A stretch of 64,000 bases of DNA from contig JAGWVU010000001.1 in assembly GCA_018970725.1 (NCBI GenBank), positions 124,001 through 188,000 of the forward strand. Direction: 5' to 3'. The position numbers were made by a program, and so were the translations under genes. This DNA is from Verrucomicrobiota bacterium (lineage in GTDB: Bacteria > Verrucomicrobiota > Verrucomicrobiia > Verrucomicrobiales > DEV007). Of the stretch, positions 1 to 64,000 are shown in pieces (within the stretch, counting starts at the first letter, position 1; each line of letters starts with the position of its first letter). The notes beneath the pieces were generated by a model. It saw only the letters and a list, made by a program, of their open reading frames with translations, had not been told where the DNA came from and made no database searches.

Positions 1-2325
1 GGGGCCATAACCGATCTGGGTGCCGACATACCAATGATCATTCGCAAAGAGGAAATCCGGACGGCGATCGCCAGTGTAGGAGGCTCCGGCAGGCGACACA
101 TGATCCCAGTTCATGCGATGGCCGTGCAGGTTGTGCATCAGGAGAGCGTCGCGATAATCCGGCGGGAAATTATCCCCTTGATAAATGCTCAGGCCACAAT
201 GGGCATGGCCTCCTCCGGCTTGGAACGTGCTGGCGCCTACAACATCTGATTTGGCATCACGACGCGGCCCCCAGTGAGCGCTGTCGGCCACCGAGCCGGC
301 GTAGTGCCGATGCTTGGCGATGGTGCCAATGAGGTCATAGAGCGCCGGATTCTGGTGTTGCCCCGCCTGCCGTTCGTAGTAGGCTCCCGGGACGATGTGC
401 CAGAGGTGGGGTATCACACAGGCCGTTGCGAACCATTCGCCGAAACGATCGTAATCGAGGCCCCAAGGGTTCGACGTGCCGCGCGCGAAGACCTCGAAGC
501 GATGCCGCACCGGGTGATAACGCCAGACCCCGGCATCGAGAAAGACGCGATCCTGATCCGGGGTTCCCGGCTTCCCGACGTGCGACTTGGTAAAGACGCC
601 ATGGCATCCATAAAGCCATCCATCCTGGCCCCACCGGAAGGCATTCAAAGTTTCATGGGTATCTTGGGTGCCCCAACCATCGAGAAGAATCTCGGGCTCA
701 CCGTCGGGAACGTCGTCCGCATTGCGGTCCGGGAGGAACAACAGGTAGGGGGCCGCGCCCACCCAGACGCCCCCAAAGCCGACCTCGAGGCCGCTGACGA
801 GATTCAGGTTCTCCGCGAAAATCTTGTGGGACTCGAAACTTCCATTGTGATCCGCGTCTTCGAAGATGTGGATCCGGTCCTTTCCTCCGCCCGGAGCCGC
901 CGGGATGGGATAGTTCAGGGCTTCGGCCACCCACAACCGGCCCCGTTCATCGAAACAGAACGTGACAGGCTGGGTAATGTCCGGTTCCGAGGCAATCAGC
1001 TGCACCTGAAAACCCGGGGGCACGGTCATGGCCGAAGCCGCCCCGGGGGCTGGACGACCACTCGCGTAGGTCTCCATCGGCCTGATCCCCTCGAGAAACG
1101 CCCGACGCGGTTGGGACGCCAACCAAGTCGCCTCATCGACTTTGGCGCGCTTTTGCAGGTGAAGAAACACCCCGTGCTTGTTTGCGACAACGACGTCGGG
1201 CAGTCCATCCGAATTGGCGTCCGCCACCTTCACCTCCACGCCGACGCCCGATTGATCATCGATCAGGTGGGGAACAAAAGTCACGCTGCCGCCCGGTTTC
1301 CGGACCGTTTGGAACCAGTAAATCACCGCCGGGTCGCGCTCTCCCGGGTCATGGCCATTGTGGGCCCAGTAACGTTTCCCGGTGATGATATCCTTGAGAC
1401 CGTCCCCGTCGATGTCCTCCAGCGCAATGCCATGGATCTGACTGAAAGCCACCCCGTAGGGATTCTGCAGCGGTTCCTCCGTGGTGATCAATTGACGGGA
1501 GAATTTTCCCTGTTCCTGCCGGAACCAAGCGAGTCCGTAGCTGTGGGCCGCCAAACTGCTGAGAACGTCCTGAGCCCCGTCGCCATCGAAGTCCCAGGCA
1601 AACATCTGGGCGCCGCCCGGTCCCGTGAAATCAGCCCGATGCGCCGGCCACTCCGGATCCCCTTCCAGCGAGGCCGGCTGCTCCCACCAACGGCTCTTTT
1701 CCAGCAGGTCCAATCGGCCGTCGCCATTGACGTCGCCGATTCCGAGACCATGGGTGAACTTCCCACCGGTGGCGTTCTCCGGCGAGATTCGGTGCCAGGT
1801 CCAAGGTGCCTCCGGGGCTTCCTTCCGGGGGCTGGCGAAGCCAAAAACGCCGTTGACCGATCCAAAAAGCTCCGGCTCACCATCGCCCGTAAGATCTCCG
1901 TAGCCGGCGGATTCGTTGTCCAGTTGGGCCAGGGCGAGGTGCATCGGCCAAGGAGCGGATCCCGCGCCCGGATTCCGATACCACCGGACCTCTTTCCCGG
2001 GAAAACCGATCACCAGAAGGTCGAGCCGTCCGTCGGCATCAAGGTCGCGGGCATGGGGGAAGAAGTTGTCCGAGTAGCCGTTGATGTTGAACGGCTTGGC
2101 CGGGTAAAACTCCTTGCGCTCGGTGAAGTGGGGCCCGCGCCAGATGAAGGGGCCGGCCACGACGTCGGGATGACCGTCCGCATCCAGATCCGCGATGGTG
2201 GCTCCCTCGGCGTAGAAAAGATCCGTGAGTTGCCTGCGCTCCCAAGTAATCTGGAAGCGATCGGCTCCTGCGGCGGAAGCCAACAGGCACGGAAAAAGGA
2301 AGCAGAGAGGAAGGGGGCGTCTCAT
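1..2325 (-). CDS. FG-GAP repeat / PVC-type membrane-bound dehydrogenase fusion protein (3' end outside window)
   Basis: Exported protein, at least 775 residues, still open at the window edge. The ATG at 2325 starts a signal peptide (MRRPLPLCFLFPCLLASAAG). Residues about 40-400 hold FG-GAP/VCBS calcium-loop repeats such as IADLDADGHPDVVAG near residue 42 and ADANSDGLPDVVVAN near residue 367, which suggests an N-terminal beta-propeller. From about residue 436 the sequence changes to the PVC 'putative membrane-bound dehydrogenase' propeller type (GFQVQLIASEPDITQPV, RGRLWVAEALNYP, then GWGTQDTHETLNAFRWG). In that family the missing C-terminal part usually carries HEAT repeats and a CxxCH cytochrome domain, but I cannot see it here. 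It is probably the last gene of a minus-strand group behind the isomerase and hydrolase genes. A sugar-oxidising role is inference from the family. A long plus-strand open frame over the same bases is a mirror artefact. Confidence 0.82.
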   Translation of the reverse strand, partial: MRRPLPLCFLFPCLLASAAGADRFQITWERRQLTDLFYAEGATIADLDADGHPDVVAGPFIWRGPHFTERKEFYPAKPFNINGYSDNFFPHARDLDADGRLDLLVIGFPGKEVRWYRNPGAGSAPWPMHLALAQLDNESAGYGDLTGDGEPELFGSVNGVFGFASPRKEAPEAPWTWHRISPENATGGKFTHGLGIGDVNGDGRLDLLEKSRWWEQPASLEGDPEWPAHRADFTGPGGAQMFAWDFDGDGAQDVLSSLAAHSYGLAWFRQEQGKFSRQLITTEEPLQNPYGVAFSQIHGIALEDIDGDGLKDIITGKRYWAHNGHDPGERDPAVIYWFQTVRKPGGSVTFVPHLIDDQSGVGVEVKVADANSDGLPDVVVANKHGVFLHLQKRAKVDEATWLASQPRRAFLEGIRPMETYASGRPAPGAASAMTVPPGFQVQLIASEPDITQPVTFCFDERGRLWVAEALNYPIPAAPGGGKDRIHIFEDADHNGSFESHKIFAENLNLVSGLEVGFGGVWVGAAPYLLFLPDRNADDVPDGEPEILLDGWGTQDTHETLNAFRWGQDGWLYGCHGVFTKSHVGKPGTPDQDRVFLDAGVWRYHPVRHRFEVFARGTSNPWGLDYDRFGEWFATACVIPHLWHIVPGAYYERQAGQHQNPALYDLIGTIAKHRHYAGSVADSAHWGPRRDAKSDVVGASTFQAGGGHAHCGLSIYQGDNFPPDYRDALLMHNLHGHRMNWDHVSPAGASYTGDRRPDFLFANDHWYVGTQIGYGP

Positions 2326-2406
2326 GAAGCAAAGCTACACTGAGCGCCCGCCTTCCCGCCAGATGTCATTCAGCCGAAATTGGGGAGAAATCGGACAGGC
2401 CGGGGC

Positions 2407-3255
2407 TCAACGGATGAGCGGCACGAGATTGTTTTTGCACCATTCCCCATTTTGGAGGGTGACGCCATCCGGATCATCGACCGCCTCGTGGGCTTCGTCT
2501 TCGCAGATGATCCAGCCGTTGTAATTCCGGGTCACGAGCCACTCGGTGATCGCGTGGAAATCGATGCGACCGGTGCCCATCTTGGCCCAGGGTTCCGCCC
2601 CCATGGCCATGCCGCTGAAATCCTTGTAATGAATGTGATCGACGAGATGGCCCCATTTGGTCATGGTGGCGATCACGTCCATGCCGCCGCGGGCGATGTG
2701 ACCGACGTCGGGTGTCCAGCCGGTCACGGAAGGATCGAGACTGTTGAGGACCACGTCGTAGTCTTCCGGCGTGCGGACGATCGACGAAGGCGGACTGTTC
2801 GGGTGGAAGGTTGCGTGGATCCCGGCGTCCTTGGCGCGCCGGCTGACCCGGTTGACGTTCTTTGCCAGATTGAGCCGCCGCTCCTGAAGGCTGTGACGGC
2901 CCCCGGGCAGCGGAACGGTGCCCAGTTTGGCTCCGGGAAAGAGTTTGAGGGTCTGGATGGCATAATCGGCGGCCGCCTTTTCCTCGGCCGTCTCGCCCTC
3001 GGCGTCCCATGAACAAACCAAGGCCAGACCGGCCAATTCGATTTCATTGGCCTCGAGGGTATCCTTGAGACGGGCTGGATCCTTGAATTCGCCGAGCCAG
3101 TAGTCCGGGAACGGCGTCAGGACCATCGGTTCGATCCCTTTGAAGCCCGCGAGGGCCGCGATGCGGATCATGTGGTCGAGTTTGTTGCTGTAGGCGGCTC
3201 CGGTTCCCTGCATGAACCAGGTGTAGACTTCCGAGCCGAATTTGATGTTAGCCAT
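2407..3255 (-). CDS. sugar phosphate isomerase/epimerase-like TIM-barrel protein
   Basis: A 282-residue protein with the AP-endonuclease-2/xylose-isomerase-like barrel pattern. It opens with a beta strand (IKFGSEVYTWF), has GFKGIEPMV after the second helix, HATFHPN in the middle, TPDVGHIARGG as the metal-ligand strand, DHIHYKD, and ends with WIICEDEA before the last helix. The Glu/Asp/His/Glu set (IEPM, PDVGH, HIHYKD, CEDE) fits a divalent-metal site as in IolE or hexulose epimerases. Length is normal for the family and there is no signal peptide, so it is cytoplasmic. It lies 46 bases behind the alpha/beta hydrolase and 81 bases before the PVC dehydrogenase on the same strand, consistent with a sugar-derivative catabolic operon. 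The substrate cannot be read from the sequence. Confidence 0.85.
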   Translation of the reverse strand: MANIKFGSEVYTWFMQGTGAAYSNKLDHMIRIAALAGFKGIEPMVLTPFPDYWLGEFKDPARLKDTLEANEIELAGLALVCSWDAEGETAEEKAAADYAIQTLKLFPGAKLGTVPLPGGRHSLQERRLNLAKNVNRVSRRAKDAGIHATFHPNSPPSSIVRTPEDYDVVLNSLDPSVTGWTPDVGHIARGGMDVIATMTKWGHLVDHIHYKDFSGMAMGAEPWAKMGTGRIDFHAITEWLVTRNYNGWIICEDEAHEAVDDPDGVTLQNGEWCKNNLVPLIR

Positions 3256-3301
3256 GGGTAACGGGTTGGGCGGTTGAGGGTTGGGGGGGTGAAGATTCGG
3301 A

Positions 3302-4105
3302 TCAATGGGCCAGCAGCCACTGCCGGACGCGGGGATTGAAGTCGGCCATGGCCTCCCAGTGGAAGGCGTGGCCGGCGTTGTCGTAATAATGCCGCTCGGC
3401 TCCGGGGATTCCGTTGGCGACCTCTTCGGCCATCCAGAGCGGGGTGAAAATGTCCGACTTCCCGGCGATGACGAGCGTGGGGCAGCGGATCTCCCCGAGA
3501 CGGTCGAGAGTATGGTGATTCACGCAGGCCGCGGCCTGGGCTTCCAAGCCGTGCAACGGTTGAGGCGTCGGGTTGAGGGAGAAATCGGCACGGCCCTGAA
3601 CCAGGGAATCGTGGGCTTCGTCATTGTCCCAGAACGGTTTGGTGAAGATGAGCAACTGGATCCATTCGAGGAACTCCGCCGGGGAAAGATGCGCCTTGCA
3701 GGCCTTCATATGCTCGAAAATGGAGCGTCCGTAACGGTCGCACCGCGCCCATGGACACATTTGCACCATGCTGATCACCTTGTAGGGATGACGCAGGACC
3801 AGTTGTTGGGCAATGATCGCTCCCATGGAGACTCCCACCACCCGGGCCCGCGCGATCCCGAGCGCGCTCATGAGACCGGCATAGTCGTCCGCCATCATCT
3901 CGCTGGTGTAGGGACCGGCCGGTTTGTCCGTCAATCCCACCCCGCGGTTGTCGGGCATGATGCACCGGAAATTCTGTTTCCAATCCTCCTTGTGCGCTTC
4001 CCAAACTTCACCGCGGGCCGTGATCCCCATGATCAGGATCAGCGGTTCACCGTTTCCCGCTTCTTCATAATACATCTGGATTCCGTTCGTCTGGACGTGA
4101 GGCAT
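3302..4105 (-). CDS. alpha/beta hydrolase
   Basis: A 267-residue alpha/beta-hydrolase-fold protein starting MPHVQTNGIQMYYEEAG. The fold markers are in order: PLILIMGIT (HG-like oxyanion loop), MPDNRGVGLTDKP, the nucleophile elbow VVGVSMGAIIAQQ (Ser in GVSMG), TLVIAGKSDIFTP (acid residue strand) and the catalytic His in YDNAGHAFHWE. The open frame reaches 22 codons further upstream, but homology to the family begins at the ATG at 4105, which I chose. No signal peptide is visible. It is the first gene of the minus-strand group with the isomerase and the PVC dehydrogenase, and it is divergent from the aldolase gene. It may be a lactonase or esterase for a sugar derivative; that is inference from context only. 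Confidence 0.85.
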   Translation of the reverse strand: MPHVQTNGIQMYYEEAGNGEPLILIMGITARGEVWEAHKEDWKQNFRCIMPDNRGVGLTDKPAGPYTSEMMADDYAGLMSALGIARARVVGVSMGAIIAQQLVLRHPYKVISMVQMCPWARCDRYGRSIFEHMKACKAHLSPAEFLEWIQLLIFTKPFWDNDEAHDSLVQGRADFSLNPTPQPLHGLEAQAAACVNHHTLDRLGEIRCPTLVIAGKSDIFTPLWMAEEVANGIPGAERHYYDNAGHAFHWEAMADFNPRVRQWLLAH

Positions 4106-4233
4106 GGGTCTTCGGGGTAAAATTCTCCTGGCGCAGTCCTTAGCGCAAATGCCCCCGCCTTCCAACAACAAAGCGCGGGAAAAGCGGACAGTGTCGGTTT
4201 GCCTGATCGTCCGCCTTGTGCTACGGCCCTCCC
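4106..4233. promoter_or_regulatory. divergent intergenic region, hydrolase operon / aldolase
   Basis: This 128-base gap separates two divergently transcribed genes and must hold both start sites. I see no clear -10/-35 pair and no convincing operator palindrome. Confidence 0.4.
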
Positions 4234-5001
4234 ATGAAGCAAGCGTTGGCGAAAATTTTCGGTGCGGATGGCAGAACGGTGATTCTACCGATCGACCATG
4301 GCACCGCCATTCCGGTCCCGGGGCTCGAGCAACCGGCCGACCTCATCACCGCGCTCGCCCCGCATGTGGACGGCTTCGTCGTCAACCTCGGCACCGCCCG
4401 GGCTTGCCAGAACGCTTTGGCCCAAAGTGCCGTCTGTCTGCGGACCGATGTCTACAAACCCGATCTGGCCGGAGGCAGCATCAAGCTTTTCGGCGCGGAA
4501 GACGCCGGAGAAGTCGGAGCCTGCGCCATGATGCACATGCTCTATCCCGGCCATGAGGACGAGGCCCGGATCCTCGTCGAGTGCAGCGAGACCATCCGCG
4601 AGGGCATCTTCGCCGGAATTCCCACCATCGTCGAGGCCCTGCCCTCCGGACTCGGGCTCCCCGCGGCTTACACCCCCCATGCCGTCGGATTCGCCGTCCG
4701 GCAGGCCGCGGAACTTGGTGCCGCCGTGGTCAAGACCGCCTTTCCCACCGGTGCGGATGTCGCCGCCTTCCGTTCCGTGGTGCGGAGTTCCTTCGTGCCG
4801 GTGATCGTGCTGGGCGGTGCCGCCATGGGCGACGACCGGGCACTGCTTGCGATGGTCCGGGACGCCTTGGATGCGGGGGCCGCCGGTATTGCCATCGGTC
4901 GGAATGTCTGGATGCACCCGGAACCGGTCCGCATCGCCCGCCAATTGCATGCCTTGGTCCACCGCGATCTTTCGGTAGAGGACGCTCTCCGGGCGGTCTG
5001 A
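4234..5001 (+). CDS. DhnA-type class I aldolase (FbaB/LsrF-like)
   Basis: A 255-residue class I aldolase-fold protein of the DhnA (archaeal-type fructose-bisphosphate aldolase/LsrF) group. Visible motifs are VILPIDHG near the N-terminus, a repeated GxxK-type strand, GAAVVKTAFP carrying the likely Schiff-base lysine, PVIVLGGAAMGDD, and GAAGIAIGRNVW, which is the phosphate-binding loop at the C-terminal end of the barrel. The frame can be read from a TTG six codons upstream, but the ATG at 4234 matches the family start. It stands alone on the plus strand, divergent from the hydrolase/isomerase genes, and ends at a strong hairpin shared with the convergent ParA-like gene. The exact substrate (fructose 1,6-bisphosphate or another ketose phosphate) is not determinable. 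Confidence 0.85.
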   Translation: MKQALAKIFGADGRTVILPIDHGTAIPVPGLEQPADLITALAPHVDGFVVNLGTARACQNALAQSAVCLRTDVYKPDLAGGSIKLFGAEDAGEVGACAMMHMLYPGHEDEARILVECSETIREGIFAGIPTIVEALPSGLGLPAAYTPHAVGFAVRQAAELGAAVVKTAFPTGADVAAFRSVVRSSFVPVIVLGGAAMGDDRALLAMVRDALDAGAAGIAIGRNVWMHPEPVRIARQLHALVHRDLSVEDALRAV

Positions 5002-5033
5002 TTCCCGGTGCGAAGCCTCCGGACCAGACAAAG

Positions 5034-5073
5034 AAAAAGCGCCGGATGCAAACCCTCGCACCCGGCGCCTTTC
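5034..5073. terminator. bidirectional hairpin terminator
   Basis: Between two convergent genes there is an inverted repeat: GCGCCGG-A-TGC (5039-5049) pairs with GCA-C-CCGGCGC (5058-5068) around an 8-base loop. An A-run lies on the left side (5034-5038) and CTTTC on the right, so it could serve the aldolase on the plus strand and the ParA-like gene on the minus strand. Confidence 0.75.
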
Positions 5074-5113
5074 AACAACCCAACAACAACAAATTTTTCA
5101 GCGGGCGCCTCCC

Positions 5114-5845
5114 TCAGGCGGAGCGCCGGAAGCCGTGCTTGGTCAGCACTTCGGGCTCGATGTAGTCGATCGCCTCTTCCATCTGGCGGTCGAACTCCCG
5201 CCACCAGCGCCGCAGGTAACGCCCCAAATCTCCGGGCACTTCCTCGGGCTCCACGCCAAGGGCGCTGATCAAGGACAGGCCAGCCTGTTCAAGCAGCAGT
5301 CGTCCCGCGTCCGTGATGCGGGGAACTTCCAGGATGACCGCGCCAAGGGAATCCACGGCCCGGCAGGCACGGCTGTCTTCCCACGATTCCAGACTGGAGG
5401 CGAACTCGTCTTTCGGAATCCGCGGAATCACATAGTAAACCTTGTCCCCCAAGGTCCGGCAGATTTCGAGGATCGAGTCGTTGCAATCCGCCTCGTCAAC
5501 CTGGGGGGCCACAATGGTGACCTCGATATCGAGTTCCCCGAGTTCCAGATCCATGTCGATGCTTTCGTGAAGCTCCAGAACGGCCTCCGCATAGCCCGTC
5601 TGCACGTCGCAGACGATGACATCGTTTTTCCGCGTCCACCCGAGCAACCGCTTGATGTTGTTCTCGTTCAGGATATTCCAAGTGCCGTTGTATTTGGCGT
5701 CGCGGTCCCGCTCATCGTCGTCACCGACCACAGCCACCAGGGAGGTGCGATGGCCTTGGCGGCGGAGATGGGTGGCGAGAGCGGTGGCGAAGCTGGACTT
5801 GCCAACTTCTTCGTGGTCGTTCATGACAAAGAGAATGCGTTTCAT
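5114..5845 (-). CDS. ParA/MinD-like P-loop ATPase with a divergent Walker A
   Basis: A 243-residue soluble protein. The N-terminus MKRILFVMNDHEEVGKSSFA gives a beta strand followed by EEVGKSS, which sits where ParA/MinD proteins carry KGGVGKT; the leading glycine and the signature lysine are missing. A Walker-B-like strand NDVIVCDVQTG follows, and later a VTIVAPQ strand, so the fold looks like a SIMIBI-class NTPase. The C-terminal 60 residues are rich in Arg, Trp and Glu (YLRRWWREFDRQMEEAIDYIEPE) and match nothing I know. No parB or plasmid gene is nearby. The open frame extends 31 codons into the AT-rich promoter region; I chose the ATG at 5845 because the conserved strand starts there. Function is unknown; plasmid-type StbB-like proteins are an alternative comparison. 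Confidence 0.7.
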   Translation of the reverse strand: MKRILFVMNDHEEVGKSSFATALATHLRRQGHRTSLVAVVGDDDERDRDAKYNGTWNILNENNIKRLLGWTRKNDVIVCDVQTGYAEAVLELHESIDMDLELGELDIEVTIVAPQVDEADCNDSILEICRTLGDKVYYVIPRIPKDEFASSLESWEDSRACRAVDSLGAVILEVPRITDAGRLLLEQAGLSLISALGVEPEEVPGDLGRYLRRWWREFDRQMEEAIDYIEPEVLTKHGFRRSA

Positions 5846-5865
5846 TGGGAACTGTTGTTGAGTAG

Positions 5866-5893
5866 ATATTACGGCAATCCTGAATATAGGCAA
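5866..5893 (-). promoter_or_regulatory. candidate sigma-70 promoter for the ParA-like gene
   Basis: In an AT-rich divergent gap (5846-5925), the minus strand reads TTGCCT (5893-5888), a 16-base spacer and TAATAT (5871-5866), about 20 bases before the ATG. The plus strand of the same gap carries TATAAA at 5903-5908 in front of the S4 gene, without an obvious -35. Confidence 0.45.
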
Positions 5894-5925
5894 TATATTT
5901 ATTATAAAATCGAGAAAATAAACTA

Positions 5926-6351
5926 GTGAGCAACCCACCCCCCGATCCGGCGCTGCCCGCCGAACGCATTGATCTCTGGCTCTGGGCCGTCCGGCGGTTC
6001 AAGACCCGGGCCCTCGCGGCCGCCGCCTGCCGCAAGGGACAAGTCAAGATCGGGGGCCGGGAGGTGAAGCCATCGCGACTTGTCCGCCCCGGAGACCGCA
6101 TTGAGATCGAGGAGCCGTTTCTCACCGTGGTGCTGGAGATGAAGGCTGCCCTCAAGCAACGGGTTGGTGCCAGCCGGGTCCCGGAATTTTACTCGGACCT
6201 GACGTCACCGGAGGCCATCGCTGTGGCGGAAGGCTTGCGGGCTGCGGTCCGGGCGGCGCCGCGGCGGGACCCCGGCCTCGGTCGTCCCACAAAAAGGGAG
6301 CGCCGGGAACTTGATCAACTTGAGGGCGGCGCGGGGCGCGACGAAGGCTGA
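5926..6351 (+). CDS. S4-domain RNA-binding protein (Hsp15-like)
   Basis: A 141-residue basic protein with an N-terminal S4 RNA-binding domain: RIDLWLWAVRRFKTRALAAAAC, then KGQVKIGGREVKPSRLVRPGDRIEIE. This is the core of the Hsp15/HslR ribosome-associated group, which in E. coli handles stalled 50S subunits. The C-terminal 50 residues are Arg/Glu-rich and likely disordered, which is usual for the family. Translation probably starts at the GTG at 5926, the only in-frame start before the S4 core. It is divergent from the ParA-like gene and convergent with the TPR gene, so it is probably monocistronic. The hslR assignment is by domain only. Confidence 0.85.
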   Translation: MSNPPPDPALPAERIDLWLWAVRRFKTRALAAAACRKGQVKIGGREVKPSRLVRPGDRIEIEEPFLTVVLEMKAALKQRVGASRVPEFYSDLTSPEAIAVAEGLRAAVRAAPRRDPGLGRPTKRERRELDQLEGGAGRDEG

Positions 6352-6365
6352 AGAGAACGGTCTCC

Positions 6366-7400
6366 TCAGTTGAGCGGACAGGTGCTGTTGAGGAAGCGGA
6401 GCTGGAGGGCGACCGCCCGGGTGAAGGTCTCCGCGGCTTCTTCCAAGCCGAGGCGGGTTTCGACCTGGGCCAGACTGGTGTAAAGAAGCGCCAACCTGCA
6501 GCCGGGCTCGCCTCCGCAGGCTTCCAACCGGGCCACCGCCGCCGTGAGCCATTGCCGGGCGGCCTCGTCGTCACCGTGTTGCGCGTAAAGGGTTCCGAGG
6601 ATCGCCTCTAAATGGGCCATCTCATCCTGACGGTCGGCTTCCTGGGCGACACGATAGGCGTCGAGGAGGTGACTGGCCGCCGTCGTGCAGGCCCCTTGTT
6701 GGTGCGTGATCCCCGCCAGAAGCTGGAGGAGGGCCATTTTCTCGCCGGGATTCGCGACGGATTCTCCCTCGAGGAGAGCCAGACCGTCCACAATGATCCC
6801 GATGGCGTCCGACTCGTGGCCGCTCGCAAGGTAGACTTTCGCAAGGTCCCGGTAAAGACGGCAGAGGCGCGAGGCGTTCCGTTCATCCCTCTCGCATAGA
6901 TTCACGGCCTCGACCAGTTCCGCCTCCGCCCGGGTGAAATCACCGAGGCTAACCGAAACCGCAGCCCGCGCCTGCAGAAGATCCACCTGCTGGGGAAGCC
7001 ATGCCGCTTGGATTCCGCCTTGAAGAAGCGTCTCCGCCTCGTCCAGCACTTCGAGAGCTTCGGCGGAGCGCTCCGCCCGCCGCAGGGCTTCAGCCTGGAG
7101 AATCCGCAACTCGAAAACCGACGCCGCCGGCAGATCGGAAACGGCCCCCGCCGCCAACGTGGAGGCGATCAAGGCGATGGCCGCCTCAAAATCCCCATGA
7201 CGCATCGCCCGCATCGCTTGATTGCGGCTCTCCGGGTAAGAGAGGCGGCCAACCGGGAGGAGAGGGGAGGCCGGCGCGGCGGCCGAGGCCACGATGGCTG
7301 GCTTCGGCGAGTGCGGCAGACGCTCCGGGGACTCCAGAAGAATCTTCTCGAAGATCTGGGTGCGGTGACGGCGTTCCATGGCGGCGGCAAAACTGGACAT
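6366..7400 (-). CDS. TPR-repeat protein
   Basis: A 344-residue protein without signal peptide. After a low-complexity Pro/Ala-rich segment (about residues 30-50) it consists of helical pairs with tetratricopeptide spacing: RAMRHGDFEAAIALIAST, RAERSAEALEVLDEAETL, VSLGDFTRAEAELVEAVN, YLASGHESDAIGIIVDGL, HGDDEAARQWLTAAVARLE and RLGLEEAAETFTRAVAL, about seven or eight repeats. Such proteins are scaffolds for protein-protein contacts; no catalytic domain or DNA-binding domain is visible. It is preceded by a 164-base AT-rich gap that contains a tiny open frame with a good ribosome-binding site. Partner and function are unknown. Confidence 0.75.
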   Translation of the reverse strand: MSSFAAAMERRHRTQIFEKILLESPERLPHSPKPAIVASAAAPASPLLPVGRLSYPESRNQAMRAMRHGDFEAAIALIASTLAAGAVSDLPAASVFELRILQAEALRRAERSAEALEVLDEAETLLQGGIQAAWLPQQVDLLQARAAVSVSLGDFTRAEAELVEAVNLCERDERNASRLCRLYRDLAKVYLASGHESDAIGIIVDGLALLEGESVANPGEKMALLQLLAGITHQQGACTTAASHLLDAYRVAQEADRQDEMAHLEAILGTLYAQHGDDEAARQWLTAAVARLEACGGEPGCRLALLYTSLAQVETRLGLEEAAETFTRAVALQLRFLNSTCPLN

Positions 7401-7458
7401 GATCGGGAGGACGAATGCAATCGGGGGACATTCCAGAATATATCGCCGCTATAGATTA

Positions 7459-7503
7459 TCAAGAAAAATCTATTATGGCACCTACTGTAGGAATTGTTCG
7501 CAT
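7459..7503 (-). CDS. possible 14-codon leader ORF
   Basis: The minus strand holds AGGAGG (7516-7511), seven bases, then ATG at 7503 and a 14-codon frame MRTIPTVGAIIDFS followed by TGA TAA. The ribosome-binding site is better than that of the TPR gene 58 bases downstream. It may be a leader peptide or chance; nothing like an attenuator stem is obvious after it. Confidence 0.3.
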   Translation of the reverse strand: MRTIPTVGAIIDFS

Positions 7504-7564
7504 AAAAAGCCCTCCTTCAATAACTTCGGACAACACATGTAATGAATAGTGAAACGAGGCAGGA

Positions 7565-7981
7565 TCAGCGGTCCCATCCGTAGTCCTGCCACCCGGCTTC
7601 CACCTCCAGAAACCGACCAAGCGCCGCGGACTCACGCTTCAGCCAAAGCGCAAAATCCTCACGGTAAGGACGCACCACCAGAACGGGAAGTTCCGCGCCA
7701 TCATCCAAAACCAACTCCAGCCCGCTGGCGCCGGGGCCAATGTCCGGCCGAAGCTCGATCGCATGGATCCGGACCACCCGGGCTTCGGGCCATGCCGTTC
7801 GCCCAAAGCGATGGAAGATGCCGCTGACCCCGGTCGCCGTGTCGCGCCAGACCACGAACGCCCCGGGATCCGCGGCGGCTTCCAACGGCACGACCATGGA
7901 AAGCTCGTGAACTGTCGGAACCGGGTTTTCGATGCGCGGCCTGACTCCCGGCGGTGGATGGAGACGCAGGGTCCGGATCAT
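7565..7981 (-). CDS. hypothetical protein overlapping mrp
   Basis: A 138-residue protein I do not recognise. It has no signal peptide or transmembrane helix and reads as an alternating beta-strand protein (ELSMVVPLEAAADPGAFVVW, ARVVRIHAIELRP, LELVLDDGAELPVLVVRPY) with a Trp-rich C-terminus (EAGWQDYGWDR). Its ATG overlaps the TGA of the upstream mrp gene by four bases, so the two are translationally coupled and the frame is almost certainly real. Coupling to an iron-sulfur carrier suggests, but does not show, a link to cofactor assembly. Confidence 0.65.
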   Translation of the reverse strand: MIRTLRLHPPPGVRPRIENPVPTVHELSMVVPLEAAADPGAFVVWRDTATGVSGIFHRFGRTAWPEARVVRIHAIELRPDIGPGASGLELVLDDGAELPVLVVRPYREDFALWLKRESAALGRFLEVEAGWQDYGWDR

Positions 7982-9030
7982 CGGCCGACGAATCGGGCAT
8001 CGACCTGCACCGCGAGTTCGTGGAATACGGTGCTGGCGAGCGACTCCGCCGGTGGCGTGAGGGCGATGGGAGACCCGCCGTCGCCCCCCTCACGGGTGGG
8101 AATATCGATAGGGATCTCCGCAAGCAAGGGAACCCCGAGCCGCTTGGCCTCCCTCGCGCCGCCCCCGGATCCGAAGATGGGGTAGCGATTTCCGTCATTC
8201 GGGCAGACGAAGTAACTCATGTTTTCGATCATACCGAGAACAGCCACGTTCACCTTGGAGAACATGGCGGCCGCCTTCCGGGCGTCGATCAACGCCACCT
8301 CCTGCGGCGTCGTCACGATGAGCGCGCCGTCCAAAGCCACGGTCTGGACGATGGTGAGCTGGATGTCCCCAGTGCCCGGAGGCAGATCGAGAATGAGGTA
8401 GTCGAGATCATCCCACGCCACTTGGCGCAGCAGTTGCTGGATGTATCGGGTGGCGAGCGGGCCGCGCACGATCACCGCGGAATCATCCTGCACCAGCAGT
8501 CCCATGGACATGAGCTGGATGCCGTGCCGGTGAACCGGAATGATCCGGTCTTCCTGATCCGCGCGCGGCTCCTCGTCCGTTCCGAACATGAGGGCCATGC
8601 TCGGGCCGTAGAGATCGCAGTCGCACAAACCGACGCGGCGCCCGGTGGAGGCTAGGGCCACCGCGAGGTTGGCGGACACGGTGGACTTGCCGACGCCGCC
8701 TTTCCCGCTGGCCACGGCGAGGATGTGCTTCACGCCAGGGATCCGGCTGGTGACCGCTTCCGCGCCGGGTTTTGGCGCTGCGGGTGGTTCCTTCAAGTCG
8801 AAGGAAATCCGTACGTCGCAAACGCCGGGAAGACTGCCGAGCACGGTCCGCGCCTCCCGATGAATCTGCTCGGGAACCTTGGGGTCCCGGGTCGCGAAGG
8901 ACAGGAAAACCTCGACCAGGCCGTTCTCAATCGTGATCGATTTGACCAACCCGAAAGAGACAATGTCCCGGGAGAAACCCGGGTATTTCACCGTGGCGAG
9001 AGCGGCTCGTATGACAGACTCATCCAGCAT
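7978..9030 (-). CDS. mrp: Mrp/NBP35-family iron-sulfur carrier ATPase
   Basis: A 350-residue P-loop ATPase. Residues 1-80 are a MIP18/DUF59 domain; residues 108-117 are the deviant Walker A SGKGGVGKST, followed by CDCDLYGPSM and the Walker-B-like strand LDYLILDLPPGTGD. The C-terminal region has the family block IENMSYFVCPNDGNRYPIFG. In Mrp/ApbC proteins this block carries a CxxC pair that binds the bridging Fe-S cluster at the dimer interface; here Cys276 is present but the second position is Asp. The family delivers Fe-S clusters to apo-proteins in the cytoplasm. It is followed by an overlapping orphan gene and lies 54 bases downstream of rpoN on the same strand, so it could be part of that transcript. 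Confidence 0.92.
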   Translation of the reverse strand: MLDESVIRAALATVKYPGFSRDIVSFGLVKSITIENGLVEVFLSFATRDPKVPEQIHREARTVLGSLPGVCDVRISFDLKEPPAAPKPGAEAVTSRIPGVKHILAVASGKGGVGKSTVSANLAVALASTGRRVGLCDCDLYGPSMALMFGTDEEPRADQEDRIIPVHRHGIQLMSMGLLVQDDSAVIVRGPLATRYIQQLLRQVAWDDLDYLILDLPPGTGDIQLTIVQTVALDGALIVTTPQEVALIDARKAAAMFSKVNVAVLGMIENMSYFVCPNDGNRYPIFGSGGGAREAKRLGVPLLAEIPIDIPTREGGDGGSPIALTPPAESLASTVFHELAVQVDARFVGR

Positions 9031-9084
9031 CTCTCTTCCATACGGACAAAGCGCCGGGTGGAAACAGGTTTCTCGCTCTCCCGC

Positions 9085-10497
9085 TCAGTAAGTCTTCCGG
9101 AGATGGCTGGGGAGGATATCGAGTTCTTCGCGATACTTGGCCACTGTGCGTCGGGCGATGGTCACGCCCTGTTCCCCGAGTTTCGCGACGATCGCCTGAT
9201 CACTGAGAGGCTTTTTCGGGTTCTCACCAGCCACGATTTCGGCAATGGACGCCTTCACGCTGGTGTTGGCGACATCTTCCCCGCCTTCCGTCCGGTAGCC
9301 GGTGGTGAAGAAAAACCGCATCTCGCAGACTCCCTGGGGGGTGGAGATGTATTTCCCGGCAATGGCGCGGCTCACCGTGGTTTCATGGACGCCGACGTCA
9401 TCCGCCACTTGCGCCATGGTGAGCGGCTTGAGATCCGCGCGGCCTCGCCGCATGAAGGCCTCCTGACGCTCCAAGATTCGTTCCGCGATGGACCGGATCG
9501 TTTCCTGACGTTGGGCGATGCTGTCGATCAAGGTCCTTCCACTGCGGATTTTTTCCTTGATGTAGTCCCGCACTTCCCTGCGGTCTCCCTGCGCGGCCAT
9601 CAGATCCTTGTAGGCGTTGCTGATCTTGAGCCGGGGCACCTGATCGTTGTTCAGCCGGACGGCAAACCCGCCGTCATCGTTCGGCTCGATGAAGACGTCC
9701 GGTGTCACGTAACTGTTGTTTCCGGACTCAAACATCCGGCCTGGTTTGGGATCGAGGGTGGCGATCCCGGCCGCCGCTTCTGCGATTTGCTCGGTCGTGA
9801 CCCCGAGCTTGCGGGCCAGTTGGGGATAACGCCGATGCGCAAGGTCATCGAGGTGGGAGGACACGATGCGGTATTCCAAGCCCCGCTGCCGGCCGGCGCG
9901 AGCCAACTGGATTAGAAGGCACTCTGCGAGGCTCGATGCGCAGACGCCCGGCGGATCGAAAGACTGAACCAGCGTTTTGGCCCGCTCGAGATCCTCCATG
10001 CGGAGCCCGTGTGCAAGGCAGAGGTCGTCCAGCGAGGTCTGCAGAAATCCGTTTTCGTCGAGGTTGCCGATCAAGAGTTCCGCGAACCCCCGGTCCCTTG
10101 GATCCACTCCCTCCGTTCGCAGCTGATCAAGGAGGAACTCCTGCAGGGTCAAGGGACGCACGAGGGAGTCGAGCATGAACTGGCGCTTGTCCTCGTCGGC
10201 GGCAGACCTTGGTGCGGTCTGTCTTGACTGGCTCATGTAGTTGCGCCACTCCTCGTCCATCTGGGAGAGGCGGGAGAATTCCTCGCCGAAGCCATCATCC
10301 TCCTGAAGATCCTGATCCTCGATGGAGATCTCCATCGTCTCGTCTTCGAGAACAGGGTTCTCTGACAATTCCTGTTGGACCAGGGCCCGCAACTCCAACG
10401 TAGCTGCCTGCAGGATCTGCAAGCTCTGCTGCATCTGGGGAGCAAGCTTTTGAGTTTGGCGCAGCTCGCCGCGCTGGCTGAGTCCCGCGTGTGCCAT
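9085..10497 (-). CDS. rpoN: RNA polymerase sigma-54 factor RpoN
   Basis: A 470-residue sigma-54. Region I is complete (LRQTQKLAPQMQQSLQILQ, then LVQQELSENPVLED) and is followed by an acidic region II (EDQDLQEDDGFGEEFSRL). The core-binding domain includes LEEFLL-type and VQSFDPPGVCASSLAECLLIQL segments. The helix-turn-helix VADDVGVHETTVSRAIAGKYI recognises the -12 element, and the RpoN box ARRTVAKYREELDI near the C-terminus contacts the -24 element. The open frame extends 23 codons upstream, but region I begins right after the ATG at 10497, which I chose. The length is normal for the family. No enhancer-binding regulator is in the window, and I did not find a convincing -24/-12 site here. Confidence 0.95.
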   Translation of the reverse strand: MAHAGLSQRGELRQTQKLAPQMQQSLQILQAATLELRALVQQELSENPVLEDETMEISIEDQDLQEDDGFGEEFSRLSQMDEEWRNYMSQSRQTAPRSAADEDKRQFMLDSLVRPLTLQEFLLDQLRTEGVDPRDRGFAELLIGNLDENGFLQTSLDDLCLAHGLRMEDLERAKTLVQSFDPPGVCASSLAECLLIQLARAGRQRGLEYRIVSSHLDDLAHRRYPQLARKLGVTTEQIAEAAAGIATLDPKPGRMFESGNNSYVTPDVFIEPNDDGGFAVRLNNDQVPRLKISNAYKDLMAAQGDRREVRDYIKEKIRSGRTLIDSIAQRQETIRSIAERILERQEAFMRRGRADLKPLTMAQVADDVGVHETTVSRAIAGKYISTPQGVCEMRFFFTTGYRTEGGEDVANTSVKASIAEIVAGENPKKPLSDQAIVAKLGEQGVTIARRTVAKYREELDILPSHLRKTY

Positions 10498-10576
10498 CAG
10501 GATTCCATACACTTGGATTCCACCCCCGCCAGCAGAATTCGGGCCAATGTCCCGATGCGGGTTCAATCCAAGGAAA

Positions 10577-11812
10577 TCAACCGGCCCGCAGCGCGGTGAT
10601 GCGACGGTGGACCGGTGGGTGGGAATCGTTCAAGAACACATGGAACGGATGCGGTGTCAGGTTTCCCAGGTTTTCCCGGGTCAGTTTCTTCAGAGCCGTC
10701 ACCAGATCCCCGGGGTGGCCGGTTACGGAAGCCGCATACGCATCCGCCTCGAATTCGTTCTTCCGGCTCCAGATGCCGCGGAGAATGGACGACACCCGGT
10801 TCAAGGGCGTGAAGAGGATGCCGAAGAGGATCAGACTCATGAAGACAGAGGTCTCCCGCACCCCGAAGGCATGGAAGAGCCCCTCGTTGCGCAGGAAAAA
10901 TCCGAGAAGGAAAAAGGAGAGGGCGGATTCCGCGATACCCGCCAGCATCGACTGGAGAATGTGCCCCCGCTTGTAATGGCCGATCTCATGGGCCAGGACC
11001 GCGACCAGTTCGGGCACGGAATGGTGTTGGATCAGGGTATCGAAAAGCGCGATCCGTTTGGTGTTGCCGAATCCGGTGAAGAACGCATTCGCCTTGGTTG
11101 AGCGCTTGCTCCCGTCCATAACATGGATGCCGGCGAGCGGGAACCCGCACCGCGCCGCGAGATCGTCGATGGCCTTCTTCAATTCGCCGTCTTCCATCGG
11201 GGTGAATTTGTAGAAAATCGGAAGCAACCATTTGGGGGCCACGTAGGCCAGAATGAGGGAACCGGCCGTCACGAGAAGAAACGCGTGGAGCCAGGCGAGT
11301 TCCCACCGCACGAAAAGCCAGACGATCAGGGCAAAAACCGGCAACCCGAGCGTGGCGGAAAGCAGCAGACTCTTGATCTGATCGCTCAGGAAGGTTTTCA
11401 CCGAGGTACGATTGAAGCCAAAGCGCTCCTCGAGCACGAAGGTCCGGTAAATCTCAAACGGGAGACTGCTTAGGATGCCCCCGAGACCGATGGCGGAAAT
11501 CAGAAGCACGCCCCGCCCGACCTCGTTTGAGGCCAGGCTCCGGACCCACTGATCCAACCACCCGAACCCGCCGGCGAACCAGAAAACCAGAAAAAGGCCC
11601 GAGGAGAACGTGGATTCGACAATGCCAAAAACCGTCTTGGCCCGGGTGTATTCCTGGCTCTTCTCGTAGTCCTCCCCGGTGAAGACGTCCTGAAACTCCG
11701 GCGGCAACGGTTCGGCGAGGGATCGCAGGTTCAGGAACGCGGCGAACAGGTCCATCTTGTAGATCGCCACCAGGGCAATCAGGATCGTGAAAAAGTAGAC
11801 ATTCAGTTCCAT
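10577..11812 (-). CDS. M48-family CAAX/Ste24-like membrane metalloprotease
   Basis: A 411-residue integral membrane protease. The zinc motif HEIGH (in VLAHEIGHYKRGH, near residue 271) and the downstream Glu of NEFEADAYAASVTG are both present. It has several hydrophobic helices (the N-terminal VYFFTILIALVAIY, the segments near residues 60-110 and 145-200, and ALSFFLLGFFL after the zinc site). The N-terminal part resembles the CAAX prenyl protease N-terminal five-helix domain, with FRTFVLEERFGFNRT shared by Ste24 homologues. In bacteria such proteins act in membrane protein quality control rather than on prenylated substrates. It lies 80 bases upstream of rpoN and 47 bases downstream of dus on the same strand, so these may be cotranscribed. 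Confidence 0.9.
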   Translation of the reverse strand: MELNVYFFTILIALVAIYKMDLFAAFLNLRSLAEPLPPEFQDVFTGEDYEKSQEYTRAKTVFGIVESTFSSGLFLVFWFAGGFGWLDQWVRSLASNEVGRGVLLISAIGLGGILSSLPFEIYRTFVLEERFGFNRTSVKTFLSDQIKSLLLSATLGLPVFALIVWLFVRWELAWLHAFLLVTAGSLILAYVAPKWLLPIFYKFTPMEDGELKKAIDDLAARCGFPLAGIHVMDGSKRSTKANAFFTGFGNTKRIALFDTLIQHHSVPELVAVLAHEIGHYKRGHILQSMLAGIAESALSFFLLGFFLRNEGLFHAFGVRETSVFMSLILFGILFTPLNRVSSILRGIWSRKNEFEADAYAASVTGHPGDLVTALKKLTRENLGNLTPHPFHVFLNDSHPPVHRRITALRAG

Positions 11813-11859
11813 GGGACTCGGCGGGAAGGATGTGAAATCAGGGCGAAACGGATGACGGC

Positions 11860-12906
11860 TCAGACCAGGGCCGGCTCTTCCTCAAGCCGGCCGCCCGGTT
11901 CATGGGAGCAGTTCAGGTGCTCGTCCGCAATGTCCTCTACCTCAGCCAACGACTGCACCTGACAGAATCGCTGGCGGAGGCTCTTGCCACCCGTCAGGCC
12001 GCGGGAATACGCCATCAACCGGGAGCGCATCGCTTGAATGACCTGACGCTCTCCGCCGCGATGACCGGCCGCCACCGCCATCCGGCAGTGCTCCACCATC
12101 AGTTCCCAGCGTTCCACCCGGGAAACCGGGGGGGGCGGCGCGCCGGTGGCGAGGTATTGGGCGGCCTCCCGGAAGATCCACGGATAGCCGAGGGCGGCCC
12201 TTCCGATCATCAGCCCCGCCACGCTGGTCTCCCGGAGACGCCGTTCAATCTCGGCCCCACTGCCGAGATCCCCGTTGCCGATCACCGGAACCCGGACCGA
12301 CCCGGCCACCTCTTGGATCACCTCCCAGTTCGCCAAGCCGGAATACCCTTGGGCCCGGGTGCGACCGTGGACCGTGATGACCCGGACTCCACAGTTCTCA
12401 AGAATTCGCGCCACCTCGACCGCGTTGATGCTCTGCTGGTCCCAGCCGATCCGGATCTTGGCGGTTACCGGGACATTTTGCCCGACGGCTCGGACCACCT
12501 CGGAAGCCACGCTTTCCAACAACGGACAGTTCCGCAACAGCGAGGAACCACCGTTCTTCGCCACCACTTTGTTCACCGGGCAGCCGAAATTGAGATCGAT
12601 GAAATCAGGTTCCTTCCAATCGATCACCTTTCTGGCGGCCTCGCCCATCCGCCGGCCGTCGGCACCGAACAGCTGCACGCCGACCGGGCGCTGCTCATCG
12701 TCAAATTCCGTGTAGTGCCGCGTGCGGTCGTCCCGGCGCAGAATCCCCTCCGCCGAAACGAATTCGGTGACCATCACGTCCGCGCCCAATCGCTTGCAGA
12801 GGCGCCGGAAGACAACATCCGTCACCCCCGCCATCGGGGCGAGATAAACCGGGCGACGCCCGTTGCGAAACCATGGAAGGGTAGTCAAGGGAACGGACCG
12901 GGACAC
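11860..12906 (-). CDS. dusB: tRNA-dihydrouridine synthase (DusB-type)
   Basis: A 348-residue FMN enzyme that reduces uridines in tRNA. The barrel opens with VYLAPMAGVTDVVFRRL, the active-site strand is DLNFGCPVNKVVAKNGGSSLL with the catalytic Cys near residue 109, and VTAKIRIGW, VITVHGRTRAQGYSG, VPVIGNGDLG and GLMIGRAALGYPWIF are the FMN/phosphate-binding strands. A C-terminal helical domain follows (RSRLMAYSRGL). The set fits the Dus family, and DusB best, although the subfamily is hard to fix without an alignment. It starts at an ATG at 12906, divergent from the serine hydrolase gene with 100 bases between them. Confidence 0.9.
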   Translation of the reverse strand: MSRSVPLTTLPWFRNGRRPVYLAPMAGVTDVVFRRLCKRLGADVMVTEFVSAEGILRRDDRTRHYTEFDDEQRPVGVQLFGADGRRMGEAARKVIDWKEPDFIDLNFGCPVNKVVAKNGGSSLLRNCPLLESVASEVVRAVGQNVPVTAKIRIGWDQQSINAVEVARILENCGVRVITVHGRTRAQGYSGLANWEVIQEVAGSVRVPVIGNGDLGSGAEIERRLRETSVAGLMIGRAALGYPWIFREAAQYLATGAPPPPVSRVERWELMVEHCRMAVAAGHRGGERQVIQAMRSRLMAYSRGLTGGKSLRQRFCQVQSLAEVEDIADEHLNCSHEPGGRLEEEPALV

Positions 12907-13006
12907 TACGTCCGCCCGGAGATGCTTTCAAGCGGCACCGCCAATTCGCTCTCCCAGCGCAAAACAGCGGGTTGCCTTTCGTCTGACGGGTCCTAGAATT
13001 GAGACC

Positions 13007-13996
13007 ATGAGGATGCTGAACCGAATCATCGATGGGCCGTCGCTTTGCCTCGGCGTCGCGATGTGTTGCGCCGCCGCCTCGGTGCCCGGGACCGTCGCTG
13101 CGCAGAGTTCCAAGGCCTACATCGCGGTCGACTCCCGCACCAAGAAGATTATCCTCGGGGATCATTACGACGACAAATTGCCGGTGGCGAGTTTGACCAA
13201 GGTGGTTTCGGCCTGTGTCGCCCTCGACTGGTTGGAAGCGACCCGGCGCGACAAAGCCACCCTCATCCCCATTTCGCCTGCAGCTCTCACTGCGCCGGGC
13301 GGGAACCCTCTCTCTCTCCAAGCCGGGGACCAGATCAGCTACCGGGACGCGTTGGCGGCGGCACTGATGGCGTCGGATGCGGTGTCGATGTGGGCGATCG
13401 CCGAGGCGATCGGCCTTGAAATGTGGCAGCGGGACGGGGGAAAAGCGAGCGATTCCGTCTCGTTCTTCGTCGCCCAGATGAACGCCCTCGCCCACGTGCG
13501 TCTCGGGATGAAACGATCGCTCTTTGTCAGTCCGTGCGGGGACGAATCCGGCCGCAAGAAAGGCTATTCCACCGCGGCGGACATGGCGCGGATCGGGATC
13601 TATGCCCTCGAGAAACCGGCCTTTAATTTCATCGTGCAGCAGACGGTCCGCGATGTCAGCTACTTCCGCGCCGGGCAGGAACGGCGGTTCCGGGTCTTCA
13701 ACACCAACGAACTGCTGGGAAAACAGGATTGCGACGGCGTCAAGACCGGGCGCACGAGCCGGGCCGGGGATTGCTTCCTCGCCAGCGCCCGGCGCAAGGA
13801 TGAGATCACGCCACTCGAGGGAAACGCCCAGCTGCGCATCCCGTATCACCTCGTGATCGTGACCCTGAACTCGCAGGATCGCTTCGGCCAGGTAGCCCAA
13901 TTGATTCCACGGGCCTTCGCCGAGTATGACCGATGGATCAAAACGGACCGCAGTCTGCCGGGGGATGAGTTGCTGGCGATGCCGGCGCTCCCTTAA
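13007..13996 (+). CDS. D-alanyl-D-alanine carboxypeptidase-like serine hydrolase
   Basis: A 329-residue exported protein of the S11/low-molecular-weight PBP type, expected to trim peptidoglycan stem peptides in the periplasm. It has a signal peptide (residues about 1-32, ending VPGTVAAQ), the active-site SxxK as Ser62-Leu-Thr-Lys65, and the KTG triad at Lys246-Thr-Gly248. The middle SxN motif is not standard: the aligned position reads Ser123-Asp-Ala125 in ALMASDAVSMWA. The open frame extends 48 codons upstream into the dus promoter region; the ATG at 13007 starts the signal peptide and was chosen. The penicillin-binding domain of DacA is present but there is no C-terminal amphipathic anchor. 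It is monocistronic and followed by the tmRNA gene. Confidence 0.85.
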   Translation: MRMLNRIIDGPSLCLGVAMCCAAASVPGTVAAQSSKAYIAVDSRTKKIILGDHYDDKLPVASLTKVVSACVALDWLEATRRDKATLIPISPAALTAPGGNPLSLQAGDQISYRDALAAALMASDAVSMWAIAEAIGLEMWQRDGGKASDSVSFFVAQMNALAHVRLGMKRSLFVSPCGDESGRKKGYSTAADMARIGIYALEKPAFNFIVQQTVRDVSYFRAGQERRFRVFNTNELLGKQDCDGVKTGRTSRAGDCFLASARRKDEITPLEGNAQLRIPYHLVIVTLNSQDRFGQVAQLIPRAFAEYDRWIKTDRSLPGDELLAMPALP

Positions 13997-14022
13997 GGGC
14001 GCGATCCGGGAAAACGATTCGT

Positions 14023-14051
14023 TTGCATCCTGCCACGTTTCCTGATAGGTT
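14023..14051 (+). promoter_or_regulatory. candidate promoter of ssrA
   Basis: TTGCAT (14023-14028), a 17-base spacer and TAGGTT (14046-14051) lie about 45 bases before the mature tmRNA 5' end. The spacing is right for sigma-70 and would leave a short leader for RNase P to remove. The -10 hexamer is weak. Confidence 0.4.
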
Positions 14052-14096
14052 AAAGGTGGTTTCAAACCCGGGCCGTTGGGTCCGCTTTCGAGTTAA

Positions 14097-14445
14097 GGGG
14101 GCGTTCTGGTTTCGACTTGTGGTTTGGACGATGGGTTGCATGTCGAGGATGATTCGTTGGCCTCGTAAATAACCGGATCAAAACAATAAGTGCAGACCAC
14201 AATCTCGCACTGGCTGCCTAATTCGTAGCCCGTCTCTTCCCGGATGTCTGCTAGGGGAAAGAGGCGCCGACAGCAGGCTGGGTCCAAGGCGGGGTGTCCG
14301 CGCGGAGGGCCGAGACTCAAACAGGGCAATCGGATCCGGTAGGCGCGGCGGCTGGCCGGCCTGGTCCTAAATCCACAGACGCACAAACATGTAGACGCTC
14401 GTGGTCCAGGTCATGAGGACAGGGGTTCGACTCCCCTCGCCTCCA
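14097..14445 (+). ncRNA. ssrA: transfer-messenger RNA (tmRNA), one-piece
   Basis: The 5' end GGGGGCG (14097-14103) pairs over seven positions with CGCCTCC (14438-14444), leaving discriminator A at 14445; CCA is not encoded. The 5' part has the diagnostic TTCTGGTTTCGAC, and the 3' part has a T-arm with GGGGTTCGACTCCCC. The tag frame is at 14192-14221: GCA, the most likely resume codon, then a 9-residue tag ADHNLALAA and TAA; the LALAA end is the classical protease signal. The stretch after the tag is rich in short stems, as expected for pseudoknots. The RNA is 349 nt long. It rescues stalled ribosomes together with SmpB, which is not in this window. Confidence 0.93.
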
Positions 14446-14476
14446 TCCTTCTCTCCATCCGGCACTTCTCGTGCTT

Positions 14477-14893
14477 TCAGCTCCGGCTGCTGCCCGCCAA
14501 CCTCTCCAAATATTCCTGCAGAATCGGTTTGTCCGCCTCGGCAAGGTCCAGTCCGGGGACGTCCTTCGGTTCAAGCCAACGGATCTCGGCGTGTTCCAGA
14601 GCTCGAGGCTCGCCGGATAGAAGGCGGCAGCGGAATGGAATCAGCTCGATCGTCCGGTCCGGATACCGGTGAATTACGGGCGAGAGCGCCTCGTGCACCA
14701 TCACCCGGCAACCAAGTTCCTCTTCGATCTCCCGTTGCAGGCAGCCGACGGTGTCCTCGCCTGGATGGACCTTTCCTCCGGGGAACTCCCACTTCCCGGC
14801 CAAAGACTTTCCGTCAGGGCGGCGGGCGACCAGCACCCGGCCCCCTTGCTCGATCAGGGCGCAGGTCACGGCAATGGCGCTCATGCGGGGCAT
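14477..14893 (-). CDS. mutT: MutT-like Nudix hydrolase (8-oxo-dGTP pyrophosphatase)
   Basis: A Nudix protein of about 138 residues. The Nudix box GX5EX7REUXEEXGU is complete in GKVHPGED...REIEEELG. Before it stand ALIEQGGRVLVARRPDG and GKWEFPGG, which are typical of MutT and CTP pyrophosphohydrolases that clean the nucleotide pool. The C-terminal EIRWLEPKDVPGLDLAEAD matches the MutT tail. The open frame runs 30 codons further upstream, but the family core begins just after the ATGs at 14893 and 14884. It is convergent with ssrA with 31 bases between them and divergent from the DUF1549 operon. Confidence 0.88.
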   Translation of the reverse strand: MPRMSAIAVTCALIEQGGRVLVARRPDGKSLAGKWEFPGGKVHPGEDTVGCLQREIEEELGCRVMVHEALSPVIHRYPDRTIELIPFRCRLLSGEPRALEHAEIRWLEPKDVPGLDLAEADKPILQEYLERLAGSSRS

Positions 14894-15021
14894 GCTAGTC
14901 CCGGTTTCTACGGGGAGCAATGAAGATTCGGGGCGGTTCAAGCCTGGGGTGCGGCTCTTTTTTGCAAAATCTCTCCGGTTCACCCCGTGCTTGCCTACGG
15001 GGGTGGTTTCTCCGAGCCGAC

Positions 15022-16635
15022 ATGAACGCGCAATTTCCCGCCTGCCTGGTCCTTCTGGGCGCCATCGCCGAGTCCTTTGCTGCCGGACCGTGGTGGCGGG
15101 AGGTGGATCGGGCGACGCTCCCGCCGCTCAATCAGCCGATCGAACAGGTCGTCGACCAATTCGTCGCGCGGAAGTTGGACGCGGAACGGGTCAGTCCGGC
15201 TCCCGATACCGCTCCGGAGACCTTGATCCGTCGTCTTTCGCTGGATCTGGTGGGCCGCGTCGCGACAAGAGCCGAAATCGATGCGTTTTCCCGGGGCTCG
15301 AGCCCCTTGGAGCTCAGACAGACGGTCGACCGGTTGATTGATTCTCCGGCGTTTGATCGGTATTTGGCGCAGGAACTGAACTGGTTGCTCATGGACGGGC
15401 AATCGACGGAGTTTCGTAGCTACCTCGATGCGGCGACGAAGGGTCGCAAAAGCTGGGACGCGATTTTTGCCGATGCCATCCGGGGATCGACCGCCGGGGC
15501 TGACCGATTCGTTGGCAGCCGGGTGAAGGATCTGGACAAGCTGAGCAACGACGTGAGCGTTCTGTTCTTCGGCGTAAATGTGAGTTGTGCCCAGTGTCAC
15601 GACCATCCCGAGGTGCGCAGCTGGAACCAGGACACTTACTACGGGATGAAGGCGTTCTTCGGCCGGACTTTTGACAATGGCGGATTCGCCGGGGAGCGGC
15701 CCTATGGCGAGATCAGCTACAAAACGGTCAAGGGTGAGGAGAAAGCGGTCCGGGCGCATTTTCTGGGGGGAGCCCCCCTTGAGGAACCGGTGGCCCGGGA
15801 GCCTTCCGCCGAGGACAAGAAGCAGGAAAAGCTTTTGCTCGACGACCTTCGGAATCGCAAGCTGGCTCCCCCGGAACCGGCCTACAGCCGGAAGGCGCGG
15901 TTGATCGAAGCCGCGTTGCGTGATCCGGAGGGATACTTCGCCCGGGCTGTGGTGAACCGGACCTGGCATCGCCTTTTCGGGAGAGGATTGGTCATGCCCT
16001 TGGACCAGATGCATGGAGCGAACCGGCCCAGCCATCCGGAGTTGCTCGAATGGCTGGCCCTGCGATTGCAGGCCGATGGGTTCGATCTGCGAGGTCTCAT
16101 TCGAGGGCTGGTTTTGAGCGAAGCCTATCGGCGCGATTCACGGTGGAACGGGAGCCTTCCCGCGCCGGGCCTCTTCGCGGTGGCGAGTCCGCGCCCTCTC
16201 AACCCCAGGCAATATGCGGTTTCCCTGAAGCTCGTTTCGCTCGATCCCGCGTTTCTCGGCCCGGAGATCAGACCGCATGAAGTGGCCAAGCGGATCGAAG
16301 GGATTGAAGCAGGCGCCGGAGGATTGGCTTTTCGTTTCGAGCGCCCCGGGGATGGCTTCCAATTTCCGGTCGACGAAGCCTTGTATCTCAGCAACAGCCC
16401 GGAGGCCCGGGACCAGTTCCTCAACGGGGGACTGGCGCGGCATCTCGACGCCTTGCCGGAGGCGAATGGCCGGATCCGAACGGCTTACCGCGCCGTGCTC
16501 GGGCGGGACGCCGATCCGGAAGAGACCGGGACCGTCCGCCAATACTTGGAATCCCGCGCGGATCGGCCGCAGGAAGCGATGCGGCAAGTCCTCTGGGCCC
16601 TGCTCACCGGCAGCGAGTTCCGCTTCAACCATTGA
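15022..16635 (+). CDS. DUF1549/DUF1553 protein, short form without N-terminal cytochrome domain
   Basis: A 537-residue exported protein. The ATG at 15022 begins a signal peptide (MNAQFPACLVLLGAIAESFA). DUF1549 follows (QVVDQFVARKLDAERVSPAP, RRLSLDLVGRVATRAEIDAF, ELNWLLMDGQ) and contains a haem-type CxxCH in VSCAQCHDHPEVRSW. The DUF1553 part is ARAVVNRTWHRLFGRGLV, SHPELLEWLALRL, LSEAYRR and a tail RIRTAYRAVLGRDADPEE. Unlike the two long homologues later in the window it lacks the PSCyt1 N-terminal cytochrome domain and the inserted lectin-like domain. It is the first gene of a tight operon with DUF1501 (5 bases apart) and a WD40 protein. The pairing with DUF1501 is typical for PVC bacteria; the substrate is unknown. 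Confidence 0.88.
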   Translation: MNAQFPACLVLLGAIAESFAAGPWWREVDRATLPPLNQPIEQVVDQFVARKLDAERVSPAPDTAPETLIRRLSLDLVGRVATRAEIDAFSRGSSPLELRQTVDRLIDSPAFDRYLAQELNWLLMDGQSTEFRSYLDAATKGRKSWDAIFADAIRGSTAGADRFVGSRVKDLDKLSNDVSVLFFGVNVSCAQCHDHPEVRSWNQDTYYGMKAFFGRTFDNGGFAGERPYGEISYKTVKGEEKAVRAHFLGGAPLEEPVAREPSAEDKKQEKLLLDDLRNRKLAPPEPAYSRKARLIEAALRDPEGYFARAVVNRTWHRLFGRGLVMPLDQMHGANRPSHPELLEWLALRLQADGFDLRGLIRGLVLSEAYRRDSRWNGSLPAPGLFAVASPRPLNPRQYAVSLKLVSLDPAFLGPEIRPHEVAKRIEGIEAGAGGLAFRFERPGDGFQFPVDEALYLSNSPEARDQFLNGGLARHLDALPEANGRIRTAYRAVLGRDADPEETGTVRQYLESRADRPQEAMRQVLWALLTGSEFRFNH

Positions 16636-16640
16636 CCTCC

Positions 16641-17954
16641 ATGACGCCGCGTTTCCCAGGTTTTTGCGCCACGTCCGCCCACGACATCAGCCGCCGTGCC
16701 TTCCTCTCCCATTCGCTCGCCGTGGGTTCCGGGGCGTTGCTCGGCACCGCCGGCGCGGTTCATGCCTTGGATGAGGATTCCGTGAACGCCGCTCTGCGGG
16801 CCACCGGAAAAAGTGTCATCCTCCTGTGGTTGGCGGGTGGCCCCAGTCAACTCGAAACCTGGGACCCCAAGCCGGGCCGTCCCACTGGTGGACCGTTTGC
16901 CTCGATCCCCACGTCCGTCCCCGGTGTCCATCTTGGCGAACTGATGCCGGAGATGGCCCGTCGGATGCACAAGCTCACGCTCATCCGCTCGGTGAATTCA
17001 CGCGATGCCGGGCATGGAACCGCCGCCGAGATGATGCTACGCGGGCGCAAGAACGAGGCCGCACTCATGTATCCGGACATCGGTTGCCTGATTGCGAAAG
17101 AGTTGGGACGGGCGGACTCGAAGGTGCCCGGGTATGTGTCGTTTTATTCCCAGACCGAGGGACGCGGGAATACCAACGCCACCCCGTCGTTTCTTGGGGC
17201 CCAATACGCGCCGATGATCCTGAACGATGGCATGATGCCTCCGAATTTGTCGCGGCTGGCGAACATCACCAGTGCGGATCATCGGGACCGGGCGCAACTT
17301 CGTGACCTCCTCAGCGCCCGCTTCGCCGACAACCGTGGGTTGGAGGCCGTCCGGAGCCATGCCAGCGCCTACGCCCGGGTCCATGGACTGATGAGCAGTG
17401 AGCCGCTCTTCGATATTGCGCAAGAGCCCGAGTCGATTCGCCAGCGCTACGGGCCGAGCTTGTTCGGTCAGCAAGTCTTGATGGCACGGCGGATGGCCGA
17501 GGCCGGCGTGCCCTTCATCCGGGTCGCGCGTGCTTGGTGGGATAGTCACGGACAGAATTTCGAAACCCATCAGGAAATGGTCCCCGAACTCGACCACGTC
17601 ATGGCCACACTGATGGATGACTTGGAGCAACGCGGCATGCTGGAGTCCACCCTTGTTCTGGCCATGGGAGAGTTCGGGCGCACCCCGGCCATCAATCCGA
17701 GCCTCGGTCGCGACCATTTCGCGGCGGCTTGGAGTGTCGCGATGTTCGGTGCCGGGCTGCAGGGCGGCGCGGTCTTTGGCCGCACGGATCCGGATGGGCA
17801 GACCGTGGCGGAGGGCGAGGTCGGCCCCGGGGAGATCTTCGCCACGGTTCTGGCGGCGGTCGGAATTGATCCCGAGAAAGAATATCTCGTCGGCTCGCGC
17901 CCCGTGCCTCTGGTGAACCCCGGCATCAAGCCCATTCGGTCCCTCCTCGCATGA
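16641..17954 (+). CDS. DUF1501 protein (sulfatase-like fold), Tat-type signal
   Basis: A 437-residue protein with a Tat-like signal (ISRRAFLSHSLAVGSGALLGTAGAVHA). The DUF1501 landmarks are KSVILLWLAGGPSQLETWDPKP, LTLIRSVNSRDAGHGTAAEMMLRG, FGQQVLMARRMAEAGVPFIRV, WDSHGQNFETHQEMVPELDHVMATLMDDLEQRGML, MGEFGRTPAINPSLGRDHF and a C-terminal GIDPEKEY. The Asp/His positions resemble the alkaline-phosphatase/sulfatase superfamily metal site. It is probably translocated folded and active in the periplasm together with the DUF1549 partner. An in-frame TTG overlaps the previous stop, but the ATG at 16641 is the better start. Its last codons overlap the WD40 start by four bases. Confidence 0.9.
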   Translation: MTPRFPGFCATSAHDISRRAFLSHSLAVGSGALLGTAGAVHALDEDSVNAALRATGKSVILLWLAGGPSQLETWDPKPGRPTGGPFASIPTSVPGVHLGELMPEMARRMHKLTLIRSVNSRDAGHGTAAEMMLRGRKNEAALMYPDIGCLIAKELGRADSKVPGYVSFYSQTEGRGNTNATPSFLGAQYAPMILNDGMMPPNLSRLANITSADHRDRAQLRDLLSARFADNRGLEAVRSHASAYARVHGLMSSEPLFDIAQEPESIRQRYGPSLFGQQVLMARRMAEAGVPFIRVARAWWDSHGQNFETHQEMVPELDHVMATLMDDLEQRGMLESTLVLAMGEFGRTPAINPSLGRDHFAAAWSVAMFGAGLQGGAVFGRTDPDGQTVAEGEVGPGEIFATVLAAVGIDPEKEYLVGSRPVPLVNPGIKPIRSLLA

Positions 17955-18934
17955 AAATCACGGAACTCACAAGATCCGGGCGCAAGGACATCGTTTTTTG
18001 TGTCGCCCGGACCGCGGACGGAGCCCTCTGTGCGGGCACTTCCGAAGGCAAGGTGCTCGGCGTGGACCCGGGCGGAGCCAGGGCCGATGCGGTTTTCTCG
18101 GGAGCCCCCCACACCAGTTATGTCACCGGCCTGGCGCGCGCCCGCCACCGTTTGATTTCCGGCAGCTATGACCGCCATCTCATCTGGTGGGATGGCTCGC
18201 GCTCCACGCAACTCTTCCGCAAGCCCGCCCATGAGAAGTGGATTCGCAAGGTGTGCGCCAGTCCGGATGGAACCACCGTCGCGTCCGTGGCGGATGACAT
18301 GGTGGCCCGGATTTGGGACGCGGAAACCGGGGCGCTCCGGGCGGAACTGAAGGGACACGCTCCCGAGACGCCCCATCACTACGCTTCCATGCTCTTCACC
18401 TGCGCCTTTGACCCCAGCGGTGACCTTCTGGCCACGGCGGACAAGGTGGGCCGGATCATCGTGTGGAACGTGGCCAAAGGTGAAGTCGTCCAGACGATGG
18501 ACTCTCCCGGGATGTATACCTGGGATCCGACCCAGCGGAGGCATTCGATTGGCGGCATTCGTTCACTGGCCTTCTCGCCGGACGGCAAAACACTGGTCGC
18601 GGGCGGGATCGGGACCATTGGAAACATCGATCACCTTGCCGGCAACGCGCGGATCGAGGTATTCGAGTGGCGCTCCGGGCAGTCCGTTGCCGTGGTGGAG
18701 ACCGGGCAGGTAAAGGGATTGGTCAACCAGCTCGCTTTCGCGGCCGGGGGCGGCTGGCTCCTCGGGGCCGGAGGAGACAACAAGGGGCTCCACCTCCTGG
18801 TGAACTGTGCCACATGGAAGCTGGAATTCGAGGAAACCTGCGCCTTCCACGTTCACGATTTTCTCCTCGACCCGGGCGGCTCCCAATACACTGCCGTGGG
18901 GCACCAGGGCATTTGCCTAAACGGAATCTCCTGA
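17951..18934 (+). CDS. WD40-repeat protein
   Basis: A 327-residue protein made of beta-propeller blades: FCVARTADGALCAGTSEGKVLGVD, RLISGSYDRHLIWWDG, KVCASPDGTTVASVADDMVARIWDAETG, FTCAFDPSGDLLATADKVGRIIVWNVAKG, SLAFSPDGKTLVAGGIG and two weaker ones near the end, so six or seven blades. There is no signal peptide, which is odd because the two preceding operon genes are exported; it may stay cytoplasmic. The start codon overlaps the DUF1501 stop (ATGA). In other PVC bacteria WD40 domains are often fused to PSD1 proteins, so this free-standing copy may replace that domain. Its 3' end overlaps the convergent Nudix gene by 18 bases. Confidence 0.85.
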   Translation: MKITELTRSGRKDIVFCVARTADGALCAGTSEGKVLGVDPGGARADAVFSGAPHTSYVTGLARARHRLISGSYDRHLIWWDGSRSTQLFRKPAHEKWIRKVCASPDGTTVASVADDMVARIWDAETGALRAELKGHAPETPHHYASMLFTCAFDPSGDLLATADKVGRIIVWNVAKGEVVQTMDSPGMYTWDPTQRRHSIGGIRSLAFSPDGKTLVAGGIGTIGNIDHLAGNARIEVFEWRSGQSVAVVETGQVKGLVNQLAFAAGGGWLLGAGGDNKGLHLLVNCATWKLEFEETCAFHVHDFLLDPGGSQYTAVGHQGICLNGIS

Positions 18935-19498
18935 TGCCTTCATTTGAAGCCGGGCCAGCTTGAGTCGGAGCAAACCGGCGATCGAAAGGGCGTCCCGAAT
19001 CTCTCCGTTCTCCGCCATGGCGAACGCTTCGTCCAAGGGCAGACGGCGCACCATCAGTTGCTCCGTGGGCTCCGGCTCCGCCCCGTGGAAGGTCAGATCG
19101 GTCGCCACAAAGAGGTAGCCCTCCTCGTCGGTGACGGAATTCGAGGTTTGGACGCCGCTGAGCAGGATCTCGAGCCGGCCCGTGTGCAGGCCGACTTCTT
19201 CGAGCAACTCCCGCCGCGCCGCCGCCTCCAGGCTCTCTCCCTCCGGGGCACCGCCCTCGGGGATTTCCCACTCATACCGGTTCAGGGTATAACGCCATTG
19301 ACCTACCAACCACGTGTAACCTTCTTCATCCACCGGGATCACGCCCACCGCGCGGTTGCGGAACTGGACCACTCCATAAATCCCGGGTCCCCCCCGGGGA
19401 TTGAGCACCTGATCCTCAATCACCCGGATCCAAGGATTTTCATAGACCGTGCGCCGACCCAAAGTCGTCCACGGATTCTCCTGCTCGCGATCCTTCAT
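18917..19498 (-). CDS. Nudix hydrolase, ADP-ribose pyrophosphatase-like
   Basis: A 193-residue Nudix protein. The box GGAPEGESLEAAARRELLEEVGL is complete, and the preceding strand pair (GVIPVDEEGYTWLVGQWRYTLNRYEWEIPEGG) together with the N-terminal YENPWIRVIEDQV is the ADPRase/NudF type dimer architecture. After the box, LSGVQTSNSVTDEEGYLFVATDL and GAEPEPTEQLMVRRLPLDEA are consistent. Such enzymes split ADP-ribose and related sugar nucleotides in the cytoplasm. The gene overlaps the end of the WD40 gene tail to tail and begins three bases from the stop of the MDR oxidoreductase, so the two may be one transcript. Confidence 0.88.
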   Translation of the reverse strand: MKDREQENPWTTLGRRTVYENPWIRVIEDQVLNPRGGPGIYGVVQFRNRAVGVIPVDEEGYTWLVGQWRYTLNRYEWEIPEGGAPEGESLEAAARRELLEEVGLHTGRLEILLSGVQTSNSVTDEEGYLFVATDLTFHGAEPEPTEQLMVRRLPLDEAFAMAENGEIRDALSIAGLLRLKLARLQMKASGDSV

Positions 19499-19501
19499 TG
19501 A

Positions 19502-20494
19502 TCAGGCGGAAAACACGATTTTCCCAAACTGCCGACCTGCATCCATCTTGCGGAAGCCATCGGCCCCGTCCCGCAGGGCAAAGACTTCGTCGATGACCGG
19601 CCGGATCCGGTGACGGTTTACCAACGCGGTCATCGCGGCAAAGTCCGAGGGTGAACCCATCGTCGTGCCCAACAAGTTCAGTTGGTTCCAGAAAATCTTG
19701 CGCATCGGAATCGCCTCCAGCGGACCAGCGGTGCCACCGTAATTGACGATCCTCCCACCCGGCTCACAGACGTCGATCAAACCGGAGAACCCCGGGCCTG
19801 CGGAACCATCAATGACCACCTGAACGCGGCCGAAGCGTTCCGGCACTTGGTTTGGCCAATCGGGATCGGTGTAGAGAAAGCCGCACTCCGCGCCCAACTT
19901 CGCGGCACGCTCCAGTTTTTCGGGAGAACCTGAGGTTACGGCGACTCTCGCGCCCGCCGCAAGGGCAAACTGCAGGGCGAAGAGGGCAACGCCTCCTCCG
20001 ATCCCGGTGACCAAAACCCGCTCGCCTGGTTGAACCCGGGCCCTTGAAAAGAGCGCCCGCCAAGCGGTGAGCCCGGCCAGAGGCAGCGCCGCCGCCTCAA
20101 AGGGCGTGAGATGCTCCGGACTTGGGGCCAATTGAGCCGCGGGTATTACGATCTCTCCGGCGAAGGTCCCCTGACGCGGCATCCCCAAAATGGTGAAACC
20201 CGGTGCCTGCACTGTTTCGCTGCCGCCCCAGTCAAAGCTCGGATTGATGATGACCGACCGCCCCAACCACGCGCCGTGATCCGAGGAAGTCTCCACCACG
20301 ACGCCGCTGCCGTCCGAGCCCGGAACCACGGGATACACCACGCCGGGGTAGAGACCCTTCGTCATCCAGACATCCCGATGGTTCAGCGCCGCAGCCGTCA
20401 TCTGCACCCTGACGTCTCCAGGCTCCAACTCCGGGGAAGGCATTTCCCTCCACACGGGCAGACTTCCTTCGCTCTCCAGCACGAGGCAATTCAT
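19502..20494 (-). CDS. zinc-type alcohol dehydrogenase/quinone oxidoreductase (MDR)
   Basis: A 330-residue medium-chain dehydrogenase/reductase. The GroES-like domain is visible in LEPGDVRVQMTAAALNHRDVWMTKGLYPG and YPVVPGSDGSGVVVE. The Rossmann domain has RVLVTGIGGGVALFALQFALAAGARVAVTSGS (NADP-binding GxGGG), then VQVVIDGSAG, GRIVNYGGT and GTTMGSPSDF. The catalytic-zinc cysteine of true alcohol dehydrogenases is not obvious (SDGSGVV replaces the CDHxG-type motif), so a zinc-independent reductase is more likely. The open frame extends 29 codons upstream over the end of the next gene; the ATG at 20494 fits the family. The stop is three bases from the Nudix start. Confidence 0.85.
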   Translation of the reverse strand: MNCLVLESEGSLPVWREMPSPELEPGDVRVQMTAAALNHRDVWMTKGLYPGVVYPVVPGSDGSGVVVETSSDHGAWLGRSVIINPSFDWGGSETVQAPGFTILGMPRQGTFAGEIVIPAAQLAPSPEHLTPFEAAALPLAGLTAWRALFSRARVQPGERVLVTGIGGGVALFALQFALAAGARVAVTSGSPEKLERAAKLGAECGFLYTDPDWPNQVPERFGRVQVVIDGSAGPGFSGLIDVCEPGGRIVNYGGTAGPLEAIPMRKIFWNQLNLLGTTMGSPSDFAAMTALVNRHRIRPVIDEVFALRDGADGFRKMDAGRQFGKIVFSA

Positions 20495-20550
20495 GAGCGC
20501 GACCCTAGACGACCCAACCGCTCCTGCAACTCCGGCCTTGAGCTGAACGG

Positions 20551-23500
20551 TCATCGAAGAACCAGCTCGTACCCGAACCAACCCGGTTCATGGATCAACC
20601 GGACCTCGCCGTCGACCATCGATGGCGGGCGCACGGTTGGCTCCCCTTGGTCCAGCGGGAGGCAACGGACCGACACCAATCGATCCGCCGTGAAATCCAA
20701 TAGGACGGGGCGAAGCCGGATTTCAAAGGGCGCGCTGTCCGGAAGCGGGACCAGAAGGAAGCCGGCCTTGGTCTTCTCCAAGCGGAAGCCACCGTTGGTT
20801 GACGCCCAACCGACGTCGGTCAACGGAAGCGCCTCCTTCCGGCTCTCCGGCGGTCGCGCCCGTCCCCCGGCATCCAATTCCGACATGAATGCGAGTTCTT
20901 CCACCACGCCGTCCTCGATCCGTTCGATCTTCAACTGCCCTGCCCGCCCCGCATAGCCGCGGTAGGGCCCGTCCGTGATCGTCCGGCTTGCCGACAGCGC
21001 AAGCGGTCGGCCCGTCGGCGTCACCAAGGCCAGCGCTGCTGGGAAGGTGCCAACGGCTAAATCATCGAGGGAGAACTCCGCGCCGGAAACAACCCTGCCG
21101 AACCATTCCGCGGGCGGAGATGCGGCGTGCAAGTCCACCTGCAACAAGGGCACCCCCGGGTTGGACCCGGAAAACAGAAGGAGGATCGGGCGGGTCCCGT
21201 GAGGCAACGGTCCGGCAATGTTCCAATCAACCTCCACTCGCGCCATTCCTTCGGCCAGCAGCTCCCACCGGCAATCGCTCGGACAAGGCGGCTCGGTGGG
21301 ACGGGAATCCACCACATGCACATAACGGCTCGCGGGAGTTTCCAAGTGCTCGATCACCTCGCCACTTGTTCCCACTTTCCGCCCCGCCTCCAACCCGGAA
21401 GCCGCCACCCGGAAACCCCAAGGCGCCAGCCGATGGCCTCCGATCTCCCACGGCTGGGCGGTCCAATTCGTCCAACACTCCGTGTCCGGTCCCCTGCGGC
21501 ATTGGAGCCGGTCATGGCTGGGAGAAGAGGGTTTGACCTCCGAAAGCGCGGTTCCGGAGATCGCGGAAAGAATCGGCCGCAGATACCAGGCGCGGCGCAC
21601 CATCTCCCGCCCCCAATCCCGATGCCCCGTCACCAACGCCTCACCCGTCAGCAGCGCCGCCAACTCCGCCTTGGGGCCGGCCCCGTCCGGGAACGGACGG
21701 AGCACCCGCGGGCTTTCCATTGTCGACCACGGCACCGGGACCAGCGGGGCGGCCACGTCCACGGGCGGCAGAATCACCCCGTCAGCCATCGTCGGCACCC
21801 ACGAACCTGTCGACCTCGCGAGGAGCCATCCGCCCGGAGGCAATGCGGACCTCCGCGAGGACATCGTCCGCTCCCAAGCCGCATTCATCGCCGCGGGAGG
21901 GAACCAATGTCCCCGACGATCGGAGAATCCGCTGGAAAGCGCGTCACACGGTCCGAGCACCAACAGGTCCGGTTTGGCCAGCCCGGCCATGGTCCCCGAA
22001 CGAAGGCGATCGGGGCGCAGGAGGTAGCGGCCGGATCGCCCTCGGATGGGGTCACCACCCGGCCCAAAAGCGACATCGGCGTAATCGAAAGATTCCGACA
22101 GCGGCGAAATCTCGGAACTTTCCTCGTCGAAGCCCCAAGCAGAGCCGGATTGGTGGAGAAAGTCCTCCAGTTCCCGAAACTTTTCCGGTGGCTCGATTGC
22201 CCGATGGCGCAGGATCACCCCCTTCGGTCCCTGGTCATACCGCTGCAATTCCGCGAGCCGATCCCGGACAAAGTCGGATCCCGGAACTTCCAAGTCCAAC
22301 CAAAGCCTCTGTAACGAACCGCTCGCCGCAGACGACTTGGTTTCGATTTGCGCCACCGTCCCGAACGAAGAGTTCGGTCCAGCGAACAAACGAATCCCCT
22401 CGGAACGGGTGGCCATGACACCCGGAGAACGCAAATTCGGGGCCAACCGCATTTCAGCGAGCGGTCCGAGGGCCGAAGCCAGCAGGTGCATGTTTCCTGG
22501 AAATTCGAGGGCGATCGCGGCACCGCGCAACTCATTCCGAGCGGCATCCGCCGCGCCCAAGGCCGCGGTTTCCACCCGGATCCCGCGCCCTCCAATCATG
22601 GCGACGGGGCTGGGATCGGTCGATCCAATCCCCAGGGACACGATCTCATCCTGGGAGGTGGCCCGGATCTCCACCCCGTCGGCGCCACCGCGCACTTCAA
22701 TTCGCACCATGGTCCCCCAAGCGCCGCAACTGAGGTAATGCTCGTAGGCGAGGCTCCCTTTGCCGCTTCCCCCGTCCGGTTTGCTCAAATCCACCTCAAG
22801 CGGTGGAGATGGTCCCTCCTCCACGACCCCGGCGGGCAGTCGCACCGTCAAGCGCAGCCCGTGGAAGGAAAGCCGATGCGGCTCCGGCCCGGCCACGAGG
22901 AACCACCCGTCCAAAAGTCCCTGATCTCCCGGGATGACCGCCACTCTGAACGCATCAGGCGCCGAACCCATCCGGAAGATGGCCCCCTCCACGGGTTCAT
23001 CCTCCGTCCGGATGTAGTCCATTAAGGCATCCAACCGCCAACGCTCCAACAAACCGTTGAGTCCGGAAAGCTCCCCGGGGAGAACCAAATCGACCGCCTT
23101 GCCCTCTCCCGCCGGAACGGCCAGGGCCGTCTCCGGCCCCTCGGGAAAGTCCACCCGCAAAACCCGCGCGACCCGCAGCATGCCTTCGCCGCCCCCGGAG
23201 ATCTCGGCAAAGGCGTGGATCGGATAGTCGCCGCGAACCGCACCTTTGGAGACCGCGACGGAAAAGGCGGTTTCGAAGGTCTGCGCCGCCTCCACCCGGA
23301 AGGGAATCTCCGTGGCCCCCAAGGGGGTGATGTCGTCCGTCGGACCCGCGATCAACACCTTTCCGGACAGAGCTGAATCTCCCTCGTTTCGCAGCCGAAC
23401 CCGGACCGGAACCGGCGTCCCCGGAACCGCGACCACGGGAAGATCGAGCAAAGTCAGTGTAAGCCGGTGCATCCCGGTTTCCCATGACGGCGAGGCCCAA

Positions 23501-23634
23501 GCATCCCCGCCAGCCGCCATCAGCAGTCCAACGAACACCAGCCACCGGAGCCGTCCGAGCGGGCCCGTTGATCGATGGAATTTAACTGCGCCTGAACGGA
23601 GCCGGGGCCTGAGGCGCTGGAAAGGGACGGGCAC
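20551..23634 (-). CDS. large secreted orphan protein
   Basis: A 1027-residue protein that I cannot assign. An N-terminal basic stretch is followed by the signal-anchor-like LRWLVFVGLLMAAGGDAWA. The next 100 residues look like an immunoglobulin-like or NPCBM-like beta domain (LPVVAVPGTPVPVRVRLRNEGDSALSG). Later segments are beta-rich with many Trp residues, including CGAWGTMVRIEVRGGADGVEIRA, which looks like a sugar-binding or glycoside-hydrolase-associated sandwich, and AWYLRPILSAISG, which could belong to a helical barrel. A second beta-rich part near the C-terminus ends FGYELVLR without an anchor. The codon pattern is like that of the neighbours. It sits 56 bases upstream of the MDR gene on the same strand. 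An extracellular carbohydrate-active or structural protein is a guess. Confidence 0.7.
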   Translation of the reverse strand: MPVPFQRLRPRLRSGAVKFHRSTGPLGRLRWLVFVGLLMAAGGDAWASPSWETGMHRLTLTLLDLPVVAVPGTPVPVRVRLRNEGDSALSGKVLIAGPTDDITPLGATEIPFRVEAAQTFETAFSVAVSKGAVRGDYPIHAFAEISGGGEGMLRVARVLRVDFPEGPETALAVPAGEGKAVDLVLPGELSGLNGLLERWRLDALMDYIRTEDEPVEGAIFRMGSAPDAFRVAVIPGDQGLLDGWFLVAGPEPHRLSFHGLRLTVRLPAGVVEEGPSPPLEVDLSKPDGGSGKGSLAYEHYLSCGAWGTMVRIEVRGGADGVEIRATSQDEIVSLGIGSTDPSPVAMIGGRGIRVETAALGAADAARNELRGAAIALEFPGNMHLLASALGPLAEMRLAPNLRSPGVMATRSEGIRLFAGPNSSFGTVAQIETKSSAASGSLQRLWLDLEVPGSDFVRDRLAELQRYDQGPKGVILRHRAIEPPEKFRELEDFLHQSGSAWGFDEESSEISPLSESFDYADVAFGPGGDPIRGRSGRYLLRPDRLRSGTMAGLAKPDLLVLGPCDALSSGFSDRRGHWFPPAAMNAAWERTMSSRRSALPPGGWLLARSTGSWVPTMADGVILPPVDVAAPLVPVPWSTMESPRVLRPFPDGAGPKAELAALLTGEALVTGHRDWGREMVRRAWYLRPILSAISGTALSEVKPSSPSHDRLQCRRGPDTECWTNWTAQPWEIGGHRLAPWGFRVAASGLEAGRKVGTSGEVIEHLETPASRYVHVVDSRPTEPPCPSDCRWELLAEGMARVEVDWNIAGPLPHGTRPILLLFSGSNPGVPLLQVDLHAASPPAEWFGRVVSGAEFSLDDLAVGTFPAALALVTPTGRPLALSASRTITDGPYRGYAGRAGQLKIERIEDGVVEELAFMSELDAGGRARPPESRKEALPLTDVGWASTNGGFRLEKTKAGFLLVPLPDSAPFEIRLRPVLLDFTADRLVSVRCLPLDQGEPTVRPPSMVDGEVRLIHEPGWFGYELVLR

Positions 23635-23701
23635 AGGATCACCCTAGCCTTGACCCGCATGCTGGCAAACGGGAAAACCGATGCCTTCCCTCATCAGGGG
23701 G

Positions 23702-24271
23702 TCACCCCGGAAAATCGAGGAAATTCCGCAGGATCTGCTTGCCCTCGGTCGTGAGGATCGATTCCGGGTGAAATTGGACGCCGAAAATGGGAAAATCCCG
23801 GTGGCGCAGTCCCATCACTTCCCCCTCTTCCGTCTCCGCCGTGATCTCGAGTTGGGACGGGATGCTGCCGCGTTCCACGATCAGCGAGTGGTAGCGGGTG
23901 GCAACAAACGGATTGGACAGTCCTTTGAACAAGCCATCGCCATGATGGTGGATCAGCGAGGTTTTCCCGTGCATGAGCCGGGGGGCCCGGATCACATCCG
24001 CCCCGAAGACATGCCCGATGCACTGGTGCCCGAGGCAGACCCCGAGAATCGGGAGACTGGCCCCGAACTCCCGGATCACTTCGTTGCTGATTCCCGCCTC
24101 CCGCGGTGTGCAGGGGCCGGGAGAAATGCAAATTCGTTCCGGCGCAAGGTCACGGATCCCGTCGAGGCTGATCCGGTCGTTGCGATGAATCTCCATCCCG
24201 GCCCCCAACTCCCCGAAGTATTGGACGAGGTTGTAGGTGAACGAATCGTAGTTGTCTATAACCAGCAGCAT
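23702..24271 (-). CDS. trpG: anthranilate/aminodeoxychorismate synthase glutamine amidotransferase subunit
   Basis: A 189-residue class I glutamine amidotransferase. It begins [21 protein letters not shown], has PGPCTP, the nucleophile Cys79 in GVCLGHQ, and the His168/Glu170 pair in VQFHPES. The subunit releases ammonia from glutamine for chorismate amination by TrpE. The same protein can serve PabB in folate synthesis, so pabA is an equally good name when only one copy exists. It lies ten bases after trpE on the same strand, which supports the anthranilate role. Length and motifs are normal. The rest of the trp operon is not in the window. Confidence 0.92.
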
Positions 24272-24282
24272 GTGGATCGGGT

Positions 24283-25806
24283 TCAGAGCGTCGGCCCCGT
24301 CAAGGTCCGCGCGTGTTCGACCGCCCGGATCAAGGCGCGCGCCTTGTTGACGGTTTCCTGGTATTCACTGGCCGGGTCCGAATCCGCCACCACCCCCGCG
24401 CCGGCTTGAATATAAACCTTCCCGTCTTGGACCACGGCGGTGCGCAGGGCGATGCATGAGTCCAGATTCCCGTCGAACCCAAAGTAGCCGACCGCGCCCG
24501 CGTAGGCCCCGCGCCGGCTCTTTTCCATCTCCTGGATGATCTGCATGGCCCGCACCTTGGGCGAACCTGAAACCGTTCCGGCCGGGAAAGTGGCCCGCAT
24601 CACATCGTAGGCGCTGTGGGACGGATCGAGGGTGCCCTCGACGTTGGAGACGATGTGCATCACATGGCTGTATTTCTCGATCGTCATCAGGTCCGACACT
24701 TTGACGCTGCGGTAGCAAGCCACCCGTCCCACATCGTTCCGGGCCAAATCGACGAGCATGATGTGCTCCGCGCGCTCCTTGGGGTCCGCCAGAAGATCCT
24801 CGGCCAGCGCCTCGTCTTCCGCTTCCGATGCCCCGCGCCTGCGGGTTCCGGCGATCGGCCGGATCTCGATCTTACCGTGGATCGAGCGGACATGAATCTC
24901 CGGAGAACTTCCCACGAGGGAAAAACCGTGATCGAAGCAGAGGCAGAACATGTAGGGCGAGGGATTGATGTGCCGCAGGGCCCGGTAAAGTTCCACCGGT
25001 CCCCCCTCGTAATCCACCTCGAACCGCTGGGACGGCACCACTTGGAAGGCATCTCCGGCCAGAATGTATTCCTTGGCGCAGCGCACCATGGCCTCGTATT
25101 CCTCGCGGGTCGTGTTGCTCCGGAAGGGCGGATCGCCCGTGCCGGGTCCCACCGCGCTCATCGGCTCGAAAGCCAGCGTGGTGCGCAACCGGCCAATGAT
25201 TTCCTCGATTCTCCGCAAGGCCCAGGCGTAGCCGGCTGCCGCGTCTTCATGTTCGTCGAGAAAGACGTTGGCCACGATTTGCAGCAGCCGGTAACGGTGA
25301 TCAAAGGCGACCAAGGTATCCGCCAACATGAAGACCATGTCCGGCAGGCCCAATTGATCGTTCTCCGAGGCCGGAACGGTCGGCTCGAAGAAACGGACCA
25401 TGTCATATCCTAAATAACCCACCGCGCCGCCGCTGAAAGGAGGCATGCCCGGCACTTCCACCGGGCGATAAGCTTTCATGAGCCGCTCCAGTTCCTGCAG
25501 CGGATCTTCGGTCTCCGGCAACGTATGGACGGTGGTGCCGGTGCGGCCCCGAACCTCCACTTCACGGCCCCGGGCGGTGAACACAAAGCGAGGGTTGTTG
25601 CCGAGGAACGAATAGCGCCCGATCTGGTCGCTCTTCTCCGCGGACTCGAGAAGAAAGCTGCAGCCGCCTTCCGCCATCAGTTTCTGAAACGCGGACACCG
25701 GCGTTTCATAATCCGCCGTGAATGAGGCGCTCACGGGCACAAGGTTGCCCCGGGCCGCGAAGCTGACGAATTCGGCAAAGGCTGGCTGGGCTTGGAGGGG
25801 ATCCAT
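24283..25806 (-). CDS. trpE: anthranilate synthase component I
   Basis: A 507-residue chorismate-binding enzyme. The N-terminal half has the anthranilate synthase I lid pattern ([25 protein letters not shown], the LLES segment that binds tryptophan in regulated enzymes). The C-terminal catalytic half has [68 protein letters not shown] and [13 protein letters not shown]. It makes anthranilate from chorismate with ammonia from the TrpG subunit encoded ten bases downstream. The frame can start seven codons earlier at a TTG, but the ATG at 25806 is preferred. No Trp-rich leader peptide is visible upstream, so attenuation of the E. coli kind is unlikely. Confidence 0.93.
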
Positions 25807-25869
25807 GAACAGAGGGGCACCAACCAAACACGCTTTCCGCCATTTGCATGGACAAAATGAGGCCCTCGC

Positions 25870-26754
25870 TCAGAGCGCCAGATGGCCCAACGCCAACAAT
25901 CCATAGTAGGTGTATTCCACATCCACCGTGTCGTCCGCCCAACTGCCGTGGAACCCGCCCTCGTTGGTCCAGAGCGAGTCGACAAAGTCCAGCGACGCTT
26001 CCCTGATTCCCTGCAACGGCACCTGCATCCCATCCAAGGCGTGCAGGATCACGGCGGTCGAGAGAAGATCGGGCATCGGCGCATCCGGGATGGCCCGAAA
26101 CCCGCCCCCGGCATGAAAACACTGCATCAACCAAGCCGGAATTTCCGGCCCCAACGGCATCCGGAGATTCCGACCCAGACTCACCGCCGCCGCCGTGGCC
26201 GGCCCGGATGCGATCCGGAGGGAAGGATCGTTGCTCCACCCGCCCCCGGGAACCCGCAGGGTCTCGAGACATTCCCTGAGCCGCTCCCATTGCGGAGGAA
26301 CCCGCGCGTGATCCGCATAGGCCGCATACCCGATGAGGCATCCGTAGGCAGAGCCGGTGTTGGAACCCCGACGGGCTTCATATCCACCGTCCGGCGTGCG
26401 ATAGGCCTCGATCGCTCCCAGCAACCGGGTGCATGAAGCCTCGTCGAGACGATCTTCGCGCATCGCGGACCAAAGCCGGGAGAGGCAACAAAGGTGAATG
26501 AAGTCGAGCCCGTCGCCATCGCCGAACCCGCGCAAGTAATCCCGCAACGGTTCCTCCAACCATTCGACCCGCAACGCGGTCAGGGCATCGATCGCAAACG
26601 AGGTGTAGTAAAGATCGCTCCTCGCCTCCCTGCCCCGGAAACCGCCGTCCGGCATTTGGCAACGGCGGACAAACCCCTCCACGAGGGAAGCCGCCTCACC
26701 GAGGACGCCCGGCGCCAGCCGGGCCACTTGGAGCATCTCAAGACGCAGGGACAT
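25870..26754 (-). CDS. prenyltransferase/squalene-cyclase-repeat alpha-barrel protein
   Basis: A 294-residue protein built of about five repeats of the prenyltransferase/squalene-oxidase type: MPDGGFRGREARSDLYYTSFAIDAL, PDGGYEARRGSNTGSAYGCLIGY, GGGWSNDPSLRI...TAAAVSLG, AGGGFRAIPDAPMPDLLSTAVILHAL and NEGGFHGSWADDTVDVEYTYYGLLAL. The length and single barrel are like the beta subunit of protein geranylgeranyltransferase, half the size of a squalene-hopene cyclase. The Zn ligands (Asp, Cys, His) of protein prenyltransferases are not conserved, and no DxDD cyclase motif is present. Its start overlaps the end of the DUF116-polyprenyl synthase gene by 17 bases, so they are coupled; it may act on the prenyl diphosphate made by that enzyme. 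Catalytic activity is unproven. Confidence 0.78.
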   Translation of the reverse strand: MSLRLEMLQVARLAPGVLGEAASLVEGFVRRCQMPDGGFRGREARSDLYYTSFAIDALTALRVEWLEEPLRDYLRGFGDGDGLDFIHLCCLSRLWSAMREDRLDEASCTRLLGAIEAYRTPDGGYEARRGSNTGSAYGCLIGYAAYADHARVPPQWERLRECLETLRVPGGGWSNDPSLRIASGPATAAAVSLGRNLRMPLGPEIPAWLMQCFHAGGGFRAIPDAPMPDLLSTAVILHALDGMQVPLQGIREASLDFVDSLWTNEGGFHGSWADDTVDVEYTYYGLLALGHLAL

Positions 26755-28504
26755 GCGTCACGTCCACCTTCACGGCTTCCTCTTCGCGGACGCCGTTGCG
26801 CACCTCGAACTCCCGGCACCAGCCTTTGATCTCCAGTTCGTTGAACATTTTTCCGATCACCCGCCGCAAAAGCCCTTTCAGGTTGGCACTGTCGATCTCC
26901 GACAGACTGCGCACCGCCGTTTCCTTGTAGGTCTCCAGCATCAGAAGGCACTTTTCATCCGCCCCGGTTTGGTGCACCAGTTCGCGCACCGCCCGCACCG
27001 TGGTTCCCTCCTGAGGCTCCCGGCTCCACAGATCGTCCAGCCACTGTCGCTGGGTCCCGCCGGCCAGCTCCCGTGCTTTCGCCAGCAGGACGCTGGGACG
27101 GAGGCTCCCCAGATCGTTTTGCCCGGCATCCTCGGAGAGGTCGTCCATATCATCACGGATCTGGTAGGCGATTCCGAGCGCTTCACTGTAGCGGTGCAAC
27201 GCTTCCTGGTAGCTTTCGAGACGCCCGGCGAAGGCCGCCCCGAGCTGGAGCGCGACTTCAAACGCGGGAGCCGTTTTCTGCCGGAAAATCTCGAGTACCT
27301 GGGACGTTTTCAAGGTGGCCGGGTTGCGAGCCCAGGCCAACTCGGCACCTTGGCCCCGGCATAGCTCACGCTGGCCCTCGGCGGCGGCCTGGAGCATCAG
27401 CACGATGTCCTTGGGAGCCGCGCCGCACTGTCCGATCAGACGGTAACCCTCCCCGATGAGCAGGTCACCCGCATTCAGCGCCACCTCGACGCCTTCGGAT
27501 TCATGGAGGGTCGGTTCACCGTAACGCTCATGATCCCGATCCTCGATGTCGTCGTGGATCAGGGAAGCCTTGTGGAAACACTCCACCGCGATCGCCAGGT
27601 CCCGGATCCCGTCGGGAATCGGTCCGCCGGCATCTTCCCGCAGTGCTTCAAAGGCGGCCAAGGTCAGAAACGGGCGCCACCGCTTCCCGTCCTTGGCAAG
27701 CCAATCCCGGGCCACCCGCTCGGCATGACCGTCCGCAGGCCCCATCCGTTCGTCGAGCGACTCCCGGGTAAACCAGCCCCGAACCTCCTCGTGCACCGTC
27801 CCGAGATTCAGGCGACGCGTCTGGTCTTCGCTCGTGAGATGGATGTATTCCCACACCCAATCGTTGTCCACCGTCGTGTTGATGCAGTCATCCTGCAAAA
27901 GCGGCACGGCGATCGACGGAATCGCGGCGGCCTCGACATACGGGAAGGTCCGTTCGAGGACGGGCAGGCAGCTGATCCCCACGATGGCCTCGATCCGACC
28001 AGTTTGGATCAGGGACATGACGATCGCGGATCCTTCGGCCACGAGAACCGCGTAGCCCAACCGCTCCGCCTCGTTCTGAAAGTCCTGAATGGTACAAAGA
28101 CCGCACTGTTTGCAAAGGAGGCCAAACTCATCAAAAGGCGCCGGACACTTCTCCTCCACCCTCAGGCACTTGGGCATGAGCAGCAACCGCCGCTCGTAGG
28201 GGATGGTCGCCAGCGTTTCCCGCCAGGCTTCGTTGCTCACACAGACCGCCACGTAATGGAGATACAGGTCGTCGGCATAACCCGCCTCCCGCAAAATCCT
28301 CCGGGCATGGATTTCCAACTCGTCCAATGGCATCGGAGGCACGACCCGCTCGGATTCCACATAGGCCCGGATCCGCTTCAAAAGGTTGTCCCGTTCCACC
28401 TTGGTCTGCGGTAGATTCTTCTTCGGCGGCCGGAACCGAGTGGTGGTCAGCGGCAGGGACTGGGGGACCTTGACGGTCTTGAACTCTGAACTTGGTTGGG
28501 ACAT
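26738..28504 (-). CDS. DUF116 / trans-polyprenyl diphosphate synthase fusion
   Basis: A 588-residue two-domain protein. Residues about 60-220 look like DUF116, with the cysteine set MPKCLRVEEKCP, CKQCGLC and VGISCLP, which may bind a metal or cluster. Residues about 255-500 are a polyprenyl synthase: GKRWRPFL, HKASLIHDDIEDRD (first Asp-rich motif DDxxD), GEPTLHES, NAGDLLIGEGYRL, FRQKTAPAFEVALQLGA and IRDDMDDLSED (second motif). Both Asp-rich motifs are intact, so chain-elongating activity on isopentenyl diphosphate is likely. The last 90 residues are an unassigned helical extension. It is followed with overlap by the prenyltransferase-repeat protein and preceded, 130 bases away, by an MreB-like gene. 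The product chain length and the role of DUF116 are unknown. Confidence 0.85.
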   Translation of the reverse strand: MSQPSSEFKTVKVPQSLPLTTTRFRPPKKNLPQTKVERDNLLKRIRAYVESERVVPPMPLDELEIHARRILREAGYADDLYLHYVAVCVSNEAWRETLATIPYERRLLLMPKCLRVEEKCPAPFDEFGLLCKQCGLCTIQDFQNEAERLGYAVLVAEGSAIVMSLIQTGRIEAIVGISCLPVLERTFPYVEAAAIPSIAVPLLQDDCINTTVDNDWVWEYIHLTSEDQTRRLNLGTVHEEVRGWFTRESLDERMGPADGHAERVARDWLAKDGKRWRPFLTLAAFEALREDAGGPIPDGIRDLAIAVECFHKASLIHDDIEDRDHERYGEPTLHESEGVEVALNAGDLLIGEGYRLIGQCGAAPKDIVLMLQAAAEGQRELCRGQGAELAWARNPATLKTSQVLEIFRQKTAPAFEVALQLGAAFAGRLESYQEALHRYSEALGIAYQIRDDMDDLSEDAGQNDLGSLRPSVLLAKARELAGGTQRQWLDDLWSREPQEGTTVRAVRELVHQTGADEKCLLMLETYKETAVRSLSEIDSANLKGLLRRVIGKMFNELEIKGWCREFEVRNGVREEEAVKVDVTHVPAS

Positions 28505-28634
28505 GCGCTTTGAAAGGTGGAGAGGCGTCTACCACCCCGTTCACCGTTCCACCATCCCCCACCTGTCAGCGGAATGCGATTCCATTTCGCGAACCAACAC
28601 AAAATTTTCTCCACACCGCCGGAAAGCAGCCCGT

Positions 28635-29777
28635 TCAAAGCGCCGTTTCCCGCACCTCTCCACCACCATTGATGGACCTCAGCAGGTCGATTTCGGGAAT
28701 GAGCCGCACCAGACCGATCGCCATGTCATGCGCGGGATGGGAGGACTGGCGGATCTCCCGCCCGATGACCTCCTGCATCAGCTGCCTGAAGCCCGGTAGC
28801 CCGGCATACTCGCCAGACAAATGGAGCGGCGCCCCCTGCACCATATGCCGCTGCTCCCGGCTCAGGCTCTGTAGGGACCGATTGATCGCATGTTTCAGCC
28901 TGAGCAGGGTCGGCACCACCGCACGCTGGAACTGGGTCCCGTCCAATTCCAACCGCACCGGCCTCCCGCGCTCAACCTGATCCACCCACGCCTCCCAACC
29001 CGTCAGCGAACAGGCGCCGGTGAAACCGACCCGCCGAAAGTGCTCCAGAAGCTCGTCCTCCCGCGGCGCCACCTTGTTGGACTCCTCCAAAAAGATCCGG
29101 ATATCGTCGAGCAAATCGTCGCAGCCAATCGGCAAACGCAGGCGGGTCAACGAACCGCCCATGCTCATCACCATGAAGCCCGTCCAGTCCCGCTCGAACA
29201 CCAGAACAGAGCGGAGGTCCGGCTCAAGAATGTCCAACCCCATCCCGACCGCCGCGGCGATCTCCGGCTCGCAAAACATGATGTCCCGCGAACGAACGCG
29301 GATCAGTCCCTCTATACAAACCTCCTTGAGCAGCGGGCTTTGAAAATTTCCAGCGCAGAGAATCCTCGGCCGTGCCATTCGGGCACTCCGGAAATGCTGG
29401 CTCACGATCCGCTGGAGAAACTCCGCGAACATCCGCGGATGGTCGGGAACCCCGTGACGCAGCAAGGGAACGACCTCGACAGCCTGAGGCTCACGCCCCA
29501 AAAGGTCGCGGGCCTTGGTCCCGAGGGCGACAATCTGCCGGTTGCCAGTGCCTCGAGCCACATAGGCTGGGTAGGAGGCGGGCTCCGGATGCTCCCGGCT
29601 GGCGATGTGGATACACTCGCTTCCCAAGGCGACGACCAAATCGTCGAGGAAAAAATCCACTCCCCTGAACCACCCCAACCATGACGGAAGCCCCCCACGA
29701 TAAGGAGACCGTGACGGCCGTCCAAACGACACGGCACCGTTGCCGGATTCTGGGCGGCCGGCCGGTTCCTCGCTCAT
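28635..29777 (-). CDS. degenerate MreB/Mbl-like actin-fold protein
   Basis: A 380-residue protein that follows MreB in outline: DDLVVALGSECIHIASRE at the place of the first phosphate loop, ALGTKARDLLGREPQAVEVVPLLRHGVPDHPRMFAEFLQRIV (the MreB interdomain block), SRDIMFCEPEIAAAVGMGLDI and VLVFERDWTGFMVMSMGGSLTRL. In real MreB the first loop reads DLGTANT and the second DIGGGTT; both are lost here, so ATP binding as in MreB is doubtful. The C-terminal half keeps PLHLSGEYAGLPGFRQLMQEVIG, equivalent to the adenosine loop. It is probably a paralogue with a scaffolding role. It is 21 bases upstream of htrA's stop and 130 bases from the prenyl synthase gene. Confidence 0.75.
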   Translation of the reverse strand: MSEEPAGRPESGNGAVSFGRPSRSPYRGGLPSWLGWFRGVDFFLDDLVVALGSECIHIASREHPEPASYPAYVARGTGNRQIVALGTKARDLLGREPQAVEVVPLLRHGVPDHPRMFAEFLQRIVSQHFRSARMARPRILCAGNFQSPLLKEVCIEGLIRVRSRDIMFCEPEIAAAVGMGLDILEPDLRSVLVFERDWTGFMVMSMGGSLTRLRLPIGCDDLLDDIRIFLEESNKVAPREDELLEHFRRVGFTGACSLTGWEAWVDQVERGRPVRLELDGTQFQRAVVPTLLRLKHAINRSLQSLSREQRHMVQGAPLHLSGEYAGLPGFRQLMQEVIGREIRQSSHPAHDMAIGLVRLIPEIDLLRSINGGGEVRETAL

Positions 29778-29798
29778 CGCCCCACCCCTGTCCCGAAA

Positions 29799-31346
29799 CT
29801 ACTTGACCCGAATGGCAAGAATACTGCGATTTTCCCCGTCGCTGACCCGCAGAAGCAGGACGGTCCCCGTGAAATCCTTGCGGGCCTTGAGGGCCTCCGC
29901 CACCGTGGCGACCGGCACCTGATTCACCTCCACGATCACCATACCCGCTTCGAGTCCGGCGTCGGCCGCCACGGAATCGCCTTTGACGCTCTCCACCACC
30001 ACGCCGGCCACGTCGTCGGGCAGGCGGAACTTTTCCCGGCTTGCCGAATCCAGTTCCGCGATTTCCACGCCTTCGAGGAATTTCATGGGGGTTCCGGGAG
30101 CTCCAGGTGCGCCCGGCGCGCCTCCGAGGAATTCGCGCGGATCGTCCGGCAATTCAGCGAGTGAGAGTTTGATGGTGCGCACGTCGCCAGCCCGGAAGAT
30201 CTCGAAAGAGACCTCCTCCGAGGGGCGGGTGTTGCTGATGACGAGCCGGAGCTTGTCCGGGTTCTCCGCCCGGGCCCCGTTATACTTCAAAATGATGTCA
30301 CTCGGCTTCAACCCTGCCTTCGAAGCGGGCGTGTTCGGATAAACATGCGAAATTGCGACCCCGTAGTTCTCCTTCCATCCGAGCGCCTCGGCCAGGTCGG
30401 GTTCAAGCGGCTGCAGCGAGACCCCGAGGAATCCCCGCCGGACCTTGCCGTCTCCTTCGAGCAGTTTCTCCACCATCTCGATCGCCATCATCGAGGGAAT
30501 CGCGAATCCGATCCCCACGTTACCGCCGCCTGCTCCCCCCTGGATGGCTGTATTGATTCCGACCAACCTCCCGGCGGCGTCGATCAATGCACCGCCGGAA
30601 TTCCCCCGGTTGATCGCCGCATCGGTCTGGATGAAGTTCGCGTAATCGACGATCTGCACGTCGGTTGCACTCCGGCCGAGCGCGCTCACGATGCCCATCG
30701 TCACGGTCTGGGCCAAGCCGAAGGGGTTGCCGATAGCAAACATCACGTCCCCCACCCGGAGCCGGTTCGAATCCCCCACGGGAATGACCGGCAGATTGGT
30801 CCCGTCGATTTTGATCAGGGCCACGTCGCTCTTCGGATCGCTCACCACCAGAGTGGCCTCGAACGACCTGGATTCCCCCTGCAGCTCGACCCGCAAGCCC
30901 TTTGACTCCTCGACCACGTGATTGTTGGTCAAAATGTAACCGTCGGGCGAAACGATCACCCCCGATCCCGTCACCGGCTGGGTCTCCGGCATCTGACCCT
31001 CCGGAAGTCCGTCGGGGAACAATCGCTTGAAGAAAGGCTCGTTGAAAAAGTCGGGCAGCTCTGCGTTTCCCTCCCTTTTCGAGAAAATCGTCACCACCGC
31101 CGGAGTCGCCTTGGCCAACATATCGGCATAGCTCGTCACCGCCGCCCCGCCTGGAGGCAGCGGCGCCTGATCAAACTTGAGTTTTTTGGTCCACTCCGCG
31201 GAAGTGATCTTCCCGGGCTTCGCGGGGGCCGCTTTGGCGGGTTCCGGAGGCTTCGGAGGAACCGGCTGGGGCTTCTCCTGCGCCCGGATTGGAAGGACGG
31301 CCGAAAGGGCGAGAAGGAGCGCGGTGGAAAAGGATTGCGTTTTCAT
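29799..31346 (-). CDS. degP: HtrA/DegP-type periplasmic serine protease
   Basis: A 515-residue exported protease. The ATG at 31346 begins a signal peptide (MKTQSFSTALLLALSAVLPIRAQ), followed by a Pro/Lys-rich linker (about residues 24-50). The trypsin-like domain contains the triad His near residue 142 (LTNNHVVE), Asp near 172 (SDVALIKID) and Ser near 248 (RGNSGGAL), with the loop GNPFGLAQTVTMG. Two PDZ domains follow: one around GFLGVSLQPLEP to NTPASKAGLKPSDIILKYNG and one around LPDDVAGVVVESVKGDSVAADAGLEAGMVIVEVNQ. This is the full DegP/DegQ architecture that degrades misfolded envelope proteins. The frame extends 44 codons upstream, but that stretch has no signal and was rejected. A 128-base gap precedes it. 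Confidence 0.92.
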   Translation of the reverse strand: MKTQSFSTALLLALSAVLPIRAQEKPQPVPPKPPEPAKAAPAKPGKITSAEWTKKLKFDQAPLPPGGAAVTSYADMLAKATPAVVTIFSKREGNAELPDFFNEPFFKRLFPDGLPEGQMPETQPVTGSGVIVSPDGYILTNNHVVEESKGLRVELQGESRSFEATLVVSDPKSDVALIKIDGTNLPVIPVGDSNRLRVGDVMFAIGNPFGLAQTVTMGIVSALGRSATDVQIVDYANFIQTDAAINRGNSGGALIDAAGRLVGINTAIQGGAGGGNVGIGFAIPSMMAIEMVEKLLEGDGKVRRGFLGVSLQPLEPDLAEALGWKENYGVAISHVYPNTPASKAGLKPSDIILKYNGARAENPDKLRLVISNTRPSEEVSFEIFRAGDVRTIKLSLAELPDDPREFLGGAPGAPGAPGTPMKFLEGVEIAELDSASREKFRLPDDVAGVVVESVKGDSVAADAGLEAGMVIVEVNQVPVATVAEALKARKDFTGTVLLLRVSDGENRSILAIRVK

Positions 31347-31474
31347 GGGGATCTTTTTGGTCGTGTCAGGAGTGGAGCCTGGAGGCAAAAGAGCGGGACG
31401 GATGGCCCGACGGAACAGCTTACGCTTCCCGGACGACAAGGACCAACATTCATCCGAAAAATACGGGAGAAACC

Positions 31475-32332
31475 TCATTTCTGCCCCAAGGCGGTGTGGG
31501 CATTACGGCTCCACCAGCGGGCAACTTCGTCGGCATCGAAGCAATTGCGCCCGGGATAACCGGTGAGCATGCGGAAGGAATCGAACGCCTGCCGGACCAC
31601 CAACAAGCTCCGGTCCTCTTGAATGGACTGGAAAAGCGCTCCGCGGGCCGCGGGCGAGGTCTGGCGTTGCAAGAGAAAGGCGCAGCGCTGCCGCTTGGTC
31701 TCACTCTGTTGGCCGTCGTGAAGCACCTGGATCAACGAGGCCACCGGGATGTCAGCCTCCGTCGCAGCGGTGGGAAAAATCTCCCGCGGATCGAGGGCGG
31801 GGGGCTCCGCCACCGTCGGCCGCTCATAAACCATTTGGATCCGGATCAAACTGGCATGGACCGCCTCATTGTCCGGATGGGAAACGGGCAATTGCGCCAC
31901 TTTCGACCGGAGGGCTTCCCAAGCCTCGCGGTCCCGGCGCCAGATCGCGCGATCTTCAAGCCGGAGGATCTCCAATCTCCCGTCCGTCGGCACTGCGGCG
32001 GAGGAACCGCGCTCCCCGAAGACGGCGGGAGCGGACAACGCCGGGGCAAAGTGCAGACGTGCCTTGGCCACAAGCTGCAGGGTTTCGGCCGGAAACGCGA
32101 CGGCCAGCCCCGCGAGCGAGCCGAGGACGAAAATCTGGGCCAGTACCGCGGTGAAAAAGACCCCGATTCCGCCCATCCCCCGCCGCCGGCGGTTCGTCCG
32201 GGGAACCGCAGGGTAATCAACCACCAGCTCGCCCGTAAAGCCCGTCCCTCCCTCTGCCGCCCGACGCGAAGAGACATTTCCGTGAGAAGCGGGGGCCGGG
32301 TGGAGGTGGGCGGCGGGTTCGCGGGAGGCCAT
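31475..32332 (-). CDS. hypothetical single-pass membrane protein
   Basis: A 285-residue protein of unknown family. After about 50 polar residues there is one transmembrane helix (GIGVFFTAVLAQIFVLGSLAGLAVAFP, residues about 54-80). The rest is helical and hydrophilic, with EREAWEALRSKVAQLPVSHPDNEAVHASLIRIQMVYERP and a C-terminal part that reads like HEAT-type helices (AALFQSIQEDRSLLVVRQAFDSFRMLTGY, then NCFDADEVARWWSRNA). The N-terminal tail is probably cytoplasmic by the positive-inside rule (RTNRRRRGMGG). It is the gene before htrA on the same strand, 128 bases apart, which may link it to envelope stress, but this is only context. An alternative start near residue 53 would remove the polar tail. 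Confidence 0.6.
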   Translation of the reverse strand: MASREPAAHLHPAPASHGNVSSRRAAEGGTGFTGELVVDYPAVPRTNRRRRGMGGIGVFFTAVLAQIFVLGSLAGLAVAFPAETLQLVAKARLHFAPALSAPAVFGERGSSAAVPTDGRLEILRLEDRAIWRRDREAWEALRSKVAQLPVSHPDNEAVHASLIRIQMVYERPTVAEPPALDPREIFPTAATEADIPVASLIQVLHDGQQSETKRQRCAFLLQRQTSPAARGALFQSIQEDRSLLVVRQAFDSFRMLTGYPGRNCFDADEVARWWSRNAHTALGQK

Positions 32333-32397
32333 CGGTCTCTATGGGACGCAGGAAACGGAGAGTTCCATGGAACCTAATTTCAGAAACGCTGTCAAGT

Positions 32398-32985
32398 CTA
32401 GCCGTAGTAGGCCGGTTCGCCACCCGTTTTCCACTTGATGTTGCATCCGCTGCTGGGGCGGCTCCGGCGTGGATCGATTCTCACCCCGCGGAGCGTGGAC
32501 TCGATCGCCGACCGGAGTTGGGCTCCGGTCACCGGGGCGGCGTTTCCGGGCCGCGAGCCATCGTATTGCCCGGTGTAGCAAAGCTCGCCCTTGCCGTTGA
32601 ACAGGAAGAAATCCGGAGTGCATGCGGCAAAATAGGCCTTCGCCACCTCCTGGGTCTCGTCGAAGAGATACGGAAACTCCCACCCGTGCGCCGCGGCGAA
32701 TTCCGCCATGCGGGAGGGACCATCCTCGGGATAGGCTTCTACGTCGTTCGAGTTGATCGCCACGAAGGCGACGTTGCGCCTGGCGAAGTCAGCGGCCAGC
32801 TCGCCAAGGTGGGAGGCCAGATGCTTGACGTAAGGGCAATGATTGCAGGCAAAAACGACCACGAGGGCGTCGTGCCCCTGGAGCAACTCAGGCAGGCGGT
32901 GGCGTTGTCCCCTGGCGTCAGGCAGTTCAAATGCGGGAGCCGCAGCTCCCGGCTTCAATTCAAAGGTCGATCGGACTTCTCCCAT
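32398..32985 (-). CDS. thioredoxin-fold protein (AhpC/TSA-like) with CxxC
   Basis: A 195-residue thioredoxin-fold protein of the AhpC/TSA-redoxin group. It has PGAAAPAFELPDARGQRHRL, then VVVFACNHCPYVKHL with the redox pair CNHC, NVAFVAINSNDVEAYPEDG, and the cis-Pro loop CTPDFFLFNGKGELCYTG. The fold and CxxC fit a thiol-disulfide oxidoreductase rather than a peroxidase, because the peroxidatic TxxC signature is missing. No signal peptide is visible, so it probably works in the cytoplasm. The C-terminal tail (SGCNIKWKTGGEPAYYG) carries an extra Cys and is shared by many proteins of this group. It sits between the membrane protein and osmC on the minus strand. Confidence 0.85.
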   Translation of the reverse strand: MGEVRSTFELKPGAAAPAFELPDARGQRHRLPELLQGHDALVVVFACNHCPYVKHLASHLGELAADFARRNVAFVAINSNDVEAYPEDGPSRMAEFAAAHGWEFPYLFDETQEVAKAYFAACTPDFFLFNGKGELCYTGQYDGSRPGNAAPVTGAQLRSAIESTLRGVRIDPRRSRPSSGCNIKWKTGGEPAYYG

Positions 32986-33043
32986 AGTCGGATCTCAGCC
33001 AAAAGCGAAATTCCCGCGATTTTCAAGACGGAAATTCACCGCC

Positions 33044-33472
33044 TCACTGCGCCTCCGTGATTCGTTCACCCCAGACGAAGCGCATCGGCTTTTCGATCTC
33101 CGGGTTGAGACTTTGGTGGACCGGACAGGCATGAGCCGCGGTTTCCAGCGCCTGGGTGTGCCGAAGCCCGGGATCGGAGGGGCACTCCAGGGTGATTTCG
33201 AGACGGGCGATCCGGCGCGGAGGCGAGGCCGACATGATTTTTCCGACCCGGATCGCGGTGCCCCGGAGGTCGATCCCGTGCCGCTCTGCGTAAATCCCCA
33301 TCACCGTGAGCACACAGGAACCCAACGCGGTGGCCACCAAATCGGTCGGGGAAAAACTCTCGCCCCGTCCCTGGTTGTCCACGGGGGCATCCGTGCAAAC
33401 CATCGCCCCCGACGGTCCGTGCGTGGCTTGCACCCGCAGGTTGCCTTGATACTCCATTCGGATCTCGACCAT
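33044..33472 (-). CDS. OsmC/Ohr-family protein
   Basis: A 142-residue OsmC-family protein. MEYQGNLRVQATHGPSGAMVCTDAP, GRGESFSPTDLVATALGSCVLTVMGIYAERHGIDL and RIARLEITLECP are the family blocks, and the second conserved Cys is in THACPVHQSL. The pair of cysteines (GSC and ACPVH) gives organic-hydroperoxide or thiol-linked reductase activity in characterised members. The open frame runs more than 300 codons further upstream through the antisense strand of the next gene, which is an artefact. I placed the start at the ATG at 33472 (ATG at 33457 is also possible). It is divergent from the PIG-L gene, 78 bases away. Confidence 0.87.
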   Translation of the reverse strand: MVEIRMEYQGNLRVQATHGPSGAMVCTDAPVDNQGRGESFSPTDLVATALGSCVLTVMGIYAERHGIDLRGTAIRVGKIMSASPPRRIARLEITLECPSDPGLRHTQALETAAHACPVHQSLNPEIEKPMRFVWGERITEAQ

Positions 33473-33550
33473 GGGTTCAGTTTCGGCATTTTTCGGCTTC
33501 TGGCCAACGAAACTTGATTCCAGCGGAATCCGCCGTCTAGAGTAGAGGCG

Positions 33551-34369
33551 ATGCCAGACCGTGCCTTCGCCATCTTCGCTCACCCCGATGACATCGAGTT
33601 TTTGGCTGCGGGCACGCTTTTGCGGCTGCGGGAAGCCGGTTGGGAGACTCACTATATGACGCTCTCGAGCGGCGATTGTGGTAGCACTGTTTTCACCGCC
33701 CAGCAGACTGCGGAGATCCGCAACAAGGAGGCCCGGACCGCTGCCGGTTTGCTCGGCGCCAAGTTCCACGGCGCCCCGGGCCGCGACCTTCAGATTTTCT
33801 ACAACATCGATCTGCTGCGCTGGCTGGCCGCCGTGATCCGTGAGGTGAATCCGCGCATCATCCTCACCCATTCCCCGGAAGACTACATGGAAGATCACCA
33901 GAACACCTCGCGTCTCACGGTGACCGCGGCCTTCGCCCGGGGGGTTCCAAACTTCGGCACCCATCCGCCCAGCGAGTCCGTGGACGGAGAGGTCACGATC
34001 TACCACGCCATGCCACATGGCCTCCGCGACCCCCTCCGCCGCCGCATCGTCCCCGGATCGTTTGTCGATACGGGCGCCTTTCACGAAACGAAACGGGAGG
34101 CTCTCGCGGCGCACGCCAGCCAGAGGGACTGGTTGGATCGCACCCAGGGAATGGGGAATTATGTGAGCGCCATGGACGCACTGTCTCTCGAAGTCGGCCG
34201 GATGTCGGGCGCGTTCACTCATGCCGAGGGCTGGCGCCGCCACAGTCATCTCGGCTTTTCGCTCCAGGATTCCGACCCGCTCGCCGCTGCGCTCGGCCCG
34301 CACTATCTTCTCAACCAAGCCTATGAGGATTCCTTGAACGCCGGAGCCTTTCCCCCGCCCGCTTCCTGA
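33551..34369 (+). CDS. PIG-L family deacetylase
   Basis: A 272-residue zinc hydrolase of the PIG-L/LmbE family. The N-terminal motif AHPDD (residues 10-14) supplies two zinc ligands and the catalytic Asp, and PRIILTHSPEDYMEDHQNTSRL gives the third ligand His. The central strands THYMTLSSGDCG and EARTAAGLLGAKFHG are typical. Family members remove N-acetyl groups from sugar conjugates such as GlcNAc-inositol or bacillithiol precursors. No signal peptide is present. Together with the following GNAT acetyltransferase (61 bases downstream, same strand) it could be one half of a small sugar-amine pathway, but the substrate cannot be read from the sequence. Confidence 0.9.
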   Translation: MPDRAFAIFAHPDDIEFLAAGTLLRLREAGWETHYMTLSSGDCGSTVFTAQQTAEIRNKEARTAAGLLGAKFHGAPGRDLQIFYNIDLLRWLAAVIREVNPRIILTHSPEDYMEDHQNTSRLTVTAAFARGVPNFGTHPPSESVDGEVTIYHAMPHGLRDPLRRRIVPGSFVDTGAFHETKREALAAHASQRDWLDRTQGMGNYVSAMDALSLEVGRMSGAFTHAEGWRRHSHLGFSLQDSDPLAAALGPHYLLNQAYEDSLNAGAFPPPAS

Positions 34370-34430
34370 CTCCCGCTTCCAACGGATTGGACGAACCGCC
34401 AACCCGGGCGATATTGGCCAAGCATCTGTC

Positions 34431-34931
34431 ATGCCGTCCAGACCCATCGAAATCCGCCTCGCCACCAAGGCCGATATCCCCGATTTGCTCTCCCTCGCGG
34501 CTCTCGCCGAACGGGAGGATCACATGGGGCGGTTTCCCCACACCTCGAAAGAGACTCTGACCCGTTCCCTCTTCGCTCCGGGGGCTTTTTGCGGCGCACT
34601 CGTCGCGGATATGAACGGACCGATCGTCGGGGTAGCCCATTTTCACCATTTTTGGCCGGCCGTGATTCCCCAACCGATTCTCGCGCTTGATGACCTTTAT
34701 GTGGTCGAGGACTACCGATCCGAGGGCATTGGCTCAAGACTGATCAAAGGCCTTTGCAAGCTGGCGATCGAGTTCGATTGCTCCCACCTCGACTTCACCG
34801 TGCGGCGCAACAACCGCGGGGCCCTGCGTTTTTATCGCAAGCTCGGGGCGATCGTCTTCAGCGATATCCGCTACTGCCGTTACGACCGTAAGGCGATGCA
34901 AAAGCTGGCCGAGCAGCTGGCCCCGGATTGA
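34431..34931 (+). CDS. GNAT-family N-acetyltransferase
   Basis: A 166-residue acetyltransferase. It starts IEIRLATKADIPDLLSLAALAERED, has ILALDDLYVVEDYRSEGIGSRLIKGLCKLAIE with the acetyl-CoA pyrophosphate loop RSEGIGS, and ends with the NRGALRFYRKLGAIVF strand-helix typical of the family. The substrate is not predictable. It follows the PIG-L deacetylase on the plus strand and is convergent with the DsbD-like gene, the two stops being 20 bases apart with no clear terminator. Confidence 0.85.
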   Translation: MPSRPIEIRLATKADIPDLLSLAALAEREDHMGRFPHTSKETLTRSLFAPGAFCGALVADMNGPIVGVAHFHHFWPAVIPQPILALDDLYVVEDYRSEGIGSRLIKGLCKLAIEFDCSHLDFTVRRNNRGALRFYRKLGAIVFSDIRYCRYDRKAMQKLAEQLAPD

Positions 34932-34950
34932 TGGAATCGGCGACCCGTGG

Positions 34951-37092
34951 TCAGGTCCCCAGGGCGGCGCGGGCGGACAACAGCACGGCCGTGATGATCC
35001 AAAAGAAGACCAGCACTCCGGCGGTGAAGGCCAGTCCGTGGTGCAGAATCCGCCGCCGGTCCTCTCCGGCTTGGGAGACAAAGCCCATGATCTTCAGCGT
35101 GATCACCGGGAAGACACAGGGCATCAGGTTGAGGATCATTCCACCGAGGAACGCGCCGCCCAGGGCCGCCCAGAGGCCAAGCTCCCGCGCAACCGCCGGT
35201 GGGGATGCAGAGCCCTCCGCCCCGCCCCGCACCGCGTCGACGATCACCGCCGGAGTCAGCAGGTTCGGCAAAACCTGCGGAGGCACCGTCTTGTCCTTTG
35301 AGAAGAGGAGGTAGAGCGGGACCCCATTGCGGTCAAACTTCTGCAAAACCTCGAGAACAGCGGGGTCCTCGCGCGTCCAGTCGATTTCCAGAAAAGCGAC
35401 CCCTTTCTCCGCAAAGACACGCTGAACCTCTGCGCTGTGGATCGCCGGTTTGTTCGCTTGGCAGGTGACGCACCACGACGCGGTGAAATCGACAAAGACC
35501 GCCTTGCCTTGATCCTGAAGGGAGGAGATCTCCGCCATGACATCGTGCGCCACCACAGGGCGCTCCTGCCCCGCCCCCCGGGAGGCGAATTGGAAGGCGA
35601 CGAGCAGGAGCACCGCCCCGGCCCCCCACGCCACGCGACGAGTCCGCTCCTCCCGGGCGGGCGTGCCGAACCGACCAAAGATCCAAGCGGCTGCGGCGAC
35701 GAGGATCAAGGCGGCAAAGCCAAGGAACAGGCCATCCGAATCGACCTGTTGAGCCAGGACGGAAAGCAGCCAGGCCATCACCACCACCATCGGAAACGCC
35801 ATGGCCTGCTTGAAGGTCTCCATCCAGGCGCCAGGCCTAGGCAACCGGGAAATCCACGCGGGAAAAGCCGAAAGCAGGAGATACGGAGTGGCCATACCCA
35901 GACCAATCAGGGTGAAAATCAGCACCGCGATGCCGAGCGGAGCTCCCAAGGCATAGGTGATGGCAAAACCCATCGCCGGCGCGGTGCAAGGCGTGGCCAG
36001 CAAAGTCGCTAGCGCTCCGCTGAAGAAGGAGCCGGCCAGCCCTTCCCGATGCGTCAGATCCGCTCCCACCCCACTCAGGCTGCCTCCTACCTCGAAAACG
36101 CCGAACAGGTTGAGGGCAATCAGCAACATCACCGCAGCCAGGCAGGTGACGATCAACGGGCGCTGCAGCCAATAACCCCACCCCTTTGGTCCTTCCCCGT
36201 TTCCCTTGGCACCCGGCTCTGCTTCCTCCCCAGGTTGCCCGGTCGGCACCGCCGGCCCGCCGATCCTCCAGGCTGCGGAATCGCCATCCACCGCCAGCAC
36301 GCCTCCCGTCTCCGGCGGGAAGATCCCGGTGAACTCCGGGGCGGCCGCGGTGGTGACGACCAGCTTCCCCTCGATCCGCCTCACCTTCTGCGGAGAGGCC
36401 GAATTCGTGATTCCAGCTGCGGCCGGATAAAAATAGAGCCTGGCGGGATCGGTCGGAACCATCCCGCCATCCGTCAGGCTGAAGGTCACTTCCCGGGTCG
36501 CGGAGTCGTAGACCGTTTCGACGGCCCAATCCACGCTTTTCGGCAGAGCGGCCGCCACGCCGGAAATCACGTCGGCACCGGAGGCGCCGCCCCTTTTCCA
36601 ATCGAGCTTCGCGCTCCCCCGCACACAGGTCTCCGCACAAACCAGCCAGACGGCTTCGGCAGCGATCGCGGAGGGCAGCCCCCCGCCCGGAGGCGGCGTG
36701 ATGGTGGCCAGCAGCACGACCTCCTTCTCGTAGCCATAACTGCGATACCCCGCCGCATCGAACCGGTGCGGAACCGGAAACAGGAGCGGCCCGACCGTGT
36801 AACCCTCCGGCAAGGTCCAGGTCACCTCCGGCGCGGCCCCGGGACTGCCCGGGTTTTCCCAATACACATGCCACCCCTCTTCGATGGCAAGGTGAATGCC
36901 CGCCAGGAAAGGCTCCCCGGCCGCGCGCGGACGATCGTCCACCAGCAGCCGCGCTTCCACATGGCTCCGCGAGGGCAAGGCCCAACCGGGACCGATCCCG
37001 ATCCATAAGAAAAGGGCGGCACAAAAGATCTCCAGTTGAATCCTTGGAAGAGCCATCGGAACGGAGCGCCCGGCCGTCAGGAAGCATTTCAT
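34951..37092 (-). CDS. DsbD-like thiol:disulfide interchange protein with permuted transmembrane domain
   Basis: A 713-residue envelope protein. After the signal peptide (ending GIGPGWALP) comes a DsbD-type N-terminal domain (HVEARLLVDDRP, EEGWHVYWENPG, AEAVWLVCAETCVRG with a Cys pair). Residues about 302-485 are the second part of the membrane domain: GWGYWLQRPLIVTCLAA, ALNLFGVFEVGG and the conserved cysteine in LLATPCTAPAMGF. A thioredoxin domain follows (residues about 500-620, WCVTCQANK near 541, cis-Pro NGVPLYLLF). The first two helices of the normal membrane domain are last: GLWAALGGAFLGGMILNLMPCVFPV (Cys near 657) and HGLAFTAGVLVFFWIITAVLL, ending RAALGT. In ordinary DsbD that end runs straight into GWGxxLQ. 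Both halves are complete and unduplicated. Start: ATG at 37092, or the ATG 36 bases inside. Confidence 0.85.
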   Translation of the reverse strand: MKCFLTAGRSVPMALPRIQLEIFCAALFLWIGIGPGWALPSRSHVEARLLVDDRPRAAGEPFLAGIHLAIEEGWHVYWENPGSPGAAPEVTWTLPEGYTVGPLLFPVPHRFDAAGYRSYGYEKEVVLLATITPPPGGGLPSAIAAEAVWLVCAETCVRGSAKLDWKRGGASGADVISGVAAALPKSVDWAVETVYDSATREVTFSLTDGGMVPTDPARLYFYPAAAGITNSASPQKVRRIEGKLVVTTAAAPEFTGIFPPETGGVLAVDGDSAAWRIGGPAVPTGQPGEEAEPGAKGNGEGPKGWGYWLQRPLIVTCLAAVMLLIALNLFGVFEVGGSLSGVGADLTHREGLAGSFFSGALATLLATPCTAPAMGFAITYALGAPLGIAVLIFTLIGLGMATPYLLLSAFPAWISRLPRPGAWMETFKQAMAFPMVVVMAWLLSVLAQQVDSDGLFLGFAALILVAAAAWIFGRFGTPAREERTRRVAWGAGAVLLLVAFQFASRGAGQERPVVAHDVMAEISSLQDQGKAVFVDFTASWCVTCQANKPAIHSAEVQRVFAEKGVAFLEIDWTREDPAVLEVLQKFDRNGVPLYLLFSKDKTVPPQVLPNLLTPAVIVDAVRGGAEGSASPPAVARELGLWAALGGAFLGGMILNLMPCVFPVITLKIMGFVSQAGEDRRRILHHGLAFTAGVLVFFWIITAVLLSARAALGT

Positions 37093-37132
37093 AGCCTCCC
37101 TTTCACCGGGAATCCCCTTTTGGACGGAAACT

Positions 37133-37175
37133 CTCCGGCAAAGATCCGGGGGCGTCAATGGGAACCCAGCACCCC
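37133..37175. repeat. short imperfect direct repeat, copy A
   Basis: 43 bases, CTCCGGCA...GATC..GGGGCGTCAATGGGAA..CAGCA.CCC, matching copy B at 38305-38346 at about 37 of 43 positions with one gap. It lies in the gap between the DsbD-like gene and vapC. On the minus strand the repeat can be read as the end of a frame ...FGGVLGSH-stop, close to the real protease end FGSAGMLASH-stop at copy B. Confidence 0.7.
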
Positions 37176-37301
37176 GCCGAACCGAAGGGGCAAGGAACGT
37201 TCAGGCTGACAACGGAAATGCCTTTGCGGGAGATCATTCTGCTACGGTTTTCACGGTTGCAGGAGCGTGATCGGTCCAAGCGGTTTCCGGTTGTTTCCAA
37301 T

Positions 37302-37718
37302 TCAAACCCATGGGATGCACAATTTCCGGGCCGCGTCTCGCATCCGCCCATCCGCCGTGCAAATCGGAAAATCCTGATGAAGGTCACACGCTGCCAGGTG
37401 GAGCGCGTCGAGTGTGCGCAGCGGCACCCCGGGATGGCATTGTTCCATGATGAGATTCGCTTTGCGCAGTTGAACGGAATCCATTGCATACAGCCAAAGT
37501 TGTTTGCTGGAGACCTGATCCAAAAACACCTGCCACGCCCGGCGCCGCTGACGGTCGTCAATCGCGCCAAGCCGCTCCTTCGATAGAAGGGCGGACCACA
37601 CCTCAGTCATCGCCAATTCCGATGACGCAATCAATTGACCCTGCAGAGCGTCCTGATAAAGATCGCTGTCCGGCTCCCGGACCAAAAGCTTGACCACCAC
37701 TGAAGTGTCGAGATACAT
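37302..37718 (-). CDS. vapC: VapC-like PIN-domain toxin
   Basis: A 138-residue PIN-domain protein. The four acidic active-site positions are in LDTSVVVKL (Asp), AMTEVWSALLS (Glu), LRTLDALHLAA (Asp) and CTADGRM (Asp), so the Mg-dependent ribonuclease site looks intact. VapC toxins cut RNA, often initiator tRNA or rRNA. The gene starts at the ATG at 37718, overlapping the last base of the upstream antitoxin stop (TGATG), the usual coupled arrangement. The pair is flanked by the two copies of a 43-base repeat, which could mark its insertion. Confidence 0.88.
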   Translation of the reverse strand: MYLDTSVVVKLLVREPDSDLYQDALQGQLIASSELAMTEVWSALLSKERLGAIDDRQRRRAWQVFLDQVSSKQLWLYAMDSVQLRKANLIMEQCHPGVPLRTLDALHLAACDLHQDFPICTADGRMRDAARKLCIPWV

Positions 37719-38113
37719 CACCAGCCCCGGCCGTCCCGATCTTCACGGATGATTTCTTGCGCGGCCGCACCCGTCCAAGCAGGCATATCCGCCAGGTGCT
37801 CCCTGGTTCCCCGAAAAGGCGCACGTTCCCTTGAGGCATCGATCGGCACCAGCCGGGCCTTGGGGCGGCCATCACTGGTGATCGTCACCACCCGCCCTAG
37901 CGCCACCTCCTCAAGCAAGGCGGAAAGGTGAGCCTTCGCTTTGCGCACGCTGACCGTCGGATCAATGGCGGCTTCGGAGCCCCGATCCCGAACAGATGAA
38001 GCACCTCCCTCCGCCTCCTCCGAGTCGGCGAGGCGCCAAGAACTTGCGCGCCTTTCTATCATATGAACAGCGTAGTCACGGAGAACCTCAGTGCAAGTGT
38101 TTTCCTGCTCCAC
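37718..38113 (-). CDS. Phd/YefM-type antitoxin
   Basis: A 131-residue protein. The Phd/YefM core is in the second half: VSVRKAKAHLSALLEEVALGRVVTITSDGRPKARLVPID, which forms the DNA-binding dimer in this family, followed by a C-terminal tail that should wrap the VapC toxin. The first 50 residues (MEQENTCTEVLRDYAVHM..., then an acidic stretch DSEEAEGGASS) are not part of the usual 80-residue antitoxin. An internal ATG at 38062 would shorten it. It is upstream of and coupled to vapC, and it probably autoregulates the operon from the gap at 38114-38325. Confidence 0.82.
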   Translation of the reverse strand: MEQENTCTEVLRDYAVHMIERRASSWRLADSEEAEGGASSVRDRGSEAAIDPTVSVRKAKAHLSALLEEVALGRVVTITSDGRPKARLVPIDASRERAPFRGTREHLADMPAWTGAAAQEIIREDRDGRGW

Positions 38114-38304
38114 CGCTCCCTGCGCCCCTCATTTCGTGAGGCGACGAGCGAGGGAACCGGGCCAGTTCAAAGTCCGCGCAGGCTGGCTTACATCTCGTCC
38201 ACGGCTATCGCGACTCGGATCGATGAAAACGTGATCTGGCCTGAAGACACGGTTTCCCCGGAGTCCCAAACCTCCGCGCGGCGGAAAGCAGACGCTTCCG
38301 GCCC

Positions 38305-38346
38305 CTCCGGCAGGGATCTGGGGCGTCAATGGGAAGCCAGCATCCC
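38305..38346. repeat. short imperfect direct repeat, copy B
   Basis: 42 bases matching copy A at 37133-37175, same orientation. This copy covers the last codons and stop (38326-38328) of the trypsin-like protease gene and continues into the gap before the antitoxin. The two copies bracket the vapBC module. Confidence 0.7.
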
Positions 38347-39180
38347 TGCGCTTCCGAATTCCTTGCGCGGGAGCACGCTGAGATCCCCGATGTAGGTCTG
38401 ATCACCATAGGACGCGGTGCCATGCTTCCCGTCCACCGCCAGAATCACCCCGGTGAGCTCCCATCGTTTTGCTTCCCGGTTGAAGGCGAAGACTCCTCCG
38501 CCCGAATCTCCCGGACAGGCTTGGGACTCACCCTTGCCATTCGCGAAATGCGTCGCAAATCCCGGGGTGGCGAATTCGTAGGTCACGATGGGCCGGACGA
38601 ACTTCGCGGCCACGGCATTCAATCCCCAACGCAACCGGAAGTCCTCGTTCCACCGGAAATCGTTCATCGCCAGACGGTTCCCCGAGTTTCCGCCCCCGGC
38701 CCCCAGCAGCACCACGGTCGCCCCACGGTCCGGGCAGCCCCGGCTCAGACTCATCATCGGAAGGGACGCCAACGGATCCGCATCTTTTACTTGGATCCGA
38801 TAGACAAAGAGATCCGTCTGACCGCCTTGACGATTCCGGAACCGTGTGGCAGATCCCGCGACCGGAAGGTAGCTCCGCCCTTCGCGCGTGACGAAAGTTC
38901 CAATCCCCACGTGCGCCGCCGTCAGCACCCGCCCCGCTCCGATGTAGATCCCCGTGGAATGATTGACACAACCGATGTGATTCCAATAAGGAAACGACGG
39001 CCCCTGCCCGAACGCATCGCGCAGGGCCCGCTGCAGTCCGCTTTCGCTGAGATGGGCCGGATTGGGGGTCGGCGTCACAATGGCCGCGGCCCGGGCCGGG
39101 GCAAACCACGCCCCGAGGCCAAGGGAGAGAAAGAAGCAGCGACGAAGAGCGGATGACGAAAGCATGGAAGGCAGCGGCAC
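38326..39180 (-). CDS. secreted trypsin-like serine protease
   Basis: A 284-residue exported protease. The signal peptide is at the N-terminus (ALRRCFFLSLGLGAWFAPARAAA). The chymotrypsin-fold triad is His in GRVLTAAHVG, Asp probably in GGQTDLFVYRIQ, and Ser in QACPGDSGGGVFAF. Other family points are the strand YIGAGRVLTAAH and the C-terminal GVILAVDGKHG. Cys pairs (IGCVNH, SRGCPD, QACPGD) may form disulfides. It is monocistronic and preceded by an AT-rich promoter gap shared with the AEC transporter. Its last codons lie in repeat copy B, so its 3' end may have been moved or copied with that repeat. Confidence 0.88.
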   Translation of the reverse strand: MPLPSMLSSSALRRCFFLSLGLGAWFAPARAAAIVTPTPNPAHLSESGLQRALRDAFGQGPSFPYWNHIGCVNHSTGIYIGAGRVLTAAHVGIGTFVTREGRSYLPVAGSATRFRNRQGGQTDLFVYRIQVKDADPLASLPMMSLSRGCPDRGATVVLLGAGGGNSGNRLAMNDFRWNEDFRLRWGLNAVAAKFVRPIVTYEFATPGFATHFANGKGESQACPGDSGGGVFAFNREAKRWELTGVILAVDGKHGTASYGDQTYIGDLSVLPRKEFGSAGMLASH

Positions 39181-39269
39181 GGCAGCGAAATTGAATTATA
39201 GAGATTATAATTCCTATAAACTGAATCACCAGCACTTCTTTATAATTTTTAGATCCCGACCGTCCGCCC
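39181..39269. promoter_or_regulatory. AT-rich divergent promoter region
   Basis: This 89-base gap between protease (minus) and transporter (plus) is much richer in A+T than its surroundings. TATAAT occurs on the plus strand at 39206-39211 and at 39241-39246 (24 bases before the transporter ATG) and on the minus strand at 39200-39195. No matching -35 boxes stand out. Confidence 0.5.
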
Positions 39270-40205
39270 ATGTTTGTCTCCATCTTCGTCACCGTTTGCC
39301 TCCCGATTCTCGTTCTCGCCGCCGCCGGCTGGGTTTCCGACCGCCTCTTCCGGCTGGATTTGCGTTCGTTGGTGAAACTCAACATCCAGCTCTTCGTTCC
39401 CGCGTTCCTCTTCGTGCGGTTGATCTCGTCGGATCTTGATCCCCGGGCCGGGGTCAAGGTGGCTGGCTTCACGCTGACCATGATTGCTTCTCTATGCGGC
39501 GCCGCATGGCTCCTTTCCAAGGCCTTTGGGCTTTCGTCCGCCCAACGCAAGTCGTTCCAGCTCGCCACCGCATTTTACAATTGCGGCAATTTTGGCATCC
39601 CCCTCATGCTCCTCGCTTTCCCGGGAACCGGGGCCACAATCCAAGCCTTTGTCTTGATGACGATGAACCTAACCACCTTCACGGCGGGGGTTCTGCTTGC
39701 GCACGGGGAAACTGATGGATCCACCCGCCCGAAATGGCGCTCCATCCTCGCCCAGCCTTCGCTCTTCGCGATTTCAGCCGCCCTGTTCTGCAAAGCGACC
39801 GGTTCCGCTTCCCTGGTCACGGCGCTGGTGCCGGTTTGGAAACCGCTGTCGGTCCTCGCCGACGGGTTGGTGCCCATCGCCCTCCTGACCTTGGGGGTGC
39901 AACTCAGCCACGCGCCGGCGCTGCCGCTGCAGGGGCCCTTGTTGGCGGCGGTTCTGACCCGGCTTTGTGCCGCCCCCGTCCTCGCTGCCGTTCTGGTCCC
40001 GTTCTTCGCCGTGCCGCCCGAGACGGCGGCGGTCTTGATCGCTGGATCGGCCGCGCCGGTGGCGGTCAACGCGGCGATGCTCGTGCACGAATACGGCGGG
40101 ACGGACGGCGAAACCGGGTTCGTGTCGGCATCGGTCTTCTACTCAACGCTGCTCAGCGCCCTGACGATGACGATTGTGCTGGGTCTCCTGAGAATGGCCT
40201 CTTGA
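39270..40205 (+). CDS. AEC-family transporter
   Basis: A 311-residue inner-membrane protein with about ten hydrophobic helices: FVSIFVTVCLPILVLAAAGWV, IQLFVPAFLFVRLIS, GFTLTMIASLCGAAWLL, QLATAFYNCGNFGIPLMLLAF (the family's NxGNxGIP signature), FVLMTMNLTTFTAGVLL, then after a loop ILAQPSLFAISAALFC, VLADGLVPIALLTLGVQLS (second half-repeat motif), two more helices and FYSTLLSALTMTIVLGLL. AEC (auxin efflux carrier) proteins export or import organic acids and auxin-like compounds using the ion gradient. It stands alone and is convergent with the next DUF1501 gene, eight bases apart. Confidence 0.9.
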   Translation: MFVSIFVTVCLPILVLAAAGWVSDRLFRLDLRSLVKLNIQLFVPAFLFVRLISSDLDPRAGVKVAGFTLTMIASLCGAAWLLSKAFGLSSAQRKSFQLATAFYNCGNFGIPLMLLAFPGTGATIQAFVLMTMNLTTFTAGVLLAHGETDGSTRPKWRSILAQPSLFAISAALFCKATGSASLVTALVPVWKPLSVLADGLVPIALLTLGVQLSHAPALPLQGPLLAAVLTRLCAAPVLAAVLVPFFAVPPETAAVLIAGSAAPVAVNAAMLVHEYGGTDGETGFVSASVFYSTLLSALTMTIVLGLLRMAS

Positions 40206-40213
40206 GGGCCGGG

Positions 40214-41668
40214 TCAGGAAAGGAGGCCCCGAACCACGTGAGCCTCCTGGACGCCGGTCAACCGCTGATCGAGGCCCTGGAACTTGTAAGTGAAGGCGGA
40301 GTGCTCAATGCCCATCAGGTGGAGGATGGTGGCATTCAGATCATTGAGATGGACCGGGTCCCGGACGATGTTGTAGCTGAAATCATCGGTTTCCCCGTAG
40401 GTGAGACCACCCTTCACTCCCGCTCCGGCCATCCACATGCAGAAATTCCTCGGGTGATGGTCCCTCCCGTAGTTGTCCTTGGTCAGGGTGCCCTGGGAGT
40501 AGACGGTGCGGCCGAATTCACCTCCCCACACGACAAGGGTATCTTCCAAAAGCCCCCGTTGTTTGAGATCGACGAGGAGGGCCGCGCAGGCCTTTTGGGT
40601 GTCCTGGCATTGCGCCCCGAGATTCTTCGGGAGGCTGCCGTGCTGGTCCCATCCGCGGTGCAGGATCTGCACGACCCGGACCCCGCGTTCGAGCAGTCGC
40701 CGGGATAGCAGGGCGCTCTGGGTGAAACTGCCCGGGCGGCTCACGTCCTTGCCGTAAAGGTCGAGCGTGGCCTGGCTCTCTCCACTCAAGTCCGCCAGCT
40801 CCGGCACGCTGGACTGCATCCGGAAAGCCATCTCGTATTGCGCGATTCTCGTCTGGGTTTCCGGATCCCCAAACCGTTCAAAGTTGCCCTGATTGAGACG
40901 GTTCAGCGCATCGAGCATGGCACGACGGTCGCCTGGGTTGACGCCGGGGGGATTTTTGACAAACAAGACCGGGTCACCCACCGGCCGGAGCGTCACGCCG
41001 GTGTGTTTGGTCGGGAGGAAACCACTGCTCCACATCCTCGTGAAGAGGGCTTGCGCGTTCCCGGTGGCGGGAAAGTTCGGGGTCAGGACGACAAAGGCGG
41101 GCAGATCCTCGCTGACGCTGCCGAGACCGTAACTGATCCAGGAACCAAGGCTTGGTTTTCCGGGAACCTCGCTTCCCGTCATCACGAAGGTGCAGGCGGG
41201 ATCGTGGTTGATCGCGTCGGTATGCACCGTCTTGATGAGGGCAATCTCGTCCGCCAGCGGGTGGAGATCGGGCAGCAGCTCGCTGATCATCATGCCGCTC
41301 TGGCCGCAGGCTTTGAATTTGAAAAGACTCGGCGCCACCGGCAACCGGGCCTGTCCGCTGGTCATCCCGGTGATGCGTTGGCCGTTGCGGACGCTTTCCG
41401 GCAAATCCTTATCGAAAAACTCCACCAACCCCGGCTTGTGATCAAAGAGGTCGAGCTGCGAGGGAGCCCCGTTCATGTGCAGGTAAAGCAGCCGCTTCGC
41501 CCGCGGCGCGAATTGCGGAAACCCGGGCAGCGCAGGATGCACGCCGGACGATGCCCGGGCCGGGTCAACCGCCAACGAGGCCATCGCCAAGCCCCCGACC
41601 TTGAGGCCGGCGCCTTGGAAAAACTGTCGACGGGTCTGGGACCGATGGAATTCGAGAGCAGGGTCCAT
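40214..41668 (-). CDS. DUF1501 protein, Tat signal
   Basis: A 484-residue member of the same family as 16641-17954. Tat-type signal HRSQTRRQFFQGAGLKVGGLAMASLAV. Landmarks: [144 protein letters not shown] and the C-terminal LNATILHLMGIEH. It keeps all the aspects of the longer subfamily and is encoded ten bases after its PSD1 partner, so the two form an operon. It is expected to act in the periplasm; family members are annotated in sulfated-polysaccharide loci, but no biochemical role can be read here. Confidence 0.92.
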   Translation of the reverse strand: MDPALEFHRSQTRRQFFQGAGLKVGGLAMASLAVDPARASSGVHPALPGFPQFAPRAKRLLYLHMNGAPSQLDLFDHKPGLVEFFDKDLPESVRNGQRITGMTSGQARLPVAPSLFKFKACGQSGMMISELLPDLHPLADEIALIKTVHTDAINHDPACTFVMTGSEVPGKPSLGSWISYGLGSVSEDLPAFVVLTPNFPATGNAQALFTRMWSSGFLPTKHTGVTLRPVGDPVLFVKNPPGVNPGDRRAMLDALNRLNQGNFERFGDPETQTRIAQYEMAFRMQSSVPELADLSGESQATLDLYGKDVSRPGSFTQSALLSRRLLERGVRVVQILHRGWDQHGSLPKNLGAQCQDTQKACAALLVDLKQRGLLEDTLVVWGGEFGRTVYSQGTLTKDNYGRDHHPRNFCMWMAGAGVKGGLTYGETDDFSYNIVRDPVHLNDLNATILHLMGIEHSAFTYKFQGLDQRLTGVQEAHVVRGLLS

Positions 41669-41678
41669 CTGAGGAACT

Positions 41679-44600
41679 TCAGTTTTTGGTGAGGGTTTCG
41701 TCGAGGTTGAAGAGAAGATTCGCCGTCAGGGTGCAGGCGGCGAGCTGGGCCGGGTCGAGCGTGGGGTCCGGCTTGCTCTCCCCGTAGTGGATAGCTTCCC
41801 GGGCCGCTGCGGTGTCCGCTTGGTAGCGCGCCAGATGGGTGCGCCATGTTTCCAGAGCGATGGCCAACTCCCCCGGGGACGGCTTGCGGGAAGTGACCGC
41901 CCGCCAAGCCCAGATGATCCGGGCTTCCGGGGTCGTTCCTCCCTCAAGCATCATGCGCTGGCCGAAGTTGCGCGCGGCCTCGAAGTGTTGGACGTCGTTC
42001 ATCAATTGCAGCGCCTGCAACGGGGTGTTGCTGCGCTCCCGCCGGGAGCAGGACTGCTCACGATTCGGCGCGTCGAACGTGGCCATGAACGGCGGCGGCG
42101 CCGTGCGCTTGAGGAACGTGTAGAGACTCCGCCGGTAAAGGGACTTGCCGGTATCCTGCTTGTATTCCCGCGTGTTGCTCCCCCCGAAAGCCACCGGTTC
42201 CCAGATGTTCGGCGGTTGATAAGGCTTCACCCCCTTGCCACCGGGCGTCGGATCGAGCAACCCGGACAACGCCAAGGCATTGTCACGCAGAACTTCGGCG
42301 TCGAACCGGAACCGGGGACCGCGGGCGAGGAGCCGGTTTTCCGGATCGCGGGACAGCAGCTCCGGCGTGACGCGGGCGGACTGCCGATAGGTCTGGCTCG
42401 TGACCATCATCTTCACCAAGGCGCGGACATCCCAGCCGCTGTCCATGAAACGGAGCGCCAGCCAATCCAAAAGTTCCGGGTGACTGGGCGGCTCTCCCTG
42501 GGAACCGAAGTCGGAACTCGTCTTCACCAGACCGGTCCCGAAGAATTGCTGCCAGTAACGGTTCACCGCCACCCGCGCGGTGAGCGGATGTTCCCGGCTG
42601 AGCAGCCAATCCGCGAGATCAAGCCGGTTGGGAAGGCTGCCCGCCCCGACCTTCATCGGGGGCAGAAACGCCGGGGTCGAACGCTGGACCGCCTCGCCCG
42701 GCTTGTCATAGGCACCTCGCACCATCACGAAACTGTCCCGCGGCTTCTCCAAGTCCTGCATGACGAAGGTCACCGGGATGGCAGACTCAATTTTCTGGCG
42801 GGCCGCCTCGAGCGGCGCCCTCTCTTTTTTCAGGGCCGTCAGAGTGGGGCCCGCGCCTTCGAAGAAGTTCTCCATCCAATAATCGCGGAATCTGGCGGTT
42901 TCTTCCGCGCTCCATTGTTCCGGCTTCTTGGAACGCACCAGAACCTGAAGATCCCCGGGCAATCCCTCGACCCTCTTGCCTTGGTTCTGACGGATCCACG
43001 CGCTGAGAGACCACGCAGGGTCCTTGACCGGATCCACCGTCCGCACCATGCCGAGCTTGTCCCAAAACACCGTGCCCCCGGATTGGGTAAAGGCAAACCC
43101 GGTGATTTTCATACCGGCCTTGAGACCGAGAACCGAAGGATCGACTTCCAACCGCACCCACCGGGCGGTTTGCGGCAGCCCCCCCATCGCCACCTTTTCG
43201 GTCGTCCCCAAGCGGCCGAAAGGAATCCTCGCGTCCTGACCCCAGATAGCCCGATGCCGCCATCCGTCCGTATGAAACTGGACCATGATGGCCTCCGGTG
43301 GATTGGCCGGGTCCAAATAACAGTGGGCGAAGATTTTCCCGCCCACCGGCACCGGAAACTCGGCCCCGCCCGCGAAGAAGTCCTGCTCCACTCCCTTGGC
43401 ACTTCGTTTCAGAGCCGCGTCCCCACTCAAGACCTGCCCCTCGTCCCGGGTCACCAGACACAACGGAGTGCCACTGGACTGTGGTTTGGCTCCAGTCGGA
43501 AATCCATCTTCAAACCAGACGCTCTCCACCCCGCGCGGTCCCGGAACCGGGGTCGCCACGGCCGGGTCGGCGTAGGCCAGGGCGGAAATCGATTCCTTGA
43601 TCCTGCGGTTCACGTCCCCGACCTTCCGGTCCAACTCCGCCAACTGGCTTTCCTGAGCAGGCGAAGTGAGTTTCAGAATCGGCGGTGTATCGATCTTGTT
43701 ACCATCCATGGCCGGGTCTGCGGCCGAGTTGAAGAAGGCGTAAAGCGAGTAAAACTCCTTCTGGGTGATCGGGTCGAACTTGTGATCATGGCATACGGCG
43801 CAGCCTGCGGTCATCGCCATCCAGACCTCGACGGCACTCGCGGTGCGGTCGACCGCATACCGGAAGACGAACTCTTCATTGATGCTCCCCCCTTCGCTGG
43901 TGGTGACGTTGCACCGGTTGAACCCGGAAGCCACCCGCTGATCGCGCGTCGCCCCAGGGAGCAAGTCGCCCGCCAACTGCCAACGGGTGAAAGAGTCGAA
44001 CGGGAGATTTGCGTTGAAGGCCTGCACCACCCAATCGCGGTAGGGCCACATCGAACGCTCGTTGTCCAGATGCAACCCGTGCGTATCCGCGTAACGGGCC
44101 AGATCAAGCCAATAGCGGGCCATGTGCTCTCCATGATGGGGAGAGGCGAAGAGCCGGTCCACGAGACGCTCGTAGGCCCCGGGGGCCGTATCGGCAAGAA
44201 ACCCATCGACCTCCGCCACGGTGGGAGGGAGTCCGGTCAAATCGAAGGTGACCCGCCGGATCAAGGTCTCCTTGTCCGCCTCCGAAGAGGGCGCCAGACC
44301 CTCTGCGGTCAACCGATCCCGGATGAAGGCGTCGATCGCTCCCGCGGCCGCTCCGCCGGGGATTTCCGGTCGTGCCGGCGGAGTGAACGCCCAATGCTTC
44401 TGGTAAGGGGCGCCTTGCTCGATCCACCTCCGCAAGACCGCCCGATGCTCCGGGGTCAAGGTCTTGTGGGATTCCGGCGGGGGCATCACCTCTTCCGGAT
44501 CATCCGACAGAATGCGGCGCCAGACCTCGCTCCGGTCCGGATCCCCGGCCTTGATCATGAAGACGCCGTCCCCGTCGGGCTGGAAGAGTCCTTGCGGTTC

Positions 44601-44768
44601 ATCCAAGCGCAGGTTGGCCTTGCGCTTTTTGGCGTCGAACCCGTGACACGCAAAACAATGGTCCGAGAGGATCGGACGAACGTCACGGTTGAATTGAATC
44701 GGGCCGGTCGAGGCGGCGAGAAGCCACACGGCAGTCGAGGCGACGAGGGAAACCATCGTCTTAATCAC
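41679..44768 (-). CDS. PSD1-type cytochrome/DUF1549/DUF1553 protein, long form
   Basis: A 1029-residue exported protein. Signal helix (TMVSLVASTAVWLLAAS), then PSCyt1 with haem motif CFACHGFDAKKRKANLRLD, DUF1549 (IDAFIRDRLTAEGLAPSSEADKETLIRRVTFDLTGLPPT, YWLDLARYADTHG) with a second CxxCH in GCAVCHDHKFDP, an inserted lectin-like domain near residues 400-620 (VESVWFEDGFPTGAKPQ, IMVQFHTDGWRHRAIWGQDA), and DUF1553 (RVAVNRYWQQFFGTGLVKTSSDFG, HPELLDWLALRF, RSLYTFLKRTAPPPFMATFDAPNRE). This is the long PVC architecture. It is the upstream partner of the DUF1501 gene at 40214. Large plus-strand frames over the same interval, up to 1186 codons, are mirror artefacts. Confidence 0.92.
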   Translation of the reverse strand: MIKTMVSLVASTAVWLLAASTGPIQFNRDVRPILSDHCFACHGFDAKKRKANLRLDEPQGLFQPDGDGVFMIKAGDPDRSEVWRRILSDDPEEVMPPPESHKTLTPEHRAVLRRWIEQGAPYQKHWAFTPPARPEIPGGAAAGAIDAFIRDRLTAEGLAPSSEADKETLIRRVTFDLTGLPPTVAEVDGFLADTAPGAYERLVDRLFASPHHGEHMARYWLDLARYADTHGLHLDNERSMWPYRDWVVQAFNANLPFDSFTRWQLAGDLLPGATRDQRVASGFNRCNVTTSEGGSINEEFVFRYAVDRTASAVEVWMAMTAGCAVCHDHKFDPITQKEFYSLYAFFNSAADPAMDGNKIDTPPILKLTSPAQESQLAELDRKVGDVNRRIKESISALAYADPAVATPVPGPRGVESVWFEDGFPTGAKPQSSGTPLCLVTRDEGQVLSGDAALKRSAKGVEQDFFAGGAEFPVPVGGKIFAHCYLDPANPPEAIMVQFHTDGWRHRAIWGQDARIPFGRLGTTEKVAMGGLPQTARWVRLEVDPSVLGLKAGMKITGFAFTQSGGTVFWDKLGMVRTVDPVKDPAWSLSAWIRQNQGKRVEGLPGDLQVLVRSKKPEQWSAEETARFRDYWMENFFEGAGPTLTALKKERAPLEAARQKIESAIPVTFVMQDLEKPRDSFVMVRGAYDKPGEAVQRSTPAFLPPMKVGAGSLPNRLDLADWLLSREHPLTARVAVNRYWQQFFGTGLVKTSSDFGSQGEPPSHPELLDWLALRFMDSGWDVRALVKMMVTSQTYRQSARVTPELLSRDPENRLLARGPRFRFDAEVLRDNALALSGLLDPTPGGKGVKPYQPPNIWEPVAFGGSNTREYKQDTGKSLYRRSLYTFLKRTAPPPFMATFDAPNREQSCSRRERSNTPLQALQLMNDVQHFEAARNFGQRMMLEGGTTPEARIIWAWRAVTSRKPSPGELAIALETWRTHLARYQADTAAAREAIHYGESKPDPTLDPAQLAACTLTANLLFNLDETLTKN

Positions 44769-44821
44769 TCGGCGCGGGACCGGGATCTTTCCGATTCACG
44801 CATCCCGGGACCAAATGTGAC

Positions 44822-44853
44822 GGATTTCCCGGGAAGCCGCTCCCGGGAAATCC
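44822..44853. terminator. perfect 13-bp inverted repeat
   Basis: GGATTTCCCGGGA (44822-44834) and its exact reverse complement TCCCGGGAAATCC (44841-44853) flank a 6-base loop. It lies 21 bases beyond the stop of the DUF5069 gene on the minus strand and upstream of the PSD1 gene. No T-tract follows, so it is a terminator without a U-run or a regulatory palindrome. Confidence 0.55.
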
Positions 44854-44873
44854 CTGAAAAGGTTGGGACTGGA

Positions 44874-45317
44874 TCAGCTCTTGATTTCCTGGGAGTGGAA
44901 CAGGGTCCAGTCGTCCAGGTTGTTCAGGTTCACCGCGTCAAGGATCTTCCCTTCATCCGCGATTCCGGCGGCACCGAGGATCGACTTGCGGGTGCCCTCG
45001 TCATGAAGATAGCCCCGGACCGCCGCGTTGAAACCTTCGACCGCCGCCGGGTCCAGCGTGCCTCCCTTCTGGGCGACGACCCAGCCCTCGAACTGGGGGT
45101 AGGAAGGCTTGTGGGAACGGATGTAATTCACGGTCGCATCGGTATCGAGCCCGAGCGCGTCCAGCATCATCTGGTCGTAGCCCTTGCCGCAGGCGGGGTA
45201 ATCATCGTGCAACTTGCCGACGGCATCGAGGGAGACCTTCTGCCAGAAACGGGGCATGTGGAGAACGCCAAGGGGACCGGCGGTGCCGGAACTGATGGTG
45301 GGGACGATTTTGCTCAT
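44874..45317 (-). CDS. DUF5069 protein
   Basis: A 147-residue protein of the DUF5069 family, which is common in Verrucomicrobiota. Family blocks: GVLHMPRFWQKVSLDAVGKLHDDYPACGKGYDQMMLDALGLD, FEGWVVAQKGGTLDPAAVEGFNAAVRGYLHDEGTR and a C-terminal LNNLDDWTLFHSQE. It is small, soluble and helical, with no known activity. It is flanked by a strong hairpin at its 3' end and by a beta-hydroxyacid dehydrogenase gene 45 bases upstream on the same strand. Confidence 0.82.
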   Translation of the reverse strand: MSKIVPTISSGTAGPLGVLHMPRFWQKVSLDAVGKLHDDYPACGKGYDQMMLDALGLDTDATVNYIRSHKPSYPQFEGWVVAQKGGTLDPAAVEGFNAAVRGYLHDEGTRKSILGAAGIADEGKILDAVNLNNLDDWTLFHSQEIKS

Positions 45318-45362
45318 GGGGAATGCAGTGTTTTGGGTTTTGTCTGAGGGTTGAAAAAGGGT

Positions 45363-46256
45363 TCAAGGATGCGCGTGCCGTCCCGGGAAGGTCAACTCCG
45401 CGATCCCCGATTTGTCGAGACCGCCGAGGCCCTCGCGGGTCATCCGCGCGAATTGGGCTTGGGTCGCTTCATTCAGCGGAAGTTGCAAGCCCTTGGCCTT
45501 CGCGAGATCGAGCGCGATCCCCGAGTCCTTGGCCGCGTGCTCCGCCGAGAACCAGCAATCGTGCTCCCGGGCCACCATGTCCGCGCCATCGGTCTCGAGG
45601 ACACGTGAATTCGCGCCGGTTTGGGAAAAGACCTCGCGGATCATCGTCAAATCATGGCCCAAGGCCGCCGCCAATCCGAGTCCCTCCGCCAAGCCCGCGG
45701 TGTTGATGTTCATCACCATGTTGACCAGCGCCTTCACTTCGGCGGCACGACCCGGCCCACCTTCGATGAACCGCATGCTGAGGCTCAAATCCTTGAGCAG
45801 AGCCTGGCAGTCGTCAAACGCGGACCGGTCCCCGGCCACCATCAGGTAGAGCTGACCGTTCCGCGCGTGACTGATGCTCGATGCCATGCTCGCCTCCAAC
45901 GTCCGGGCCCCGGCAGCCGCGGCGGCGGCGCTCACTTCCCGGTGGATTTCCGGGGATAGCGTGGCGCAGTTGATGAAAATCCGGCCCGCGGCCCCGTCCA
46001 ACAAACTTCCGGCCCCGGTGAGAAAGATGGAGCGCATCGCGGCATCGTTGGTCACCACCGTGAGAATCACATCGGCCATGGCCGTGACCTCCGAGAGGTT
46101 CGCCGGTGCGGCGCACCCCAGTTCGGCGGCAAGTTCTCCGGCGGCTTGCGCCTGCACGTCATGAACGGCGACCACCGGGTGCCCCGTCTCCTTGAGGCGG
46201 CGCGCCATGTTCGCTCCCATCCGGCCGACCCCAACCACTGCCACGCGTTTCTTCAT
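45363..46256 (-). CDS. NAD(P)-dependent beta-hydroxyacid dehydrogenase (3-hydroxyisobutyrate dehydrogenase family)
   Basis: A 297-residue Rossmann-fold oxidoreductase. MKKRVAVVGVGRMGANMARRL is the GxGxMG dinucleotide-binding start, followed by VILTVVTNDAAMRSIF, the substrate strand GARTLEASMASSISHARNG (the usual DAPVSGG replaced by EASMASS), AEVKALVNMVMNINTAGLAEGLGLA with the catalytic Lys in EVKALVN, and a C-terminal helical domain ending with SGIALDLAKAKGLQLPLNEATQAQF. The family reduces or oxidises beta-hydroxyacids such as 3-hydroxyisobutyrate or tartronate semialdehyde. Start at the ATG at 46256; three codons further upstream is also open. It lies between DUF5069 and the WbuC-like cupin. 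Confidence 0.9.
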   Translation of the reverse strand: MKKRVAVVGVGRMGANMARRLKETGHPVVAVHDVQAQAAGELAAELGCAAPANLSEVTAMADVILTVVTNDAAMRSIFLTGAGSLLDGAAGRIFINCATLSPEIHREVSAAAAAAGARTLEASMASSISHARNGQLYLMVAGDRSAFDDCQALLKDLSLSMRFIEGGPGRAAEVKALVNMVMNINTAGLAEGLGLAAALGHDLTMIREVFSQTGANSRVLETDGADMVAREHDCWFSAEHAAKDSGIALDLAKAKGLQLPLNEATQAQFARMTREGLGGLDKSGIAELTFPGRHAHP

Positions 46257-46298
46257 CCCTTCCACCCTAGCGAAATCGTGGGATGTTCAACCGGGAAA

Positions 46299-46820
46299 TC
46301 ACGGAACCGGATTCCCCGCCGCCGCAAGAAACACGGATTCCCAGCGCCGCAGGCAATCCGAGGCCCGCAAATCCCCCTCTTCGGGCGCCCAGTCGGCAAA
46401 GGTCTTGTCCAAGGCCGCGGAGTAAGGCCCCTTCTTGATTTCCACGATGACGGTGTCCGGGGCCAGACAGACCATGCCGTGCCACTGGCCGGGCTCAAGG
46501 TCGATCAACGACACCGGTCCACCTTCCAGATCATGGGCACCGAGGACTTCGCCGTCCGGAGCAAACAGCAAAACCCCGAGGCGTCCCCGCAGCACCTGGA
46601 CCAATTCGCTCTGGCCCGGGCCCGGATGGACATGCGGCCGCACGTAGGTGCCCGGCTGGAAGAAGTTGAGCATCCGCTGCACCGGCGCGTCCTGCGTCCG
46701 GTGCAAGGGCAGGATGATCCGCCGCCGCGGACTGAGGCGCGACGCGGCACAACCCTCCTCGAGGATGGTTTCGGTGAGCCGGAACACCGGCCCCGTGACA
46801 TTGGAAAAGGCAAGCATCAT
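46299..46820 (-). CDS. WbuC-family cupin metalloprotein
   Basis: A 173-residue protein of the WbuC type. The metal-binding cupin motif is YVRPHVHPGPGQSELVQVLRG and the second motif DLEPGQWHGMVCLAP, with the ERxxxxxLHxxxxDxVQRMLN-like block RIILPLHRTQDAPVQRMLN before it. WbuC proteins sit in O-antigen clusters of other bacteria, but here no such genes are near. The final C-terminal block PEEGDLRASDCLRRWESVFLAA is characteristic. The frame extends 19 codons upstream, and I chose the ATG at 46820 because the conserved region starts there. It is 57 bases from the next DUF1501 gene. Confidence 0.85.
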   Translation of the reverse strand: MMLAFSNVTGPVFRLTETILEEGCAASRLSPRRRIILPLHRTQDAPVQRMLNFFQPGTYVRPHVHPGPGQSELVQVLRGRLGVLLFAPDGEVLGAHDLEGGPVSLIDLEPGQWHGMVCLAPDTVIVEIKKGPYSAALDKTFADWAPEEGDLRASDCLRRWESVFLAAAGNPVP

Positions 46821-46877
46821 GGCCCCTCCAGCCTCCCACGCTCCGCCCCGCCCTGCAACCTGGAGTGTAGCCCGCAC

Positions 46878-48251
46878 TCAAGACAGGATTCCCTTGGCAA
46901 CCGTCCCCGAAACATCGGTGAGCCGGAAGTCGCGGCCCGCGTAACGATAGGTCAGCTTCTCGTGGTCGAGGCCGAGGAGGTGGAGGATGGTGGCGTGGAG
47001 ATCGTGGACGTGCAGTTTGTCTTGCGCGGCGAAGTAACCGTAGTCGTCGGTGGCTCCATAGGCGAACCCCGGTTTCACCCCCCCGCCGGCCATCCACATG
47101 GTGAATCCGTGCGGGTTGTGGTCGCGCCCGTCGCTGCCCTGCGCCGTCGGCGTCCGCCCGAATTCACCGCCCCACAAGACGAGGGTGTCCTCGAGGAGAC
47201 CGCGCGACTTCAAGTCGGTGAGGAAACCGTAGATCGGCTGGTCCACCTCCGCCGCGTTCTTGGTGTGGCCGCGGTAGAGGTTGCCGTGCTGATCCCATTG
47301 GACCTCACCGTCGCTATGGGTGACCTGAACGAAGCGCACGCCCCGCTCGAGGAAACGGCGCGCCATGAGGCACTGGCGGCCGAAGTTTTCGGTGACCGGA
47401 TCATCGATGCCGTAGAGGCGCTTGGTGGCGGCGCTTTCGTTTTCGATGGACTGGGCCTCGGGCATGACCGCCTGCATGCGGTAAGCGAGTTCGTAGGCGG
47501 CAATGCGCCCTTCCAAGGCCTGATCGGCGCCGCTGGCCTCGAGATGACGCCGATTCAAAGACTGGATCAGGTCGAGGTGACGCCGCTGCCGGGACAGGTC
47601 GAGCTCCGGATTGCGGATGTGCTTCACGGCCACCTCGGAGGCGCGGGTGCTGGCGGTCCCCAACGGGGTTCCCTGGCAAAACGCCGGCAGGAAGGCCGCG
47701 CCCCAATTGTTGACCCCGCCGTGGGCCAAGGTCGGGCAGATCGTGAGGAAGGCCGGGAGGTTTTCGTTTTCGCTGCCCAACCCGTAAACCACCCAGGAGC
47801 CGAGGCTCGGGCGGACCTGGGTATCGCTGCCGGTGCTCAACTTGAGCAACGCGCCGCCGTGCGCCGGATTGGTCCCGTGGACCGACCGGAGGACGCACAG
47901 ATCGTCCGCGCACCGCGCCACCTTGGGGAACAATTCGCTGACCGGGAGGCCGCTTTCCCCGTGTTGGCGGAACTTCCAGGGGGATTTCAGGAGATTGCCC
48001 TGCTTGGCGAAGGTGACGCGGGGGGGCGCGAAGGGAAACGGTTTGCCATGGTCCCGGTCGAGCAGCGGCTTGGGATCGAAGGTATCGACATGGGAGGGAC
48101 CGCCCTTCATGAAGAGGAAGACCACCCGTTTGGCGCGCGGGGCGTGGTTGGCGCGCGAACCCGCCTGCGCTTCGCTGCCGAGCATGGCGCTCAGGGCCAG
48201 ATGCCCGAAGCCCACGGCGCTCGACTTGAGGAAATGACGTCGATCCTTCAT
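46878..48251 (-). CDS. DUF1501 protein, Tat signal
   Basis: A 457-residue DUF1501 protein, third in the window. Tat signal: [29 protein letters not shown]. Landmarks: [136 protein letters not shown] and [20 protein letters not shown]. It is more similar to the copy at 40214 than to the one at 16641 in length and in the GRDHNP loop. It follows its PSD1 partner with three bases between, so they are one operon. Expected location: periplasm; role inferred only from family context. Confidence 0.92.
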
Positions 48252-48254
48252 GCC

Positions 48255-50981
48255 TTACGGTAGGTAAACGAATTCGTTGGAGGCGAGAATCGCCTGGCAA
48301 AGCAGCGGCCAGGCGTCCGATTCCCCCGCCTCGCGAACCCAGCGGAGGGCTTCGGTCCGCTCCGTGGCGGTGGCCGGGCGCGAGAAGGCGCGGCGATAGA
48401 TCCAATCGATCCGGGCCTCGGGGGATTCGCCGGCGGCCAACGAGGCGGCCGCCATGGCCCGGGAAGCATCGAGCACCAGCGGCGAGTTTAGCAGGTAAAG
48501 GCATTGGGGAGCGACCACGGTGGAGTTGCGGCTCCCGGTGGGCATCGTCGGATCGGGGTAATCGAACTGGGCGAGCACATCGGCCACATGGTTGCGGATG
48601 ACGGGCAAATAAGCGGAGCGGCGGCGATCCTCGTAGTGGGTGTGGTCCTTGGAGGTGTGGTTGAAGACCATCTGGCGGTTGCGCAAGGGCAGGGTTTTCC
48701 CTCCCAGCGTGTCATCGAGACGCCCGGCGACGAAAAGCACCGCATCCCGGATCTGTTCGGCCTCGAGCCGTTGGCGCTGAAACTTCCAGTGGAGCCGGTT
48801 CTCCGGATCCAGCAGCGGCGCTTCCCCGGGTTGCGGATGCACCGTGGCCATTTGATAGGCGCTCGAGGTCAACAAGAGCCGATGCATGGCCTTCACGTCC
48901 CAACCGGACTCGATGAAACGGCGGGCCAGCCAATCCAGCAACTCCGGATGGGAGGGCGCCTCGCCCTTGACCCCGAAATTGTCGGTGGTGGCCACCAGTC
49001 CGGTCCCGAAGTGCCAACGCCAGATCCGGTTGACGATGACCCGGGCGGTAAGCGGATGATCCGGCCGGACAAGCCATTCGGCCAGCTCCAACCGGCCGCT
49101 GCGGTCCGGCTTCCACGACGGATCTCCGGAGGAAGCACGCATCACGGCGGGGACCGCCCGCGGCACCACCGGTCCATGGGCCAGATGATTGCCCCGGATG
49201 TGAATCGGCATTTCAGCCACCACCTTGGCGGCCTCCCCGACCCCCATCGCGGCCGGGGCGTCGTAGGCCGCGCTCTCCAATTGCCGGACCTCCTCCTCGA
49301 GACGCGCCAATTCCCGGACGGTATCGGGATCGAACGCCTTGAACGGCTCCGTCGGCAGGGCGAGCAGCCCCTCCGAATCGTGGAGGACGACCCGCGCCGC
49401 CTCCAATTTCGGATCCGCCAGTTTCGTGGCCTTCGGATCCGTTTTTTTGGCCGCCTGCCAGGCCGACTCCGCCTCCGCGAAAAGCGGGGCGAAATGGCGG
49501 CGGATGCCCTCGCGATCGCCCTTGGCGGCCAGATCATGCCAGGGACCGAGCACCGGGTCATCGGGATGATAGGAAAGATGCAACCGGCACTGCAGCAGAA
49601 TCCAAGGGTGCAATCCCTTCTCCGCGCAGAGCGGTTCCGCCTGGGCCAAGCTGGCTTCCGCCGCCATCGAGGAAGCGGCCACCAGATATTCCACCACATT
49701 GGCGCGCGCCGCGGACTGGAGGCCATTCACCGCCTTGGATTTGAACGCGCCGTGGGCGGCCCGGGCCTTGGCGATACGCTCGTCGTCCGCCTTGGCTTTC
49801 GCCAGTTCCTCCTTGGTGGCCAGCGAGTGCTCATACCAGTGCTTGATGACTCCGGTCTTGGAGGGCGCGAAGTTTTCGCTGCTCCGGAAAATGGCCGCCA
49901 TCCCGTAGTAATCCCGCTGGGTGATCGGATCGAACTTGTGGTCGTGGCATCGCGCGCATCCCAGGGTCAGCCCGACGAAGGCCTTTCCGAGGGTGTCCAA
50001 CTGCTCGTCGATCACATCCATCCGGAGCTTCTCCTCGTCCGGTTCGGCCAAAACCCGGGCCCCGAGGGCGAGAAACCCGGTCGCCGTCCGCTGCCCGGCG
50101 GTCGCGCCCGGAAGGAGATCGCCCGCCACCTGCTCGACGAGGAAACGGTCGAAGGGCTTCCCGGCATTGAAGCTGTCGATCACATAATCGCGATAGCGCC
50201 AGGCATGCCCGAACCCGAGATTCTCATCGAGCCCGTTGGAGTCCGCGTATCGCACCACGTCCAGCCAATGCCTCCCCCAGCGAACCCCGTATTGGGGCGA
50301 GGCCAGAAGGCGGTCGATCACCCGTTCCCACGCATCCGGCGCGGCATCGGCGAGAAACCGGTCGACTTCCCCGAGCTCCGGGGGTAGACCGGTGAGGTCA
50401 AAGGTCAGACGACGCAGCAGTGATGCCTTGTCCGCCCGGGGCGCGGGCGACAATCCTTTGGCCTCCAGCACCGAAAGGATAAAGGCATCGACCGGGTTGG
50501 CGATCCACCGGGGATCCTTCACGGTTGGAACCGGGGGCGAATCGATGGGCTGGAACGACCAGAAAGCGCGGCCCTCTTCCTCGCTCATTCCACGCACCAG
50601 TTCCACTTTCGCGCCGCCGTCCCGGGGATCGGGGGCTCCGAGCCGAACCCATGTTTCCAGAGCACGCACCTCCCGGTCCGCCAACCGGTTGTCCGGTGGC
50701 ATCTGCATCTCCCGGTTGTGGTAGCGCACCGCCTCGATCAAGAGGCTTTTCTCAGGGTCACCGGGCGTGATCACCCTTCCGGTGTCACCTCCGGCCCTCC
50801 ATCCCTCGCGGCTGTCGAGGGCCAGGCCGCCCTTGCGTTTTCCCGTTGAGGCGTGGCATTCGAGGCAATGCTCGACCAATACCGGCCGGATTTCCCTCTC
50901 GAAGAACTCGACCCCCTTCGGATCGGGAGCCGCATCCGAAGGGAAGCCGATGGCGGCCATCCCCAAAAGGAAGCATGCCAT
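48255..50981 (-). CDS. PSD1-type cytochrome/DUF1549/DUF1553 protein
   Basis: A 908-residue exported protein counted from the ATG at 50981, which begins a signal peptide (MACFLLGMAAIGFPSDAAPD); the open frame extends 51 codons upstream without homology. PSCyt1 with haem motif VEHCLECHASTGKRKGGLALDSREGW, DUF1549 (VDAFILSVLEAKGLSPAPRADKASLLRRLTFDLTGLPPE, HWLDVVRYADSNG) with a second CxxCH in LGCARCHDHKFDP, a long helical, Ala/Lys-rich middle part (about residues 390-560), and DUF1553 (RVIVNRIWRWHFGTGLVATTDNFG, HPELLDWLARRF, DHTHYEDRRRSAYLPVIRN). It resembles the copy at 41679 but has no lectin-like insertion. Operon partner of DUF1501 at 46878, divergent from the DUF1080 gene. Confidence 0.92.
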   Translation of the reverse strand: MACFLLGMAAIGFPSDAAPDPKGVEFFEREIRPVLVEHCLECHASTGKRKGGLALDSREGWRAGGDTGRVITPGDPEKSLLIEAVRYHNREMQMPPDNRLADREVRALETWVRLGAPDPRDGGAKVELVRGMSEEEGRAFWSFQPIDSPPVPTVKDPRWIANPVDAFILSVLEAKGLSPAPRADKASLLRRLTFDLTGLPPELGEVDRFLADAAPDAWERVIDRLLASPQYGVRWGRHWLDVVRYADSNGLDENLGFGHAWRYRDYVIDSFNAGKPFDRFLVEQVAGDLLPGATAGQRTATGFLALGARVLAEPDEEKLRMDVIDEQLDTLGKAFVGLTLGCARCHDHKFDPITQRDYYGMAAIFRSSENFAPSKTGVIKHWYEHSLATKEELAKAKADDERIAKARAAHGAFKSKAVNGLQSAARANVVEYLVAASSMAAEASLAQAEPLCAEKGLHPWILLQCRLHLSYHPDDPVLGPWHDLAAKGDREGIRRHFAPLFAEAESAWQAAKKTDPKATKLADPKLEAARVVLHDSEGLLALPTEPFKAFDPDTVRELARLEEEVRQLESAAYDAPAAMGVGEAAKVVAEMPIHIRGNHLAHGPVVPRAVPAVMRASSGDPSWKPDRSGRLELAEWLVRPDHPLTARVIVNRIWRWHFGTGLVATTDNFGVKGEAPSHPELLDWLARRFIESGWDVKAMHRLLLTSSAYQMATVHPQPGEAPLLDPENRLHWKFQRQRLEAEQIRDAVLFVAGRLDDTLGGKTLPLRNRQMVFNHTSKDHTHYEDRRRSAYLPVIRNHVADVLAQFDYPDPTMPTGSRNSTVVAPQCLYLLNSPLVLDASRAMAAASLAAGESPEARIDWIYRRAFSRPATATERTEALRWVREAGESDAWPLLCQAILASNEFVYLP

Positions 50982-51124
50982 TCGTCCAACTGACCCGAAG
51001 GCGGGGGATGAGCTGAGAACCTGCACGGTTTTGTCACGGTCGCGGAACCCCGTGGCTTTCAGGCATTCCCGCCAAACTCCGATCTTCGCTGGTGCTTCGG
51101 TGGGAATGTTGGCTACAATGCCGC
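50982..51124. promoter_or_regulatory. divergent intergenic region, PSD1 operon / DUF1080 gene
   Basis: This 143-base gap must hold the start sites of the PSD1-DUF1501 operon (minus) and the DUF1080 hydrolase (plus). I see no convincing promoter hexamers or operator palindrome. Divergent placement suggests common control. Confidence 0.35.
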
Positions 51125-51856
51125 ATGAATTCATCCATGAACCGGATCATCACCCGGGCGCTCACCTGCTGCGCCCTCCTCTCCCATGCCACTGCCGACG
51201 AGGCCAAGCCTCTGTTCAACGGAACCGATCTCTCCGGATGGAAGGGCCTGACCGACTTTTGGAGCGTCAAGGACGGTTGCATCACCGGGCAAACCACCAA
51301 CGATCACAAGGTCCTCGAGAACACGTTCCTCATCTACGAAGCCGAGGAATTCGCCGACTTCGAACTCACCCTGAAATACAAGATCACGGACTTCAACGGA
51401 GCCTCCGAAGCGTTCGGAAATTCCGGCATCCAATACCGCAGCCGCATCGTCAAACCCGAGTATTTCGTGGTCAGCGGCTATCAGGCGGACTTTGAATGCG
51501 GCAAGACCTACAGCGGAATTCTTTATGAGGAAAAGGGGCGCGGCATTCTCGCCAAGCGCGGCCAGAAGGTGGTGATCCGCGACGGCGAAAACCCGAAAAA
51601 GCCGAAAATCGAGGTCGTCGGTGAGGTTGGCAAGAGCGACGCCATCCAAGCCGCGATCCATCCGGCCGGGTGGAACGACTACAAGATCGTGGCCAAGGGT
51701 GGACACCTGCAACATTTCATCAACGGAGTGCCGACCGTGGACGTGACCGACGAAACCGCAAGCGGCGCGAAGAAGGGGCTGATCGCCCTGCAACTGCACA
51801 GCGGCCCCACCGGGATGACCGTGCAGTTCAAGGACCTCCTGATCCGGAAACTCTGA
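51125..51856 (+). CDS. DUF1080 / 3-keto-disaccharide hydrolase-like protein
   Basis: A 243-residue secreted protein. A signal peptide starts at the ATG at 51125 (NRIITRALTCCALLSHATA, an alternative ATG lies four codons inside). The concanavalin-like DUF1080 domain has KPLFNGTDLSGWKG, FWSVKDGCITGQT, FADFELTLKYKI, NSGIQYRSRI, VSGYQADFE, WNDYKIVAKGGHLQHFINGVPTVDVTD, KGLIALQLHSGPTGMTVQFKDLLIRKL. Family members are annotated as 3-keto-disaccharide hydrolases or glycoside-hydrolase-16-like proteins, and PVC genomes encode dozens. It is divergent from the PSD1 operon and convergent with glsB-like. Substrate unknown. Confidence 0.92.
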   Translation: MNSSMNRIITRALTCCALLSHATADEAKPLFNGTDLSGWKGLTDFWSVKDGCITGQTTNDHKVLENTFLIYEAEEFADFELTLKYKITDFNGASEAFGNSGIQYRSRIVKPEYFVVSGYQADFECGKTYSGILYEEKGRGILAKRGQKVVIRDGENPKKPKIEVVGEVGKSDAIQAAIHPAGWNDYKIVAKGGHLQHFINGVPTVDVTDETASGAKKGLIALQLHSGPTGMTVQFKDLLIRKL

Positions 51857-51899
51857 AGAAGCCCGGGAACCCGGCCGCCTGACCGCGCGGTGCGAGACT

Positions 51900-51917
51900 C
51901 CCCGGCCCAACCCGGGG
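51900..51917. terminator. small GC hairpin between convergent genes
   Basis: CCCCGG (51900-51905) and CCGGGG (51912-51917) form a 6-bp stem around a 6-base loop in the 73-base gap between the DUF1080 gene and the GlsB-like gene. No T-tract is present, so the assignment is weak. Confidence 0.3.
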
Positions 51918-51929
51918 GCTCGTCCCGCG

Positions 51930-52199
51930 TCATTTGCGCTTGATGAACCCGGACACGAACAGAAGGATCACCGCACCGATCAGGGCGATGACTAGCTGCT
52001 TCAGGTCCAGTTCCAAGGTCGGCAGACTGAAGGTGACCGCCTTCGAGAGCAGGTGCTTGTAGGCAAAGCTCCCGAGGATGGCGCCGAAGATCCCGACGAC
52101 AATGTTCCGAACCCGCCCCGCTCCCTTTTCCCCAGGAAACAGGCCGATGATGAGTCCGGCAGCGACGCCCACGACCAGTAAATCGAGAAGATCTTTCAT
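51930..52199 (-). CDS. GlsB/YeaQ/YmgE-family membrane protein
   Basis: An 89-residue small membrane protein of the transglycosylase-associated family. Three hydrophobic segments: LLDLLVVGVAAGLIIGLFPG, VRNIVVGIFGAILGSFAYKHLL and LVIALIGAVILLFVSGFIKRK. The glycine pattern GLIIGLFPG/GIFGAILGSFAY is typical of YeaQ/YmgE. In E. coli relatives are stress-induced (RpoS) and of unknown biochemistry. Start at the ATG at 52199; four more codons are open upstream. It is 83 bases downstream of the PH-domain gene on the same strand. Confidence 0.82.
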   Translation of the reverse strand: MKDLLDLLVVGVAAGLIIGLFPGEKGAGRVRNIVVGIFGAILGSFAYKHLLSKAVTFSLPTLELDLKQLVIALIGAVILLFVSGFIKRK

Positions 52200-52281
52200 C
52201 CTGACATCCAATCAGGAAACGCTGCAAAGGAAAAGAAAGAATCTCCGAGGACGGGCGGGCCTCAAAAGAAATGCCGCCGCC

Positions 52282-52740
52282 TCAATGGGCGCCATGGTGT
52301 TCGTCCTCGAAGCCCATGTCGACCTCCCGGACCCGCTTGGTGTCACGCACGGCTTCGACCGCCCCGCGCAGGGCCTCGACAAATTCCGACGGTTTGTTGA
52401 GCCAGCTCAAGTGGACTTCCGGTGAGGACTTGTCCGAACTGAAGATGGAGACCCGGCCCTTGCCCACCATCCGCTGGTTGAACGGCTCCTGGAGGGACCA
52501 GTCCTTCACCCGATAAAGCTCCACATCCTCATTCTCCTTGGAAAACACGCCGGTGCGGATCCGCAGACGCTGTTTGGTGAGGGTGATCCGGTGGCTCTTG
52601 GTCGCCAGCCATTGCCAGAACGCAAACGGGATGGGAACGACCAGCAGACAGGCCAGCCACCACCCAAAATTCTTCCATTGCGAGGGGCTGCCCTCCCACA
52701 AAATCACTTCGTCGCCCTTGGTCGGTTCGTTGGTTGCCAT
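52282..52740 (-). CDS. PH-domain (bPH2-type) membrane-associated protein
   Basis: A 152-residue protein. A short N-terminal part (EVILWEGSPSQWKNFGWWL) is followed by a hydrophobic hairpin or single helix (GWWLACLLVVPIPFAFWQWLA) and a bacterial PH-like domain: HRITLTKQRLRIRTGVFSKENEDVELYRVKDWSLQEPF, GRVSIFSSDKSSPEVHLSWL and a helix PSEFVEALRGAVEAVR. This is the YdbT/bPH_2 pattern. The C-terminus is His-rich (EDEHHGAH). It lies between glsB-like and the TolC gene on the minus strand; no functional link is evident. Confidence 0.85.
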   Translation of the reverse strand: MATNEPTKGDEVILWEGSPSQWKNFGWWLACLLVVPIPFAFWQWLATKSHRITLTKQRLRIRTGVFSKENEDVELYRVKDWSLQEPFNQRMVGKGRVSIFSSDKSSPEVHLSWLNKPSEFVEALRGAVEAVRDTKRVREVDMGFEDEHHGAH

Positions 52741-52802
52741 AACGGCCGTATCATGACACCTTTCCCGCTTTCTGCCAACGAACTCTTTTTCCGCCTTGGA
52801 TC

Positions 52803-54170
52803 TCAGGGCATCACGGTAGCGCCCGCGCGCTCCCTGGCAATGGAACCGACCGCCTGCCGGAGCCGGGCCACCGCCAGATTGTAGGTGTGCAAGGACTGGA
52901 CCTCCTCCAATTGGGCCCGGGTGAGTTCGAGACGGGACTGCAGGATTTCCAACTGGGTCAACGCCCCCGCTTCAAACCGGTTTTGTGCCAGGCGCAAGGC
53001 CTCTTGCGCCTGCTTCACCACCAACTGGGACGTCTCGAGGATCTGCGAGGCCTCGTCGTAATCGAAAAAGGCCTGACGGACCTGTCCCTCGATGTCGAGA
53101 CGCTGCTGATCCTCCCTCGCCTCGATTTGCCGGAGTCGCGCGTTCGCTTGTTCCACCTGCCCCCGCGTCCTCCCCAAATCCAACAACGGGACCATGACGC
53201 GGACACCTCCAGTGCTCCCATTGATAAGGTCGGAGGCGTTTCCACTGAAGCGCAGACTCTGGGCCCCGTAGGTGCCGAAGAGTTCGATCCTCGGACGGTG
53301 GGCGGCCTCGGCCACCCGGACCGCCGACTTCGCAGCCTGGATTTCCGACGCCAACTCCTTCAACTCGGGGCGCTTGGTGAGCCCCTCCAGCAACAGGTCG
53401 CCCAAGGTTTCGTTGACCCGCGGGTTGGGCCAGGAACGGGTCAGCTTCACCCCGTCCGCGTCGCCGCCTTCCGGGTAAGCGAGGCCGGTGGTCCGTCGCA
53501 ACCGGTCGATCGCGAGGCGGTATTCATTGCGCGCCCGGATCAGCGGTGGCTTGGCGTTGGCGAGAGCCACTTCGGCTTGGAGCACATCGAACTGGGGCCT
53601 CGTGCCCGCTTCGAAGCCGGCTTTCGCGGTCCGCAACTGCCCATCCAGGACCTGCACGGCTTCCTGCTGCACCTCGATCCTCTCCCGGGCCAACAAACCG
53701 TCGAAATAATGCCGGCAAGCCTCCAGAAGCACATCGTCAATCACCACCCGCATCCGCGACTCGGCAGCCGCCACCCGGGCCGCGGCGGAGGCATTGGTCG
53801 CCAGCCGGGCCCCGCCGTTGTAAAGCACATGGCTGATCTGAACGTCGAGATTCCATCCCTGCTGATCCGCCACCACGATGTTGCCGAACCCTTCGATCCG
53901 TCCCCGACCCCTCGCATCGTAGCTGCTCACCCCGTCGAGCCGGGGTAACAGCTCGGCTTTGGCCACGGTCAAAACCCCTTCCCTCTCCCGGATCCCGGCC
54001 CGGGCCTCGCTGATGCGGGGACTGTGCCGCACCGCGAGGAGCATGGCGGTATCGAGGTCCAATTCCCGCGGAAACGCATCCCCGCCAACCGCGCCTGAAG
54101 CCGCCACGAGGGTGGCGAGAATGGCCGGAAGGCCGGGACGGAAAAGCCGGCTATGGAACGGGAGGCGCAT
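52803..54170 (-). CDS. TolC-family outer membrane efflux protein
   Basis: A 455-residue outer-membrane protein. Signal peptide from the ATG at 54170 (GLPAILATLVAASGAVGGDA), which is the right start even though the frame runs on by more than 200 codons through the antisense of the permease. The two OEP repeats are seen in LDTAMLLAVRHSPRISEARAGIREREGVLTVAKAELLPRLDG / TAKAGFEAGTRPQFDVLQAEVALANAKPPLIRARNEYRLAIDRLRR and KRPELKELASEIQAAKSAVRVAEAAHRPRIELFGTYG / AQNRFEAGALTQLEILQSRLELTRAQLEEVQSLHTYNLAVARL. It closes the tripartite pump encoded by the two upstream genes, 14 bases behind the permease. Confidence 0.92.
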   Translation of the reverse strand: MRLPFHSRLFRPGLPAILATLVAASGAVGGDAFPRELDLDTAMLLAVRHSPRISEARAGIREREGVLTVAKAELLPRLDGVSSYDARGRGRIEGFGNIVVADQQGWNLDVQISHVLYNGGARLATNASAAARVAAAESRMRVVIDDVLLEACRHYFDGLLARERIEVQQEAVQVLDGQLRTAKAGFEAGTRPQFDVLQAEVALANAKPPLIRARNEYRLAIDRLRRTTGLAYPEGGDADGVKLTRSWPNPRVNETLGDLLLEGLTKRPELKELASEIQAAKSAVRVAEAAHRPRIELFGTYGAQSLRFSGNASDLINGSTGGVRVMVPLLDLGRTRGQVEQANARLRQIEAREDQQRLDIEGQVRQAFFDYDEASQILETSQLVVKQAQEALRLAQNRFEAGALTQLEILQSRLELTRAQLEEVQSLHTYNLAVARLRQAVGSIARERAGATVMP

Positions 54171-54184
54171 GGGAAAATCCTGCT

Positions 54185-57100
54185 TCAACGTTGAATCGGG
54201 TTGCGGCGCAGCCCAGCAATCAGTGTATAAAAAACCGGAATGACGACAAGGGTGAGGATCGTGCTGGTCACCATCCCCCCCACTGCCACCACCCCGAGAG
54301 GCCGACGCGCTTCCCCGGCCTCGCCGAAGCCCATCGCGATCGGGAGAATCCCGGCGATGGTCGCCAGACTGGTCATCAGGATCGGGCGCAGCCGGATCAG
54401 ACCGGCCCGGTGCATCGCGGTTTTGGCATCCGCCCCGCGCGCCATCTCCTGGTTCGCGAATTCGACCAAAAGGATCGAGTTCTTGGTGACGAGCCCGATC
54501 AGGAGGACCAAACCGACCTGACTGAAGATGTTCATGTTCATCGAAGCGATCCTCGGCACGAAACGGGACAGCACCTTGGCAAACTCGGGCGGATTCGGAA
54601 CATAGTGGGTCAACGCATAAAGCCCCGACCCGAAGTGATTGACCCACGAAAGCAGATAGAGCAGACCGAACGCCCCCAACATCGCCAGCGGCAGGGCCAG
54701 CATCACCGTGAACGGGTGCACGAAGCTCTCGAATTGGGCTCCGAGCACCATGTAAACCACCAATATAGCCAGAATCATGAAGAAGTAGACGTCGCCGCTC
54801 GACTCCCGCAGATCCCTCGCCTCCCCCCTCCACTGATGACCAAACCCACTTTGGGGCATCGACCGCAGGATCGCCTCCGCCTTTTCCACCGCCGTCCCCA
54901 GCGGCACTCCGACCGGCGTGCCCTGGATGGTGGTGGAACGTTGGCGGTTGAACCGCTCGATCCGGTTCGGCCCCGCGCCAGACTCCAGCCGGATCACGTT
55001 GCTCAACTGCACCAAATCACCCGACCCGCTGCGCACGAAAATGCGCTCCAGGCCCGCGGGGGTGAGACGCTCGTCCCGTTCCAGCTGCACGATCACATCA
55101 TAGCGTTTCCCATCCCGTTTCAGAGCGCTCAGGTCCTGGCCGCCAAACAGGATCTGCAGGGTCCGGGAAATATCCGCCACCGAAACGCCGAGAACCCCGG
55201 CCCGGTCGCGATCGATGCTGACGCGCAATTCGGGTTTGGTCAGTTCAAAGGTGGAACGCACGTTGGCGAGAAATCCCCCCTGCCGCAACCGGTTCATCAA
55301 TTCATTGGTGTAGGCGGAAAGTTCCGTGAGATCCCCGTGACTCACCACCAACTCGAACGGCTGGCTGAAGCCGAGGTCGACCGCTTTCGGCATGAGCGGA
55401 ATCGCCAGGGCCCCCTCGACATTCGAGATGAACTTGAATCCCAGTCCATCCGGCCCTCCGACAATGTCCCGATGATGCGGACGATGCCCGTCAGCCAAAC
55501 GCACGAACATGAATCCCAGGGTTGGGTCACCGGGACCGTTGAAAGGAAGCGCCACCGCGGAAAAATAACTCTCAATCGCCTCCGTCTCCCCGGCAATCCG
55601 CTCCATCTGGCGCACCATCCGGTCGGTGTAGTCAGGCGTGGAACCCTCCGGAGTGATCGCCATCGCGATGAACCGGCCTTTGTCCTCTTCCGGCAGGAAC
55701 TCCTGCTCCAGATTCTGGAAGAAATAGTAGGAGAGCCCGAGCGAGCCGAGCGCGACCAAAACCACCCAGAAGCGGTGGTTCAAAGACCAGCTCAGGATGC
55801 GGTCGTAACGGGCGGTCAGGCGATCCAACCGGTCTTCGAAAAAGCGGAACAGCCAAAAACGTTTCTCCTCTTTCCCGTGGCGGTGCAGCAAGCGCGCCGC
55901 GGCCATCGGCGTGAGGGTCAGGGCGACGAACGCCGAGCACACCACCGAAGCGGCCAGCGCCACCGCGAACTCCACGAGCAACCGTCCGGTGATCCCGCCC
56001 ACGAACGCCAAGGGCAAAAAGACCGCCACGAGGGACAAGGTAATGGTGATGACCGCGAAGCCGATCTCCCGCATCGTTTTGATGCTCGCCTCAAACGGAC
56101 TGTCCCCTTCTTCGATATGCCGGTAGATGTTCTCCAGCACCACGATCGCGTCGTCCACCACGATGCCGATGGCCAGAACCAGGGCGAGCAGGGTGAAGAT
56201 GTTGATCGAGAAACCAAGAGCGTAGAGAACCCCGAAGGTTGCGATCACCGAGACGGGAATGGCGAGGCTGGGAATGAAGGTGGACCGGACGTCGCGCAAG
56301 AAAATGAAAATGGTCAGGACCACGAGGACAAAAGCCATACCCAGCGTCTCGAAAACCTCGAACACCGCCTTTTCGACATAGATTGATTCATCGTAGGGGA
56401 AAGCGAACTCAATGCCCGCCGGGAGGCTCGCCGCAATTTCCTCCATGCGGCGCTTGACCCCTTTGGCCACGTCGAGCGTGTTCGCCCGGCTCTGTCTGAC
56501 GATCCCCAGACCGATGGCCGGTTTGCCGTTGAACCGCGCCACGGAGCGCTCGTTCTCCACCCCTTCCGCTGCCCTCCCGATATCCCGAAGGCGGACGACG
56601 GAGGTGCCCGACTGCCGAATCACGAGCCGCTCGAAATCCTCCACGGTCTTGAGTTGGCCGCGTGTTTGGATGGTAAGCTCCCGATCCACGCTCTGCACCC
56701 GGCCACTGGGCAACTCCACGTTCTGCTCCCGCAGGGCCCGTTCCACGTCGAGCACGGTCACGGAGAGGGCCGCCATCTTCAAGGGCTCCAACCAGAGCCG
56801 CATGGCGAACTTTTTCTCTCCGCCCAGGATGACCGAACTGACTCCCGGCACGGTTTGCAAACGATCTTTGACCAATCGGTCGGCGATTCCGGTGAGCTCC
56901 TCGGTGCTGAACCTCTCACTGAAAAAGGAAACCCAGATGATCGGCTGCGCACTCGCCTCCTGCTTCGCCACCACCGGCTCCTCAATGTCCGGAGGCAGTT
57001 CCCCGCGAACCCGGGCCACCCGGTCGCGCACATCCTGCGCCGCCACGTTCTGGTCGGTCCCGGCCATGAACTCCACCGTGATGGCGCTGGCATCCTCCCG

Positions 57101-57355
57101 GCTCTCGCTCACCAACTGCTTGATGTTCTCCGCGCTGCTGATCGCATCCTCCAACCGCTCGGTGACCTCGGTCTCCACGATCTCCGCGCTGGCTCCGGGA
57201 TAGACCGTGAGGACGTTCACGATGGTGGGATCGACATCCGGAAGCTCGCGCACCGGCAGCCGCAACAGACCGAGAATGCCGAAAACCACGAGGGCGGCAC
57301 TCATCATGATGGTCAGGACCGGTCGCCGGACGCAAAGTTCGAAAAACGAGTTCAA
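54185..57355 (-). CDS. RND efflux permease (AcrB/HAE1 family)
   Basis: A 1056-residue inner-membrane proton-driven pump. First TM helix VLTIMMSAALVVFGILGLLRLPV, the conserved PDVDPTIVNVLTVYPGASAEIVE, the TM4 motif LALVLAIGIVVDDAIVVLENIYRHIEEG with the DD proton-relay pair, TRSPM-like ALTLTPMAAARLL, two periplasmic porter domains (residues about 40-330 and 565-860), and the second TM bundle with VGLVLLIGLVTKNSILLVEFANQ and LATIAGILPIAMGFGEAGEARRPLG. The length is usual for AcrB/MexB. It exports hydrophobic drugs or metabolites across both membranes with the adaptor (25 bases upstream) and TolC (14 bases downstream). Specificity unknown. Confidence 0.95.
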   Translation of the reverse strand: MNSFFELCVRRPVLTIMMSAALVVFGILGLLRLPVRELPDVDPTIVNVLTVYPGASAEIVETEVTERLEDAISSAENIKQLVSESREDASAITVEFMAGTDQNVAAQDVRDRVARVRGELPPDIEEPVVAKQEASAQPIIWVSFFSERFSTEELTGIADRLVKDRLQTVPGVSSVILGGEKKFAMRLWLEPLKMAALSVTVLDVERALREQNVELPSGRVQSVDRELTIQTRGQLKTVEDFERLVIRQSGTSVVRLRDIGRAAEGVENERSVARFNGKPAIGLGIVRQSRANTLDVAKGVKRRMEEIAASLPAGIEFAFPYDESIYVEKAVFEVFETLGMAFVLVVLTIFIFLRDVRSTFIPSLAIPVSVIATFGVLYALGFSINIFTLLALVLAIGIVVDDAIVVLENIYRHIEEGDSPFEASIKTMREIGFAVITITLSLVAVFLPLAFVGGITGRLLVEFAVALAASVVCSAFVALTLTPMAAARLLHRHGKEEKRFWLFRFFEDRLDRLTARYDRILSWSLNHRFWVVLVALGSLGLSYYFFQNLEQEFLPEEDKGRFIAMAITPEGSTPDYTDRMVRQMERIAGETEAIESYFSAVALPFNGPGDPTLGFMFVRLADGHRPHHRDIVGGPDGLGFKFISNVEGALAIPLMPKAVDLGFSQPFELVVSHGDLTELSAYTNELMNRLRQGGFLANVRSTFELTKPELRVSIDRDRAGVLGVSVADISRTLQILFGGQDLSALKRDGKRYDVIVQLERDERLTPAGLERIFVRSGSGDLVQLSNVIRLESGAGPNRIERFNRQRSTTIQGTPVGVPLGTAVEKAEAILRSMPQSGFGHQWRGEARDLRESSGDVYFFMILAILVVYMVLGAQFESFVHPFTVMLALPLAMLGAFGLLYLLSWVNHFGSGLYALTHYVPNPPEFAKVLSRFVPRIASMNMNIFSQVGLVLLIGLVTKNSILLVEFANQEMARGADAKTAMHRAGLIRLRPILMTSLATIAGILPIAMGFGEAGEARRPLGVVAVGGMVTSTILTLVVIPVFYTLIAGLRRNPIQR

Positions 57356-57379
57356 CGGGCGGGCTGTGGTTCGGGGAAC

Positions 57380-58483
57380 TCAGGGGCCGGCCGGAGACGC
57401 CGGCGGCTTCGGGGTGGGCGGAATTCCGTATTTCTCCGACTCCGGCGCGACCAGCACGATCGTACCCGGGGCCATTTTCTGGTAGCCCTCCACGACCACC
57501 CGCTCCCCTTCCTTCAGCCCCCCGGCAATCTCCGCTTTCGCGCCCAGGCGGAGCCCCACAGACACCGGGCGGAACTCGGCCTTGCCCTCCGCATTCATCA
57601 CCACGACGGACGCCTCGTCCCCTTGGTAGGTGATCGCCGGCTCCGGGATGGTGAGGACGTTCTGCCGGAGACGAAAAACCAGGGTCAGGGTGCCATACAT
57701 CCCCGGTTTGAGCAGCCCCTCCTCGTTCGGGAGCATCGCCTTGACCAGAGCGGTCCGGTTCCGCTCGTCCAAACGGGGGGAGATGTAGTCGACCGTCCCC
57801 TCGAACTTCCGTTCCGGGAAGGCCACGGTTTCAATCTCCACCTTCTGCTTTTTTGCCACATGGCTGACGTAGCGCTCGGGCACGCTGAACTCCACCTCCA
57901 AGGGACGGGTCTGGACCAACCAGACCAACTTTTGCCCCCGCGAAACAATCTGCCCCGGGCTCAAGTCATGCTCGGCGATGACGCCATCGAACGGTGCGCT
58001 GATGACGGCGTCCGCACGCTGTTCCCGGGTCATCCGGACCGCGGCATCCGCGCTGCGTTGCTGAAAAAGCAGCCGATCCGCCTCCTGCTCCGTGATCGTC
58101 TTTTTTTCCAACAACTCACGCCCCCGGCGCAGTTCCGCGGTCGCAAGCTCCAGACGCGCCTCGGCCTCGTCCAAGCCGGTCGTCAGTTTGGCGTCGTCCA
58201 ACAACAGCAAAACCTGCCCCTTTTTGACCGGCTCCCCCTCGCTGAACTTGATCGCGATGATGGACGAATCGATCTCACTGACGATCTCCACCTCCTCCGC
58301 CGCCTTCAAACTCCCGACGAGACGGACACTCTCCTCCAAAGCTCCAAGGACGACCGGGGCCACCACCGCCTGCACCGGAAAATCCATCCCCCCCCTGCCG
58401 GGGGCAACCGGCTTGCCGCAGGACGCGACCAGGAGCGCGAAGCACACCGGGAAGCCGCAAGGAAGATGACGCGAGGAAAGCAT
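57380..58483 (-). CDS. RND efflux periplasmic adaptor, lipoprotein
   Basis: A 367-residue membrane fusion protein. From the ATG at 58483 a lipoprotein signal with lipobox (FPVCFALLVASCGKP) anchors it. Barrel-sandwich strands (VRLVGSLKAAEEVEIVSEIDSSIIAIKFSEGEPVKKGQVLLLLD), a coiled-coil hairpin (LDEAEARLELATAELRRGRELLEKKTITEQEADRLLFQQRSADAAVR), the second barrel half (ISAPFDGVIAEHDLSPGQIVSRGQKLVWLVQ) and beta-barrel/MP domains (LEVEFSVPERY, LTIPEPAITYQGDEASVVVMN, GLKEGERVVVEGYQKMAPG) are all present. It is the first gene of the adaptor-permease-TolC operon. The 104-base gap before it holds the sdhB tail hairpin. Confidence 0.93.
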   Translation of the reverse strand: MLSSRHLPCGFPVCFALLVASCGKPVAPGRGGMDFPVQAVVAPVVLGALEESVRLVGSLKAAEEVEIVSEIDSSIIAIKFSEGEPVKKGQVLLLLDDAKLTTGLDEAEARLELATAELRRGRELLEKKTITEQEADRLLFQQRSADAAVRMTREQRADAVISAPFDGVIAEHDLSPGQIVSRGQKLVWLVQTRPLEVEFSVPERYVSHVAKKQKVEIETVAFPERKFEGTVDYISPRLDERNRTALVKAMLPNEEGLLKPGMYGTLTLVFRLRQNVLTIPEPAITYQGDEASVVVMNAEGKAEFRPVSVGLRLGAKAEIAGGLKEGERVVVEGYQKMAPGTIVLVAPESEKYGIPPTPKPPASPAGP

Positions 58484-58556
58484 TCTCTGTTGGCATCCGG
58501 GGGCACACACCGCGGACGTGCCTCTCCTTACGATGCAAAGGCAGGCCCCGCCACCG

Positions 58557-58575
58557 GCTTTTCCAGAGGAAAAGC
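58557..58575 (-). terminator. hairpin after sdhB
   Basis: GCTTTTCC (58557-58564) and GGAAAAGC (58568-58575) form an 8-bp perfect stem with a 3-base loop, 12 bases beyond the sdhB stop on the minus strand. The stem itself has T/A runs but no separate T-tract follows. It would separate the sdh genes from the efflux operon. Confidence 0.45.
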
Positions 58576-58586
58576 GATTGCCGGGA

Positions 58587-59354
<768 letters not shown>

Positions 59355-59372
59355 GGCTCTTTGTGAATGGGA

Positions 59373-61307
59373 TTATTTGTAGCTGCGGACGGAAAGTTTG
59401 ACATTCTCGAAATTGAGCGGTTCCCGATGCAACCGGGGTTGCGCGTTTTCACCGGCGTGCTCCCAGGCCGCCACGTAGGCGAATTGTTCGTCGTTCCGCA
59501 GGGCCTCCCCGTCGGGCGTCTGGTATTCAGTGCGGAAATGTCCGCCGCATGACTCCTCCCGCTGCAGCGCATCGAGGCACATGGTTTCGCCGAACTCGAT
59601 GAAGTCCGCCACCCGCCCGGCCTTTTCCAACTCGGGGTTGACCTGATCCGCGCCGCCCGGGATCCGCACATTCTCCCAAAATTCCGCCCGGATCTCCGGC
59701 AGACGCTTCAGCGCCTCCTGTAGACCAGCCCGGTCGCGCGCCATGCCGCACTTGTTCCAAATGAGCAACCCGAGCTCCTTGTGGAAACTGTCCACGGAGC
59801 GTTTGCCATTGACCTTGAGCATCCGGTTGACCCTCTCCCGCACGTCGTTCTCCGCCGCCGCGAAGGCCTCGTGGGTCTCCTTTACCTTCCCGGGAACCTG
59901 GGGAGCCAGGTAGTTGGGCAACGTGGAGGGAATCACGAAATAGCCGTCGGCCAAGCCCTGCATCAGAGCGGAAGCCCCGAGCCGGTTCGCCCCGTGGTCC
60001 GAGAAATTCGCCTCCCCAAGCACGTGCAACCCAGGGACCGACGCCATGAGGTTGTAATCCACCCACAAACCGCCCATCGTGTAGTGCACCGCCGGGTAGA
60101 TCCGCATCGGGGTCTTGTAAGGATTCTCCCCGGTGATCCGGGAATACATGTCGAACAAGTTGCCATATCGGGCCCGGATCGTGTCCTCGCTGAAATCGCG
60201 GATCGCCTCGGCGAAATCGAGGTAGACTCCTTCCCGGTGACTTCCCACCATCGGGCCCACCCCGCGGCCATCGTCACAAGCCTCCTTCGCGGCGCGGGAG
60301 GAGATGTCCCTCGGTGCCAGGTTGCCGAAACTGGGGTATTTCCGCTCCAGGAAGTAGTCACGATCTTCCTCAGGAATCGAGTTCGGGTCCTTGTGGCAAT
60401 CGGCGGCTTTCTTCGGCACCCAGACCCGGCCGTCGTTCCGCAAGGATTCCGACATCAGGGTCAGCTTGGATTGGTAGTCGCCACTCCGCGGGATGCAGGT
60501 CGGGTGAATCTGCGTGTAGCAGGGGTTGGCAAACCAAGCACCGCGCTTATGGGCCCGCCAGGTGGCGGTCACGTTGCACCCCATGGCGTTGGTCGAGAGG
60601 TAAAACACGTTCCCGTAACCGCCGGTGCAGAGGAGCACGGCATCCCCAGCGTGCCGCTCGATTTTCCCGGTGGTCAAATCCCGGGTGATGATTCCTTTGG
60701 CATGCCCGTCCACCAAGACCAAGTCCAGCATCTCGGTCCGAGGATACATCTTCACCGCCCCCGCGGCGATCTGCTTGTTCAGGGCCGAATACGCACCGAG
60801 CAGCAACTGCTGACCGGTCTGACCGGCGGCGTAGAAAGTCCGGGAAACCTGCGCCCCGCCGAAGGAGCGGTTGTCCAGCAACCCTCCATATTCCCGGGCG
60901 AAAGGCACCCCTTGGGCGACACATTGGTCGATGATGTTGACGCTGACTTCGGCAAGCCGGTAGACATTGGCCTCGCGCGAACGGAAGTCGCCCCCTTTGA
61001 TGGTGTCGTAAAAGAGACGGTAAACGCTGTCGCCGTCGTTCTGGTAGTTCTTCGCCGCATTGATCCCGCCCTGGGCCGCAATGGAGTGGGCGCGCCGCGG
61101 GCTGTCCTGGTAGCAGAAACATTTCACCTTGTAACCAAGCTCTGAGAGGGTCGCGGCTGCCGAGGCCCCGGCGAGACCGGAACCAACCACGAGCACGGTG
61201 TAGCGCCGCTTGTTCTTCGGGTTGATCAGGGCGGACTGGAACTTGTGGTTCGTCCATTTGTCCTGGATCGGACCGGAGGGAACCTTGGAGTCGGGAAGCG
61301 AGCTCAT
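59373..61307 (-). CDS. sdhA: succinate dehydrogenase/fumarate reductase flavoprotein subunit
   Basis: A 644-residue FAD enzyme. The dinucleotide fold is [22 protein letters not shown], the FAD-linking region is [31 protein letters not shown] (His in [11 protein letters not shown]), and the active site includes [40 protein letters not shown] and [43 protein letters not shown]. It oxidises succinate to fumarate (or the reverse) on the cytoplasmic face. The length and the [12 protein letters not shown] block are those of the long SdhA of the b558-type complex. It lies between sdhC (25 bases) and sdhB (18 bases). Confidence 0.95.
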
Positions 61308-61332
61308 GTCGGGATACCGGGCTTTGCGGGGT

Positions 61333-62049
61333 TCAATGGAGGATGGGTTTGATCACACCAGCAAGGACGCTGATCGGGATGGAGACGTTCCCCACGAAAA
61401 TGACGAGAGCATAGGCCCCGCCGAGAATTTTCAACAGGGACGCGGTGCGGGCGCTCCTCAATCCGAGGGTTTGGAACACGCTGGCGAACCCATGGCTCAA
61501 GTGCGTGCAGAGCAGGGCCATCGAAAGGATGTAAAAACCGCTGACCGGCAAACTGGAGAATCCCACGACCACCTTGTGGTAAACGTCCGGCACCGTATGC
61601 CCGTGAAGATCATACTGGAGATTGTCGTAGCCTGGGTCAACCACGTGGACCGTGAAGTGGAGCAGGTGGTAGACGACGAAGGAAAGGATCACCAGCCCGC
61701 TCAAAATCATCGAGCGGGAAGCGGGAGACGCCTGCACGGTCGATGGCTTGGCGTAGGCCTTGGGACGCGCCTTGCGATTGTCCCGCGCGAGGGAGATTGT
61801 CAGCGCCACGTGAACCACGAAAGCAACGAGGAGCCCGGCCCGGGCGATCCAGACAAGACTGCCATGCAACGCCGTGTGCAGCTCGTGCGCGTAGGCGTTC
61901 AGCTCCTCGGGACCCCGGTAGATCAGCAGATTCCCCGCGAGGTGGCCGGCCAGAAAGAGCAGGAGGGCAAGGCCGGTCACGGCTACCAGCAACTTTTTGC
62001 CGACGGATGAGCCGAACGAGGAACAAACGACTTGGGCGAGGGACTTCAT
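61333..62049 (-). CDS. sdhC: succinate dehydrogenase cytochrome b558 subunit
   Basis: A 238-residue membrane subunit with five hydrophobic helices: [95 protein letters not shown] and [21 protein letters not shown]. His residues for two haems b are in [27 protein letters not shown] and CTHLSHG. This single-subunit diheme anchor replaces SdhC plus SdhD. It is the first gene of sdhCAB, and the promoter must be in the gap 62050-62128. Confidence 0.92.
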
Positions 62050-62128
62050 GGGCGAGCGGTTCCTTACCCATTACGACAGCAGATTGCAAGAAGGAGCGCG
62101 GCGGACGCGGCTTTTCTTTCCGCGAACC

Positions 62129-62788
62129 TCACAATCCCTTGTCTTTGACCCGCAAGCCTTCCAGAGAAACATCGAACACCGACCGCGGCACGCCCGCGTC
62201 GCGCTCCACCCCGGAAAAGCTGGTCCGCATCTCGGAGCCGTCTTTCAAATCCAATACAAATGCCTGCGTGGCGTAGGATTTCGCATCGATCTCGAACCGG
62301 ATCGCCCTCACTCCGCGCGCCGCTCCCGGGTCCAGCGGCTCCAGCCCAACCCGCAGCACGTTGCCGCTCCGCTCGACCGACAGCACCCGGAACTCACGCT
62401 GAAAGGCCTCCCAGTCCCGGGGAAAACTCATCTGCAGGTAGGCCGTCAAACGATTTGTCTCGCTCTCCCCCGCCTTCACCTCGGCCTTCCCCTTCTCCAG
62501 ATCGATGACCGTGAATTTGTCGGCGCTTTGGATCGCCACACTGCGCACCGGATCGCCGATGTCCCATCGGAACTGATTGGGGGCCCGATACCAGAACCGG
62601 CCCGGGGCCACCAGCGTCTTCCGCAGAACCTTGAGCTTGCGCTCCTGGGTGAAGGTTCCGGTGAGCGACTTCAATTCCCCCTGCGCCTCGATCCAAGGCT
62701 TCAGGGCACCCACATCCGCCGCAAACCCGCTCGGGCCCAAGGTTGACGCGAAGAAAAGTGTGATGGAAAGAAGCCGCCGGCAGTTCAT
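62129..62788 (-). CDS. LolA-like outer-membrane lipoprotein carrier protein
   Basis: A 219-residue periplasmic protein. Signal peptide MNCRRLLSITLFFASTLGPSGFA, then the LolA/LolB fold: GELKSLTGTFTQERKLKVLRKTLVAPGRFWYRAPNQFRWDIGDPVRSVAI, KFTVIDLEKGKAEV and RFEIDAKSYATQAFVLDLKDGSEMRTSFSGVE. The Arg/Trp pattern (RFWYRAPNQFRWD) is that of LolA. A LolA-like gene beside an RND exporter is the arrangement seen at the edge of aryl-polyene and similar fatty-acyl clusters; here the two are divergent with 48 bases between. It may serve general lipoprotein sorting or that pathway. Confidence 0.85.
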   Translation of the reverse strand: MNCRRLLSITLFFASTLGPSGFAADVGALKPWIEAQGELKSLTGTFTQERKLKVLRKTLVAPGRFWYRAPNQFRWDIGDPVRSVAIQSADKFTVIDLEKGKAEVKAGESETNRLTAYLQMSFPRDWEAFQREFRVLSVERSGNVLRVGLEPLDPGAARGVRAIRFEIDAKSYATQAFVLDLKDGSEMRTSFSGVERDAGVPRSVFDVSLEGLRVKDKGL

Positions 62789-62836
62789 GGAATGAGCCCA
62801 AGTTCACCTGGGACCACTCGGACTGGCAAGGAATTC
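62789..62836. promoter_or_regulatory. 48-base divergent gap, lolA-like / exporter
   Basis: The two start codons are 48 bases apart head to head, so their promoters must overlap each other or the coding ends. No clear hexamer pair is visible. Confidence 0.35.
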
Positions 62837-64000
62837 ATGGCAAAAATGGAGAGCACAGAAAAACGCGGCTTCCGCGTCTCCGCTGCAAGAGTCGTCATCT
62901 GGAGCGTTCTCGCCTGCCTGGTTGTCCTTGGATGCACCCGGATCCGCCTCGACGTCAATCCCTTGCGCATCCTCCCCCAATCCTTACCCGAGGTCCAGGG
63001 ACTGAGCGCCTTCCTTGAACGATTCTCCCGGCCGGACGAACTGATCCTCGCCGTGGACGGCCCGGACCCCGCGACCGTCGAGAAGGCCACGCTCTCGCTC
63101 GCCGCTTGGTTTCGCGAGCGGCCCGCCCTGGCGGGAGCGGTGATCGATCGGCCGCCGGGAGAGGATGACCCGGAAGCCATGTCCGCCCTGATGGCGCATC
63201 TTCTCATCAACCAGCCGCCGGATCGTTTCAAGGCATTGGCCGACGATCTGGCTCCCGGGCGTTCCAAGGCGCGGATCGAGGAGACGATTGAAAAGATGAC
63301 CTACGACCTCTCTCCGGCCGTCGCCCTCCTCGGGGCTTACGACCCATTCGGCCTGGTGGAGGCTGCCTTTGGATCCGGGGAAGCCGCGGGTGGAGGTCTC
63401 ACCGGAGGGGCCAAGTTCGGTTCCGATGACGGGAAACTGAGGCTCGTTTACCTCTGGGCTCCCCGGCCGCTGGCCCGGGAAGACTATCGCGAATTGATCC
63501 GTTGGACCTCGGAAATCCGTGCCTCGGTGGACGAATGGCGCCGCCAAGGCACTAGCCCTGCCGCCATCCGCGTGCGCCTGACCGGGGAACCAGCCATCAT
63601 GGCCGAGGTTTCCGGGGGGATGCAGCGCGATTTGATGGGCTCCGGCCTGTCCACCTCCCTGCTGGTCTCCCTCATTTTCTGGGCCGTTTACCGACGGATC
63701 ACTCCGCTCCTCGCCATCCTTGCCATGCTCGCCCTCGTCACCGTGACAACGTTCGGCCTGAGCGGCCTCGCCGTCGGCGAGTTGAACGCGATGAACGTCG
63801 GTTTCGGAGCCATATTGATTGGGCTGACGGTCGATTACGCCATCCTCATCTACCAGCAGAGTTTGATCACTCCAGGAGATCCCAAGGCGATTCGCGCCGG
63901 AACGCTCACCGGCATCGCGGGTGCCGCCTTGACCACCTCCGCCTGCTTCGCCGCGCTCCACGCCGGAAGCCAGCCCAGCTTGGCGGATCTCGGCTCCATC
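62837..64000 (+). CDS. MMPL/RND-superfamily exporter (3' end outside window)
   Basis: The first 388 codons of an MMPL-type exporter, cut by the window end. The ATG at 62837 is followed by a basic stretch and TM helix 1 (AARVVIWSVLACLVVLGC), a periplasmic porter domain opening RIRLDVNPLRILPQSLPEVQGLSAFLERFSRPDELILAVDG, and then TM helices SGLSTSLLVSLIFWAVY and LLAILAMLALVTVTTFGLSGLA with the motif NVGFGAILIGLTVDYAILIYQQSL in TM4 (the GLTVDYAIL proton-relay Asp). It looks like the COG4258-type predicted exporter. It is divergent from the LolA-like gene. If this is the edge of an aryl-polyene-like cluster, acyltransferase and ketosynthase genes should follow beyond the window. Confidence 0.88.
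   Translation, partial: MAKMESTEKRGFRVSAARVVIWSVLACLVVLGCTRIRLDVNPLRILPQSLPEVQGLSAFLERFSRPDELILAVDGPDPATVEKATLSLAAWFRERPALAGAVIDRPPGEDDPEAMSALMAHLLINQPPDRFKALADDLAPGRSKARIEETIEKMTYDLSPAVALLGAYDPFGLVEAAFGSGEAAGGGLTGGAKFGSDDGKLRLVYLWAPRPLAREDYRELIRWTSEIRASVDEWRRQGTSPAAIRVRLTGEPAIMAEVSGGMQRDLMGSGLSTSLLVSLIFWAVYRRITPLLAILAMLALVTVTTFGLSGLAVGELNAMNVGFGAILIGLTVDYAILIYQQSLITPGDPKAIRAGTLTGIAGAALTTSACFAALHAGSQPSLADLGSI

Follow-up and report, generated by a model that had tools for sequence, protein, structure and literature searches.

Does a membrane electron-transfer protein still work when two of its helices have been moved to the other end of the chain? This question is raised by a gene in a 64,000-nucleotide stretch of DNA from a Verrucomicrobiota bacterium (the window; positions count from its first letter). 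Its product resembles DsbD, a model for disulfide-borne electron movement across the membrane, and carries the first two membrane helices behind the thioredoxin domain. To our knowledge, it is rare for a multi-helix membrane protein to be circularly permuted in nature.

Module order and the site of the cut

The original prediction, made from the letters of the window, had placed the gene correctly at 34951-37092; the strand, which it had left unstated, is minus. The reading frame starts with ATG 37092, a choice supported by an alignment of three species, and stops at 34951-34953. We describe the protein in four modules, A (signal plus alpha domain), B (TM3-8), C (thioredoxin) and D (TM1-2), whose positions are collected in Table 1. 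The observed order is A-B-C-D (alpha, TM3-8, thioredoxin, TM1-2), compared with A-D-B-C in canonical proteins. The translation bears out the predicted succession of signal, DsbD_N, GWGYWLQ, ATPCTAP, WCVTC, NLMPCVFPV and a C-terminal RAALGT-stop (residues 304, 369, 541/544 and 659).

Table 1. Features of the permuted DsbD gene (window positions; residues count from ATG 37092)
Feature	Position	Strand	Comment
Coding sequence, permuted DsbD/ScsB-like protein	34951..37092	-	713 aa, order A-B-C-D
Purine-rich putative ribosome-binding stretch AAAGGGAGG	37093..37103	-	just 5' of ATG 37092
Signal sequence region, residues 1-40	36973..37092	-	hydrophobic at about residues 11-40
A: DsbD_N/ScsB-alpha-like periplasmic domain, about residues 45-280	36253..36960	-	Pfam PF11412, 66.4 bits
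Alpha-domain Cys pair C152/C156	36625..36639	-	invariant in three species
B: TM3-TM8, residues 304-509	35566..36183	-	starts GWGYWLQ; DsbD_TM profile 76-216; six AF2 helices
ATPCTAP with redox Cys C369 in TM4	35977..35997	-	equivalent of E. coli C285 (PMC3526765)
C: thioredoxin domain (DsbD-gamma), residues 515-625	35218..35550	-	PF13899, 59.3 bits
WCVTC active site C541/C544	35461..35475	-	in thioredoxin domain
D: TM1-TM2 hairpin, residues 641-711	34960..35172	-	behind thioredoxin domain
MPC (NLMPCVFPV) with redox Cys C659 in TM1	35116..35124	-	equivalent of E. coli C163 (PMC3526765)

The cut is exact. Pfam DsbD_TM matches in two swapped pieces, with profile positions 76-216 ahead of the thioredoxin domain and positions 2-63 behind it. 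Taken by itself, the latter piece reaches 18.6 bits, below the cut-off of 27.1, but its homology is clear since module D is 58-62% identical to canonical TM1-2 hairpins. Of 129 canonical or A-C-D-B relatives, 104 have the MPC cysteine 56 positions ahead of the G in GWGxxLQ, with 55 residues between them. The window protein has 54 residues between C659 and the stop, against the 55 expected, and its spacing from the TPC to the thioredoxin cysteine (172) equals the canonical mode. The two halves are thus complementary, as predicted, with swapped segments, neither gap nor duplication, and joined termini. The prediction had spoken of a circular permutation of the membrane domain. The permutation stands, but it took in the thioredoxin domain as well as the membrane domain, behind a fixed alpha domain. 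We looked for a frameshift or an adjacent canonical copy and found neither; the gene is the sole DsbD_TM match in a genome that is 96.5% complete.

Each part that defines DsbD/ScsB proteins is present: an alpha domain with its Cys pair, eight helices with cysteines in TM1 and TM4 (ordered 3-8 and then 1-2), and a thioredoxin-like gamma domain with CXXC, which the predicted topology places on the periplasmic side. What differs is their arrangement, with alpha, TM3-8, gamma and TM1-2 found instead of alpha, TM1-8 and gamma. The best PDB match of the alpha domain, both by sequence (1.4e-11) and by fold, is 6c29, the N-terminal domain of ScsB (suppressor of copper sensitivity B). The thioredoxin domain is nearest to DsbD gamma and superimposes on that of Neisseria (6dnu) with a VIA-align Z of 13.1 and an rmsd of 2.4 over 109 aligned residues. 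Only the alpha and thioredoxin domains appear among the Foldseek and VIA-align matches listed, and the missing CcdA is uninformative, since the modules are ordered differently and a single domain takes up the list.

The protein is most like ScsB and other long DsbD proteins with a large alpha domain, with which it shares the match to 6c29, DsbD_TM plus thioredoxin, and three Cys pairs. Unlike in ScsB, TM1-2 follows the thioredoxin domain, and no scs operon partners are seen beside the gene. With E. coli-type DsbD it has in common three redox modules and six cysteines, and its gamma domain reaches Z values of 11-13 against the Neisseria and E. coli counterparts, whereas the module order differs. 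CcdA belongs to the same TM1-6 core family (PF02683), to which the window protein adds alpha and thioredoxin domains in a permuted arrangement. The full-length NCBIfam models stay far under their cut-offs (DsbD model PRK00293 89 of 330 bits, TsoB 131 of 805 bits) because the permutation cuts them, and annotation by profiles breaks up such proteins or overlooks them. On this sequence evidence, we regard the protein as a rotated derivative of DsbD/ScsB with clear homology by descent and not as a standard member.

Conservation and distribution of rotated proteins

A database search for the same order, which the prediction had proposed, revealed full-length A-B-C-D proteins in both other sequenced species of the genus, G001:C44 (L004/L160) and G002:C14 (L003/L041; public contig QQNE01000014.1, a Verrucomicrobia MAG), with 75-77% identity. 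All three end in RAALG(T/A)-stop, and the positions of the TM segments and cysteines, including the six redox cysteines and C317, are invariant. Pairwise dN/dS values are about 0.11, 0.08 and 0.06, a sign of purifying selection, with dS near saturation. The relocated TM1-2 hairpin is the best conserved part (91-96% identity); identity is lowest in the alpha domain (70-72%) and amounts to 86-96% in the membrane parts. The neighbours are collinear in the three genomes, with a trypsin-like peptidase and Mem_trans upstream and GNAT, PIG-L and OsmC-like genes downstream; they were not found around the DsbD genes of three canonical relatives. In the window, a Phd/YefM antitoxin and PIN toxin pair (37302-38113, minus strand) lies between the DsbD and trypsin-like genes and has no match at the syntenic locus in either of the other two species. 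The same genome also contains a free-standing 342-aa open frame resembling DsbD alpha (G000:C105:42437-42919, 38% identity), and such stand-alone frames recur in relatives.

We searched 388 genomes of the phylum, 387 of the order and 61 of family f13 with a query spanning the C-D junction, and used the same query on 398, 296 and 151 genomes from the phyla of L099, L077 and L076. Among the approximately 1,600 genomes surveyed, A-B-C-D is limited to the window's genus of uncultured Verrucomicrobiota (three of three genomes). The remaining relatives read in the family, order and phylum are canonical or A-C-D-B. No rotated DsbD was detected in the 398, 296 and 151 genomes outside the phylum at the thresholds used, which divergent ones could escape. 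Two plasmid matches, H1 and H2, at first looked as if they crossed the junction but proved to be canonical in order. Gammaproteobacterial L118 and L119 are canonical except for tandem alpha domains (A-A-D-B-C).

The order A-C-D-B is found in family f13, where 49 of the 57 genomes with a match have a single-piece C-D match and where the order was read directly in the fetched loci; it also occurs in four genomes of an Akkermansia-like genus (loci L037-L040 and L121-L142 for f13 and some of the Akkermansia-like genomes). These proteins represent another rotation of the D-B-C cycle, with the cut between TM8 and the thioredoxin domain, the membrane domain itself intact and an independent origin. 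With A-B-C-D, A-C-D-B and A-D-B-C found, all three cyclic orders of D-B-C exist in one class.

We built trees on D, B and C put into a common order. Identity served as a check on alignments A1 and A4, and position as a further check on A1; A3 was left out because fragments were misplaced in it (TM1-2 against TM4, with identity down to 28%). The A-B-C-D proteins form one clade among the canonical proteins of their own family, on a long stem of 0.9 changes per site that could mean a changed function. Since all carriers belong to one genus, they represent one evolutionary event. The A-C-D-B proteins occupy separate positions, and a constraint to a single clade is rejected (p-AU 2.7e-7); this order arose more than once in the class of the window. 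A-B-C-D is thus not an isolated oddity: the thioredoxin-first rotation recurs in the same class, and the rotation of the window protein arose in a family prone to such changes. Our literature search found no paper that joins DsbD and circular permutation. A survey of homologues, named beforehand as a possible refutation, turned up no described subfamily with the A-B-C-D order, and independent assemblies agree on it.

A separate observation concerns canonical DsbD genes of the window's family. Five of them (L017, L025, L027, L029 and L031) carry an in-frame TGA at the first cysteine of the thioredoxin motif (W-TGA-x-x-C), so the encoded proteins are probably selenoproteins (UXXC). In this family, selB is above the cut-off in 12 of 15 genomes with the DsbD TGA and in none of 14 without it. 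Simple folding gave no clear SECIS signal in the TGA-bearing genes. Of this kind of selenoprotein, a 2026 review lists only the rhodanese/DsbD fusion TsoB.

Predicted topology and proposed function

In E. coli DsbD, a protein of eight helices, C163 lies in TM1 and C285 in TM4; electrons move from cytoplasmic thioredoxin to the C163/C285 pair, next to gamma and lastly to alpha (PMC3526765). The AF2 model of the window protein places six helices ahead of the thioredoxin domain and two behind it. Of the predicted loops, the cytoplasmic ones (TM1-2, TM5-6 and TM7-8) contain 3, 2 and 5 K+R residues, respectively, and the periplasmic ones (TM4-5 and TM6-7) contain none. Because two helices have moved and the loop charges fit, each module should stay on its usual side. 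The prediction had argued that relocation of an even number of helices preserves the topology, and this is still the best reading, with the TM1-2 loop keeping its positive cytoplasmic signature. When modelled alone, residues 300-713 give a pLDDT of 83.8 and a pTM of 0.77, which suggests that the TM1-2 hairpin docks.

We consider it very probable that the gene encodes a working thiol:disulfide interchange protein of the DsbD/ScsB type, in which alpha has kept its place and the D-B-C unit behind it has become B-C-D by circular permutation. Loss of its function should be costly, since the genome has one DsbD_TM match and also encodes ResB of the Ccs cytochrome c system. In the proposed mechanism, the chain would insert with the usual topology, and cytoplasmic thioredoxin would reduce the C659-C369 pair formed by the relocated TM1 and TM4. 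Electrons would then pass to C541-C544 of the thioredoxin domain and on to C152-C156 of alpha, which would hand them to periplasmic partners, among them probably the apocytochrome thiol pathway of the ResB system. The thioredoxin domain would be tethered at both ends, by TM8 on its N-terminal side and by TM1 on its C-terminal side, and alpha would be joined to TM3 and no longer to TM1.

Two other explanations have to be weighed against a working interchange protein. That an assembly rearrangement or chimera merely mimics the permutation might be suspected because each of the three A-B-C-D genomes is a draft (in 108, about 210 and about 160 contigs), and one or more are metagenome assemblies. 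But three separate assemblies, diverged by 20-25% at the protein level, agree in order, last residues and neighbours; sharing of A-B-C-D over the full length by two other species excludes both chance and misassembly, and we regard an artefact as ruled out in practice. A stable and conserved protein with a different job, such as one restricted to the Ccs/ResB pathway or directed at a new partner, seems improbable to us. Its rationale is that a thioredoxin domain held at both ends would be unable to reach alpha as before, and the long stem of the clade, the low conservation of alpha and the presence of ResB all fit a change of this kind. C152/C156 and the flanking WLVCAETCVRG are nevertheless invariant, linkers of about 15 and 27 residues are left around the thioredoxin domain and between alpha and TM3, and the thioredoxin domain is tethered on both sides in the A-C-D-B relatives too.

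Origin of the rotation

Circular permutation can be modelled as duplication, a route reviewed together with the textbook natural cases swaposin and transhydrogenase (PMC3320104). Those proteins likewise have a rotated module order with function presumably kept, whereas the cut in the window protein lies inside a polytopic membrane electron-transfer domain. Here, an in-frame duplication of D-B-C would have been followed by loss of the first D and the last B-C.

A trace of such a route is found in the Akkermansia-like A-C-D-B proteins L141, L142 and L165 (890-898 aa), which contain about 110 helix residues between alpha and thioredoxin. The inserted helices of L142 score 26.3 bits against the canonical TM6-8 profile, compared with at most 8.0 bits in 500 shuffles; with the same profile, TM1-2 of L142 gives -3.1, TM3-5 0.3 and the C-terminal TM6-8 74.4. 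TM6-8 is thus present twice in L142, as permutation by duplication predicts, and by its sequence we take the decayed second copy to be a fossil of that process. As an intermediate of the duplication route, this protein would make the mechanism open to direct study. A possible starting point for rotations is seen in L060, an Opitutae MAG with two complete tandem DsbD genes (178-2214 and 3819-5870).

The window locus has no duplication remnant, and the fossil belongs to a different lineage with a different rotation, so duplication and trimming is assigned to the window lineage by analogy. The absence of a remnant, with the convergent GNAT gene ending 20 bases beyond the DsbD stop, would also fit fission and fusion, or a direct cut-and-paste of the TM1-2 hairpin. 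We consider these routes unlikely, if less so than a changed job, since no free-standing TM1-2 or TM3-8-thioredoxin genes are seen in relatives, and the family has both tandem copies and a duplication fossil.

Verrucomicrobiota DsbD is likely to be a naturally rotatable membrane enzyme. In this view, all three cyclic orders occur and are functional, duplication and trimming led to them repeatedly, and in one of them the cut falls inside the polytopic membrane domain. If this is true, TM1-2 is autonomous in its insertion and docking, and gamma can work while tethered at both ends. The permuted protein offers a natural test of the independent folding of TM1-2, of whether the periplasmic TM2-TM3 loop is dispensable, and of how much freedom gamma needs. 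As a further observation, the C-terminal place of the thioredoxin domain is taken in L141, L142 and L165 by a long acidic tail rich in D and E (sequence read in L141 and L142).
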